Positions 1 through 64,000 of a stretch of DNA of 64,000 nucleotides are shown one piece after another; positions within the stretch are counted from its first letter, which is position 1; each line of letters begins with the position of its first letter. Under the pieces are notes generated by a model that was given only the letters and a program-made list of their open reading frames with translations, was not told the origin of the DNA and did not search any database. Both the position numbers and the translations under genes were made by a program. This DNA is from Sinohyriopsis cumingii (lineage: Eukaryota > Mollusca > Bivalvia > Unionida > Unionidae): the NCBI GenBank assembly GCA_028554795.2, contig CM068839.1, positions 89,128,182 through 89,192,181 on the forward strand. Reading direction: 5' to 3'.

Positions 1-25
1 GAATTAAATAGATATCATTAATATA

Positions 26-373
26 ATGAACAACTGTGCGTGGTTGCGTCAAGGAACCACTAACAAATGTGATAAAAAATGTCGTGGAGAATATTGTAAA
101 AAACATAATTATCTTATAAAGAAAAACCCTCATGCTGGTCCACGAAGTTGTGTTGGTTGTAACAACGGCGTTAGAGGATTATATCAGATTTGCAAAAATT
201 GCGGTGGAGATCGATACAGAAGTTTAATGATATATTACAGAAAAAGAAAGAACATAAATCCAAAAATAGAAAAACCACCATCAGAACTTGAATATTACTT
301 GAAACATAGAACAAATTCCCAGGATTCAGATGAAGATTCCCAGGATTCAGATGAAGATTCCCAGGATTATTGA
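26..373 (+). CDS. Small Cys-rich protein, possibly zinc-binding, unassigned
   Basis: 115 codons with ATG and TGA. Cysteines are paired as C..........C...C....YC..H near residues 4-27 and SCVGC...ICKNC near 42-59, which looks like one or two zinc-binding knuckles or a ribbon. A basic stretch YYRKRK follows, then an acidic tail of a repeated (SQDSDED) unit at residues 98-115. Single-exon form, no recognisable promoter. I do not know the family; small Cys-rich basic proteins of this style occur in eukaryotic DNA transposons and large DNA viruses. It sits at the window edge, so it may be part of something larger to the left. Confidence 0.35.
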   Translation: MNNCAWLRQGTTNKCDKKCRGEYCKKHNYLIKKNPHAGPRSCVGCNNGVRGLYQICKNCGGDRYRSLMIYYRKRKNINPKIEKPPSELEYYLKHRTNSQDSDEDSQDSDEDSQDY

Positions 374-3051
374 GCAGCGGGGGGGGGGGGGGCGTCTACA
401 ATTCTGTTTGGGACAAACAATAATCGTAGATGTGGTATTGACCTCTATGAGGGGTCACTATTTTTTTGGGTCCAAACATAAGGGTGACCACTCCCTTAAG
501 TGGTCTGATCACCCTCCCTGCTGCTTATTGAGATCAACATGGACGAGAAAGTGTAGGCTTCAGTTATAGTCCTGATGGCTACATAGTAGACAACAGTAAC
601 ATGCTGCTTCCGGAATTTAAATGTCCCTTTTGTCAGGGATGTCAGCATGCTTCCTGATTACTATTTGTCGCAAGTATTATCTGGCTTAGCGGTATCAGTG
701 ATTGCATCATTCACAATTTCTCACAAGCGCTCGCTAGGCCAACTTGGGTTTTATTCCGAGTACGAGAAATTATTTCATAACAGATACTACGGTCAATATG
801 AGAAAGATACGATCGTGATAAGTATCAAATCTTCCTTTGGTGACTGTTATGATTGTATTGACATTAGGGACTCGTTTAAAGCTGAGTTATCATTATGTCT
901 GAAGAAATATCTGCAGGGAGAATACGGCTATGTTATCACAAGCGTCCAAGATCACCAGATTGTATTGCCACTGTGATCGATGACATCACTAAGTACCATC
1001 CTAAATGAAAGCTAGTTGTTGTATTGCCTTGAACGATATTTATGATCAAATACAATTACATTTCTCGAGTGTCAGGCTATGACAAAAATAGTCAAGAGCG
1101 CCATATCAAAATTGCGACGGATTCTGCTTGAATTAGAGACAAGAAAGGCACGGCAACATAATGTATGACTTTGGCTTAATCATAATAATGGCAGCATACG
1201 AGCACGAGTGCAATGCCAAAGTAATGTTTCCCATGACCTGGAATGAAGAAGACATCGGCAGGATGATACAAGAAATCAGCTCGTCAAAAATCGCGTACAA
1301 AATTGTCAAGGAAGCTATCAAAATAATTCAAAGGAACATCTGGACCACTTGATTTTTACGCAGAAATCGCTAACATACTGGAGAAATCCAGATGCAAGGA
1401 GAGTAGTACAATTTACTCGGAGGCAAAAAGTCGTTATATTATTTTGTCAGGACCAGTATCGACCAGGCCAAATTTTAATTCGGAGTCAACATGTACTTTC
1501 TCATGATATCATTTTATTTGTATTTCTCACTGAAGTCGACTTTATTATAGTAGCCACTATCAACGGTGCAGATGTCTTCAGTATACACTTTCTCATATTT
1601 TCCAGTGCACATGGGACTTAGTTTGACCACGATTGTGTCTACTATTCTAAATTCTTTAACTAAGCCTGCCATGTTAGAAAACAGAGCCACGAAAATAGGT
1701 CCGTCCTGATCTATGATTTTTGTATACGTGATGTAGGCGTACTTGTACGTACCCTTCTTACTTTAAGGATAAGGCTTCACCTTTCTAAATGCGGTCTGTG
1801 CTACGATTCCAAGGTCAGAAATGATCAGAAGAAATGGGTTTAAGAAAACCTCTGTACTTGCAATACACTCAGCTCCTAATGCCAATGGGATGCTGGCAAC
1901 AAACATGGCAGGTGCTTGTAATATCGGTAAGATTTCTTGAAGCAGCCTGCTCGTTTGTGATAGCTCAGTAATATGTAATGAATTCTTCGCTTTGTTCTTT
2001 CTCCTTATGATATCCTTTATATGATGCAAATAAGTTTTACGAAATAGGTTCTAGTGCGGAAAGCAGCGAGTTACTCCTAAGAAAAGTCTGAATAAGCTGC
2101 GGACAAATTCTTTCTCTTCTAATGCTAGCCTGAGCTGTTAGTCTGTTTGCGTTGGATCCTTGAAGAAAACTTTTGATGGCAACTTGGTGAAGTCTTGGTT
2201 TAATAAATGATATGTTGCATACTTGATAGCTTCAGTAAATTAATTATTGTCAACACCATACCGCATCAAATATCTTGACACCAGATGATGGATATCACCT
2301 AGTTTTTATTTTTCATTCACTCAGTACCTTTGCCGTTTATCCGAAGAAACTTTGTCTGAAATGAATTCTCAAATTAGCATCATATGAGATTATTGGATGT
2401 TCGTAAGCATATTGTCTAATAATTTTGTGGCCTATGGTATGCAAGCTTCTTTTCTTTTAGCACTAGCTTCGGGCTAAGTTATGAAGCTACCGTTAGGTGC
2501 AACTTAGACCGTGTGAATGAGGAAAACTTTTAATGTTATTTGGCAGTGAGTTAGGAAAGTCGATGCTGAAAAAAAGAATATTTGCGTCGTACTCATGTCT
2601 TCTGAGATAATTTAATACGCGATGGTGTGCTGCAGCAGTTTTTTGTAGTTTCTGCTGGCGCCTCATCTTTATGTGGAAGGACGTACGTTCGCTGCTCGGG
2701 TTGAGGGGTTTCTGCTTCAGGCCTAGTCTTGGAGAGATTTTCTTTATCCAGTGTTTCCTGTAGTTTTGTATACGAAACTTGCATCTCGTCTGTAATCCTC
2801 CGTCAGTGTTAATAGACCGACCAATTTGTGCTGGAGGCCATTTTAAAATTATACAGAGATCCAGATGTGAAAATTCACTTGGATCTCACTTTCAGAATGT
2901 CAGCGATGCAACCTGCAATCACGTGGCCAAGTCTACATTTGCTATGACAACAATTTGCTGATGCGTCACAGCGTGGCCTATATCAAGAACAATAGTTTGT
3001 TAGTGGCTCTATGAATGGTCAATTGGAGAAACAATCTACCTATTATATATA

Positions 3052-3234
3052 ATGATCACAAACGTGAGCTTCCTTCTGAGAGGGCATGCCTTTAACGGCT
3101 ACGACAAAATGTTTATCATAAAACCGCTCAAGTTGCTGCCATATGAAATTTTTATCACAACCGTAGATTCTAATATAAGAAATATTTTGTTAGATGAGCC
3201 TTTTAGCATATTAGGCGCATATTTGCGATCCTAA
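3052..3234 (+). pseudogene. Fragment with exonuclease-II-like motif, tentative
   Basis: A 60-codon frame contains RGHAFNGYDKMFII, loosely like the N..GYD..FI motif (Exo II) of family-B DNA polymerases encoded by protein-primed elements such as Polintons. No other polymerase motif could be found around it, and the flanks are full of stops. This may be chance; it is recorded because the rest of the left end also looks like a decayed element. Confidence 0.15.
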
Positions 3235-4224
3235 ATCTTCTACAAGAAAATGTCGGAATATATCCTATGTAGGTACTTATACAAAGTCGTCTGTGTAACA
3301 ATAAGCTAAGCACGCCTATAAACTTATACCGCGGATCAAGTTGTGGCGAACATTTCATACTCAGCCTCCTAGGAGAAGTTGATTGCATTAATCGTATTCC
3401 ACCTGAAAAAAAAAAAATAATTTTGTGATGCAGACGATAAAGATATGACCTCTACTCTTAGCTGGATTTGTGAGCAGCCGGTTTTGGTGAAAACCCAATT
3501 TCGATATGACCATGCATTCGGGAAGTGAAATGATGACAAGATTCTCGTGTCGGCCATATTAGATGTGAGATTGGCACAATTTGTATTAAGGGACAGACAA
3601 TTTTATTTTCTGGACATGTTGGTGGTAGTGGTTATTCGTAGAAGGGGGGGGGGGCGATTTCATTGAAATCAAATGTTCGGCTCCCAGATTTATCTCTCTC
3701 ATCCATAGATAAAGAAAGTATTACGGCTACCATATTTAGCTGAAACAAATAACTATCTTGAATTAAAAGAAAGGCATAATCAAGTTAAGAAATAAAAAAC
3801 CACCCCACCCGACTAACCCATGAGAATTAAATAGTATGTCACTTAAGAGCAACTGGATATAATAGTAAGTCTTTTCTTGAAAACCTCATGTCTATATGGC
3901 GATAGCATCGCTAAGCAAGATTTTCAAGATGGCCGCCATAATTGCCATATTGGAGGTCAGATCGACATTAGTTTCATTTACGAGCAACATTACATCCTTA
4001 TAAATCTTTCCTTGACCCCCCCCCCCATCTATATGACCATCCATACAGGAGGAGCACCGATAACATTTTCAAGCTGAAAACCACACCGGACGTATTGAAT
4101 GTCAAATGGGCAACATTTTCATTTAGGACAAAAATTGGCGTCATAAGAAGTCTTCTGGTGAATGTTTCATGCTGATCTGACTTTGCAGTTAGGAGGAATG
4201 GCGGTGAAAATTTTCAAACTGGTG

Positions 4225-4227
<3 letters not shown>

Positions 4228-4289
<62 letters not shown>
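4228..4289. repeat. (TA)n microsatellite
   Basis: About 31 uninterrupted TA units. It lies directly after the caagatggc-type repeat and 30 bases before a SINE. Confidence 0.95.
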
Positions 4290-4293
<4 letters not shown>

Positions 4294-4317
4294 TTTGTTT
4301 ATGACCAATGTACACCA

Positions 4318-4650
4318 TGACCGCTCCTGTGGCCTTACTGGTTAGAGCGTCCACCTCAGATGCGGGAGGTCGCCAGTTCCAATCCCGGCCAAGTCATCCC
4401 AAAGACTTTTAAAAATGGTACTGCCTCGCGTGACGGTCGAGGTTAAGAGGTTAGTTTTGGGACTAGTCGGCCTGCCATCCGAATAATATGATTCGGTGGG
4501 ACATGATACTACATGTCAGTGGCATGATTGCCCCTGTACTAGACATCACTATAAAATGCCCTACAGCAGACATCGTAGCGATATGACTGGAAAATGGCTA
4601 AAACTAAGTTAATAATACAAATCACACACACACACACACACACATACACA
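4318..4650 (+). mobile_element. tRNA-derived SINE, family A (copy 1)
   Basis: The head resembles a tRNA: an A-box-like ggccttactggttagagcg and a B-box-like cgccagttccaatccc. The unrelated body contains ccaaagacttttaaaaatgg, gggacatgatactacatg and catcgtagcgatatgactg, and the copy ends in a (CA)n tail at about 4,622-4,645. The other family A copies in the window are minus strand. Confidence 0.8.
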
Positions 4651-4844
4651 CCCACCCCATGTGATGTATTATAGTGAAAACACCATGTCGAAATGACAAT
4701 CCATTCAGGAGGACGAGTAATAATAAAATTCCCACCGTGGGGTCAATACTGGATCTAAGATCATCACAACTATACATCATAAGAAATCGTTTAGTAAAAA
4801 CTCGACCATCCATTCAGGAGTTGCTATAAAAAGATTTGGTGACC

Positions 4845-5022
4845 ATATTGGATATCCAAACAGACACCGTTTTCTTGTTTGAACAGTATTTATTCAAGAA
4901 AACATTTTCATGTATCATATTTAATACATGAGGAGTTGCGATAAAAGACCATATTGGAGATCCAAAACAGACACCGTTTTCTTGTTTGAACAGTATTTAT
5001 TCAAGAAAACATTTTCATGTAG
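4845..5022 (+). repeat. Direct duplication, about 75 bp
   Basis: The block from gaccatattgga through cagacaccgttttcttgttt to acattttcatgta occurs at about 4,842-4,913 and again at about 4,948-5,020 with very few changes. It is a recent local duplication; no coding content. Confidence 0.8.
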
Positions 5023-5538
5023 GCCTATCTTATTTAACAGCATAAACTACACAGGGATACGGGGATTCAGTAAAAAGCTGGAAGTTTCTTGAAAATTGTC
5101 TCGCCTATTACAGAGTAAATTGACAAATCAATAATTGTCTACCGATTTCAAATAGATAAATCATATATAAATATTAAAGTAAGCTTGAACATTCTAGTAC
5201 GTGTAATTGTTTCAAAGATCATTTAATGGTTTTAAAAAAAAGATGCAATACACTTGTGTGGTTGTGAGCTGTGTGTTAAATTAAAATCGTTTTGATAATT
5301 TTATGAAGGCTTGCACTGCCATAAATATTTGCTTATTAATTTCATCGGTATACATCGAATTTCCGGATAATAATGTCTTAATTGTAAGTCAGGTCGGTAA
5401 TGTGAGGAGAACATGATGTCTCAGAGTTGTATATTTTTTTTCTCACTCTAACAGAAAGTGTTCAAATGTTTCTATTTGTGCGCATGTGCAGTACCTATTA
5501 CTAGAAGAAGAAAAAAAGATTTAGGAATAAATCATTAT

Positions 5539-6035
5539 TTAAGCTACTGCATTTGTTCCCAATCGCGGATACTGAACTTGATACATCCGAATTTTATGTT
5601 TGTCCTGATTCTGGTAAGTTTCGAAATTTTGAATGGATGGGTTACTAATTATTTCAATCGGCGACGTGTTCCACAATTGAACTGTGGAAGGCAGAAATAA
5701 TGCTTGATAAAATGTCATTCCGCACAAGTGAGTTCGATGATCTAGTGGTGTACGTGTCGTTATTAACTTCAAGATGCCTAATTATATCTTGCAAGTAATT
5801 TGAAGCCAACCAAGATACATTTTGAACAAATGAATTAATTTATACTTATAGCGTCGATGCTTCTAGCTATTCCACCCGGTTTCATCATATAATAATGTCC
5901 GAACCACACACTTGCGGTCTTGGTAGCACCTGTTACTATTTTCAGAGTCTCCAAATTTATTTTTTCCAGTGATTCTTTTTCTTGCATAATAGAATTATAC
6001 CAGATACAATCAGCATAGTCAAACATTGGAAGCAT
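5539..6035 (-). pseudogene. LINE (non-LTR) reverse transcriptase C-terminal remnant
   Basis: Minus strand, in two frames. 6,035-5,835 reads MLPMFDYADCIWYNS..., then LEKINLETLKIVTGATKT, the conserved region after the RT thumb in LINEs of the (R)P.LEYAD..W...LE..Q..A.RI.TGA type. 5,772-5,539 then reads RTPLDHRTHL...FLPSTVQLWN, like the following FLPS.I..WN.LP segment. Frames are interrupted and no RT palm motif remains, so this is a 5'-truncated dead copy. Bases 5,022-5,538 before it hold nothing recognisable. Confidence 0.75.
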
Positions 6036-6039
6036 AAAA

Positions 6040-6540
6040 GATGTTTCAAGGGCAAGCGATCCGATCTATATTTCAGATTTTTAAAAACTGCTTCCCTATC
6101 TCCCATGCCTATTATGACAATAATGCTGGACATGAGCTTGAGTAGACCTGGGGTGTGTGTGTGTGAAAGATGTGTGTGTTTGAAAGATTTCTTGCCATCG
6201 TAAATTTGAATTTATTTTTATTAAGTCCTTCAAAAGTCATTATACTTAGCAGAAACGAAATTCAGAATGCTAGGGCTAATTTCCAAGTAAAATGTTCAAG
6301 GCAAATGTTGCAAAGAACAGGTCTTGGTTTGGATATTATGCTACAGATCCAATTTGGTTGTGGGCCCTTAAAAAGACTGTGTACGTAGTTTTAAGTGTTT
6401 TTTTTATATAGAAAAACTGAAAAAAGTTTTATTCAAATCGAATCAGAAATAGACTCCACAGCAGTAAGAAGCAATTGTTGACAGACGGACACACAAAACA
6501 ATGATTCATAACAGACGACACAAGATGGAGGGCCATACCA
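6040..6540. other. No recognisable feature
   Basis: AT-rich non-coding sequence with a small (TG)n near 6,151-6,180. No gene, RNA or element was recognised. Confidence 0.6.
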
Positions 6541-6544
6541 AAAT

Positions 6545-6861
6545 GTGTGTGATTTCGGTATGTTATTTAGATTTTTAACGTAGCTTTAACACATTTTCAG
6601 TCATATCGTTACGATGTCTACAGTGTGGCATTTTATTGTGAAGTCCACCACTGGGGCATGATGCCGCAGACATGTCGTATCATGTCCCACCCAGTCACAT
6701 TATCCTGACACCAGGCAGACCAGTCATAACACTAACCTCTTAATGCTGAGCGCAAAACGAGGCAGCTGTCAGTACCATTTTTATAAGTCTTTGGTATGAC
6801 TCGGCCGGGATTCGAATCCGCGAAGCGGACGCTGTAACCATTTAGGTCACCGGAGCGGTCT
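6545..6861 (-). mobile_element. SINE family A (copy 2)
   Basis: In plus orientation it runs from gtgtgatttcgg at the SINE tail through aagtctttggtatgactcgg and a B-box complement gggattcgaatcc to caccggagcggtc at the head. Nearly full length. Confidence 0.85.
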
Positions 6862-6869
6862 GGACCATA

Positions 6870-7990
6870 CCAAAAGCTTAAATAAAACATATTTAGTCTT
6901 AGGGTCATGTGAGCTGAATTTAGGGTTTTCACGACGGACCAAACTGACATCACCGCTTTCCTGCACTGGTGGCAAAAGATATGTGAAAACTTACGAGCAA
7001 TGATAAATAAAGCTCAAAATTTTAAAATGTCGCAAAATTTCACACTTTTTTAAAAAATCAAACTGCCAAATAAGGATATTCTGATCTTGTTTCAACCCAT
7101 TAAATAATTAGGAAATATTAATTCTGCTACATTTTAACAAATATCTCCCGTCCATACTAAGGCTCTGTATTTCTGCCCCCACCCCCATCGTGACCAGTTC
7201 GTTACCATTTTATATTTATTGGAATATGGCCAATTTACCCCTCAAGGGCTCGTTACAAATAAAATTCAAGAGTATCAGTCAATGGATAGTTCCAAGTCCT
7301 TAACATCACACATGGACGATGAATGACCGACCAGAATCATAGGAACTTTGGCTAGCATGCACAATCGGGGATAAATAAGATTTAATCCAAAAAAAGACAC
7401 AAAACAAGAAAAAGATGTTTCTTACTTTATTTGAAATGAACATGTCGTCTTCAGTTTGTTAGAACAGTTTTATTCAATAACTTTAATTTCCTGAATCTTC
7501 TTCCAAGACGCTAATACAAATAAACTGCAAAAATGAGTAAAGGAAAAAAACTATGAAGAAGTAAAATAAATTAAATATATGCCTTCCTTTGCTAATTTTT
7601 CTGACACTGCAACCAACTACGTAAAAATCAAAGTAATATGTGGCAACTTATTTACAGTTTTCGACAATTTTCCTCAAAGTGGTATATTTTTATGTTTATC
7701 TTCGATTTACAAGCAATCAAATCATACACTGGAAGATTTCAATGTACACTTTAATCATACATACAATTACTTATTTTCAAAATGAGGTATTCTTTCTACT
7801 CAGTCTTGAATGAATTCTCTGCCACACATTTAACTTGTATAACAAAATGTGTATATCTCAAACAGTTATCCAAAGCTCACATCTCTAGAAAAATGCTCTT
7901 TAAAGACTTCTGATGTAATTATAAATTCACAATGAAAAGTAAGGAAGGAAGGGAATGACTCAGTACAACATGCCCTATTAAGCTAACATA
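6870..7990. other. No recognisable feature
   Basis: About 1.1 kb of AT-rich sequence with only short random frames. Possible distal 3' flank or UTR of the kinase gene (tttatt, the reverse of AATAAA, occurs near 7,430 and 7,468), but nothing supports a transcript end here. Confidence 0.5.
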
Positions 7991-7994
7991 CAGC

Positions 7995-8475
7995 AGTTCT
8001 CATTATAAGGCGGGTATGCTCATGGATTCTATTTCATTATTCAATAGTAGACTTATTATGCATATATACTTCATTATCAGGCAGTCTCATTATAAGGTGT
8101 TAAACACTACTGCTCCAATGGACAGTGTTATAATGATAGAGTACTGTACATAAAATTCATTACAAGACACCCATTATAAGGTGGTATAATCCATGGCTTA
8201 AATGGACAGTGTTATAATGATAGAGTACTGTACATAAAATTCATTACAAGACACCCATTATAAGGTGGTATAATCCATGGCTTAAATGGACAGTGTTATT
8301 ATAGAGTACTGTACATAAAATTCATTATAAGACAGTCTCATTATCAGGTGGTATACTCCACGGCTCCAATGAACAGTGTTATTATAATGATAGATTACTG
8401 TACATAAAATTCATTATAAGATAGTCTCATCAGGTGGTACACTCCATGGCTCCAATGAACAGTGTTATGAGAGAG
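7995..8475 (+). repeat. Minisatellite, about 94-bp unit, 5 copies
   Basis: The unit contains cattataaggtggtata, ccatggcttaaatggacagt, gataga(g)tactgtacat and aaaattcattacaagaca. Two central copies (from about 8,170) are almost identical, the outer ones diverged. Confidence 0.85.
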
Positions 8476-8479
8476 TACA

Positions 8480-9408
8480 TCTGGCTGAGTACCTGTACAT
8501 ATTTCCTTTTTCTTTTTCTCTTCTTTTTTTTGAAACTGGAATAAAGCATCATAAATAAAAGGGATGGACTTACAAATAATTGTCTTGATATTTCTATAGT
8601 TCTCTTCTACACCTGAGTATTACTGACATGAATGACCTTGCATATTTGATTAACTTAGTTTGTGATAAAAACATACCACTATAAAAAATACTCTCTTAAT
8701 TTCTCTAAACCAGCTACACTATGAACCTAACTTTGTATAAAACATGAAAGTCAACACTCCGAAACATCCCCAACTCAAAAACGTTATTTGCTATCCAAGC
8801 TTAATTACCTCATAATCTTGGATTAATATTCATGAAAATGTTTAAAACTGTCTAATGACAATAATGATTATACAAAGTTGGTAAATGCACTGAGGGTACA
8901 TGTCCTTAAAGGTTTCTGGCACTTAAACTACCTCATAGTGCGCTTTTGTAAATCATGGAAATATGAAAATAAATGCAGTCAATATTTTTTATCTCAATCA
9001 ATAGGTCATCATTTTAAAGGCTGATATGAATCAATCATCCTTACTGAAGACCAAGTTGAATTAATTCAGGTACTGAGATGGTCGAAAATGAATGAACTAA
9101 AGCCTAGTTTAACATAATATTTTGTGTAACAAAATAGGCAAGACCAAATACAGCTTCAATAATTATTTATCTTCTTACGACTAAATTTTAAAATGTACTA
9201 AAAAATTAAAAAGTACAGAGAAAAACAAAGGTAAACTATAAAACTGTATTATTAGCTCTAAGCTTAAAAAACATTTTTTTCACAAATATAAATGTTACTG
9301 TCAAATAATGCTTATGTTTTAGTCATATCTGCAATGTACTTAATAAAAGTGCAATGTTTACAAGAGCCTTACACATTTACATTGAGCTCAATAACTGAAA
9401 TTAATAAA
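8480..9408. other. No recognisable feature
   Basis: AT-rich, non-coding, no repeat structure seen. Confidence 0.55.
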
Positions 9409-9665
9409 TTTAATTGACACCAACCCGATTTCCCTCTCTGTACCTTAAAAATGTAATTGACACCAACCCGATTTCCCTCTCTGTACCTTAAAAATGTAAT
9501 TGAGACCAACCCGATTTCACTCTCTGTACCTTAAAAATGTAATTGAGACCAACCCCATTTCACTCTCTGTACCTTAAAAATGTAACTGAGACCAACCCGA
9601 TTTCCCTGTCTGTACCTTAAAAATGTAATTGAGACCAACCCGATTTCACTCTCTGTACCTTCAAT
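9408..9665 (+). repeat. Minisatellite, 43-bp unit, 6 copies
   Basis: Unit ttgacaccaacccgatttcc followed by ctctctgtaccttaaaaatg and taa; later copies have ttgaga for ttgaca and 'tcact' for 'tccct'. Confidence 0.92.
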
Positions 9666-10065
9666 TCTCTCAGTTAACAGCTAAATGTAGGTCAATGGCA
9701 GTGTGCAAAATTCAGTTGGGAAGACATATTCATCTTTAAAAAGCCTAAATGTAGGTCAATGGCAACGTGCTAAATTCAGATGGTAAGAGACATTTGTCTT
9801 TAAACTGCTGAGACATAGGTCATCAATAATGCAGTTCAGTTGGCAAGACTCAGTTAACAGCTAAATGCATGTCAATGGAAGACACATCTGGCTTAAATAA
9901 ACCTAAATGTAGGTCAATGGCAATGTGCAAAATTCAGATGGTAAGACACATTTGTCTTTAAACTGCCTAAATGTGGGTCATCATCAATATGAAGTTTAGG
10001 TGGCAAGACTCAGTTAACAGCTAAATGTAGATCAATGGCAATGAAGAGTTCAATTGGCAGTACAA
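9666..10065 (+). repeat. Complex tandem repeat with 'ctaaatgtaggtcaatggca'
   Basis: The phrase ctaaatgtaggtcaatggca, or a close variant, recurs at least six times together with attcagatggtaagacaca and gactcagttaacagc. Unit spacing is irregular (about 70 and 140 bases), suggesting a compound array. Confidence 0.75.
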
Positions 10066-10089
10066 ATTTGATTAATACAGGACAAACAA

Positions 10090-10955
10090 CTTTAGCTTCA
10101 TCAAAATATTGTCCCACATTGCTACCAGTTTCTATGAATCGCATCTGCTGATACATCACTGCTACCGTATCTATCAACAGTATGTGATCATACAACATCA
10201 CACTGCTGCTGTCTGTTTCAATAGTATCTGATGACGCAACATCACACTGGTACCCTATGTTTCAATAGTATCTGAAGATACACTCTGCAAGTTTCAAATA
10301 GTATCTGATGATACATCGCACAGTTATTGTTCGTATGAACTGTATCTGATAATACAACAACACATTGCTGGTGTATGTTTCAATGGTATTTGATGATACA
10401 ACATGACATGGGTACTCCGTCTGAATAGTGTCTGATGATACAACATCACATTGCTGCTGTCTGTTTCAATAGTATCTGATGATACATCACATTGCTACTG
10501 TATGTCTGAATAGTATCCAATGATACAACATCACATTGCTACTGTATGTCTGAATAGTATCTGATGATACAACATCACATTGCTGTTGTATCTTTCAATA
10601 GTATCTGATGATACAACATCACATTGCTACTGTATGTCTAAATAGTATCTGATGATACAACATCACATTGCTACTGGATGTCTGAATAGTATATGATGAT
10701 ACATCACACTGGTACTGTGTCTTAATAGTATCTGATATACAACCTCACAGTGCTGTTGTATCTTTCAAAAGCATCAATGATACATCACATTGCTACTATA
10801 TGTCTGACTAGTATCTGATGATAGAACATCACACTGCTATTGTATGTCTGAATAGTGTCTGATGATACAAGATCACATTGCTGCTGTATCATTCAACAGT
10901 ATCTGACAATACGTCACATTGCTGTTGTATCTTTCAATAGTATCTGATGATACAA
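10090..10955 (+). repeat. Minisatellite, about 44-bp unit, about 18 copies, with internal palindrome
   Basis: The unit contains gtatctgatgatac, in which gtatc and gatac form a 5-bp inverted repeat, followed by aacatcacattgctactg and tatgtctgaata. Individual copies lose a few bases. No coding content. Confidence 0.92.
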
Positions 10956-12955
10956 AAGTTCTTATGTCATGGCTGCAACTTAGGTTTACACAGTTACCAA
11001 TGTCAATTTTCAAGCTGATGCGCATGTAGCAAACAAGATCAGGAACATATCAAAAGTTCCATTCTGTTCACATTCATATTTGTAATTTTTGCACCAATTT
11101 ATCTCCATTAAGGACAAAGATGTTACTCAATAGACATCATTTCAATGTCACCTTTGTACTTTCTTATACAAAACGTCAAAACCTCTCTCCATGTTTATGA
11201 AAATAAGTCTCTTTCGTTCTAGATTTTGGCTTCAAGTGTAATTGAAAATATCAAGTTCAAAATTGGTTGGTAACCAGAAGGCACCAAAAGTTCCATGCAA
11301 ATTAAGACTGACTGAGGAAGTATATTTGAATTAATTAATTACCCAACCATATCACAACAACTTGTAAATGAAAAAACACAGCTTTATCTCATCATGGACT
11401 GAAAATTAGGCTAATTAGCCTTCCTCTACAACCAATTAACAGTAATAGGTGGTCATTAAGGTGTTAAGTTTCACCTGTCAGTCTCTATGTTAAGTGGTTT
11501 CAAGTGACTAACAGAGATTCTGACCACATGAACAGGCAAATTCAGATTAAAGGAATGGGGTGTGGCATGTATAAAATATCCTTAAAATGACCAAGGTTAT
11601 GTAATCAGAAAATTTATGAAAGTGCTTAATATTGTAAGATTGGTTATATATAATCAGGAGTATGCCATTTTTCCCCATATCTTAGGTGCTATAGTCTGTA
11701 ATAACTTATTTAATTACATCTATTGTCTTTTTGAGCAAATCTTTGTATTGTCAACATAAAACTTACAAACTAGAAAGAGCAACATGCCCCTGAAAAATAG
11801 AATCTCTGGTTTATGTTCAAATCTGTGCTTTTTGCACACTGAATACAGCAGAGATAAAAAGTATAAGTACTGATGCATGACAACTTTTATCATGGTTTGG
11901 ATCATTAACAGAATAACAACTACGATTATAAACAAAAGAACAAAAGAAACAAAATACATTATTTCACACAAGTGGTATGACAGTTTACATGCACATATAT
12001 TTTAAAACAATATATAGGGTAGGAGACAGTACATGGTGAAAATCTGAAAAAATGCAATCTGTGCTATAAATACCAACTGTAAGACAAGTGTGCATTTGAG
12101 CCATTTTCACAAAACAAAATGTATATTATTCTTCAGATTAAAGTGATCAATGTACTCACTGACCCTTTTTAAGTACCAAGTTTTCAGTAAAGCTGATTCA
12201 AAGTATTGTCTCAGATGCATTATCTAAACAAAAAAAGAACAGAAAAGAAATTGATTCAAATGACAATCACATGATAATAACAGCAGCTCATTTGTGCCGA
12301 CAGCTTTGTTTGGACTATGGGTTCTTATTCTGTAGTGCAGTTCTACACTTTTTCCACTCCATGTTTATAATTGTGCTACAACATAAATAAATGCTCAAAT
12401 TAAAATCAAAAAGTTTATAAGTATATGGATTGCAATAAAAGTCAATATTTCTAATTTTGCTGTACACTGTCCAAACATGGAATCAGTTTCAACTATTCTA
12501 CCTTTGAGAAAAAGTTTGTTCTCAAACACAAAAGTTGCATTCTAACCCATTCATTTCAAAAGCAAAGGTACTGAAATTCAATTTGAAGATTACTCTTCAT
12601 TTTATTGATCAAAGTTCAAAGGAAATGGACCATCTGACTGAGTATCAAAATGTCTACTTAACCCCCCCCACCCCCACCCCGAGAAAGAGTTTGTGCCCAA
12701 CACGATCTACAATCTTGTCCCAACAATGTTTACTCCATGTTATTCACAAAATGAATCTACATTTCTGTTTTGATAACATATAAATAACAAAAGGTTAATT
12801 GTTTTGATATATACATAAAAAAGATGTCAACATTCCATTAATATTACACTATGTTTTTCAGTGATGATATTGAAAATAAAGAAAACCAAGACAAAAAACC
12901 TACTAGTGATGTGTGCATCATAAAGGGCCCCAACGTCTACAATTTGCTGGCTTGT
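10956..12955. other. No recognisable feature
   Basis: Two kb of AT-rich sequence with a short C-rich patch near 12,661-12,680. No ORF with domain content, RNA gene or element recognised on either strand. Confidence 0.55.
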
Positions 12956-12959
12956 GTTT

Positions 12960-14130
12960 TAAACTAAAGAAATTTTATTCTTTTGGAAAACTGAAGTGTT
13001 TTGGAGATCGGCATTCAGGGGCCACAACTCTTGGAAATGACACGAGATGCTGAAAATCAACTCTTCTAAAGATTTCATCAATACAAAGGTTCATGACAAC
13101 AGTGGCTGAAATTGCAATATTCCTTAGTCTAACTGTACTGTGAAAAGCAAAGTTAGAAGGACTAGCAATCAGGGGAAACAACTATTCTAAATGTTTATGC
13201 AGAACACTTAAAATTAAACTCATTCAAGTCTTTGTCAGTATAATGCAGCACTTCAAATCTGACTGCAAAGGAATAAAGCTTATTATGCTTATAAGCTGGA
13301 AACTGATTAAGATAAAAGGGTATTAAAAAAAGGTCCAAGCTCCTGCGAATGACATCATGGAATGCTGGAAATGAAACTCACTCAAATCAGATTTGAAATC
13401 AAATGAATTCTGATGAAGTTATCTTGAAGAAACCAAAGTAGGGAGGAAAGGCAATCAGGGGCCACAACTCCGAGGAACAAAACAAGACTAAATTCTTAAA
13501 GATGTATGCAAGTCTATGAGTCAATCCTCAAAACAAATTGCATCAAAATATTTTCCCTTGTTTGTGAGCTATGCCAGTTATGAGCAACATCTTATGTAAA
13601 GTTATAAGGTAAACTGTCATGGGCCATAACTCTAGTCCAGGAGTCAAAACTAATAAAACATACATTTAGGTCTTAACACAATGTACACATCAAAATGAAT
13701 CCAAATATGCTGACTGCTTCCTAGACTATGCCAGTTACAAGGAATGGTTATGGTAGATATGTAACATGGATGAAGAATGGCAATTACTTCATCAAAATTG
13801 ACCCTGAAAAATGGAACCTTAAAAAAAAACGTCCAATGTAATAGGCAACTCACCTACTGAATGGTTTCCAATTATGTGCATGTGGTTCAGAGTTATGCTG
13901 GTCACTAGCAACATCCTATGTGGAGATGTCAAGTTAACTGTCAAGGGTCATAACTCATTTCAAAACACAGCTGTTGAGACAAATTCCACAAATGCACATT
14001 CAGCGCAACAAAACAATTTGATTACCAAACTGCTCAACGGTTTCAGTCATGGAGATGCAATACTAATGAAAAATGGTCAATAATTCCATTCAAATGGGAC
14101 CTTAAAAGACAAAACCACAAGAAGTGTGAA
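12960..14130. repeat. Satellite-like repeat with 'ggggccataactc' motif
   Basis: The phrase caggggccacaactc, gggccataactc or gggtcataactc recurs near 13,015, 13,168, 13,453, 13,620 and 13,944, at multiples of about 140-165 bases. Between copies the sequence is similar (gctgaaaat..actc, catcaatacaaag). Diverged further blocks lie at 41,620-41,885, 42,590-42,650 and 43,800-44,045. I recall this phrase as frequent in bivalve genomic DNA, but that is memory, not a search. Confidence 0.65.
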
Positions 14131-15590
14131 TGGATCAAGTTATGGACTGACAAACATGTAAACAGAAAAGATTACTACAGTAATCCTGCATCTTAACATG
14201 GGGCCCTAATTATACAATAATTCTGTGCATAGGTAAGCAAAATTTAAATAACAGCAAGAACCAACAAAAAGGAGCAATACTAGAAACAAGCATACATAAG
14301 CTGTTTGGATTAAAATATGGCAACAGTTTGTACTACAGTAATTATGTTGAGTACATAAAAACCATTAACATGACTGCCACTCCTAAATCATACACCACTA
14401 ACAATGCAAACAAGATGTAAAATGCTTACAATTTGCCAGACATATTACCAAATTCAAATAATTAACTGATTAAAAGCATCTTAAAGGGGTAGTTCATGCA
14501 GGCCCTTGACTATAACTCCCAACACTGGTGCTAAAAACAGTAAGCAATTTTTTTTTGTGAATACACCAGTGCTAAAAACAGTAAGCAATTTTTCTTTGTG
14601 AATATTTTTTATAACGTTATGCCTGAAGTGATGTTACAATTAAGACGAAGGAACTAATGCATACTATTTCTGTGTTCTCAGGTCTCAGCACCAAAGAGCA
14701 AGTCATACTGATGGAAGGCTCTTCTATTGCCATGCAAGTATGACAGTAATGCTGTGGTTCACATGTTCAACCTGGTTCAAATGGTCTTTATTAAAAATTA
14801 CTTCACCTGAAAGCTACTTTTATTGAGGCAAACATCTATTTTGAGTAACTGCATTGTAAATTTGTTCTTCAAACATTTTTGGATGACAAAACATCACAAA
14901 TCTTTAATACTGTAGTATGAGGTAGATGTAATCAATTTTTTCTTTGGAACTTCATATGAGTAAGGAAGATAAGACAATCTTTTATCGATGGATTATTTCA
15001 GGTAAGAACTTGATATTTATGCACAAATACAGATTACAGGCTGATATATGGTGGACTAATTCACTCATTACTGAAATCAATGAAAATATTTCCTGTACAC
15101 CTTGAACCAAAATAACAACACATTAATTCTTAATACATTACTGAAATCAATACAAATATTTCCTACATATCTTGAACCAAAGTAGTGAGATATATATAGC
15201 CACCCTGCCTGAAAACCTACAATTTGCAACTTAAAGTGTTTATTTCTGGCTGTAATGATGTACAACATTGCCGCTGTCTTGAATAAGACCCCTTGTGAGA
15301 GTGACAATCCTGTAACAATGATGTATATCATAGCAGTTGTCTCTCCTTGCAAGTGAAAATTCTGTAAGACAAGCTCTTATTGTAGAATTACAGTCGATGC
15401 ATGTCTAGTAGGTCAACTCTGTATGAAAGCCGATACATATATCCATAAAATCACTGGTGCATCATACATCATCACTGTATTTCTTCCACAGAGGTTATCC
15501 GTGTGCACTACACCATTTGTAGATTATCCTTCTTAATACTGGAGAATCATTTTTCTCAATCACCTGAATGGTCAAGTATGCAGAATCATA
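14131..15590. other. Non-coding, two small direct duplications
   Basis: No gene seen. ccagtgctaaaaacagtaag occurs twice about 45 bases apart near 14,525-14,610. A block of about 65 bases containing cattactgaaatcaat and atatttcct occurs twice at about 15,062-15,185. Confidence 0.6.
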
Positions 15591-15842
15591 AAATTACCTA
15601 AATGGATCTCATGCAGAAATTTGGGGTAGCATGAAAGGCTTTTATGCCAAAATCTGGGATGACCTGAATGGAGCTCATTCAGAAATTTTGAGACAGCCTA
15701 AATGGATCTTTTGCAGAAATTTAGGTTAGTCTAAGTGGATTTCATATGGAAATTTTGGACAGCCATACTGGATCTCATGCAGAAATTTGGGACAGCCTAA
15801 ATGGATTTCAAGCAGAAATTTGGGACATTTAAATGGATCTTA
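15590..15842 (+). repeat. Minisatellite, about 36-bp unit, about 6 copies
   Basis: Degenerate unit cctaaatggatctcatgcag followed by aaatttgggaca. Confidence 0.85.
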
Positions 15843-15928
15843 CTCACATTATTAGTCTCCATACATTTGTCTTCAATGCACCTTTTGTTTCAGGTGTTGC
15901 AAAAATGTTGCTCATAAAGAAAGCAGGG

Positions 15929-16068
15929 AACAAGTCTAGAAATTCCACTGTACATTCATGCCATCTAGTGACAAACAAGTCTAGAAATTCCATTGTACAT
16001 TCATGCCATCTAGTAACAAACAAGTCTAGAAATTCCATTGTACATTCATGCCGTCTAGTGACAAACAA
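15929..16068 (+). repeat. Minisatellite, 45-bp unit, 3 copies
   Basis: Copies start caagtctagaaattccattg at 15,931, 15,976 and 16,021. 45 is a multiple of three, which keeps frames open on both strands; no sign of real protein. Confidence 0.95.
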
Positions 16069-16079
16069 GACCGACAACT

Positions 16080-17500
16080 GAGTTCCATTACCCGACCTCC
16101 TCACAAATAAAAATGTTTGGATATTCAGGCTAACAGGAACTGGGTCAAAGGTTAATGGAGAATCAAGGTAGCTGAAAAAATGTGCCACTCATTCAGACAA
16201 GCTTGTCCAATATACGAGAGTTTTGGATTATAAGGAATGTGATGATGTTTCAAAATGTAATAAAACTACTGGAATTGGAATCTGTTTTACTTTGCTCATT
16301 CTGCACATTTCTCCTGGACCATTAATTGTATCTTGAAAAGACAGAATTCCTGTTATGAGTGCATTAGTACAGCAGCTATCTCTATTCCTCTGAAATCATG
16401 TGTATTTTGGCATACAACTTCCTTTATTTTGGACCTTGTTCATCTTGATTATCATTATTTATAAAAAAGGCTTTCACGTTTCCCAAACATGCAATTGTAC
16501 AAGTCAAATTTATCCAAGAAATTTTTTATTTTGTATCTTCCTTGATACATTAAGGGTTTTTATTGCAACAAGTGCTTTATTTAAAGAAAAAGATGCACTA
16601 TTAGGCCCCTGTTTCAATAAAAATAAATTTTCTACCTCCAATTCAGATCAATTAAAATTTATCTTTTAAGTTTGCTGCAATAAAGAAAAGTCTGACACTT
16701 TACATTCTGAATTTTCTTCTGAAAAGTCTTGTAATATTACGAGGAAACTTGAGTATTTTCTAAATACTTTGTTTTTTTAAAAGTCAAAAGACAATTATAT
16801 ACCATTCCATGATATTAAGATATGTATAGATTCTGTTCACTGTCTCTACCTCAGAACAGATCCTATTTGTGTCTTGAAAGGTGTGAAAAATATGCAGAAG
16901 AAAATGTATCTCCCTTTTAACTCTGAGGTGAAAAGTTCTTGAAATTTTTTTAAAAGGGGCTGGGTAACATTCTGTTGTTTTAAGACAATCCAAAACTATT
17001 GATAAATGCCATGAAGATTATTACTGACAATAAATTCACACAACTTACAGAAGTACCAGTTCCATATCTACATTAATAGTAGTTTAATTATCCCTTGAAA
17101 CATAAGGAACCAGTCTACTGTGCATCTATCATCTGATTCTCTGTACATCAATTTTGTTTCCCTTTAAACTGGCAAGATCTGAACAGATGAACACTCCCAC
17201 ATTCTGGAAAAGGCATTAATCGATAACTTCAAATTCTATCAAACAGTAGAGGGAAAACGGCACATGAGTGCAATGAATCTGTTTCTGGTAAAAGACACAT
17301 TCTCTGTTGAAACTATCCTCAACAAATTTATCACAGCAATATGGCATCATTGTTCTCATGTAACTGATGATGTCTCCCAAAAATCATTCATTCATGGTGA
17401 GCTGAGCAAAACCTATCAAAGACTTGTCGCAAGGAACTTCATTCACTCCACAACCAGAATTCTGAAATTTAAAGGAATAGTTTTTAAAAAATGTGACTGC
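16080..17500. other. No recognisable feature
   Basis: AT-rich non-coding; no element seen. Confidence 0.55.
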
Positions 17501-17543
17501 ATGCATACATACATGCATACATACATACATACATACATACATG
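17501..17543 (+). repeat. (CATA)n microsatellite
   Basis: Runs of catacatacatgcata, ending at the tail of the adjacent SINE. Confidence 0.9.
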
Positions 17544-17862
17544 TGTGATTTGGATTTTTAATGTGGCTTTAACAATTTGCCAGTCATGTTGCTATAATGT
17601 CTACAGTGTGAAAGTTTATAGTGATGTCTAGCAGTGGAGCATCATGCCGCCTGCAGACATGTAGCATTATATCCCACCCAGTCACATCCTGACACCAGGC
17701 CGACCAGTCCTAGCACTAACCTCTACTCTAAATGCTGAGTGCCAAGTGAGGCAGCTGCTAGTACCATTTTTATAAGTCTTTGGTATGACTCAGTCGGGGA
17801 TCGAACCCACAACCTCCCACATCCAAAGCAGATGCTCTAACCACAAGGACAACGCAATGGTC
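17543..17862 (-). mobile_element. SINE family A (copy 3)
   Basis: From tgtgatttggatttttaatg to gctctaaccacaaggacaac; the B-box complement ggggatcgaacccac is present. Full length, next to a (CATA)n tail. Confidence 0.88.
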
Positions 17863-17959
17863 TACACACACACAAACACATTATTATACAAAAGAATTCA
17901 AAGGAATGCTATCTTGCCTGCTCAACAGTGGTATAATCCAAAACTTTTGAAATTCAGTC

Positions 17960-18950
17960 ATCCATGAAAAATAGGTCACTCTGGCTTGTGATGGGTAGTA
18001 ATGCCCAAGATGAACAAAGACCTCAAGTTTCATAACTATACATGTGTCAGAAAATCTATGTCAGAAAATATGAGCTAAATGCAAAAATGTAATGCAATCT
18101 CTGGAGCATGCAAAATTGGTCATTGTGACCTATGTTTGCACATATGTAGTACTCTTCAATATGAGCAAATTAAGTTTCACAACTCTACACAGAAGTGTCA
18201 AAGAAAATGAACTAAATGTAAAAAAGTTAACATAATCACTGGAACATGTCACAGTGACCTGCTTCGACCCATGGTGAGCACCAACCTCCAGGTTGAATAA
18301 ACCTATAAAGTTTTAATGACTGTACATAAAACAAGTCAAGACTGGTTTGGTGCTTTTATAGCTCAGTAACACATGTAGGTTATTTAGTGCTGAGGCAATT
18401 GGAGTATAATGCCTCGACCAATGACACACGATGGTAGCTGACCCAGGCTGTTCCCGATGGTAGGATTTGAACCTGCACCCTTTAAGTTATGTGTTTGGCA
18501 CAACAACCACTAAGCCGCCGTGGCTCCCACAACAAAGTAAAACAATCTTAATTAAATGCAGAAACTTTGCAAAATAGTTGGAGTATGAAAGACTCACTTT
18601 TGCTCGCTGTGACTATTATCCTCTAAGTTTCATTACATTACATACAATTTAACATAATAGCTGGAATATGAAAAACAGGTCATCATGACCTACTTTTGCT
18701 TGTTGTGAGAGTATCATGTAAGTTTCATGACATTACATACAATGGTGTCAAAGAAAATGAACTAAACGCAAGAACTTAACATAAATGCTGAAAAATGAAA
18801 AGCTGGTCACAATGACCAACATATGCCCAGTGGTAAGAAGTAATAGCATTCTCATTAAGTTCCATGACTGTACATAAAACAGAGGTAAAAATTTAACATA
18901 ATAACTGGAATAAGAAAAACAGGTCATTGTGAACTACTTTTGCCTGTTGT
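17960..18950. repeat. Diverged ~150-bp repeats with 'aggtcat.gtgacctac'
   Basis: Recurring order: aaaaacaggtcattgtgacc, tacttttgc, a 30-base gap, aagtttcatgac, tgtacataaaac, aaagaaaatgaactaaa, cttaacataat. At least five diverged units, interrupted by a SINE at 18,355-18,530. Related stretches occur at 39,640-40,150 and 56,040-56,335. Confidence 0.6.
18355..18530 (-). mobile_element. tRNA-related SINE, family C
   Basis: Minus orientation: the head is the complement of taagccgccgtggctcc and the B box the complement of taggatttgaacctgcac; the body contains gcctcgaccaatgacacacg. Possible relatives with similar heads at 26,715-26,895 and 55,440-55,560. Confidence 0.6.
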
Positions 18951-18959
18951 AGGTTTTAC

Positions 18960-20810
18960 CCTAGATGATTCAGCCATCAAGTTTCAAGACTGCATATACA
19001 ATGGTGTCTTACAAAAAGTGACTACTAACATATACTACAGCACCACCACCACCACAGGAAATGTGATCATTATGTCTCACCTATTTTTTGCAGATTCAAC
19101 AAAAGTGAAGACTGAAGATAGTGTGTTGCATTCCTATACTATTACAAGACACAATTTCAATCACAATATAACAAAATTGTCAACAATATCAAATAATCCA
19201 AACCCTATGGTAATTTATATGGAAATAAAATTATTATAAAATCATCATTTCCTGATTGTTCAATTTGACAAAACATTTTCTGCATAATCAGATAGGTTTC
19301 AGATAGGTTCCATTTCCTTTTGAGACATGACAGTTTGTGATGTAAGCCATTTATTAATATCAGAATTTTACACAGCAGAAATTTTTAAATTTGTTTATGC
19401 CATTGTTTAAAACATTTTAAATTGTGATTCATCAGTTTTTGTATGTATAATAATTGACTGTGTATGGATAATAATTATACCCATATTTAAACATCTGCTT
19501 GAACAAATGGGTAAGAAACTAGACCCTGATGTTTGACTCATGGTTCAAAATCTTCCCTCAAACCCTGAAAGATTTCTATGTTTAACAGAATTCAAATTAA
19601 GTGTGACCTTATAGTACAAGTCACATGGGTCATATAAGTGCATTTACTGATATAAGTTCAAAAAATAATTTTATTTTTAAAACTTAATGGAAATATAGTT
19701 AAAACAAGTTTGCTCAATTGTGATTTTTGAGTGATCTACACATTAATTGTCATAAAAAAACTTCCAGATGAATATTATCAAACGCTATGGACTTTTACAA
19801 TGGCAGTTTGGCATTATACTGGGTATAGAAAGTTGATATTGGATTGAACCATTACTAGTGCAGGGGGAATCAAGTATATGATCATGTGAACAAGCATTCA
19901 CGTGCATCTTTTCAATCATCCTGTATGTTAAACTATGAATGGGATAGCGGAGTTTTATTCTTAGCATGTGCATATGACATTTCTTGAAAATGATAATATA
20001 GCATGATGAAAAATTTAACTAAAATAAATCGGAATTGACAGTTGTCTTTATAGTCTTTTAAGTGTATGAAAGCACATACCTGAATGGGAAAAATGGGTAT
20101 TATGTACGAGTTGAAATAAAAGATATACCATACAGAAGATATAAACGAAGTTACATAATTGCCTGCAATTTACTGGACTTGTGTGCCCGTTTTTTTTCTG
20201 CCAGTGTTTCCCCAGGCTTTGTTATAAATGACATTGTCGCGTCTCTGTTTGTTTGCTGTACAACATTTTCCCGATGGCAGGCGTTTTCCCTTTTACATCA
20301 TAGCGCACAATGAAAACGTTTTAAACAAGATCACCCCGCTTGTTTGACTATGCCTAAAAAATGTCAAAGTATGTTATCACTGAATTTGCTGTTAAGCATT
20401 TTTCGAAGAATTTAAATAATAACATTAAATGGAATTTGAATGGACAAGGCGCGAAATAAAGTGAATAAATGCCATTTAAAGGCATGTATAATCAATTCTC
20501 CAAAATGACACCTGTAGCTGCAAAAAGTGTCTTAGACCGCATACATGAGCTATGTGACTTGGACTATACAGCTCTTCACTGGGACAACAACCTGCACATT
20601 TTGCTACCTTGACTGAAACCCAGAACTGTTGGACATTCTAGGAAGAGATGCTATCTCTAATCAAAACAAGAGAGTTTCATCTTGTCACCAAAATAAGAAG
20701 ATAGTAGAAAAGTAAGGAGGGGGAGAGAGGAAATGGCAATAGTTCAATATTTACCTAACACTTCAATATCCATCTCTCTCTCTTCCTGCTCCACTTTTCC
20801 AGGGCTTTAT
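18960..20810. other. No recognisable feature
   Basis: AT-rich non-coding sequence. A slightly GC-richer patch at about 20,160-20,350 has CpGs, but no promoter element or ORF I can support. Confidence 0.5.
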
Positions 20811-20814
20811 TTTA

Positions 20815-21250
20815 ATCAAAATCTTTAAAAGATGTTTTCTCTAGTTGTATAAGCATTAATATGTTCACCATTTCTCAGCCTAATCTGTTCTTTATTGTTC
20901 TGATCTGAATACCCTCCTTTCACAGTTTGATGTCTGAAGGGGCATATACTTAACTAGCTTAGCCAGCTTGAAGAAGTTGGGAAACTTCTTTATGACTGTT
21001 ATGTATAATTTTCCACTGGTCATAGGTAATGTTTTAGATACTTCTCTTCCAAAATAAGATTTTTCACCAGCATAAGCTCTACCAAAGTTTCTCTTTCTTG
21101 AATCACTGTTTTACTGGCTACTATGTCATTTTTTAGCTGTTTCATAATGCTGTATTAGGGTTGCAAGTCCATCAAAGCCAGAGTCTGTTTGTTCAGAAAG
21201 AGGTATTTTGATGAAATAAATTCCTTTATTTCTTAATTTCATATTTTTTT
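20815..21250 (-). pseudogene. hAT transposase C-terminal remnant
   Basis: On the minus strand, around 21,010-20,890, the frame reads FPNFFKLAKLVKYMPLQTSN then CERRVFRSEQ, matching the hAT dimerisation domain pattern (fPnl..lak..l..P.ttas.ERsFS....IK...R). Upstream (about 21,190-21,130) is QTDSGFDGLATLIQHY. Stops and frame changes interrupt it. Dead; similarity is by eye. Confidence 0.5.
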
Positions 21251-22260
21251 ATATTTTTTACAGTTTGTCAGTCCACTTCTAAACATTCTGTATTTTAATC
21301 AGGCTTGGTATTTTGCCTTTTCAACATTTAATTTTGAAATACTGTCCTTTTCTACATTTATTTTTTAAAAACTGCTGATGGGAGGTGGCAGATGACCGAC
21401 ACACCATCTATTTTTGTCTATCCAGCATGTACATTGGACTCATATTTAATGCTATATTCAGGTTCAAAATCACTCATCTCCACTACCACTTTCCCAGCTC
21501 CAAAAAATGATATCCGACATCCTTCATAACTTTAAAAATCATTTTCATCATCATTATCATCAATAAAACTGACAAAATTTTAGAAAACTTCTACTGGGTA
21601 CTCGTTGACCCTAATGATCAATTATCTGGTTAAACAATCAAATAGAAGTTTACTTAAATGTGTACAAACCTTAAGCTGAGTCTGCATTATTTTAAATTCA
21701 AAGTATATGATATATATCATTACCTTACGTCAACTGCTACAAAGTTCAAGAATTCATCCTCATTGTCTGATAAAGTTCTGAAATCCTCCATCATTGTCTA
21801 GTGAATCATGTGGTCTAGTCACTATAAATATTGTCTGATTCCCTTTCCTTTGTCTTACTATCATAGGCAGATACTTATTTCGAGATTGAGCTTTGTAAGT
21901 AACACTTTGATCATACAGTTTGTGAAATGTATTAAAGGATGCAACTGAACACGTGTCAGTTGTGCAGCATGACCAAATTACCACCCTCCGTTATTTGCCA
22001 CTTAACCACACTCGCACTGCAATCAAAGGGTTATCAAGTGGGAAAACAAGCTATGGGAGGTCAATTATTTACTGGAAGAGTCAAACCTGCATAGCACTGA
22101 GAAAGTACATGTATTTGACACTTAGTCAAAAGGATTGTCAACTTGAAAACAAAGTGAGTGCCGTCTTGTTATCTAAAGATGAAACATGCTATGAATCAGC
22201 CATTTTAGTTTTTTTTAGATGGACCATATTTAAAACATACATTTGTAAAACTTACTTAAG
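21250..22260. other. Kinase 3' flank or intron, no assigned exon
   Basis: The terminal OXSR1 exon would be expected around or below here. A minus-strand frame at about 21,730-21,795 has an acidic stretch and a stop but a poor acceptor context. Nothing else coding-like. Confidence 0.4.
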
Positions 22261-22412
22261 GCTTGGCTCATGTGGGTATATGAAAAAGCTTGCCAGTAGC
22301 TTCGTGTAGGTCTGTGGTTCTTACCAGGATTTTCCCGGGTTCTTCCTGCACCAGTTATACTGGACACCAAGCATAACCTATCATGCGCTGAAAAATGGCA
22401 TCAAACCCAAAC
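22260..22412 (+). mobile_element. SINE family B, 5'-truncated
   Basis: From ggcttggctcatgtgggtat to gcgctgaaaaatggcatcaa; carries the family B body (cagtagcttc, gttcttac, ttcccgggttcttcctgcac) but lacks the tRNA-like head. Confidence 0.82.
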
Positions 22413-22604
22413 GGTCAGCTACAATATGGTATACCAATCTACCAATACACTTTCCATCATAATGCCTAGTTTTAATTTTAACAATATCACCATTATAAAC
22501 ATCTTCTTGCAATAAATGAAAAAAATGTGTCTTAAAAAAAAACAGTTCACTGAAAATGTTTTAATAGTAAATACTCAACACAAGAAAGCATTCAGTGTAC
22601 TTAC

Positions 22605-22666
22605 CAGGGCAAATGTCAAGCTTTTAAGATCTTTGTTATCAAGAATTTTTTGTAGATTGGCAGCAA
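22605..22666 (-). CDS. OXSR1: OXSR1 exon L: docking domain end, last recognised exon
   Basis: Completes Val, then 20 codons AANLQKILDNKDLKSLTFAL, matching the (I/V)VAANLQKI....VTF.L strand that closes the domain. Donor GTAAGT is strong, so at least one more exon is expected. Searching downstream for a family-type tail (GFAQLS-like) found no convincing match down to 7.4 kb. A minus-strand frame of 21 codons near 21,730-21,795 (..SDNEDEFLNFVAVD.., stop TAA) is phase-compatible only with a poor acceptor and was not annotated. Confidence 0.93.
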
Positions 22667-22883
22667 CTATTAAAAGAAGGAAAAATTATACGAGATTCTA
22701 TATTTATTCAAGTTATAAAATGTAACATGTTAACATAAAGACCTGTAAGATTAGGTATTAAAATAGCTTTCATTTCCACCATATTGCAATCTGTGGACAG
22801 AAATAATGTTGCCAAAACCAAACAAACTCTGAAATAATTACATCAGATATATGGACCAAGTAGACGTGTGATTTTTGTGCGTG

Positions 22884-23175
22884 TGTGTGTGATTTGGATT
22901 TTTTAAGGTAGCTTGAACAATTTTTCAGTCATATCGCTACAATGTCTGCAGGTGGCAGTTTCTACTGATGTCTAGCACTGGGGCATTATGCTGCAGACAC
23001 ATTATCCTGACACCAGGCCAACCAGTTCTAACACTAACCTCTTAATGCTGAGTGTCAAGCGAGGCAGCTGTTAGTATCATTTTTGTAAGTCTTTGGTATG
23101 ACTCAGCCGAGGATCAAACCAATGACTTCCCGCATCCGAGGCGGATGCTCTAACCAAAAGGCCACCGGAGCAGTC
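22884..23175 (-). mobile_element. SINE family A (copy 4)
   Basis: From tgtgtgtgatttggattttt to aggccaccggagcagtc, in the K-L intron of the kinase gene. Near full length with a GT-rich tail. Confidence 0.88.
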
Positions 23176-25397
23176 TCCAATTAGATGTACTGTATATATA
23201 AACAACTACGGATGACTTGTGTACCTTAATAATAGTGAACATTGTATTTTAAATTACACCATCAAAGTAATAAAATTCCTGAAGTGATATTAATTTACAA
23301 AAGATCAGATGAAGAGCACAACTCCAGTGAGACTAATATTCATGGTCATTTTTTAAAAACAAATTTCTTACAAATACTGCTCTAAATAATTATTACACTG
23401 TTCTTTTCTTTACTTGAGAATTTATATTTAAAACATTATTTAATAAATTACTGTCAGTTCCTTTTCGAAAAAGGATTTCAACTATTGTTTAAATTACTAC
23501 CAGCAGAGGAAAAATATCAAAGGGAAATAACAATTACTTAAATTTGAGTTGCCTCCCTTTACATATAAATTGGCATGGCAAGGCCAGTTGATATACACTT
23601 TATTACTAATGCTCGTATGTCTTACAAATTTATTACTGCCAACAGCAATACAAACTATATTTGATAATGGAGAATGGACACTGCCATTAGTCACAGAGGG
23701 ACTGGCATTTCTCCAAGCCATTAAATTTCTGAGTCTGTATACAATGGTTTATTATAGCATTACAATTTTAAAAACATCTTTTTTCTTTTGTCACAGGATT
23801 ACTGTTTTTATAATTTCTAAAGATGCAAAGGATGTGAAGAAACTCTGGTGCATAAATACTTACCAACTATCAAATCTTTACCATCCACAAGACCTGCCTC
23901 AACAAGCTCCCTTGACACACTGTCAGATGTATCTGAAATGCAAAATATATAAGCATACATTTATCCTGCAATAAATTGTCCCTCTTGTTAACATGGGCTG
24001 CAACTGTTCAATATTTTCTTGTACTGGAATATCAGTAACAAACTGCTGCAGACTAACTTATGGGTTGCCACAGAAAACACCACAAGCAAAGCTACATGTG
24101 TATGGCTACATTAATTCAACTCAAAGACATTCCTGCTGCATGTACTTGCATCAATGCTTTCAATCAGTTTGTCACATTCTTCTATATGCTGATAAAACTC
24201 ATACTTCAATTCCCTCAAAATCTTTTTGTTTTCTTATTAATTGGTATTCCTGGTACAACAGTTACCTCCCATGCTCACCTTAAATCATCCATCTATGAAC
24301 ACAAACAAGGGTAACAAATCTGAAATAATTAAAATATTTTTTTTCTTCAAAATAAAATAAATTCAAACAAAATGTAGTTTTTGGGAGTAAATAATTTTAA
24401 TCAGATAATACCTACCTGCTATTATTACATTGCTATCTCTTATTATGCTAATCCCCAATCTAAGGTGAGAAATTTTCTCCTCCAATTAGTAATTGAGGGT
24501 CTAGAAAAATGCAGAAAACAAAACACACAGACCCTACCAGATGCCCAAGTCACTTCCGATCAATTAAAATATCATCCTTCTTTGACTTGGACCAAGACTA
24601 CAGGTAAAATAAAACTATTTTATTAGGTTTTTTTTAAACGGTTAGCAGATTGCTCATCTCAAATTTGAAGACAACATGGCTTAACAGAAGGTGCTGTGGA
24701 TTTGGAATACGACTCAATTTCATTAAAATAAACCTTAAATTACATCTACACTTAGAAACTTGATTGGTCAATATTAAGTCAGACTTCAATTTCAGAAATT
24801 AAGATGGCTGAATTTTCAACTTAAATTTAAGTCTTGACTAAAGTTCTGTTTCTGATATTGAGGTCAACAGGTTCTGATACAAGTCTCATCACAGCCAATG
24901 CCATCAGCCTTTGAACTTGTCTGAATCAACCACACTGTAAAAGTGTAGCATCTGCTGAATCGTTAAGCTGTGAAGGAATCATATCCCATTAAAGGAAAGT
25001 TGAGTAAACACAGTGACAGATAAGATTGGGCCCTATGCAAAATACGAAACTGTAGAGAAGAACCTTAATCCAAGCTTCAAGAAACTCAAGCTCAAACTTT
25101 TAAAATCTTCACATTCAGCAACTTTGTTTCAACTAAAGTTAGAATCACCTGCCACACAAAAATTCCAGTTAAATAAATATCATCTTGATATTCCTGCTTA
25201 AAACTTGATATAAATTTAATTAAAATAAAGCTATGAGCCAGAGAGTTTGCGAGATTCTCATCCAATGGATTAGCCCAGATATAATATAGAGGAGTGTTCT
25301 TTAGCAAGTCATTTTATTTGCCTTGGCACATAAAAGTACAGATGTGTCTTGCCAGCCAAAACAACCACCAAAAATCAAACAAAATCATTCTATAGTA
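23176..25397. other. OXSR1 intron sequence outside exon K
   Basis: Apart from exon K (23,864-23,932) and intron polypyrimidine signals, I see no gene or element here. Confidence 0.5.
23864..23932 (-). CDS. OXSR1: OXSR1 exon K: docking domain
   Basis: Completes Asp, then 22 codons TSDSVSRELVEAGLVDGKDL followed by IV, then one base. Matches the conserved VS.EL..AGLVDG.DL segment of the docking pocket. Acceptor catttcag, donor GTAAGT. Confidence 0.95.
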
Positions 25398-25560
25398 CCT
25401 CGGCTTCTAAAAACAAACCTCCAAAAAACTAAACCAAGCCTAACTTTAGTACTCCTGCTTCTAAAAACAAACCTCCAAAAAACTAAACCAAGCCTAACTT
25501 TAGTACCCCTGCTTCTAAAAACAAACCTACAAAAACTAAACCAAGCCTAACTTTAGTAAC
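25398..25560 (+). repeat. Minisatellite, 54-bp unit, 3 copies
   Basis: Unit cttctaaaaacaaacctcca followed by aaaaactaaaccaagcc and taactttagtacccctg. Confidence 0.93.
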
Positions 25561-25794
25561 TGTGCTTCCATGCAAATTTGAATCATACAGCTGTATTTGG
25601 AGTGCAGTATTAAATCTTATTTGCAGTTTTTAGTTTGGGTTTGGGTTTCCTGTACAACAATGACTTTAAACATTATCATATTCATATGGTTCTGCATTTC
25701 CATTATCATCTGCATTTTCATCATCATCTGAAATGGTGAAACCTAAAATCCTAATGGAAAGTTGAAAAGAAAAAGAAAGGATATATTATTGTTG

Positions 25795-26038
25795 CTGTTG
25801 TTGTTGGGTTTAATGCCATTTTTCAGCACACGATAGGCTATACATGGCAGCCGATATTAATGGTGGAGGAAGAACCCGGGAAAACCCCGGAAAGAACCAC
25901 TGACCCACGAGAAGCTACTGCAAGCTTTCTCACATATCCACATTGGCCGAATCCAAGATTCGAACCCACGCAGACAGAGGTGAGATGGCAGTGATCCATA
26001 ACGGAAAGCGCTTTAGACCACTCGGCCACTCAGGGCCC
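25795..26038 (-). mobile_element. SINE family B (copy, minus)
   Basis: From a (gtt)n tail and gggtttaatgccatttttca to gaccactcggccactcagg at the head; B-box complement agattcgaacccacg. Full length. Confidence 0.9.
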
Positions 26039-26084
26039 CTGATATATTAATGTAAAAGCATTTATAAAAAGTACCTTATATATG

Positions 26085-26295
26085 AGCTTGTAGTCAAATG
26101 CAAACTGCACAGACCCATATCTGTCCTTGCATTATGTGCCAGCAGATCTGGCTCTATGCAAGTTTGTAAGGAGTAATCAAGAGAACATACAGCATAGACC
26201 CCAATCTGCTGGCATATTATGCGATGGCATATCAAGGACTTTGTTGTTTGCAGCTGGACTGGACTAAATTATTATAAATAGTATAACAGAGTAAA
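26085..26295 (+). mobile_element. Double-hairpin MITE (copy 1)
   Basis: Same order as the copy at 38,605-38,827: aaactgcacagacccatatc, agcagatctggctctatgca, agaccccaatctgctggcat, attatgcgatggcatatc, ctttgttgtttgcag. More diverged. Lies in the J-K intron of the kinase gene. Confidence 0.75.
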
Positions 26296-26714
26296 CCTCT
26301 TGAACAAAAACAATTACAAATGACAATTTTATTTCTCATTATCATGTACTGTATATGTTTGTTCTTGATCGTTTAGAGTCCAAAAGTGTTCTTCCCAAAT
26401 TTGAAGGAATCTAATGAAACATCAGGACAAAAAAACCTCTTCAATTTTATCATAGATTAAAGTCAGACTTTTTAATAGTAATTAAAAAATATTTACCAAG
26501 CTGTATTCATTACCAAAGAGTGTTATTACGAGGGTAATTCAAACAATTTTTCAAGCTCTTTATTTCAGATAAGATCCTGCTATATGTATCCAAAGTTAAA
26601 TCTGAGAATCCCTTTATTCAAATTAGGCAAAAACATATTACTCATTTTTGCAGTATTCTAAAACAGTTCAACATCATCATGTAGCTCTATTATTCTAATT
26701 TCAACCAAATGGTT

Positions 26715-26895
26715 TGTTTTGATTTGGTGTTATACAACACAGCAACACAAGCAGGTTATATAGGGAGAAGTCAAATGGAGTCAAGTCCCTTGCTGAAGAA
26801 CACACCAAGATATCCAACCTGGACAAATCCAATGTAAGAATAAAAACCTTCTGCATGGATTCCAGCATGTTAACCACTGAACTTCCATGGCTCCT
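26715..26895 (-). mobile_element. Eroded tRNA-related SINE (family C-like)
   Basis: The complement of ccagcatgttaaccactgaa plus a following ccatggctcc forms a degraded tRNA-like head; body aagtcccttgctgaagaaca. Related to 55,440-55,560. Confidence 0.45.
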
Positions 26896-27869
26896 GCCTC
26901 CATCAGTCACCTCTTACAAAGAGCACTTGGCCCACTCTACATTCCCACATCTGCAGGGGTCAATTTTAACTGATGGAGAGACACTTTGAGTCAAATAATA
27001 GTGACCTCCATTAAAATTGTTTTAAATGGTTAAAACTACATAGCAGACATTTAAACTGCAAATGTTCAAAAACAAATGTCTAACAAGTGGACAGAAATGC
27101 TCCAATTAAAGTACTCACTCCCACCCCCACCAAAACATTAGTTTGCACCTTCCTGCAGAATTTAAAAATGAAAATCCTGAAGGATTAAAAACTGCTATAA
27201 ACATGGTTATTTATAATTTCTAACCAAATTGTCGCCAGAGGGTCACTAACACTATCATCTTGTTCATGTTTCAAACCAAAAGAGTTTTTAAAAAACTAAA
27301 ATGGCAACCATATTTGCATAGGTGAGTCAATTCTTCGGACCACAGGTGTAATGTAGTTCAATGCCTTTGATAAATTCTGAATAATTCCATACATATTTGT
27401 AACTCTTGGAGTTACATACTTTGAACCTATGCACATAACAATTACAATGCTTGCTCATTTTATTTTGTTTAATTTCTTAAGAAATATTAAAACTAGACAT
27501 TGTCAATACAGTATACAGTTTGACACAGTTTTTACCTTTTATTCATGGTTAGTCCAAGTATCTCATCCCTTTAATGAAAATGGACTTTTCTGGGAACTGG
27601 AAAAGGACAGTGAATGGCTCGTTGTTTACAATGACAACTCCAGTTATGTTTGATACTCAAACAAGATGACAGTGTTTGGGATGCCTTGTCAATCAGGTTT
27701 GACATTATGAATTTATCAATGAAATAGTGCTTTTATATCCTCGATGCTCTCCACTGTTGAAATTGCAAGTGGGGTACAAACTGCACAGAGGACTGGCAAC
27801 TAATTTAGCCAATAAATTCTGCTATTGGCCTTCTCTTAAGGAAAAACAAAAGTGATTAAGAAATAATAC

Positions 27870-27922
27870 CTTGACCAGGTGTAAAATCAAATTTGATATC
27901 ATTCAACTCCCTCTTCTCATTT
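27870..27922 (-). CDS. OXSR1: OXSR1 exon J: docking domain
   Basis: One base, 17 codons NEKRELNDIKFDFTPGQ, one base. Matches the family core RN.K.ELNDI.F.FTPG. Acceptor tgtttcag, donor GTATTA. Confidence 0.95.
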
Positions 27923-27929
27923 CTGAAAC

Positions 27930-28775
27930 AAAAAGTAAAATATTTAGAAAAAAATTTGCTGCAAATAAAAAAATGAAAAAAGAATACAAAATGAAAATAT
28001 ATAGAAGAAAATGGGTATTTCCATTGAAATTACTATTGTAATGGATTAAAGAGTCCTTAAAACCATAAATTATCTCAACAGAAATATTCTTGGGAAGTTT
28101 GAATGTTTTTAAATAAAGCAAACTTTGTAAATTCAGACATTATGGCAAATGAAAAAAAGGTTCTTTGTTTTGGGTACCTGACTTACACAGTATCAACTAT
28201 ATTCATAATTATAAGCTTGATCCATAACTCAAGATCAATTTAGTTCCATGTGAGTAAAGACAGTACAATCAACTAGGACTTAACATTGCCTACAACCAAC
28301 AGTTACTCACTGATGTGGAAGTGTTCTACATAACTCTCGTACTCTAGATGGTACCATTTTTCATTTAGGACCAAGAAAACATCATCCGAAGTCTTTTAGT
28401 GAAAACCCATCTTGATAAGACCATCCTTTCAGAAGGTGTAGTAATAGCAAGATTTTCAAGATGGCTACTGTGGTGACCATCTTGGATGTCAAAGCAGCAC
28501 CATTTTCATTATTGGCCAATAGACCTTGGGATGAATGTGTATGTAAAGTTTCATGGCAATCCTCATACGTAATTTATGTGAAGTAGCAAACTTGTGACAA
28601 TCCAGTAAGCTCTTCTGATTGATAACCAGTAATGCTAAAAACAAACAATGTCCAGGGCCTGCAAGTCAAGGCCACTATCCCAACACTGTTGAAAAATTTG
28701 AACTGAATGGAAAATTTGTTGCATTACAGGATGTGTTTGGAGTAAAAAAGAAAAGTTATAGCAGATAGTGTGCGT
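27930..28775. other. OXSR1 I-J intron, one dispersed repeat
   Basis: AT-rich non-coding; a copy of the atgaccatcc/caagatggc family at 28,390-28,570. Nothing else seen. Confidence 0.5.
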
Positions 28776-29094
28776 GTGTGTGTGTGATTTGGATTTTTAA
28801 TGTAGCTTTAACAATTGTTCAGTCATACTGCTACAATGTCTGCAGTGTGACAGTTTATACTGATGTCTAGCACTGGGGCTTCATGCCATATACATATAGC
28901 ATCATGTCCCACCCAGTCACATTTTCCTGACACCAGGCCGACCAGTCCTAACACTAACCTCTTAATGCTGATGGCCTAGCGAGGCAGCTGTAAATACCAT
29001 TTTTTTAAAACAAGTCTTTGGTATGACTTGGCCAAGGTTCGAACCCATGACCTTCAGCATCCGAGGCAGATGGTCTAACCACTTAGGCCGCCTC
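28776..29094 (-). mobile_element. SINE family A (copy 5)
   Basis: From tgtgtgtgatttggattttt to accacttaggccgcc, with B-box complement aaggttcgaacccatg. Full length, in the I-J intron of the kinase gene. Confidence 0.88.
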
Positions 29095-29525
29095 CTCTTC
29101 ATTAAATGTCTGATATATTTTATAATTTATACAGTTGCCCAGACATTCAATCCTTAAGACTGTAATTTTAATCCAAGAGTTGACTGACCAACGTAATTCC
29201 ACTTAAGATCTGATTCAAACATTTCAAGTAATGACCTGCCAAGTGTTCAAGGTAGGACATGGTGATAAAAGAAGCACAACAAAAGCAGGGCCTCATCAAT
29301 GCTCACTTGGCCTTGCAGCATGATTTACCAAACATTGTAATCTGTCTTGGAACACAAATAATTCAAACAGAGAGAATTTAATTACTTTTTAAATGTCTGA
29401 TAAATATCATTACAACTACACTAGACTATATCTACAATAAAAATGGCATTGTCTTTCTTTACAGCCGTGACCATAATTTTTTTAATACAAATTCCTTTGG
29501 TCTTATCTTTTTTTTAAAAACTCAC

Positions 29526-29590
29526 CTTAATCTCAAAACTAAGTTGATGGGAGTATTGTCTTCTACTTCAGTGCGAGATTTCGGAGGTTC
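29526..29590 (-). CDS. OXSR1: OXSR1 exon I: start of docking domain
   Basis: 21 codons plus 2 bases: EPPKSRTEVEDNTPINLVLRL then AG of a split Arg. The (I)(N/S)LVLRLR strand opens the conserved C-terminal (CCT/PF2) domain that binds RFx[V/I] peptides in WNKs and cotransporters. Acceptor actgttgcag, donor GTGAGT. Confidence 0.94.
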
Positions 29591-29847
29591 CTGCAACAGT
29601 AATTTGAAAATTAATCTAAATCAACACCTATGTTTATCCTGAACTAAAATAAATACCAAAAACATGAGATTTAAATATTTTCAACCATAAAATACAATGA
29701 CAGGCTGGGAGAAAAGAAGGAAGGAAGTTTCGCAAAGATTTTCTTTGGTGGCTTTAATGCACAAATGTGATATGTGAATCCAGAATTACATATTACTTTA
29801 GAAAATTCTGTTTCAACAAATTCTATTTCACTCAGGTAATAATGGAC

Positions 29848-30015
29848 CTTTGCAGACTCTGCCTCCATGGATGGGGTGGGCTGGAAAATCTCCTCCTCCT
29901 CCTCCTCTTCCTCTTCCTCCTGTTGTGGTATCAGAGTAGCTTCAGAGGGAGTCAACTCAGACAACTTCTCATCACTTTGTGAAGTTTCAGGGATACCTCC
30001 TTCTCCATCCTCATC
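29848..30015 (-). CDS. OXSR1: OXSR1 exon H: acidic linker with poly-Glu
   Basis: 56 codons, phase 0 at both ends, beginning DEDGEGGIPETSQSDEK, with ten consecutive Glu from a GAG/GAA microsatellite, then IFQPTPSMEAESAK. It corresponds to the variable linker between S-motif and docking domain, which is not conserved in sequence. Acceptor tgcataccag is ordinary; the donor AAG|GTCCAT is weak, but the phase match to the next exon supports it. Confidence 0.85.
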
Positions 30016-30129
30016 CTGGTATGCAAGAGATTAATGATTAGTATTAATACAAATTTCACTAAATTACAAACCATTTACATGCAGATGAATCTAAAAAACA
30101 CATTACCATCTCACTAATAATAAAGATAT

Positions 30130-30600
30130 TGAACTGTATCTATCAGTCCCAGATGTTAGGTATAATCCCTTAAGACTCATCTCACTGGCTCCTACCAAAA
30201 TATATCTATCAGTCTATTGTAAGATTGTTGTTGTTGTTGTGTTTAATGCCATTTTTTAGCATGTTAGGCTATACATGGCGGCCAGTATAAATGGTGGAGG
30301 AAGAACCTGGGAAAACCCTGGAAAGAACCACCAACCCACAAGAAGCTACTGGCAAGCTTTCTCACATACCCACATTGGCCAAGCCTGAGACTCGAACCCA
30401 AGCAGATAGAGGTGAGATGGCAATGATCTGTAATAGTGAGTGCTTTAGACCACTCGGGGCCCCTATTACTGTTAGATAAAATTCCCCAAGACTCTGCACC
30501 AGCTCATACCAAAATGTATCTGTCAGTCTCTTTTGTTAGGTATAATTCCCTAAGACTTGTATCACTGACTCAAACCAAAATGTATCTATCAGTCTCTTGA
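30130..30600 (+). repeat. Tandem repeat, about 70-bp unit, split by a SINE
   Basis: Unit with gtatctatcagtc, gttaggtataattccctaag, actc..ctcactgactc and accaaaatgtatctatcag. Two units precede and two to three follow the family B SINE at 30,223-30,466. Confidence 0.75.
30223..30466 (-). mobile_element. SINE family B inserted in a tandem repeat
   Basis: From a (ttg)n tail and gtgtttaatgccattttt to ccactcggggcccc. Nearly full length; it separates units of the surrounding 70-bp repeat, so it is younger than the array. Confidence 0.88.
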
Positions 30601-30669
30601 GCTACTGACTTTGAAGTTAGGAGAACTGCAGAGGCAGTACAGAAGTGCAAAAAGTGTAAATGTCAGAAC

Positions 30670-30970
30670 TTAAAAGTCCCAAAGCAGCATCTCCTGTCCA
30701 ATGCTACAGACACTTTACAGGACAAACTGGCCTGAACATGTCCCTAAGTAGCATCTCCTGTCCAATGCTACAGACACTTTACAGGACAAATTGGCCTGAA
30801 CATGTCCCTGTGCAGCATCTCTTGTCCAATGCTACAGACACTTTACAGGACAAACTGGCCTGAACATGTCCCTAAGCAGCATCTACTTTACAGGACAAAT
30901 TGGCCTGAACATGTCCCAAAGCAGCATCTCCTGTCCAATGCTAGACACTTTACAGGACAAAAAATTGCCT
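30670..30970 (+). repeat. Minisatellite, about 62-bp unit, 4-5 copies
   Basis: Unit gcagcatctcctgtccaatg followed by ctacagacactttacaggac, aaattggcctgaacatgtcc. One copy has lost its middle. Confidence 0.92.
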
Positions 30971-31034
30971 GATCAGCCACTCACACTCACAAAAACCAAA
31001 CTAGCTAGTGATGTCATAGTCATCTTCAAACTCG

Positions 31035-31035
<1 letters not shown>

Positions 31036-31125
<90 letters not shown>
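31036..31125. repeat. (AT)n microsatellite, about 90 bp
   Basis: Uninterrupted AT repeat, the longest in the window; it lies between exons H and G of the kinase gene. Confidence 0.97.
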
Positions 31126-31128
<3 letters not shown>

Positions 31129-31329
31129 ATTCATTGTAATGGTATTCATATACTGTTGCATCTAATTATAAATTCAGCACTGCAACAATAATTAAATAAC
31201 TAAATGACAATGGCCACCAGTACAACAGTATAGGTATTTTTGAGCCTTTGGCACATCCTATTACTGAATTAATACCTTCAACAATAGTTTTAATGAAAAT
31301 ACACAGAAGAATAGACAGAATCACTTTGA

Positions 31330-31572
31330 TTTTAGAATCAGAGTATATTGTATATGCTGACTTGTAAGTCAAGACAAACTGCAAAAAAACACAGCTCCTG
31401 ATTTGCCATAGCATAATGTCTCTGCAGATCAGGGTCTATGTTATTTGTTCTACTGACTACTCCCAACAAACTGCACAGACTCAGATCTGTTGGTGCATTA
31501 GGCGATGGCAGATCAAGATCTGTGCAGTTTGCAGTTTGGTTAGACTTGTATGCAAGTACATATGGTTGTATT
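31330..31572 (-). mobile_element. Double-hairpin MITE (copy 2)
   Basis: Reverse orientation relative to the copy at 38,605-38,827: ends in aagtacatatggttgta; carries aaactgcacagactcagatc and ggcagatcaagatctgtgca as one stem and gcagatcagggtctatgtta as part of the other. Confidence 0.78.
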
Positions 31573-31836
31573 TGTTTAAATTCCTAATTAGCAAGTTGCA
31601 TGAGCTGTTCCTGCCCAAATTACATTGAACTAAATTCTTGAACTCTATGACTAGATATTGGACAAAAACTAATGTCACAAGAAGCTTCCCAATAAAGAAC
31701 TGAAATAAGATACATCTTTGCCCAACATTCTCTTCTTTAAACTGTGGACTGATAATGGAATTGCTAGTAACACTTAGAAAACGTATTCTGCATGATTAAA
31801 GACGAAAAGAAAATGAAATAAAATTAGAATAATTAC

Positions 31837-31860
31837 CGATTCTGATTTGATCCTTGGTGA
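31837..31860 (-). CDS. OXSR1: OXSR1 exon G: 24-nt microexon
   Basis: Eight codons, SPRIKSES, phase 0 at both ends, matching the RSPRVKES-type segment after the S-motif in vertebrate OSR1. Acceptor tatttcag, donor GTAATT. Because it is a multiple of three it could be skipped without shifting the frame. Confidence 0.88.
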
Positions 31861-31879
31861 CTGAAATAAATGGAAATAA

Positions 31880-32720
31880 ATGGTAACAGTAAATACCAAT
31901 TAATACATCATTATATTAAAAGATTCTACTGCCTATATTAAGCATGACCATGTCTACTGAGGATAGTTTTTCTTGGAAAAATATAAGTTATGTTTACAAA
32001 AAAAACCTGACATTGTGTTTAAATTTACAAAGTTTAGGCAGATTTCTAAATAAGCAATTTATTTTCAAATTTTATGAACACAAAATGCCCAAAAGTGCAT
32101 AATGAAATTTGTATGTTTTAAAATGATGCCAAAACAATGTAATTTTAAGCATTTGGTTCTCAGGTGCAAGGTATTTTGATCCGGCAAGCAAACTCTATTG
32201 TTTTTAAAGATAAAGCATTCCATCAATAATAATAGTGAAAACTGTGTTATTTGGACATGTTCTCAATGTTTTGTATAAATCTAAAACGATAGTACTTAAT
32301 CACTGTGAAAGCATGAGCTCAAACAGTGTCAACAATCAAGGGCACCCTGAATTAGTCTTGGTCACTAAGCCACTCAACACATTCCAAAAGGCATTATTCA
32401 CATCCTGATGATCAAGACTCAGTGCAGGATTGTTAAGTTTGGATTTTGCATTCTTCACAAAATAAACCATCAAATTAAAACCAGAGTACCATCACTGGCA
32501 ATTCTGACATATGTCCAATGTTTAACAGTCCTCTTGGCAAACATATTAAATATTTTTGCTCCAAGTGAAACCCTTCCATGCGGTTTAGCCTGTGATGTAG
32601 AAATGATGTTATTGTGCAGAAACCATATTTGTTCTTTCAATCGACGTAAGACTTTGGGGGATCAGGGGGTTGGAGGGAAACATGCATATTATCAAATTTA
32701 TCAAAAGAGCATCTAATGCT
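31880..32720. other. OXSR1 F-G intron, nothing recognised
   Basis: AT-rich non-coding sequence. Confidence 0.5.
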
Positions 32721-32724
32721 CGGG

Positions 32725-33225
32725 CTTCTCAATCTGGGACTGGAGAGACAAAGGACGGGTTGATTTTCATTCCATCTGGTCACAAACTGATAGTGACTGT
32801 TCCCAGCAACATCATACTATAGGTGAACAGACCATTTGATTTGAATTAACTGATTCAGTCAGGACAGCAAATGCACTTGCATAGCGAGTCTGCCCATGAT
32901 CTGGTGGATTTAAATGTGGATTTGCTGAGGATTACAAGTTCTGTGAAAATCCCAAACTTGAAGACAGAGGTCCTGAGATTTGGTTCCAACCTGCCTTCTG
33001 ATGTAACTGACAACAGTGGAAATGTCAGGATGAGAATGTCCTTTCCCGACAGTGTCTACTGTCATCACTGAAATGCATTCAATATGGCCTTCACATCTGG
33101 AAAACTGATGCATAATGAATCTTGATAAAGCCACACCATGCAGAGTTCTAGAACTGAGGGCAGATGGCAGGCACCAATGCCTGCTATCCTGGAATCTGTG
33201 CAGATCATAATTCACAGAGGCTGAT
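32725..33225 (-). pseudogene. DIRS retrotransposon relic: RNase H region
   Basis: On the minus strand the start reads TDSRIAGIGACHLPS (compare TDAS..GWGAH of DIRS RNase H), then TVVSYIRRQVGTKSQDLCLQ (compare NTAVVSYI..QGGT.S), then VTRWNENQPVFVSPVPD, which matches VTRWNHKLPTFVSPVPD of the DIRS copy at 56-61 kb (near 58,300). Multiple stops. Old, short, same orientation as the other DIRS copies and as the host gene. Confidence 0.8.
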
Positions 33226-33599
33226 TCTCAAAGGGATTATGCACCATAAGCCAGATGAGGTTCTCCCATTTGTTGAGATGGGCGCTAATGTTTCCTGAAA
33301 CTGGGATCAAAGACTCAGATGCCATCAGTGGCATTTTCTTTATTTAAACAACTGGATGTTGAGAATGTTAAAATCAATGATGTGGTGCAGACTGCGGATG
33401 TGGACCGATGAAACGATACAACAAAACAAAATGGAAAAAAATGGCTTAAAAATTAATTTTAAAAAGTTAGTAAATAAATGCAACCTCAAATTGTATCTTC
33501 AGATCAATGACCGTATGACCATACGGATGGGCTTTATTCCATACAAGTAAGTTAAATTACATTTGGGTAAACAGGTCTGTTGTTTGCAACGAAACGTCA

Positions 33600-34190
33600 G
33601 TCAAGGCGACACTACAGAGTCTAAATCTGAAAGAAGTAATGTACCTTGGCGGCAAATAGTCAGATGCCATTACACCCAGCTGTGTTGAGAAATGCTGGGA
33701 GAAAGGACTTGGGGCAGTATTTACTTTCACTCAGGATAACAGCGGCAAAATCAGCGATGATGACGATAGTTTATTTGATGGGTTTTCAGAGAATGATGTG
33801 TTTGAGGCTGGGAGGGCATTTTGGAAGCCGATAGTCATGCAACAGTGTTAATGAATGGCTCACTTCTGATAATGACTGCCAGTTGCAGACGTTTCAGATG
33901 CAGAAATTATTCAAAATATTACGTTCAATAACACCAATTGTGATGCTGATGATGGTGATGCTTCTGATGATGACAGTGAGGACACCACCATCAGCAACAG
34001 AAGCAGTCAAAAGTTTAGCGTGTACTTTAAGATGGATAGAGATGCAAAATATCAACTGTGTTCAAATTCTTCAGTTGAGAAATATGATTGACTCTGCCAA
34101 GAGTAAACCTGACAGTAACAGAAAGCAGCTGAAAATCACTGAGTTTTTCAACAACAAAGTAATACGATTCACAGATGAGAAAATTTAGCA
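33600..34190 (+). pseudogene. pogo/Tigger-type DDE transposase C-terminal remnant
   Basis: Plus strand: PSCVEKCWEKGLG near 33,670-33,710, an acidic block (DDDDSLFDGFSENDVF) near 33,755-33,810, then EAVKSLACTLRWIEMQ and LQLRNMIDSAKSK...RKQLKITEFF at about 34,000-34,150. This order (E/D-rich linker, EA...L..ALRW.E, KQ..ITDFF end) is typical of Jerky/Tigger transposases. Frames are broken and no DDE core was found. Confidence 0.6.
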
Positions 34191-34750
34191 GTATGAAATT
34201 TATAAAGACACCATTTATTAACCTTTGGATTTACTATTTCAAAAAATTTACCGAGTTCTGGGAACATTTCAAGTCATGTTTCAACAAATTCTAGGACAAG
34301 GACAAATTCAAGGGCTTTCCAAGGATAAAACCAACTTTTTCAAAATTCAATGATTTTTCAAAATTGTACAAACTACAATGATGCATACACATACTAAGTT
34401 TTATCCCTTAATCTCAAAGTGTCTTGTAAGTAAGGAGGAAAGTAAAGTGATGGAAAAGGCAAAATTAGTGACCAATAGCCTTGATGTTGAAGAAAACACA
34501 CCCAATGTGGTGAGTGACACACTTTTAAATGATGATGAATAAATAAGCCAAATTTAATTCCTTCGTCTCGAATGGTTTTAAAGTTTTGGAGCTGAAGGGA
34601 AAGTGTGATGGACAAACAGAAGGACACTGGATACAATGTCCCTTGCTTTTATTCAAAATGGTGGAGGACAAAAGTTATTGATATCAAATGAGAACAATCT
34701 TTTAAAATGTTTTAGTTAAGAAGGACTCATTGGAATAAGGTACACTGCCC

Positions 34751-35943
34751 AAGAACAGTTATAAAATGATGTAATTTTCTGTTTTATGCTGGCTTTGCCC
34801 ATGAACAGTTATATAATGATGTAACTTTCTGTTTTATGCTGGCTTGGCCCAAGAACAGTTATATAATGATGTAACTTTCTGTTTCATGCTGGCTTGGCCC
34901 ATGAACAGTATACAATGATGTAACTTTCTGTTTTATGCTGGCTTTGCCCAAGAACAGTTATATAATGATGTAACTTTCTGTTTCATGCTGGCTTGGCCCA
35001 TCAACAGTTATATAATGATGTAACTTTCTGTTTCATGCTGGCTTGGCCCATCAACAGTTATATAATGATGTAACTTTCTGTTTTATGCTGGCTTTGCCCA
35101 AGAACAGTTATATAATGATGTAACTTTCTGTTTCATGCTGGCTTGGCCCATCAACAGTTATATAATGATGTAACTTTCTGTTTCATGCTGGCTTGGCCCA
35201 TCAACAGTTATATAATGATGTAACTTTCTGTTTCATGCTGGCTTGGCCCATCAACAGTTATATAATGATGTAACTTTCTGTTTCATGCTGGCTTGGCCCA
35301 TCAACAGTTATATAATGATGTAATTTTCTGTTTTATGCTGGCTTTGCCCATGAACAGTTATATAATGATGTAACTTTCTGTTTTATGCTGGCTTGGCCCA
35401 TCAACAGTTATATAATGATGTAACTTTCTGTTTCATGCTGGCTTGGCCCATGAACAGTATACAATGATGTAACTTTCTGTTTTATGCTGGCTTTGCCCAA
35501 GAACAGTCATATAATGATGTAACTTTCTGTTTCATGCTGGCTTGGCCCATCAACAGTTATATAATGATGTAACTTTCTGTTTTATGCTGGCTTGGCCCAT
35601 CAACAGTTATATAATGATGTAACTTTCTGTTTTATGCTGGCTTGGCCCATCAACAGTTATATAATGATGTAACTTTCTGTTTCATGCTGGCTTTGCCCAT
35701 GAACAGTTATACAATGATGTAACTTTCTGTTTTATGCTGGCCTTGTCCATGAACAATTACATAATGATGTAACTTTCTGTTTTATGCTGGCTTTGCCCAA
35801 GAATAGTTATATAATGATGTAACTTTCTGTTTTATGCTGGCTTGGCCCATCAACATTTACAAAATGAGGTAGCTTTTTGTTTTATGCTGGCCTTGTCCAT
35901 GAACAATTACATAATGATGTAGCTTTCTGTTTTATCCTGGCAA
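34751..35943 (+). repeat. Minisatellite, 50-bp unit, about 24 copies
   Basis: Unit aagaacagttatataatgat followed by gtaactttctgttttatgct and ggcttggccc. Copies differ at a handful of sites (aag/atg/atc at the start, ttttat/tttcat, ctttg/cttgg) in a mosaic pattern, suggesting repeated unequal exchange. Largest array in the window; in the F-G intron of the kinase gene. Confidence 0.96.
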
Positions 35944-36009
35944 CTCATAAAATTCCATCCACAAGCATGACAATAAGTTACCAATAAATTGTTATTTCAT
36001 CTTAACTGA

Positions 36010-36795
36010 CTCAGCAAGTAGGAGTGCCATAAAATGTCTCACCATTCTGTGATTCAGCCATGGCATAGTCTTTACATTCACTATAGAGCAATCAAATCAT
36101 AGTGCCATATAACATCTCATCATTCTGTCATTTAGCCATGGCATTGTCTTTACATTCACTGTACAAGAATCAAATCTGAGTGATATATAACATCTCAGCA
36201 TTCTGTCATTTAACCATGGCATGGTCTTTTTATTCACTATAAAGCAATCAAGTCATAGTGCCATACAACATCTCAGCATTCTGTCATTTAGCCATGGCAT
36301 GGTTTTTACATTCACTGTACAAGAATCAAGTCTGAGTGTCATACAACATCTCAGCATTCTGTCATTTAGCCATGGCATGGTCTTTACATTCACTGTACAA
36401 GAATCAAATCTGAGTGATATATAACATCTCAGCATTCTGTCATTTAACCATGGCATGGTCTTTTTATTCACTATAAAGCAATCAAGTCATAGTGCCATAC
36501 AACATCTCAGCATTCTGTCATTTAGCCATGGCATGGTTTTTACATTCACTGTACAAAAATCAAGTCAGAGTGCCATACAACATCTCAGCATTCTGTCATT
36601 TAGCCATGGCATGGTTTTTACATTCACTGTACAAGAATCAAGTCTGAGTGTCATATACCATCTCAGCATTTAACCATGGCATGTTCTTGACATTCAGCAT
36701 AAAAGAATCAAGTCTAAGTGTCATATACCATCTCAGCATTTAGCCATGGCATGGTCTTGACATTCACTGTAAAAGAATCAAGTCTTAGGATCTTA
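36010..36795 (+). repeat. Minisatellite, 78-bp unit, about 10 copies, next to exon F
   Basis: Unit catctcagcattctgtcatt, tagccatggcatggttttta, cattcactgtacaagaatca, agtctgagtgtcatacaa. 78 is a multiple of three, so long frames run on both strands; they are not genes. On the gene's strand the array starts about 10-15 bases after the exon F donor. Confidence 0.95.
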
Positions 36796-36802
36796 CTCTT
36801 AC

Positions 36803-36919
36803 TTCCCCAGCAGATACCATTGCTTCTTCAGAGTTTTCATCCATCTCATCATCTGACCATTCCCAGCCTCCATCTTCTGTCTTGTGCAGTCGACCACTGG
36901 AACCTGGCACTCGCTTCAC
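36803..36919 (-). CDS. OXSR1: OXSR1 exon F: S-motif
   Basis: 39 codons. Contains [18 protein letters not shown] then [11 protein letters not shown], the nearly invariant S-motif of SPAK/OSR1 that carries the second WNK phosphoserine, followed by an acidic patch. Acceptor ttcttgtag. The donor region reads GAAGTAAGAGTAAGATC, so GTAAGA occurs twice in tandem 6 bases apart; use of the distal site would add Val-Arg. A 78-bp minisatellite begins within about 15 bases of the donor. Confidence 0.95.
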
Positions 36920-36924
36920 CTACA

Positions 36925-38160
36925 AGAAAGAAAATACCGATTCATTATTGACATCGCTTATCTCTTGAGCACAAACCATGAATCTGATGTAAAATCTATA
37001 TGTACCACAAAAACCATTAGTTCCACTGACCTTTAACCTCAACATGGTATGTCAAATACTTTATTGCGACATGTCAGCAAACTGATGTTTCATATATTCA
37101 TATTTTTAAACTGCATACATGCTAAATACCATCACACATAATATCACATCAACAACATCCAAATCATTTTGACAGAGCAGATTTAACTGGTCAACACTGA
37201 AATCAACAGTGCCATACCAGCATGACAGAAGTTGACAATGATACATGCTAAAGATATCGTCGAACACTTAACATAAGTGTATAGCCCTCTCCCTACAACT
37301 TAGTCCTACAATGCAAGACATCTACCCTGATATTCATGTTTGGGTTGGCATCTTACTGCTAAATAAACATTATTGTGTAGCATGTTGTTCACTCGAATGA
37401 TAGGAATGAGAGGCCAAATTTTCAGGAATATCTCACACCTAGTCACCCATATTAATATTTTTCCACAAATTGAAGTCTAATTGCTTAGTAAGGCTATGCT
37501 TTCTCTGATAATATGTCTTTTTCCTAATGAATTCGAATTCTGACAAGCAAATGGATGTGTTTTCAAGTTTCATTACAAACATTTCAGTTGGTTGAAATGT
37601 GTTGTGAGTTGAGGAATGCCCAAGTTGGTCAAAGTTGAAATGTTTCTTAAACGAAATGAATAAAACATACTAAAATCGAAGTAAGCAATTAGAAAGCTTC
37701 ATGTCATTAAATATACTTATCAATCCAACTGAAATGTAGGTCAATACAACCTGAAAAAGCATTCATTTGCTTGTGTCAGAATCTGAATCCAGGAAAAAGA
37801 TATCAAAGTAATTATACTCTGACTAAAGCAATCAGACTTTAATTTCTGGAAAAGTGTCAATATGGGCTGCCAAGTGTGCGATATTTCTGAAAATTCAGCC
37901 TTAAGTTCCCATTAGTTGACTGGGGTACGTGCTATACAGTGCCATTTATTTAGGCAGGAAGACGTTGACCCAAACAGCATAAATATCAGGGTAGACATCT
38001 TTGTAGGACTATCTATGGACTATGCTTTTGTTTGGTGTCCAAGTTTAAATGGTTAACTGCCATGACACTGCCTTGACACTACAAAGATGCAGCCACATGA
38101 TGCTTGCTAAGCAATTATACCTGCTCTTACCAAATGGAAGAATGTCATTGTGTGAACTCA
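36925..38160. other. OXSR1 E-F intron, nothing recognised
   Basis: About 1.2 kb of AT-rich non-coding sequence. Confidence 0.5.
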
Positions 38161-38161
38161 C

Positions 38162-38221
38162 CTTTTGAGGTTTGACAGTTGGTCCTTCAGACAACAAAGT
38201 CTTCACCAAGTATGCCTTGTC
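38162..38221 (-). CDS. OXSR1: OXSR1 exon E: post-kinase linker
   Basis: 20 codons, DKAYLVKTLLSEGPTVKPQK, aligning with the family segment between the kinase domain and the S-motif. Acceptor ctttcag, donor GTGAGT. Assigned from exact phase fit and from similarity (Leu-rich stretch then P-T-V before basic residues); weaker on its own than the flanking exons. Confidence 0.88.
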
Positions 38222-38604
38222 CTGAAAGTGAGAAATCCTTCATGTAATCCAAACTTCCTAAACATAACAAATTTCAGTTCTTCCTCTCATATAGTTTGGA
38301 GGATGAATAGACGATATTTTTTTTATAAGTAATCTGAAATTGAGCCAAGCACCATGCTCTTTATAAATATTTATTGCAAACTGCAATATCTACCAAAGCT
38401 CAAGTATTTATTCACTTAAGTGTGCACCAGTTACAAAATCTCCTGCATGTGTGAATCAGTAAGCTGTCAAAATCTGAGTCTAATGTTTGCACGAAGTCAA
38501 GAGTTGTGTGAATACAGGCTCTGGTGTGCTCTGAAGTTATTGCAATTTATTATACTGTCATTGGTATGGCAGTCTAATGAACTTCATAGTTTTGGTACAT
38601 TCAG

Positions 38605-38827
38605 TACCATCTTTACTCGTTTATAAGACAAGACCAGCTGCAAACTGCACAGACCCAGATCTGCTATCACATAATGCATCAGCAGATCTAGGTCTGTGCA
38701 GTTTGTGAGGGGTAATAAGTAGAACAAACAGCAAAGACCCTGTTCTGCAGGCATATTATGCTATGGCAGATCAAGATCTTTGTTGTTTGCAGTTTCACCT
38801 GTCTTATAAGTGAGTACATATGGTACA
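38605..38827 (+). mobile_element. Double-hairpin MITE (copy 3, best preserved)
   Basis: Terminal inverted repeats: agtaccatctttactcgttt at the left and the complement of cttataagtgagtacatatg at the right. Inside are two consecutive stem-loops: stem 1 pairs aaactgcacagacccagatc with gatctaggtctgtgcagttt (one mismatch in 24) around a loop with ataatgc; stem 2 pairs caaacagcaaagaccctgtt with gatcaagatctttgttgttt around a loop with attatgc. No ORF. Non-autonomous DNA transposon of unassigned superfamily. Confidence 0.82.
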
Positions 38828-39449
38828 TAAAGGGTAGTGATCATTTTCCACTTGTGTCTGTGCAACTGCCCCTGATTTACACCCCACTACACTGTGTAAT
38901 ATTCAGGTGTTACAGGTGGACTGAGGTCCAAGTAATATGTGCTAATATGTGCTAAGACTTTGATGTTATGACAAGCTGCAAATCCTATAAAGACATAGCT
39001 CAATAATAACAAAGTATGCCAATAACTGGCCAGGTATCCCAAGCTAAGTCATCATATAAATGAATTACACTCAACTACACCCTATGTTAACACAACAGTA
39101 ACATTGTCAATCCACTTTGTGTACTGTTTACAGAGAAATATCACATCACAACATATATCATAATATGCAAAGGTACATGGTTAGAATCATAAATATAAAC
39201 TCCATTTCAACATGGTCATAAAGGTATATCCATTCTGTTTTCTGAAACCAGAGTGTAATCAACAATTACACAGCCCACCACTATAATGTTTTTGTAGTCA
39301 CTAGTAACTGCTGTACACAAGGAAAATAAGTTTAGCACAATGTGGTCTTGGCAATTAAGTTTTGGAACATTTTTAATTAAAGGTTTCCTGAAATGTTATG
39401 GCTTTGCGTTTTAACTTTTGATTTTTTTTAATGTGCACTGCATACCTAC

Positions 39450-39618
39450 CAAGTGAATGTGATTTTTCAGCTATATCGCTACAATGTCTGCATTGTGGCA
39501 GTTTATACTGATGTCATGCAGTAGGGCATCATGCTGCAGACATGTAGCATGATGTCCCACCCAGTTACATTATCCCCTACACCAGGCCAACCAGTCCTAA
39601 CACTAACCTCTAATTGCT
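39450..39618 (-). mobile_element. SINE family A, partial (copy 6)
   Basis: Tail and middle only: ctatatcgctacaatgtctg, gcatgatgtcccacccagtt, ccagtcctaacactaacctc; the tRNA-like head is missing. Confidence 0.75.
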
Positions 39619-39639
39619 GAATACCTACAGAATAAAATT

Positions 39640-41250
39640 ATGGGTTTCTTCTACCTACTTTAAAGATGAGGATATAGTACAATGCATATTCTTACCAAAT
39701 TTCATGAACTGATGTCTAACAGTATTATACAAGAAGTAAAAAAATGTGGTCATGAGCAAAATGCAAAAACTAAAGCGAGTAAAATGTGAAATGTATGCCT
39801 TTTGCTGAAACAGTACTACAGACAATCATCAAGTTTAAGGATTCTAGCCTGAATATAGCTTAAAAAGAAACTTACAAAATTTAATCAAAGTCACCAAACT
39901 GAAATATATGTCACAGTGATCTACTTTTAAAGAGGGTGTAGTACTCATGAAGATGCATCCTTTCAGCAAGTTTCATTAAATTGGGTTGAACACTAAATGT
40001 ACAGGATGCAAAGAAAAACTAGCTGATCATGAGCTAAAAGCAAAAAGTTTAACCTAAAACAGTAAAACATGAAATGTAGGTCATGCAGACCTTCTTTTGT
40101 TGCAAGGATGTGGTATTAAAAGAAATGCAGACAATGTTTTAGTTTGCGGATTCTAGGATGAACAGAGCTTGTGAAATAACATTAAAATGCAAAATGCAAT
40201 CAGTGAAGTTTAAAATATTATCAATATCATTTGCTGTATTCGACTGAACTTTGATTTAAATATTAGTCAGAGTACAGTCAAATACAGCAATTGATATAGA
40301 TAATACTTATGACCTGACAAAATTTCAACATATCCTCATCCATGTCAACAACAGAAAAGTGATACTGTCAGATATGATACTAAAAAAAAAATGTTTTGCC
40401 ATGTGCTAAACAGTTATACATTTCTCTTCATGTTAAATGAAATACATGTTATATGCTCAAAATGTCTAAATCCTTGGCATGCAATGATGTGCAGAGAGAG
40501 AATGTACAGTACTCTGTCATTATATCATTGTCGATGGTGACAATACTGTTACCAATTTGACAAGAATGCGTGATATATCGCACATAAGGAAGTTGTGGAA
40601 AGCAATTGATATAACGGAAAAGGATTATATTGAAGGATTATCTTCAATATTAATAATAATTTTGTACTAATCAACACTCCAAAGTAAAATGTAAAATCAC
40701 TGAAATCTGCACTAGAGGGTCAATACGTATCTCATTGTAAGCAAACGTTTAAGACAGTGTGTAATTTAGCATCCTACAAATACACAATTATATAAACAGA
40801 CATTACAAATTTCATACAGTTTGAATACAGCAGTGTTAGACAAGCTTCAACAAACAATTAGCGGTTTAAAGATGGGTGCACAGCAACAAACCATGTATGC
40901 TACAATTTGCTTTGGAAGCTTCTAGATAGGATATATACAAAAAGCGTATCCAAATATAATGGGACATAAATGAAAAGAAAATTAAAATGTTAGCAATTAA
41001 ATTCATGCAAGAGCTCAGTAATATAAAGTTGCACAAGACATTTGTTTGAAATCCAATAATAGTGTGCACTGTGACTGTAATAAACTAAAATCTGGAACAA
41101 AAGGGCCCATACTCCATGAATTAACCATATTGTATTTAGGTCATAATTATTAATTTCATGAGAAACTGATGGCTCAAAATAAAACATCCAATATCTCATC
41201 AATATAAAACTGTACATTAAACTGAACTGATGTACAACAGGTAAAATAAT
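39640..41250. other. OXSR1 D-E intron, diverged ~150-bp repeats then nothing
   Basis: 39,640-40,150 holds diverged units of the aggtcat/gtgacctac family. From 40,150 to 41,250 nothing is recognised. Confidence 0.5.
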
Positions 41251-41258
41251 GCTGTGGA

Positions 41259-41505
41259 AACCAGTCTAGACGAGGGATGGGAAATATGGGGCCATCTCTC
41301 CTCTACAAACCAGTCTAGACGAGGGATGGGAAATAAGGGGCCATCACTCCTCTACAAACCTGTCAAGACGAGGGATGGGAAATAAGGGGCCATCACTCCT
41401 CTACAAACCAGTCTAGACGAGGGATGGGAAATAAAGGGCCATCACTCCTCTATAAACCAGTCTAGACGAGGGATGGGAAATAAGGGGCCATCACTCCTCT
41501 ACATC
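41259..41505 (+). repeat. Minisatellite, 49-bp unit, 5 copies
   Basis: Unit ccagtctagacgagggatgg, gaaataaggggccatcactc, ctctacaaa. The inner ggggccatcactc resembles the ggggccataactc satellite, from which it may have expanded. Confidence 0.95.
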
Positions 41506-41884
41506 ATGACATGGAAAGCAAGAAATTAAACTCATTTGAGATCTAATTAGTATAAAATGAATACCATATATAGTTGAAATTGAATGATACTTATGTTCTA
41601 TTGCAGAAATAAAAGCTTTGGAAGATGGATAATCAGGGGCCATAACTTCTTTAAATGATGCAACTGAAATAAAACTCATTCAAGACCTCAGTAAAAACTG
41701 CATGATAAATTTATTTGAAATCCTACACTTCATAATAAAGTTATGAGGTGGAAACCAACATCATAACAGGCAAATAGGGACCATAACTCCAGTACATGAT
41801 GTTCAATGCTGAAAAACAAACTTGCTGAAGGTCTCATCAATATAAAACTGCATGCTAAATTTGATTAAAATTCAAATAATACTG

Positions 41885-42365
41885 CTCTGATTACATGACT
41901 GTTAAGCATTGGTCACCAAATAATACTGCCTACGGCCCTGATTATATGACTGTTGAGCACTGGTCACCAAATAATACTGCCTATGGCTCTGATTACATGA
42001 CTGTTAAGCATTGGTCACCAAATAATACTGCCTACGGCCCTGATTATATGACTGTTGAGCACTGGTCACCAAATAATACTGCCTATGGCTCTGATTACAT
42101 GACTGTTAAGCATTGGTCACCAAATAATACTGCCTACGGCCCTGATTATATGACTGTTGAGCACTGGTCACCAAATAATACTGCCTACGGCCCTGATTAC
42201 ATGACTGTTGAGCATTGGTCACCAAATAATACTGCCTATGGCCCTGATTATATGACTGTTGAGCATTGGTCAACAAATTAAAATTACTCTGATTACATGA
42301 CTGTTAAGTATTGATCACTAACTAATGCTGCTCTAATTTCTTGACTGTTGAGCACTGGTCACTTT
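41885..42365 (+). repeat. Minisatellite, 51-bp unit with 102-bp higher-order pattern
   Basis: Unit tgattacatgactgttaagc, attggtcaccaaataatact, gcctacggccc. Copies alternate between a taagcatt type and a tgagcactg type, giving a 102-bp dimer over the first six units, after which a single type continues. It translates in one open frame (41,895-42,281) as repeated MTVKHWSPNNTAYGPDY, but this is a by-product of the 51-bp period. Confidence 0.95.
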
Positions 42366-42639
42366 CAGTGAAGTAACCAATTAATCGATTACAATTTCTG
42401 TGATTGTACCAAAATTCAATTCTGCATCATTCCAGCTGAAAACTATTTGTGAAGAAAGATTGATAGATTATAAACTAATCACAGGTTAGTTAGAAGAAAA
42501 TATGACCAACACAACATTTTATCCGATTATATAATCATTCATAAAGATGCCAATACCAAAATTAGAAGCACGGCAATCAGAGTTAAAAATTTGCACATGA
42601 TGGGCATTCAGGGACAAAAAATACCTGTAAATGATGAGT

Positions 42640-43780
42640 GTGATGCTGGAAATACAAATCATTTTAAGGTCTTATCAATAAACTGGAAATACAAGTCATT
42701 TTAAGGTCTAATCAATACTAAGCTGAAAATGTAAGTCATTTTAAGGTCTTATCAATAAACTGGAAATACAAGTCATTTTAAGGTCTTATCAATAACCTGG
42801 AAATACAAGTCATTTTAAGGTCTTATCAATACTAAACTGGAAATGTAAGTCATTTTAAGGTCTTATCAATAAACTGGAAATACAAGTCATTTTAAGGTCT
42901 TATCAATAAACTGGAAATACAAGTCATTTTAAGGTCTTATCAATAAACTGGAAATACAAGTCATTTTAGGGTCTTAACAATACTAATTTGGAAATATAAG
43001 TCATTTTAAGGTCTTATCAATACTAAACTGGAAATACAAGTCATTTTAGGGTCTTATCAATACTAATTTGGAAATATAAGTCATTTTAAGGTCTTATCAA
43101 TACTAAACTGGAAATACAAGTCATTTTAGGGTCTTATCAATACTAATTTGGAAATATAAGTCATTTTAAGGTCTTAGCAATACTAAACTGGAAATACAAG
43201 TCATTTTAAGGTCTTATCAATACTAAACTCGAAATACAAGTCATTTTAAGGTCTTATCAATAAACTGGAAATGAAAGTCATTTTAAGGTCTTATCAATAC
43301 TAAACTGGAAATACAAGTCATTTTAAGGTCTTATCAATACTAATTTGGAAATATAAGTCATTTTAAGGTCTTAGCAATACTAAACTGGAAATACAAGTCA
43401 TTTTAAGGTCTTATCAATACTAAACTTGAAGGGGCCCCGAGTGGCCGAGTGGTCTAAAGCGCTCTCCGTTACAGATCACTGCCATCTCACCTCTGTCTGC
43501 GTGGGTTCGAGTCTCGGATTCAGCCTATGTGGGTATGTGAGAAAGCTTGCCAGTAGCTTCTCGTGGGTCGGTGGTTCTTTCTGGGGTTTTCCCGGGTTCT
43601 TCCTCCACCATTAATACTGGCCGCCATGTATAGCCTATCGTGTGCTGAAAAATGGCGTTAAACCCTAAAATAACAACAATAACTAAACTTGAAATACAAG
43701 TCATTTTAAGGTCTTATCAATACTAAGCTGGAAATGTAAGTCATTTTAAGGTCTTAGCAATACTAAGCTGCATGCAAAAT
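42640..43780 (+). repeat. Minisatellite, about 37-40-bp unit, about 20 copies, split by a SINE
   Basis: Unit aaactggaaatacaagtcat followed by tttaaggtcttatcaatact; some copies lack 'tact'. The array resumes at 43,682 after the SINE. Confidence 0.95.
43431..43681 (+). mobile_element. SINE family B, full length, with target-site duplication
   Basis: tRNA-like head ggggccccgagtggccgagt and ggtctaaagcgc (A-box region), B box gggttcgagtctcgg, body with ttcccgggttcttcctccac, tail taaaccctaaaataacaaca. actaaacttgaa flanks both sides (43,419-43,430 and 43,682-43,693), a probable 12-bp target-site duplication. The family resembles a Ser/Leu-type tRNA fold with a long variable region, but it is not a functional tRNA gene. 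Confidence 0.92.
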
Positions 43781-44419
43781 ATGGCTTAAGTCTATGATTC
43801 TTTGTTACAGAAAACGAAGCCATGAAGCAAAGGCCATAAACCCTCCTGATGATAAAACAGAATGCTGAAAATAAGCCTTGCCCAAGTTATCATCATCAGC
43901 ATAAAACTGCATGCCAAATCTGGTTAAAATCCAAATGTTCCCTGTAAAGTTACCCTGTGGAAACAAATTTTCCAGTGATGTATCTTGGGTGAGGTGTCTA
44001 GGATATATTTTATAAACCTCTATCAAATATCATCAAGATATGGGATTTGTATTAGCTTTAGGTGGACACTGGCAGTTTAGGGTGAGAAGACGTCTCAGAT
44101 CTTGTTCAATGTGCAATAATAATTTTGTAAAGTAAAATGTAAATTATGTTTCTTCAATAATCTTACATGATCCGTTCAAAGTGTATTTACCAAATCACAA
44201 ATTCAGTCCTCCAAGCTAAAAGCTCTCTTTCTGCTTGTTTTGGAAAAGAGGCTGTAAAAGGTCAACTTCTTTGCCTTGACACATCATACAAGACTGGTCT
44301 CCCCTAAGCAGGACTGGTGCCAAATCTTATTAATTAACAAATACTATTGGAGTGGATGTGCATGCTCTTCCAGGAATTAACCACAGCATGGCATGCGAGT
44401 GTGTGCCCATATTAGGTGT

Positions 44420-45665
44420 TACAGAAGAAACATATCTGACTCATTTTCAAATACATTAGCTGACCATAAGATCATTAGGAGAATAGGTAGAAGGTGGAGG
44501 AAGTCACACACCCTACTCCTGAGTTGGTCCAGCCCCCAGTCTCCTAACGCACGTGAAGCAATTTCAAGTCTTATGTGAGATGTGTGCTGGTTAGCACATG
44601 GTCTTGTGTCAGGAAGCATTTTTTAGACACAAAATTTTCTTTCACAGATGAATCATTAGAAAGCTGATGAATGACCTTGAAGGTAGCCTATTGTGCTGCT
44701 GATATACGTCCCATCAGGCTGAATTTAGCATTCTGGGATGAGAGATCTTGAAGACAAAGTTTAAGAATATGGTATCAGTCGTGCATCCCATGGCTTGAAG
44801 ATGCAACTTAGATATCACTTATTTTCCAATGCTATGCATGTGGTAACTATCATAACCCTTTGGGCCAATTTTGAAAAATACATCTGGTCTTTGGTTAGTT
44901 CTTGTTTTGCAAAGCAGATAACCCATCATATCCCTGGGATGAAAGGTTGAAAGAAGACAGAAGTTTCAAAACAAATAACTAATTCCCCATAATTGGGAAA
45001 CTGTTCATAGCAAAGGAGAACTTGGGCCACCATGAGAAAAATCAAACCATGTTTGCAAAACTGCAGATTTTTTTGGTCAATGTTAAGGCCTTTATCTCAC
45101 TGAATGTTTCTGCTGTAGCTAAAGTGACTAGGATACTGGTTATGTATTTCAGTCAAATCATGGAAACTTTACACAGAGGTTCAAAGGATGTCTTGTTCAG
45201 CCACATCAGATCTCAAGGAAGATTACATTTTGGATGAATGGCCAAGACCACTGGGTTGAGATAGGTCAAAATCTTCAAGAAGGCTGGAGAGGTCTTTGTT
45301 TTGGCCTATATTCTCTCTTTCATGATGGCAAAACAGATCTGAGATCATGGAACAGTAACCCTTTATTGTGACAGGAACTAACTTCTCCTTGAAGACCCCA
45401 TAGGAGACAGTTCGCCATGTGTAGCAATAAGGTTTTAAAGGAAAGGAGTGGTTCTGCTTGCACACCTCTGGTAAAAACAATTAATTTCCCTACATAAACA
45501 TACAGAGTGATGGACCTAGTTGCTTCAGCAATTCTTTCTACCACTTATTCAGAGAACTGTTTCCTTCTCAGGGCTTGTGGATATGTGCCAGGCTTGCAGG
45601 TTCAACAGCTCTGGGACTGGATTGAAAACCTGCTGAAACATGGTATTCCACACCTTGGCACCTGA
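44420..45665 (-). pseudogene. DIRS relic: end of RNase H region and tyrosine recombinase
   Basis: Minus strand. 45,635-45,580 reads VFNPVPELLNLQAWHIS (compare VFHPCPDCLLLHAWPLS in the 56-61 kb copy). 45,535 onward reads VERIAEATRSITLYVYVGKL (compare VERISRARRPSTLKAYEGKW). 45,380-45,270 reads PVTIKGYCSMISDLFCHHER (compare PITIKGYCSMISDTFRHHGR). About 45,140-45,050 has TLATAETFSEIKALTLTKK, in the region of the first catalytic Arg, which is lost here. A weak end near 44,550-44,430 may match the HxxR and Tyr region. Many frame breaks. Confidence 0.82.
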
Positions 45666-45668
45666 ATT

Positions 45669-47250
45669 ATGTGCTTTTCTATTGCCATTCCAAGACCAGA
45701 CATGTCTCTGTCTCTGTCTCAACAGCTAAGACCCGAGTTAAAAAGACTGGCATGTATCCTTTGTAAAAAAAACCAACACCAAATCAGGTTAAAGTCTGAT
45801 GCAAAAAGGAAATCCTTTGCTTGGGTCTTGAAGTTCCTTTTTGAAGCAGCAATGTCATTAACTCAACAAGACTGTAGATGCTGTTTTAAAGAAGGCGGTT
45901 TGTTTTTATCTTTTTATAAGATTGACAAATGCAGAATTCTGTACGAGGCCACTGACGGAGTAGGAAGTGGTAGTAACCAAAAGACTACTCAAATGCTGAA
46001 TCTTCTCTGGAAAACGTCATCTTCAGGAAGGAAGCTGGTGGCTGAGAATGTGTTTCTTCAAACCAGTTTAAGTAGCATGGTGGCATGGAAATGTCCTGCA
46101 AAGGTAGCAATCACTAATTTAAGTAGCATGGTGGCATGGAAGTGTCCTGCAAAGGTAGCAATCACCAATCTAATAAAGTAGGTGTACCAGACAAATATGC
46201 TGCAAATCCATCCAAGATGAAACACTCTGATCTACAGACTTTCATTAAAGGACTAAAACGAGTTCCAGATGTCTGGAAATGGAGTCCACATAGCTGTTAC
46301 TGGGCTGCAATGTAGTTGGGACAACTGACAGACCTGTCCAGTGTTTTAGTCCACGATACATCCATAAGTCTAGTACTGGATAGTGTGGGAGAATGGTTCA
46401 CCAAGTCTGATGCTGGTTATGCTAGTCATACAAGACAAAATCTAGTAAGACTGGGTGACATATGCTGCATTTTGGGATTGGGGGTACTGGAACAGGATAT
46501 ACCGATAGGGCAAATCACCCCATCTCCGTGATATAAGCAAAATTTTGAGGCTGTGACAGAGTTAAAGACATAGTCCAGGACTGGCTGACTTCTTGTGGCA
46601 GACTAGTATCAGCTATGACAGTAATGATGACAATTGTCAGTACAAAGGTCTATATCAGATAATGGAATGTCCAGGACTTGTTCAGGCGGGCTCATAAATC
46701 ATTCAACTAATGAAAACACACAAAGCACATCGGTATTTGCAAGGCTTCGTAAAGTGCATACTGGCCAGGCACATGAAGTAATTTATGACTGAATGGATTT
46801 GGTGTCAATCCCTCTACCTAAGGGAAGACCACTGTAACCTGATTTGCACCTAGGCTAGCAGATGACCTTTTCTTTTGGTGCTAAACAAGCCCCACAAACG
46901 TTCTGAACGTGTTTTAGCTCAGGACGAGTGGATCTGCAAGGTACCTCAAAGTTATTATGATAGGTGACATACTTGAAGAATAAACCAAAAGACCTAATTG
47001 TTTGCAGACAGACTCTCAAACATGATTACTACAGGACTCAGACTTTGTGGAATGAGGCCAAAATTAGAAAATGCACAAGCAAGTTTAGGTACTTTGACAT
47101 AATAATATAAATCTCCTGAAAAGTCAGAGAGAATCTTTAAGGTTTGCTGTAATGGAATAGAGGATGAACTGCATTTTCTATCAATTTGTCCATCATACTA
47201 CTAGGCAAAAATCACTATGACAAATGACATGCTTTATATAACCTAGATTG
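45669..47250 (+). pseudogene. Possible LINE 3' remnant and unassigned degraded ORFs
   Basis: Plus strand. Near 47,140-47,200 the frame reads VCCNGIEDELHFLSICPSYY, the C..C...(E)DE.HFL..CP.Y signature that ends many LINE polyproteins. Upstream, 45,669-46,181 (170 codons) and 46,316-46,531 are open but unrecognised and may belong to the same or another decayed element. A 48-bp direct duplication containing tggcatggaaatgtcctgca lies at about 46,068-46,165. No RT palm motif was found. Confidence 0.4.
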
Positions 47251-47254
47251 ATGC

Positions 47255-48175
47255 ATGGTCCAGATTAATACTTGCCATGTTAGGGCATGTCACTGGGCAG
47301 CATACAATTTTAAACCAAAAAAAACATCCCACAAGGCTGTTCTTCAAAATATATAAAAAAACTCCCCAAAATGCATAAAGGAAGGGAGTATTTATTTGTT
47401 GTCTTCTTCAAATAAATATTCTAATTATAGCTTATTAATGCCTTCAGCATGGTATATACATGGAACACACAGGTTTTATTGCACAAATGAATCAAAAGAA
47501 GACACCAAAATAGCTATGAGGAGAATTATGAATGAAAAATGCAATGAAAGTAACTAGGGGATTATGGTCACGATAAGTTTCTAACTCCGACCCAGAAAAT
47601 CACAGAAAAAAATAATAAAAAAAGAATTATTGTATGAAAATATTAATTTCTGCATACAATTTTGGGCATTTGTCATTGAACGTGAAATAAAAGCTTAACT
47701 GACTTAACTGAAAAAGAAGCAGAAGTTAGAGTCACATTCGTGAAAATTTTGCAGGCTAACACAGCAGGTCTGTTACGACAATTTTGACGCTTCTAAGGCC
47801 AAAGTTTAATTTTGGTATTTTAATCAATAATCAATACCAGATTTAACATTTCTGCAAAATATGGAGGCTATCAGATCCAACTGACTACATTTACAAGAAA
47901 CTTTTATTGAATAAAATAATTTCACTGACTTAGGCAATGACCCCATACCCGACTCCGAACTAAAAAATGTGAAAGTGAAAAACTCCTGATCACTATCTAG
48001 AATTTCGGCAGGTATGACTTAGACACTGCATTTTTGGAATTTACACATAGGATTATATGCGACAGATGGCAATAATCATTAGAGCACTTGTCACAGATTA
48101 ACTGTCCTTGGAATTATTTTAAAAAATTGTATAGCATAGCTGGTATACAGTTTGCATATTCTAGGATGGTACATT
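47255..48175. other. OXSR1 D-E intron, nothing recognised
   Basis: AT-rich non-coding sequence. Confidence 0.5.
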
Positions 48176-48179
48176 GTTC

Positions 48180-48420
48180 TTGTTGTTTTGGGTTTAACAC
48201 CATTTTCAGTACATGATAGGCTATACATTGCAGACAATATTTCTAGCGAGGAGAAAACCAGGAAACCCTGAAAAAAAAACCATCAACCCATGGGAAGCTA
48301 CTGACCATCTTCCTCACATACCCACATTGGCCAAGCCAGAGACTCAAACTCACATGGACAGAAGTGTATGGTACAGATTGGTAAAGGTGAATGCCTTAGA
48401 TCACTTGGACACCTGGGGCC
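48180..48420 (-). mobile_element. SINE family B (eroded copy, minus)
   Basis: From ttgttttgggtttaacacca to gatcacttggacacctgggg; B-box complement gagactcaaactcacatgga. Diverged, with a short duplication of the head. Confidence 0.8.
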
Positions 48421-48534
48421 CTCTGGTATGGTACATCTCAGTAAACTATCTCCGCTGGTCAAAACAGTGCATCATTTTCACACAACATACCTCAAAGACC
48501 ACTAAGCTTTTTCCATAAAGTCTGTGAGGATTGT

Positions 48535-48632
48535 GTGATATGATCCATGCTGTCAGTCTTCGATGCAATCCACAATGTCAGTCTTCGATGTGATCCACAC
48601 TGTCAGTCTTCGATGCAATCCACACTGTCATG
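48535..48632 (+). repeat. Minisatellite, 25-bp unit, 3 copies
   Basis: Unit tgtcagtcttcgatgcaatc then cacaa. Confidence 0.9.
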
Positions 48633-48687
48633 ATGATGTTCATGGTCTAAATCCTTTCCTATGCTAAGAATGAGAGGGTCCCTGGGT

Positions 48688-48842
48688 GACCCTGTGTGGC
48701 TACATGGTCTAAAGTGCACATCTACACAGATCAATGACGTCTCACCTCTGTCCACATGGGTTTCAATCTTGGGCTTGGCCAATGTGGGTATGTGAGAAAG
48801 CCTGCCTGCAGCTTTCTGTGAGTCAGTGGTTTTTCCCAGGGT
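48688..48842 (+). mobile_element. SINE family B, 3'-truncated
   Basis: tRNA-like head (gtgtggctacatggtctaaa, catgggtttcaatcttggg) and first half of the body; ends at gtggtttttcccaggg. Confidence 0.75.
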
Positions 48843-49089
48843 CTTGATGTTTTGAAACATGGTGTTTAACTCACATAACCACAAACCTCTAAGGAAAATC
48901 AGGGACCTAAGTAAACATGTATTTTAACAGTATGAAGGGTTTAACACATAATTTTACATTAAGTTTAAATCTTTGTCAATCAGGTGCCATTCTTAAAGGG
49001 TTATTATTGTATATATAGGGGCAAAGTTAATTTGACTTGATTTGCTAATATTTATAGATTCTAAGTATTACTGGGTAGATAATAATCCT

Positions 49090-49320
49090 GCCCCCCCCCC
49101 CCCATTCCAAGCAGCATGCACAGATCTGATCTTATACTTTTTCCCCTCCAGAGCCTCTCTGTGAGAATAGCAGGTCTTATACTTTTTCCCTTCAGAGTCT
49201 CTCTGTGAGAATAGCAGATCTGCTCTTATACTTTTCCCCCTCCAGAGCCTCTCTGTGAGAATAGCAGATCTGCTCTATTACTTTTTCCCTCCAGAGCCTC
49301 TATATACTAATTATCCTCAG
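49090..49320 (+). repeat. Minisatellite, about 50-bp unit, 4 copies, after a poly-C run
   Basis: A 14-base C run near 49,091-49,104, then units of tcttatactttttcccctcc, agagcctctctgtgagaata, gcagatctgc. Confidence 0.9.
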
Positions 49321-49659
49321 GATATTTCCAATGATCACTTACATGAGAATGTATCTCGTATGCATACATGGAAGCAAACCACAAACTGTATTGATTTTAG
49401 AATGCTATATCCTGGACAATAAATATTTTTTTCAAACATCTTGGATAGAGCCAATAATCAAATCTCAAGGTATTTTCCAAATGCAGCAATTTGATGCTAT
49501 TTTTGTTAATATCTTGTTGCCCTGCTCTATTTAATTCAATTACCATTAAATCACAAAAAGACCCTAATGATTCAGTTCACATGCGGACTCTGCCTTACAA
49601 AGTCATAGGCATTCAAACCATGTTACTTAATAATAAAGAAGCCATGTGCAATTTAAGCT

Positions 49660-49815
49660 GCTGTTGTTGTGGTGGTTTTAACATCATTTTTCAGCAATTT
49701 AGTGGAGAAAGAGCCAGTAAAACCCTGGTAAGAACCACCAACCTATGGGGGAGCTATTGGCAAGTTTTCTTACATACCTTAGACAAGCCAAGGCTCAAAC
49801 AAGTCCAGATAACAT
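49660..49815 (-). mobile_element. SINE family B, eroded partial copy
   Basis: From ctgttgttgtggtggtttta to ccaaggctcaaacaagtcca; keeps aaaccctggtaagaaccacc from the family body. Confidence 0.65.
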
Positions 49816-49819
49816 GAAA

Positions 49820-51740
49820 ATATAGCACTGAATATCAAAGGTCTAAATGGAGGACCCAAAGTCAGAAACAATTATTTATGCAATCACTACAGATGTATTT
49901 AGTTGACAAAGTTATGTTCATTTTAATAACATCATAAGCAAAATACTAATGTCCAAATCTTAATTGACTTTAATTTAAATTATCTTCAAAAATGTGCTAT
50001 TTTAGAATGTTTATATGAATGACGCTGTCAACATTTCAATACAAGTTTGTGCATGCACTCCCTCACAGTGCAAATGCACAACACTATATTTGGGAGTATT
50101 GTGGTCTGAAAACCAAATCTGTTGTAAACAATGACGTAAAATGTGTCAATCATCATATACTGTGTATAATTCAACATGAAGTCTTTCAGACATCTTGAAA
50201 CTAATATTAAATTCTCCCTTAGAAACTTAGGTGAACTATATCAGAATACAGACTTAATTTTTCAGACCAGAGTCAAGGCACCAATTTGACAACACAACCT
50301 ACTTAGTCGGATAAAGAATGTAATAAGGCAAAACATAATAAAAACTACCATTTACGACGCTTTTGATTCTCAAATACTGCATCCGATCTTAAGCTACACA
50401 GAGAGTATAAATCAATTAATGCACTCAAGATAAATATCGAAAGTACAAGATTACTTAAAATAATTTGGAAAAAAACAACCTGGATATGATATGATATAAC
50501 TTTTTTATCAGTGCATGACTGAAATCATCTTACCATTCATTAATGTTCTTTATAACAAAACTCTGAATCTGGATAATTTTCCACACACACATAGAAAGAA
50601 CTTTGCAAACATGTACATAAACGCTGTTCTACTATGTTTACTCCAAAAATTTTAAGTAGAGAGTTACAGGATATATTTAGTATATACACGTGCATAGTCA
50701 TATTTTGAAACATAAGACAGCTGAAAGCAGTTTTTGTGCACGAATTACTAACTGTAGTAAATGAATAATGTATCCGTTGTAAAAGGATAGAAAACATCGC
50801 TAGTTTTTTAAGCAGACCTAATCGTGTACTTTTTTCTCAGAACTGTACCTAAGTGAGCTTAAAGCAAGTCCGTACAGTTGCAAGATTCTGTATTCACTGT
50901 GAATTCATTTATTTTCATGGGCATCCATTTCCAATGATTTTGTGAAAAACTATATTCTTGTTGGTATTTAAATTCTGGGTCATACTGTTTCCAAAGAAGG
51001 ATCATTCTTCACTGGGTTGCTAAATTTGCATTTTACATGTCATAATGAATTTAGGAATGACAGAAACTGAAGACGTATGCATGTGTAACATGTACAAAAA
51101 ATAGAAGAGTGCCTTACAGAGACCATTCTCAGTGTTCAATTTACTAAAAAAAATTTCAACGATTTTGGCTGCTCATTATGAAAGGATAATTATGAAGGTA
51201 AACTGGCCACTGTGGAAATACAAAGGTGCTCTTTACGTGGGATATCTAATTATATGGGATCCCATTAAAAAGAGGTAAAAATATTATCAATTAATGAGCA
51301 ATGTGCCAGGGAATAAAAACATGCTCGTAAGACATGATTTCTTGATATATCAACTCTTGCTATATGTCAAGTGTACCATATTCCATCCCTCCAGCTCTAA
51401 CAGCTTAAGAGCCCAAAAAGAATAAAAACAAGAAAAAATAAATATACACAATGATAAGCCAAGAACAAGACCTTAACATTAAACTTAAAATATGGTATGC
51501 AACACTTTCTAGTAGCTATTTGCAATTACACCAACATTCGTCCATTTATTGCAATCTGAAGTTAAAAGCCCAAGCAAAAGTCATTTTAATGGAATTAACT
51601 GCTAACACTATTTAACATGCTTTTCACAAGAAGACAGCTGATAACGATGAAGAGCTTGGTGGGACTGAAATTTGCATTCAATTTTCTGTATAGAAAATCC
51701 TACATCTATAAATGAAATTATACACAAAATTAATAACCAA
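49820..51740. other. OXSR1 D-E intron, nothing recognised
   Basis: Nearly 2 kb of AT-rich non-coding sequence; no element or RNA gene seen. Confidence 0.5.
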
Positions 51741-51745
51741 CTTAC

Positions 51746-51794
51746 TTTGGCTTTCTTGAAAAATTCATGCTTCAGTAACTGTTTTGCGGTAGGC
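51746..51794 (-). CDS. OXSR1: OXSR1 exon D: last kinase helix
   Basis: A short 49-bp exon: one base completing Arg, then 16 codons PTAKQLLKHEFFKKAK, equivalent to the RPTA.ELL.H.FF.KAK end of the Ste20 kinase domain. Acceptor catttcag; donor GTAAGT. A 13.5-kb intron follows. Confidence 0.95.
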
Positions 51795-51995
51795 CTGAAA
51801 TGAGTACAAAGAAAAGAAAATAAAAACTTTACAATTTCCATGACAGGAAACTTCCTAAAGTTACTTTGTCATGAGCCAACACAAACTGACAGCAGGATCT
51901 TAAACATCACAACCTTTAAGACAGAAATTTTTCAATGCTTACAAATAAACCACCTACAGTCTGTTATTCATAATCCACAAGTTTTCAACAGGGAA

Positions 51996-52085
51996 TGTGT
52001 GTGATTTGGGTTTTTAAAGTAGCTTTAACAGTTTTTCAGTCATATCACTACGTCTGCAGCGTGGCAGTTTATAACGATGTCAACA
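51996..52085 (-). mobile_element. SINE family A fragment (tail)
   Basis: Only gtgtgatttgggtttttaaa to gtggcagtttataacgatgt remains. In the short C-D intron of the kinase gene. Confidence 0.7.
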
Positions 52086-52864
52086 GAACATTATTATGTG
52101 TACTGTATAGTGTAGTATCAAACCAAGTCATTTGACTGAAGAAAATATTGCATATGTATCTGTGTGTGTCTCTGTGTGTACAGAAACAAAACTACATATG
52201 TTGGTAATGCAGTTACCAAATCAATGCATACTAAACAAGAAATACTTGCAGGATTAGTGTTTAATTATAATTGTAAATCTCTCCACCCATACAACTCAAA
52301 AAAAAATTCTGTTTCAGTCCTTAGTTGACAACAGTACATGTAACTTTAACATTACATTGGCAAGTGGATAGTGCATATTGGAGTGATTTGAAGCTGTTGT
52401 CGGCATTTCCGACTACTAAATTCAAAGAATTAAGATGACAAGGGGAGTATGTGGCAATGACCTAAACTAGGACAAAGAATATGACTGATAAACTTGCATC
52501 AACAGGGGATATAACAGCCGACTGAGAAGGCACTAGTGGTCTATTGTTTTCCCTTAAATAGGCAGGTAAATTATTTGATTTATAAAAAGCTATTGCACTG
52601 TATGGTACTTGCATGTGTACGCCATATCTGTTGGCAAATAATTGGCATGGGATTGAATAACGATTGTAAACAGGATGCCCTGAAGACAAACACAAATTTT
52701 CAGTGCTAAAATTGGTTACAATGTTGCCACTACCAGTGGAAATTTAGTAATTTTCTCTCAGCAGTTGATAAATACAGACTTGACAATAAATGCCAAAATA
52801 ACTTCCCAATTATTTATTTTCCTTACTTCTTTTTCTACCACAAGAATATGTCTGATGTCATTAC

Positions 52865-52998
52865 CTTTTTTCTGGGTCCTTCTTAAGACACTCAGAAATA
52901 AATTTTCGGAAGACTTTACCATAGGACTTGAACTGGTCCTTGTCTTCAGCCCCCGACTCAAGAGTCGGCGGTTCATTCTGTAATGTCAGCATCAGCAC
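52865..52998 (-). CDS. OXSR1: OXSR1 exon C: kinase C-lobe
   Basis: 44 codons plus 2 bases: starts [14 protein letters not shown] and ends CLKKDPEK, the end of the kinase C-lobe. The final arginine codon AG|G is split with the next exon. Acceptor ttttatgcag; donor GTAATG. Confidence 0.96.
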
Positions 52999-52999
52999 C

Positions 53000-53732
53000 T
53001 GCATAAAATCGAAGAAAAATGAATGAACAAATTTAAACTTTACTCTGTAAAAATTGAACAACAATCTGAATCAACTTATCTGAAATATTTTCAAAAGCCC
53101 AGATGCTGGCTAAAAGTAGTCATTGAGGTCAAGGAAACCATACAGTATGCAGACTAACACTCATCTTGTTTGGGCCAACACCAACCCTTTATCATACTAA
53201 CTGATCAAATCAACCTTGGTTTGCTGAGGTGCAATGAATGCATGCTACCGTCACACTCTCATCATCTTTAAATATGATATACATGTGACTTTTTTGTCTT
53301 AAATTAAAAACTCCTGACATGATAATTTCATAAACATTCTTATTAGATGAACTCTTAAGGAATTCAATGAATGGGTCCGAATTCAAACTTACATTTAAAA
53401 ATTATCAAGATACAGAGTTGCATTTGATTATGAAATTAAATGCCTTTTGTGTTCTTATTCAAGATCTTTGTTGGCACATAGGATATTTTGTTTAAAAAAG
53501 AGATGAAAAAACTGGCTATGCCAAGTTACACTGTTGAGCAGTGTTCTGTTGTCATAAAATAATATTAAAAAACCATGATTGTTATATTCAGTGAAACAAT
53601 GCTCAATAGAAACAACAATATAAAAGTTAATGTTTAATGACACATCAGCACATTAAACACTAGTCACATCTTCCAAATCATAATAGTTCTTAGTGGTGAA
53701 AGTGTCATATTTTGTTTATATAAATATGATTA

Positions 53733-53810
<78 letters not shown>

Positions 53811-56350
53811 TTTATTTTACAAATTTCTCTTATTATTTTTATTTAAAAAATTTCCATTCTATGTTTGTTTTGCATTCTTAATCCATACCCTACAAAACAA
53901 TATCATGTAAATGACACATGGTTCCCATGCTTTTCTAAAGATAAATTTCCAGGTCATTTCCAGGATGAAATTAATTTTTTCAAGATTCTCATATGACCAT
54001 TACTGAATGGAAATAAAGAACATTTTAGATTATAAAACATGCATTTTCTAAATCTAAAGATGGTTCCCTTTCAAGACTCTCCAAAACATCTAAGCCAGAA
54101 AAGATGATCATGTAGAAAACCACAAAATGTATCACACAAAACAAATTTGATTATAATCCTTTAAAAACTTTATTTTGCTGACCTACATTATGTTGCTAAG
54201 TGGGAACAACATAATGAACATACAATACTTTTATTTCCTTTCAAGCCTTTAATTCTAAAGAATTCTATAGCATTTTATAGAAAGTAAACATTTCCTATCA
54301 CAGTTTAAAAAAACAATAATCGCAAATAATTAGAATACTGTCTTGTAACAAAGAGAGTTTAACCCTGAATTTATCTGTGCCAATAAAATACCAAGCAAGA
54401 GTTTTCAAACAAACCTAATCTCCTTAAGAAGATCTGGTTAAAAATCCATCTTTTAAAAAACATTTTCAAAAGGGTTGATTTAAATTTTGACAAAAAACCT
54501 TCAAAATTATATACTGTTGGATAAACAAGGACTGAATTTTCTGTAAAATCAGCTTGTCTTCTTGTAATTTGTTAAACCAGTCCCCAAACCTGCATTGATA
54601 CTGGGGCTCAAATCATTTTTTAACATATAATACAAAGGATGACAATTTCTAATTTCAGCTCTGAGATTCAACAATTTGGACTACAAATTTGGATTAAAAT
54701 GAATAGCAGTCCATTGTCTAATCTGGGTTTCCTACGAATGTTCCCACCCCATTTTTCATATTTGGACATTTAGGTTGGGGTGTGGGGTCATTGCAAATTG
54801 AAAATTAGGAACTTGCTGCCACCGTGCAGTAGTTGCAATGGAAATCAGGACTACCAGGTTACATTTCATCAACTCTGATTTTAATACTCACAACTTCTGA
54901 GAAAATAAGTAATTTTCATATCCATTTCATACGTGTATCACTCGATCTAACAATGTTTTAACTCTGCTAGGCCATCCGGTAAGCGGCTATACTTTGCAAA
55001 CACGATGTTTGCCTCTTGTGATGCTAGAGGGGTTTTCAAAGCTTCCACATAAGGAAAGATATGGATATCTAGCTGACTTTGCAAATAAAAGTCTACAGGA
55101 TGAATCTAATCCACTGAGCGTTTGGATTGACTCAGCATATATGTTTATTGCAAGCACCCAAATGATACATACCGTACCCTCTGATTATTCTGGTTAGAAC
55201 TCGATAAATTTAACTCACGATCAGTTTAGTTACGACTCAGTTATGTGATTGTTTTGGGCGTCAAGTGGTGGTGGTAAAATGTACGGGGTTTTCTGGACTT
55301 TTATAAATATTTGCGAAATTCCAGGACTTTTCACAGTTGGGAATTTTTTTAATCATTTCTCCAGACTTTTTTCCAATAGCATGGGAACCCTGATGGCATC
55401 ATGTAGGCCATTACATAACCGGCAAAATACAACATTTATGCTTGGGTCTGGAGAATAAGTTCCTTGCTGACAGATGTACACTGGTCTTCCCAGGATTCAA
55501 ACCCATAACCTACTCTTAATAAGTTCAACATGCTAACCAGTGAGGATTCTGATGGACACAGGGGAGTGCTTAGGTCATTTACAAGTCCAATTTCCTGTTT
55601 TATGATACTTTCTAACTTCTTTATAAAGTATTTTGCACAGAAACTGAACAGTTTCTTTGGACCTCAAGTGAACTTTAAAACAAGGTTTCACTATAAATGG
55701 TTTAATTTTTAACAGCTTGACTCAATCAAATGAATAATGGCATCATATTAAACAACTATCTTAATATATGAAAGTCAGATCTATGAATCTGAGCTGGATC
55801 TTTGCATTTAGTGCACGTGTCCAGAATTCAAAATTTATGTTGAAAATTGTCCTAAATTAATCTAGTGAAACTTTTCTATTAAAGGCACTCACTGGATTTC
55901 TTGCAGGCAGGTGTTCTTAATGTACAGGCTGAACTTAAAAGTAAAAGGAAAGAAATCAGAATATGATGTCCTATGTAAGCAGATGTTTTCTCTGGGGAGT
56001 GTCCACTTAGACAAGTTTATTTAAACATTTTTGAAAAGTTGCCAGGGCATGGAAAGTAAGTCCCTAGGACCTACTTTGCCTTTGGTGAGTAGTACTCTCC
56101 AAAATGAATACACCTATCAAGCTTCATGGCTGTAATTATAACAGTCTGAGAAACACTGAGCTAAACAGAAAAACTTAACACAATGACTAGTGCATGAAAA
56201 GTATGTCACTGTAACCTGCTTATGACCTTGGAGTGTGGTACCCATTCAAGATGAACAAACCCATCAAGTTCCATAGATGTACATAAAATGGTGTAATAGA
56301 AACTAAGCTAAATGCAAACACAATGATAATGTCTTTGACAGTGATGACAC
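53000..56350. other. OXSR1 B-C intron, part left of the DIRS element
   Basis: Mostly AT-rich non-coding. Holds a (TA)n, an eroded family C-like SINE at about 55,440-55,560 (complement of aggattcaaacccataacc) and diverged aggtcat-type ~150-bp repeats at 56,040-56,335. Confidence 0.55.
53736..53800. repeat. (TA)n microsatellite
   Basis: About 32 units, ending in cacacatata. Confidence 0.96.
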
Positions 56351-56400
56351 TGTTAGAAAGCAAATTTTTAGTAAATTGTGTTTTTCCCAGAATACTTACC

Positions 56401-56563
56401 CGATCACATCAACGTTAGGTATATAAGCCCGCTACCCCTCGAATCCAGCCCTACTAAAAGATGAAAATTCGTCTTTTCGGTCTATCTCATATAGACCAAA
56501 GGGCAATAACTCTTGCCCCTTACCTCCCCTTGCCACCGCAAGGTGTCACTAGTTTTTTAAGCT
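56401..56563 (-). repeat. DIRS inverted terminal repeat, 3' side
   Basis: Pairs with 61,286-61,447 at over 90 percent identity by eye. Shared phrases: cgaatccagccctactaaaa, gaaaattcgtcttttcggtc, aagggcaataactcttgccc. It carries a short palindrome (gacgaaaattcgtc type). The outer 41 bases (56,360-56,400) are not shared with the other ITR but are copied, reversed, in the internal complementary region. Confidence 0.95.
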
Positions 56564-56625
56564 GAGCGATATATATTATACGAGGATGCTCGCATAGCGG
56601 GGTGGTTGGGAGGGTTTTTAAGTGA

Positions 56626-56715
56626 TGTGAGCGGGTAAGTATTCTTGGAAAAACACAATTTACTAAAAATTTGCTTTCTCCTTCAAATACGTTCCCCGAT
56701 CACATTAACGTTAGG
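56626..56715 (-). repeat. DIRS internal complementary region (ICR)
   Basis: Two adjoining blocks. 56,634-56,674 (gggtaagtattcttggaaaa...) is the reverse complement of the element's left end from 56,360. 56,678-56,715 (ctccttcaaatacgttcccc...) is the reverse complement of its right end down from 61,466. They meet at TTT 56,675-56,677. In DIRS elements this region templates restoration of the terminal sequences and brings the ends together during circle formation. Confidence 0.93.
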
Positions 56716-56928
56716 AGAATAAGTAATAGGAGGAGGGAATGCTGAGCATCCTACCTCTACCCCCGGTACCTTCTAGGGAATGATGGCTCCTAATTTCATC
56801 AGCAACACAGCCTAGGGTCACGTGATATATGACCCCTATATACGGTTAAGAAGATTGTTATTGAAATCTTCTTACCTACGAAATTTCACTGGCGAATCCA
56901 GCGAAGCTGATAGGCCGTGCTGATTGTT

Positions 56929-58010
56929 TTAAATGGGTCTGGTGGTCATCTGGGCTGCCGACACCGGACCTACCAGATTCAAGGTTTGCCTCTGAGAAGC
57001 CAAATCTCTGAGATAAAAACTGGAGAAGGTTGACTCTGCATGCCAGCCAACAGCTTCTATTATATCTCGGATCGAAACATTGCGTTTGAATGCCAGGCTC
57101 GCCGAGATTGCTCTAATCTCATGAGCCATAATCTTCATGAGGCGACTCTGATCTTGTGAGACCTCAGAGTACGTTGAGCGTATAACCCACTTCAGCCATG
57201 AAGCAAGGGCTTGAGGGGTGATATCCCGTTTACCAGCTTTGACCGGAAGAAAGAGGCGCTTACGTGTGTCCCGACATGCCTCTGTGCGTTTTAAATAGTG
57301 CTTGAGTGCACGAACAGTATCTTGCATGGCTGCTGCTCCTGACTTATCTATGGAAGAGAGCGAGCAAATGACGATTCTTTGATTGCCAATGGATGGTAAC
57401 CTATTTTTTGGCTACAAAGCCTGGTTGCGTCAGGAGGACCACCGAACCATCTGATCTGAACTGAAGAAAGTTCGGGTCACTGGAAAGGGCATGTAACTCA
57501 GTCACCCTGCATGCTGAAGCTAAGGCTATCAAGAAACATGTTTTGTATGATAGTAGCTTTAATGAAGTGTGGGCTAAAGATTCAAATTTGTCTGAATTGA
57601 GCCATGTTAAAACCCAGGGCAGATTCCATTTTGGAAACAGGGTGAGGGATTTTGGTCGATTGAAATCAAAATTGGATAAAAGATCTGATAGATCTTTGTT
57701 ATGCCCAATATCACATCTACCATGATGGCGGAATGTGTCTGATATCATGGAGCAGTAGCCTTTGATAGTAATTGGGGCCAACTGTTTCTCCTCGAAAAGC
57801 CAGAGAAAAAAAGTCGGCCAGTTGAGGGATTGAGACACTCAAAGGGACGATGTTATTGATATGGCACCAGTCCCTGAAAACACGCCACTTTCCCTCGTAA
57901 GCCTTCAGAGTGGAGGGCCTTCTTGCTCTTGAGATTCTCTCCACAATCGAAGGTTTAAACTGTTTGTCTCGCAAGGCTGCCCAGACAAGGGCCAAGCATG
58001 AAGAAGAAGA
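56929..58010 (-). pseudogene. DIRS tyrosine recombinase, two frameshifts
   Basis: Integrates the circular DNA intermediate in DIRS elements. Three frames in order. (1) To about 57,812: VERISRARRPSTLKAYEGKW, the core-binding domain. (2) About 57,812-57,409: PITIKGYCSMISDTFRHHGR, then LIALASACRVTELHAL with the first catalytic Arg. (3) About 57,404-56,929: LMKIMAHEIRAISASLAF with the HxxR box, then VGWHAESTFSSFYLRDL with the His/Trp position and the Tyr nucleophile. The frame changes at an A7 run (57,806-57,812, plus strand) and at a T6 run (57,404-57,409). All catalytic positions are kept; only the frame is lost. Confidence 0.9.
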
Positions 58011-58342
58011 CAGTCTGGGCAGGGGTGGAACACCTGTGACCGCGGTTGTTTGAGAAGATTTGGGCTGGTTGGAATCTTCCTGGGTAGATCTATCGCTAGA
58101 TTGAGTAGATCGGTGACCCAGGACTTGTTCCATCTGAGAGGGGCAATCAGAATCATCCGACAGTTCTGACCCATTAACCTCTGGATTATTTTCGGTACCA
58201 AAACCGTGGGAGGGTAGGCGAATGCCCACAACCCCTCCCAGCTGATTGACAGAGTGTTCATGGCCCAAGCCTCTGGGTCTGGAACCGGAGAGACGAAGGT
58301 GGGCAACTTGTGATTCCACCTTGTCACAGAAAGATCGATCAT
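57905..58342 (-). pseudogene. DIRS region after RNase H
   Basis: VTRWNHKLPTFVSPVPDPEA, then ISWEGLWAFAYPPTVLVPKI and PLRWNKSWVTDLLNLAIDLP: the conserved segment after the RNase H core (FVSP.PDP.A...D.....W.....YAFPP..L...). It sits in its own frame because of the deletion. Its 3' part overlaps the recombinase start in another frame, as is usual for DIRS elements. Confidence 0.85.
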
Positions 58343-58821
58343 CGGACACCCCCAAAGTGTGCAAATCCAAAGGGTAGGACCTGGAACTGATAAATTATGT
58401 CGCGGTAAGTGAATCGGAGAAATTTCCGTGGCGCGGGGTGGATAGGAACGTGAAAATACGCGTCGGTCATATCTAGACTGACGGCATACTCGTCCCGCCG
58501 GATGGAAAGACAGATTGATCTCGCCGTTTCCATCTTGAATTTCGGTGGTAAAATGTATTGGTTGAGGCGACTCAGGTCGATGATCGGCCTCAACTTGCTG
58601 TTTGCCTTCTGGATAAGAAACAGCCTGGAATAAAACCCTGGCAATTGCAGTTTTTTCACAATCTCCACCGCCCGTTTTTCTATGAGCGACTGTATCTCCT
58701 GTTGTAGAAAGGTATCCTTCTCCCGATCTGTCGGTACGTCCGTGAAGAGGGGAGAGGAGGACAGGGGAGGGGTTGGATAAATGAAATCCGAAGTCCCTCT
58801 GAAATGACCTGGATCACCCAA
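58339..58821 (-). pseudogene. DIRS reverse transcriptase, truncated before YxDD
   Basis: True RT sequence from about 58,785: PPLSSSPLFTDVP, then LIEKRAVEIV, SRLFLIQKANSKLRPIIDLS (fingers), AVSLDMTDAYFHVPIHP (the first catalytic Asp region, SLDM.DAYFHV) and FQVLPFGFA. After LPFGFA the sequence jumps to unrelated RNase H-side sequence (HFGGVR, stop). The Y.DD motif, thumb and the first half of RNase H are missing through an internal deletion with its join at about 58,355. The protein cannot be active. Confidence 0.92.
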
Positions 58822-60557
58822 TTGTTCTGAGGAAAAAAAGTGGTCCAGTGGTCCTGAAATTGCAGGAGGCGGCCGCCCACAGGTAGGCTCTCCGTGGGTG
58901 GTGGAGAGGGTATGTCAATTTTTAGAGTTAGGAGGCTTGAAGACGGAGAAACTTTGTTTCTTACCACCTCTGTTTGGTTGCCTCCTAGCTTGACTAGACT
59001 GTTGTCTTTTGGCATTGGGTTGGGATCTATACTGCATATTTGATTGTAAGGCTCCCTTGTCCCTGGTTCGCCAATCATCCCTCCGCTGTGGCAGGGGCTG
59101 ATTTTTTCTAAATGCCTGCGAGGGTTGGGCGCGAGTTGGAGGAGCAGTTCCTGAGCTGCCTGCTTCCGAACTTCTTCAATTTTTCCTCCAAAGAGTAAAG
59201 GCGACCCAAACTGAGTCATCTGTAAAGCCAGAGTATGATGGGGCTTCAGTGACATGAACCGCAGACATGCATCCCGTCGTACCAGGTCTAAGTTGGCAGA
59301 AGCAGTCAACGCATTAGCCATGGAATGGTGAGCTGCCCTGTTAATAACTCTAGCAATCCGGTACGTCGCTTCCCAAGCGTGGTCATTGTTGGATTTTTCT
59401 GCGAGTCGGAAAATGGCTAATGAAGCCAAGTCTAACATTGAAGACGTAGCGACTACGTTCCGGACTAGCTTTGACGTGGCATGGAACACACTTTTGTCCA
59501 CTTTGTAAAACAGTGGAGCGGACATGTGAACTGCTGCCATATTTTTGTCCAGGGCCGGAAGATCCGTACTGAAGGCGTCTGAATGAGTTTTGTACCAGTG
59601 ACACGAGAACGTCGCTGGTACTTGGCTTTCTGAAAAGAACGCCTTAGCATTCCCCAGATCACCTATTCGTCCTGATAGACGATCACTGATCTCCTTAATT
59701 TTTGCCAACTGGGGAAGGAGCCGGAAGGACGGCGTCTCTTCCTCCCCATCAAGATCTACAGATGCCTTAACTTTGTAGTCTTGAGTGGCGGTAGGAGGTG
59801 GAGGGCGTTCTGAAGTTGCCAACACCCTATAAATTTCTTCCACTGCCACCTTGAAGCCAAACTCAGTCCGTTCCATGGTTGGATCTGTGTACGGCTGATT
59901 TGCAGGAGTTTCGTCACCCTCACTTTGTGCCGAGTCGTGTTCTGTAATAGCTTGCATTTCTGGATAGAGCATACCAGGTGGCATAGATGACGCGATTCCG
60001 TCATCATTAACACTGTCACTAACTCTCCCTTGTGGATAAGCCATGAACATATGGACGGCCGGCCCTGCCGGCTGGTTTGTCTGGCTTGTGGTCGGTCTGA
60101 ATGCTGGCGACGGTCCTGCTATCACCGGTACCGGCTGCTCCAATGGCCTGGCTGGACGGACAGATTTCTCACTAAAATCTCCGCCATAGTAATGGTATGT
60201 TGCCAGCGGTACAGCTTGATGGACGGATTTATCACTAAAATCCCCATAAGTCATGTTTGGTCGGACCGTTTTAGCAATAGGGTCCCCATGCTGGGACAGT
60301 TGGACGGCCGGTGACGTAGAGGTTGTATAAAGATATGGATCCGATGGATCTGGAAAAAAAAACATGCGTCCTGACTTACAGGCCCAAAGGCCATGCTCGG
60401 ACATGCGGGGGGACTTACGCCCACTGGGCAGCCTAAAATTGGGGGAACATTCCCCCAAAGAGTCAGAAAAAGCTGTGGAAGCGAGCGAGGGAAATAAGGG
60501 TAATATCTGGCCTGATGTCAATAGCTGCGTCGTTGTTTCCTGGACCAAATGACGCAT
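58680..60557 (-). pseudogene. DIRS gag-like ORF1, main part, running into RT start
   Basis: 625 codons in the same frame as the zinc-finger part, separated only by the TAG. Residues 1-290 are low-complexity, Pro/Ser rich. Residues about 300-480 are a helical, conserved-looking gag core (KIKEISDRLSGRIGDLGNAK, MAAVHMSAPLFYKVDKSV, FGGKIEEVRKQAAQELL). Residues about 560-590 read VGGRLLQFQDHW...NNWVIQVISEGL, the conserved opening of DIRS reverse transcriptase (GGRL..F...W....WV...I..G). The true RT reading leaves this frame near 58,780; the last 30 codons are therefore out-of-frame noise. Confidence 0.85.
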
Positions 60558-60923
60558 CTATTCAAAGTTGGACTGTTGTACCCTGTCAACATTATTTTCC
60601 TCCATTGCCGCTGATGTTACTGTGGCTGAAGGTTGCAAACGACGAACTTTAGGTGAAGGGGGGACCCCAACGTCCCCCACAAGGCTCGCAATAGAGGCTG
60701 TTTTCGGATGTATACTGAGGACATCAATGCTATCTTTCTTCATCTTATTCCGTCTATCCCTTCCTTTTGCTGCCTTCTGGACTACATCAGCCCATGTTTG
60801 CTCTGTCCAAGTATTACACACGCTGCATGGTACAGATGATGTACACTTGGCACATACAATACAAGAGTCATGGTTGTCTTCTTTTGCTTTGAACTTTTTG
60901 CATTTCATGCATTTGGTTGACAT
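60558..60923 (-). pseudogene. DIRS gag-like ORF1, N-terminal zinc-finger part
   Basis: From the ATG at 60,923-60,921 (MSTKCMKCKKFKAKE...) the protein has Cys pairs CMKC, CIVCAKC, CSVC and a W-rich end WTEQTWADVV within the first 50 residues, a zinc-binding start often seen on DIRS ORF1. A basic stretch (KGRDRRNKMKKD) follows. I chose this ATG over the one at 61,097 because a strong splice-acceptor-like tract (cttgtgttgtttcag) ends five bases before it and cysteine patterning begins right after. The frame ends at TAG (60,560-60,558), directly followed in the same frame by ATG. Confidence 0.8.
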
Positions 60924-60960
60924 TTCTACTGAAACAACACAAGAAAAGAAAACAAAGCAC
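60924..60960 (-). promoter_or_regulatory. Consensus 3' splice site ahead of DIRS ORF1
   Basis: On the minus strand a tract of about 28 mostly pyrimidine bases, ending cttgtgttgtttcag, has its AG at 60,930-60,929, five bases before the presumed ORF1 ATG. Either the element splices its own 5' leader, or the host transcript, which runs in the same direction, could use it. Only the sequence is seen. Confidence 0.5.
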
Positions 60961-61285
60961 AAATTAGCAATTCTGCATGTTATTACTTCGCTAATACCAC
61001 AACCGTTACTAACGGAGTAAGCGAAATTAGTCAGTGTTGTGTTAACTCTTAACTGACAAAACGAGTTCCGCGATAGCGTGTGTAACATGGTCTTCAATAA
61101 ACGAAATCCGTAAGGGTGACAAAGTCACTCAATTTTGAAAAAAATTGTTAAAATAATGTATACAACCTGTAGAAGAATGATTGTCCAATGCAATAAATCC
61201 AAATTTAACTTCGGATGGTCCAATTTAACGCTAAGATGGCTTGGATTGTTTGCAGGTATAATGTATGTGTTATCCGTACAAGCGA

Positions 61286-61447
61286 AGCTTAAAAACTAGT
61301 GACACCTGGCGGTGGCAAGGGGAGGTAAGGGGCAAGAGTTATTGCCCTTTGGTCAATATGAGATAGACCGAAAAGACGAATTTTCGTCTTTTAGTAGGGC
61401 TGGATTCGAGAGGTAGCAGGCTTATATCCCTAACATTAATGTGATCG
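61286..61447 (-). repeat. DIRS inverted terminal repeat, 5' side
   Basis: Partner of 56,401-56,563; outer extension 61,448-61,469 unique to this end and stored in the ICR. It should contain the element's promoter, since transcription runs leftward from here, but no TATA-like box stands out. Confidence 0.93.
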
Positions 61448-61530
61448 GGGAATGTATTTGAAGGAGAAAAGTGATCCCTGTGTCTTTTCTGTGCTTCATA
61501 GGCGAGAGAAAATTATGTAACATATCTCAC

Positions 61531-61632
61531 CTTCATAGGTGGATACTTGTGGTATGGAGCAGTCCCAGTGGCAAGTTCTATGGCAGTTATTCCCAGGCTC
61601 CAGATATCAGCCTTGTAGTCATATCCTGTCAC
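61531..61632 (-). CDS. OXSR1: OXSR1 exon B: kinase subdomain IX
   Basis: 34 codons, phase 0 at both ends: [11 protein letters not shown], then [12 protein letters not shown] and PYHKYPPMK. The ADIWS(L/F)GITAIELA block is diagnostic for Ste20/GCK-VI kinases. Acceptor tttccaag; donor GTGAGA. The low-coordinate end lies only 62 bases from the right end of the DIRS element, so the insertion is immediately downstream of this exon's splice donor. Confidence 0.96.
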
Positions 61633-61869
61633 CTTGGAAAGAAAAACAAAACAATGAGAAATTAACAAGTGTTCTATGGAACTCAGACTTTCACATGCAA
61701 CCATATGCTAAACTTGCAAACACTTTAACACTAAACTTTAATTCAGATGCAGTCTGAAAAGTGGTACTTATGTCTCAATGAAATTAAAATCAAGATCTAC
61801 TTTTGATACATAGATATAACAGGTACCAATCTGAGGTCCTGTTCCATTCACCTTTTGACTGATGAATAC

Positions 61870-62140
61870 AACAATTACAACTTTCACACTGCTGACAGGG
61901 AAAAATGTCATTTGGAACATCATGTTGCTAAAGAAAAATATCATTTATAACATACTGTTGCAACAGGAAAAATAACATTTGGAACATCCTGTTGCTTGAG
62001 AGAAAATGTCATTTGGAACATACTATTGCTGAAGGAAAAATGTCATTTGGAACATCCTGTTTCTAAAAGAAAAATGACATTTGGACCATCCTGTTTCTAA
62101 AGGAAAAGTGTCATTTGGAACATACTGTTGCTAAGGATAA
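61870..62140 (+). repeat. Minisatellite, about 35-38-bp unit, about 7 copies
   Basis: Unit gaaaaatgtcatttggaaca followed by tcctgttgctaaag, with variable length. In the A-B intron of the kinase gene. Confidence 0.9.
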
Positions 62141-62501
62141 CTCTCCTGAACATGAAACCAATGCTTTATGATATGCTAATAAAAAGAAATGGAGCAAAAA
62201 TGCCAAAGGTCACCAGAACATTAACTTCGAATTCCTGCCTGTCAGATCTTCATTATTTCTGATATCTTGATTTTAATTGGACTGCCTAAGTCTTAAAATG
62301 CATATTCAGATGTTACTTAAAGCTTGTTAGAAAATGTTCAACTAATGTATATAAGGATTTATCACTCACTTCATGAATTTTCTTGCTTCTTAAAAAAAAA
62401 AAATCGATGATCATATACTCCTATAATTTGTGCAAGTATTAATGAAAAGAGGCCAAAGTTGACCTACAAAATGATGCAGTGGAAAAATTAACATAACCCA
62501 C

Positions 62502-62611
62502 TTGTTCCATAACTTCTGGGGCCATCCAGCAGGGCGTTCCTACAAATGTATGTCTGACAGACTCTCGAGTATTGTCCTTTCCTGTGGCCAGCCAAGCACT
62601 GACACCAAAAT
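62502..62611 (-). CDS. OXSR1: OXSR1 exon A: DFG, activation loop, APE
   Basis: Codes for [10 protein letters not shown]... to ...APEVMEQ; the Asp of DFG is split, with its first base in the preceding exon off-window. It contains the activation-loop threonine in [10 protein letters not shown], the residue WNKs phosphorylate in this family, and the APE motif. Acceptor tgcctatag; donor GTGGGT. 110 bp: 2 bases plus 36 codons. Confidence 0.96.
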
Positions 62612-64000
62612 CTATAGGCAAAGTGAACATATAAATATTTAATATCAGCCAGCCAAATGGATGCCATAATATTGTTTAAAATGTGGTTTTCTAATAGCTG
62701 TCATCAGTTTTTAATGCTGATCTTTGAAAAACTACATTGGCATTTTTAAAACACCTGCACACCCACAAAATGTTTTTAAAAAAATTAAGAAACCTTGCAC
62801 ACAAAAAATATCATCTGTAACATTCTATCAATATATTGGGATAGCTAGTCATCTATAATATAATAACATAAAGGACTATCAAACTATCTCAGCAACTTCT
62901 AAGTAATTTCATTTGCATGTGTCTAATGATTTTCATATAACAGGCTAACACCTGAGCCAGGACAAACACAGGTGGGAACAAAAGTCAAGAACCACCCATG
63001 AGTGCACAGATATACACCCCCAAATTAAAATATGTTCATGAAAGCAATGTTACCAATATATTAACTACTCTCTTTTGACTCAAAAAGCCACAAATGTAGA
63101 AAACTCAGTTCTGATGAATGTACTGTTCAAACATTCCTCTGAAATTAGCAAGGATCCGCTCTATTAAACAAAACACTTGCATTTAACATGTCCATTATAA
63201 AACATTATCATATAATGCCCAGCACATTTTGTGCCCAGGGGCTACCAGAATGTTTAACTAGGCTAATATATATTAAATCCTGGTAGACAGCAGTGTTACG
63301 AGTCTAGGCTCTTACAGTAAGTAACAAAAACAAAGTGAAGAAAACAAAGTTTTGTCAAATTTAACAAATAATTTTTTTCCCAAGAAAAAAAAGGGTAAAA
63401 ATGAGAAAAAGAACATACGGTTTTACAAATCAAATCCAAAATTAATCTAAGAATTAAAAAATAGAAGTCCTATTATTAAAATGTCCTAAATGAAACTGAC
63501 TTCGAATCCCAATGAAATCCAAAATGGAAGACAATGACAACTGTTGTAATCTGTGAAATGCTCCAGTGTCAACAGTCTCTTGTTGACTCACAGAAAATAT
63601 TATTCCAGTTTTTGAATCCTGTTTAAATTTCATAAAAAGTCTTTGTCCAAGAATTAATTTAGAGCACTAGTATTTCCAGGGAAAAGAATCACTTTTCTTT
63701 AAAATTATTTGAAGAAAATAAAATAATTAGCCCAAACTGGACACAGCATAAAACAAACGTGACTTCTCAAGTGTTAAGGCACTACTGACAATTCCTTCTC
63801 AAAACATTAGTAAAACTTCTAACTACAACGCAAAACAAATTCCTGGATGGAGGTCAAGAGTTCATCCTTCTGGGAAAACCAAAAGTTTGTAACAATAAAT
63901 GCATGTTATTTGTCACATACTCCATATATGGTCTTGATTCCACTTTATGAATCTTAATGTGAGAAAGAATAAAAACAAAAAAAAGTTCTTAACTAAAACC
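62612..64000. other. Intron upstream of exon A, nothing recognised
   Basis: AT-rich; no exon matching the HRDLKAGN part of the kinase was seen on the minus strand, so that exon lies beyond the window. Confidence 0.6.

Follow-up and report, generated by a model that had tools for sequence, protein, structure and literature searches.

The DIRS1-like retrotransposon copy found in the window (the entire stretch of 64,000 nucleotides analyzed here) very probably entered its site by an exchange between an AAA at the junction of its circular form and an AAA of the genome, with its ends restored from the ICR. In this scheme, the cDNA would close into a circle whose junction, as read from the ICR, would be GGAG-AAA-GCAAA in window orientation. 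The element's recombinase would then exchange strands between the circle AAA and a genomic AAA, and every new copy would have its outer ends restored from the ICR as the stored circle junction. Such an exchange would leave one AAA at each boundary without further duplication or loss, which is the outcome displayed by the boundaries and the empty paralogues. This integration model is already long in print for DIRS1-like elements (PMC3266345), and the window element is another example of it.

The element is an old DIRS1-like copy, belonging to the tyrosine-recombinase retrotransposons, that has decayed and lost part of its sequence (Table 1). It possesses inverted terminal repeats of 162 bp with 94% complementarity between the arms, and the minus strand is its coding strand, which places the ICR near the 3' end of the element. 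Of the 19 other two-ended copies, 14 measure 5.98-6.13 kb; alignment to other copies indicates that the window copy is short of about 1 kb by internal deletion. The RVT_1 match in the window copy scores 30.3 bits, just above the cut-off of 29.6. The Pfam scan gave no match for the 625-aa ORF that is presumed by its position to be gag, nor for the second open piece (57404-57838) of the presumed recombinase region. The first piece of that region in this broken copy weakly matches Phage_integrase (E 0.028, 14.6 bits versus a cut-off of 27.1) and, equally weakly, DUF6339 (E 0.027). Searches of the six ORF pieces of the window copy, which lacks part of the pol region through its internal deletion, returned no match to methyltransferase or RNase H domains.

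Table 1. Features of the DIRS1-like copy, its insertion site and a related empty site (window coordinates)
Feature	Position	Strand	Evidence
DIRS1-like retrotransposon copy	56357..61469 (5113 bp)	-	repeats, ORFs, RT domain
Target flank GTTAG; -2/-1 = AG, the preferred flank	56352..56356	.	AG in 4/6 empty paralogues
Left boundary triplet AAA, common to the circle junction	56357..56359	.	AAA in 38/40 copies
ICR-complementary left outer end (39 bp), beyond the inverted terminal repeat	56357..56395	.	
Left arm of inverted terminal repeat	56396..56557	.	94% complementary to 61291-61452
ICR half pairing with the left end	56623..56677	.	53/55
Circle junction TTT, overlap of the ICR halves	56675..56677	.	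TTT in 40/40 copies
ICR half pairing with the right end	56675..56723	.	39/first 41; 44/49 overall
Presumed tyrosine recombinase region, two open pieces (56932-57327, 57404-57838)	56932..57838	-	
Reverse transcriptase piece	58342..58821	-	RVT_1, E 4.2e-7
Junction of the ~1 kb internal deletion, short microhomology	58367..58372	.	alignment to other copies
Presumed gag (by position), 625-aa ORF	58683..60557	-	ORF
Right arm of inverted terminal repeat	61291..61452	.	pairs with 56396-56557
ICR-complementary right outer end (17 bp), beyond the inverted terminal repeat	61453..61469	.	
Right boundary triplet AAA	61467..61469	.	AAA in 19/20 copies
Target flank AGTGATCCC	61470..61478	.	adjoins AAA in empty paralogues as AGTGATCC or AGTAATCC, 6/6
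Empty paralogue of the L041 insertion site	14046..14116	+	81% over 72 columns

The initial annotation placed the ends, the ICR and the triplets correctly, and described the ICR as the exact head-to-tail join of the inverted ends at TTT. The join itself is confirmed, but "exact" is wrong for the window copy because 3 of the 82 ICR positions are mismatched, leaving 79 that match. Specifically, the left end (56357-56400) is complementary to the ICR (56634-56677) at 43 of 44 positions, with a mismatch at 56388/56646, and the right end (61429-61469) to the ICR (56675-56715) at 39 of 41, with mismatches at 61453/56691 and 61435/56709. At the level of the family, the majority letters of the left end and the ICR agree at 55 of 55 positions (40 copies), and for the right end (20 copies) agreement with the ICR (40 copies) extends through the first 41 of the 49 positions compared. 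The length of the match and its recurrence in 40 copies exclude a chance resemblance between the ICR and the ends.

The boundaries were compared across a set of 40 copies, scored out of 4044 candidates and picked by similarity to the left end, which comprises the window copy and 39 others. Right ends were counted in 20 copies; 20 of the 39 other copies lie outside this count, with that of L019 being read later. The matching AAA triplets reported at both genomic boundaries of the window copy recur across the family, the boundary triplet being equal to the ICR junction at 38 of 40 left ends and 19 of 20 right ends. The element letters adjoining the AAA are invariant, namely GC at the left end (40/40) and AG at the right end (20/20), and the flanks of the 40 copies are mostly unrelated. 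Past the AAA, the flank shares 0-4 letters with the element's other end on the left, reflecting a preference for AG, and 0-1 on the right (20 copies).

Inspection of sites related to the insertion site of the window copy allows its state prior to integration to be approximated. Its left flank consists of dispersed repeat sequence with paralogues elsewhere in the genome, and the two flanks joined through one AAA gave 35 matches, of which 2 come from the two halves of the insertion itself, 27 end before reaching the join and 6 run across it. All six spanning paralogues have one AAA, as anticipated by the predicted empty site ctgttag-AAA-agtgatccc, although they are paralogues of a repeat and not alleles; they read (A/G)G-AAA-AGTRATCC, with five being gap-free at the join and the sixth one base shorter. 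For other copies, a first screen for spanning matches gave five rows, comprising the own right boundary of L033 and four paralogue alignments for the three copies L039, L041 and L042, and the AAA is kept in two of these four alignments. One is the empty paralogue of the L041 site inside the window, which has a single AAA with one base missing just after it, and the other lies within L042's own left flank (78%, gap-free). The remaining two go against the model: a further L041 match at 13594-13908 has AAG instead of AAA with a one-base gap, and the L039 paralogue (75%) has GGG, being gap-free only four letters to the left of the join and then showing a 17-18 gap.

Taken with the 20 two-ended copies, the six empty paralogues with one AAA bear out the claim that no target-site duplication exists beyond the junction triplet. 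The AAA could itself be viewed as a target-site duplication of 3 bp, generated by an integrase that makes staggered cuts and favors AAA targets, and the sequence of the boundaries alone cannot separate duplication from exchange, as both have one AAA before insertion and one per side after it. However, a plain target-site duplication is at odds with a nearly constant boundary triplet, and in all 40 copies the two end sequences flank a TTT within the ICR, indicating that the triplet belongs to the stored circle junction. Hence, duplication is rejected as highly improbable. The empty paralogues and the boundary counts support the proposed recombinase crossover in a 3-base overlap, though an overlap of this size may be too generous (see below).

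Analysis of the flanks suggests that the target is R-AAA-Y, slightly longer than a trinucleotide, rather than bare AAA. The position preceding the AAA (-1) is G in 32 of 40 copies and A in the other 8, as against 18.9% G before AAA in distal flanks; position -2 is A in 26 of 40 left flanks, and position +1 is T in 12 of 20. As a target, the trinucleotide of the initial annotation would be too short. The enrichment at the flanking positions may reflect a recombinase preference for purines (chiefly G) on the 5' side of the target AAA and pyrimidines (chiefly T) on its 3' side. As positions -2/-1 read AG in 23 of 40 left flanks, just like the right end of the element, a longer exchanged overlap (AG-AAA) might be envisaged, with targets often matching the circle in all five letters. 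Nevertheless, the right-end AG of the element is constant, albeit in few ends (20/20), while the target has A at -1 in 8 of 40 copies, and none of the 20 right ends shows target letters crossing over into this AG. A longer overlap is accordingly rejected, there being very little likelihood of its having been exchanged.

If the ends are restored from the ICR, variants of the ICR should pass to the ends, and the evidence for such templating is thin. At positions 28 and 54, the left end and ICR of the window copy depart from the family majority in the same way, as templating predicts. Across left ends, shared same-base changes number 5 when the window copy is included, whereas 5000 shuffles gave 1.09 (p 0.003), and 3 versus 1.02 expected without it (p 0.067); right ends show no excess of shared changes (2 versus 1.33 expected, p 0.39). 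Against templating, T at position 14 occurs in 4 of 40 ICRs, yet in none of the four left ends of those copies. The copies form a star-like tree with a mean pairwise divergence of 4.8%, which makes most changes private.

The rare mismatched triplets raise the possibility that strands are exchanged at a single point, located between A2 and A3, instead of across a 3-base overlap, so that the left boundary would keep target bases 1-2 and the right boundary base 3. Left triplets show no departures at position 1, seven at position 2 (6 ATA, 1 ACA) and at most one at position 3, while right triplets show at most two, three and ten (T5 C4 G1), respectively; from a change rate of 1.07% at A sites, neutrality would predict about 1 departure at each left position and 2-2.5 at each right position. 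The flanks were read for the left position-2 departures and for the right rows departing at positions 2 and 3. Both candidate rows for a left position-1 departure proved to be ICRs and were excluded from the left count. Among the seven copies with a left departure, the right end was also read in five (L032, L019, L064/065, L066/067 and L070/097), those of L065 and L067 by eye; for L068/069 and L072/073 none lay within the stretch examined. Departures thus concentrate at position 2 in left triplets and at position 3 in right ones, which points to an exchange between A2 and A3, and the dependence of position on side (Fisher p 0.0075), as well as the left-right difference at position 2 (p 0.011), favors it. 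However, position 3 alone does not differ clearly between the sides (p 0.18), positions 2 and 3 together provide just 21 departures, one of them unchecked, the denominators are estimates (about 100-115 left and 225 right ends), and the pattern was spotted in the data before being counted. Exchange at a point is the less likely version, at perhaps one chance in several, though it deserves more weight than duplication or a longer overlap. Were it correct, it would fit one-strand exchange or one-sided resolution at R-A-W-H-Y-like targets. A resemblance to integron attC x attI recombination would arise only with such a single-point, one-strand exchange.

Comparison with known systems places the window element among the DIRS1-like retrotransposons. 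In these, a 3-bp circular junction is where the ICRs overlap, and integration occurs by recombination with an identical genomic 3 bp without target-site duplication (PMC3266345); the window element shares their inverted terminal repeats, the ICR on a 3-bp junction and the termini equal to that junction. On the coding strand it resembles XtDIRS3, with TTT/TTT termini and an AAA junction (PMC3266345), and Xenopus DIRS-like families likewise have TTT at both ends and the ICR, although the available text on these contains no target analysis, unlike that presented here (PMC9210276). In the DIRS-1 element of Dictyostelium (Cappello et al. 1985), an internal circle junction is similarly complementary to both ends (PMC5633606, PMC3266345), and circular cDNA has been reported (PMC5633606). 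In contrast to the window family with its mostly unrelated flanks and its base preference, DIRS-1 is reported to favor insertion into DIRS-1, with no evident preference for sequence (PMC5633606). Ngaro and PAT are also tyrosine recombinase retrotransposons, but have split direct repeats (PMC3266345, PMC9210276); the terminal repeats of the window element are inverted and accompanied by an ICR, which sets it apart from both.

The flank preference and triplet polarity of the window family are absent from the available text of the DIRS1-like overview (PMC3266345), and a search by titles and the starts of abstracts, mostly outside the subscription literature, found no report of DIRS flank preference or boundary polarity. 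The present analysis hence constitutes a one-genome test of the published DIRS integration model, in which empty paralogues and many boundaries support the model, and to which the flank preference and the polarity among rare mismatched triplets are additions. Mismatch polarity would separate a two-strand exchange over an overlap from an exchange at a point and, if the latter is true, the manner in which DIRS circles integrate would become readable from genomic boundaries.

On the strength of its sequence, the element is classed as a DIRS1-like retrotransposon because it combines inverted terminal repeats (162 bp and 94% complementary in the window copy) and an ICR, i.e., an internal stretch complementary to both ends joined head to tail, with a reverse transcriptase piece (RVT_1 match, E 4.2e-7), a recombinase match that is weak (Phage_integrase, E 0.028, under the cut-off, with DUF6339 matching just as weakly alongside) and an ORF of 625 aa that matched no family; all of these pieces lie on the minus strand. 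Searching the 2.9-Gb genome with the left end of the window copy furnished 39 other copies as best matches (40 scored of 4044 candidates, window included), 19 of them with the right end in hand; these 19 span 3.1-6.1 kb, with 14 falling between 5.98 and 6.13 kb. The window copy, from which about 1 kb is missing at 58367-58372 relative to other copies, forms one branch of a star-like set with a mean pairwise divergence of 4.8% over a 1.6-kb stretch. It is inserted in an apparent intron, ~61 bp from an exon matching OSR1/SPAK kinases, the splice site being placed by eye.

Features of the window
Feature	Coordinates	Strand	Remarks
DIRS1-like element	56357-61469	minus (coding)	repeats, ORFs and domains
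Exon, OSR1/SPAK-type STE20 kinase	61535-61650	minus	best PDB chain 3dak_A, E 9.8e-16
Dispersed repeat (left flank)	56207-56356		matches 33 other, diverged places in the genome
Repeat pieces	13594-14116		related to the insertion site of copy L041
Large tandem array	34747-35941		50-bp unit
Large tandem array	36015-36784		78-bp unit
Large tandem array	42646-43430		40-bp unit

Direct reading of the window copy bore out the AAA that the initial annotation had placed at both genomic boundaries. The two halves of the ICR overlap in the TTT at 56675-56677, with 53 of 55 positions of 56623-56677 complementary to the left end (43/44 in the shorter stretch originally delimited) and 39 of 41 positions of 56675-56715 complementary to the right end. 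Hence, the head-to-tail join at TTT stands, while its description as exact does not (79/82 positions match). At family level, the majority letters of the ICR agree fully with those of the left end (55 positions) and with those of the right end through the first 41 of 49 positions. Two deviations from the majority, 56384/56650 and 56410/56624, occur in both the left end and the ICR of the window copy, as would be expected if the end were copied from the ICR; a family-wide excess of such shared changes hinges on this copy. An A>T variant at ICR position 14, common to the ICRs of L019, L022, L024 and L045 and absent from their left ends, departs from this templating expectation in that the ends do not follow the ICR; its four carriers do not cluster together in the tree, and L035 carries the change in its end only.

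Comparison of boundary trinucleotides with the ICR junction across copies gave the agreement anticipated: the left triplet is AAA in 38/40 (window plus 39 copies; ATA in L019 and L032), the right triplet AAA in 19/20 (AAT in L038) and the ICR triplet TTT in 40/40. The predicted pre-insertion site with a single AAA was likewise recovered, in paralogues. Joining the window flanks through one AAA and matching this query across the genome returned 35 matches, comprising the two own halves, 27 to the left flank only and six spanning the join. These six, members of a dispersed repeat at 69-76% identity, all read AAA followed by AGTGATCC or AGTAATCC; five have no gap at the join and the sixth lacks one base just ahead of AAA. 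For other copies, AAA is kept in 2/4 paralogue alignments, against agreement in all six of the window's: L042 has a 78% paralogue within its own left flank with one AAA, gap-free at the join; L041 has one in the window (14046-14116, 81%) that shows a single AAA and lacks one base immediately behind it, and a second (13594-13908, 69%) reading AAG with a one-base gap; and the 75% paralogue of L039 reads GGG, with four gap-free letters left of the join followed by a 17-18 base gap.

The element letters adjoining the triplet are invariant (GC 40/40, AG 20/20), whereas the flank letters vary with a preference. G precedes the left triplet in 32 of 40 copies (A in 8), compared to 18.9% of 785 AAA sites in distal flanks; A occupies the next letter outward in 26/40, and T follows the right triplet in 12/20. 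Genome-wide, a hand tally of the first 100 listed of 201 right-end matches (AAA plus a non-G next letter; a few may be letter-changed ICRs) gave T 62, C 27 and A 11.

Departures from AAA were counted with whole-genome patterns for ends carrying another triplet. On the left, position 1 gave two rows, both ICRs (one identified by its pairing with ends of both sides, one by adjoining sequence) and thus no left end; position 2 gave eight, i.e., seven left ends (six ATA, one ACA; flanks read) and one ICR assigned by adjacency; and position 3 gave two, one ICR (L091) and at most one left end. On the right, position 1 gave three rows (one ICR, at most two right ends), position 2 six (right ends L092, L095 and L096, and three ICRs or ICR-like sequences, L093, L094 and one by adjacency) and position 3 twelve (ten right ends, T5, C4, G1, and two ICRs or ICR-like sequences, L090 and L091). 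A neutral rate of 1.07% change at A sites (16,389 internal sites), applied to an estimated ~100-115 left ends (ICR rows removed by hand, GAG-preceded ends added; 99 without the latter) and ~225 right ends (the 201 matches plus a share for G), leads one to expect ~1 departure per position on the left and 2-2.5 on the right. Departures outnumber this expectation at left position 2 (p 1e-4) and at right position 3 (p 1.5e-4 to 3e-4); at right position 2, with three of the estimated ~225 ends, they do not (p 0.09-0.12). Testing position by side gives Fisher p 0.0075; compared between left and right, position 2 alone gives p 0.011 and position 3 alone p 0.18. Right triplets, available for five of the seven left-departure copies, are AAA in four (L032, L065, L067, L097); the fifth, L063, which is the right end belonging to L019, reads AAG. 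The left flank of one ATA copy, L068 (C3:45156510-45156600), resembles by eye the inside of another DIRS element, in which it may be nested.

By our own derivation, mismatches should be divided evenly between the sides if both strands were exchanged over a 3-base overlap. The data lean towards an exchange point between the second and third A, a placement that we offer as tentative and rather improbable, the polarity having been noticed after looking and drawn from a total of 21 departures across positions 2 and 3.

Neither flank preference nor boundary polarity of DIRS elements was found in those portions of the published literature that were searched. A circular DNA has been reported for DIRS-1 (PMC5633606), and Xenopus DIRS families have TTT ends (PMC9210276), like the family studied here. 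PMC3266345 describes the 3-bp circular junction, identical to the termini in almost all of the 28 elements of its Table 3, as well as insertion, free of duplication, at a genomic triplet of the same sequence. Because the junction, the triplet identity and duplication-free integration are thus already in print there, the window element is a clean confirmation of the published model in a further family.
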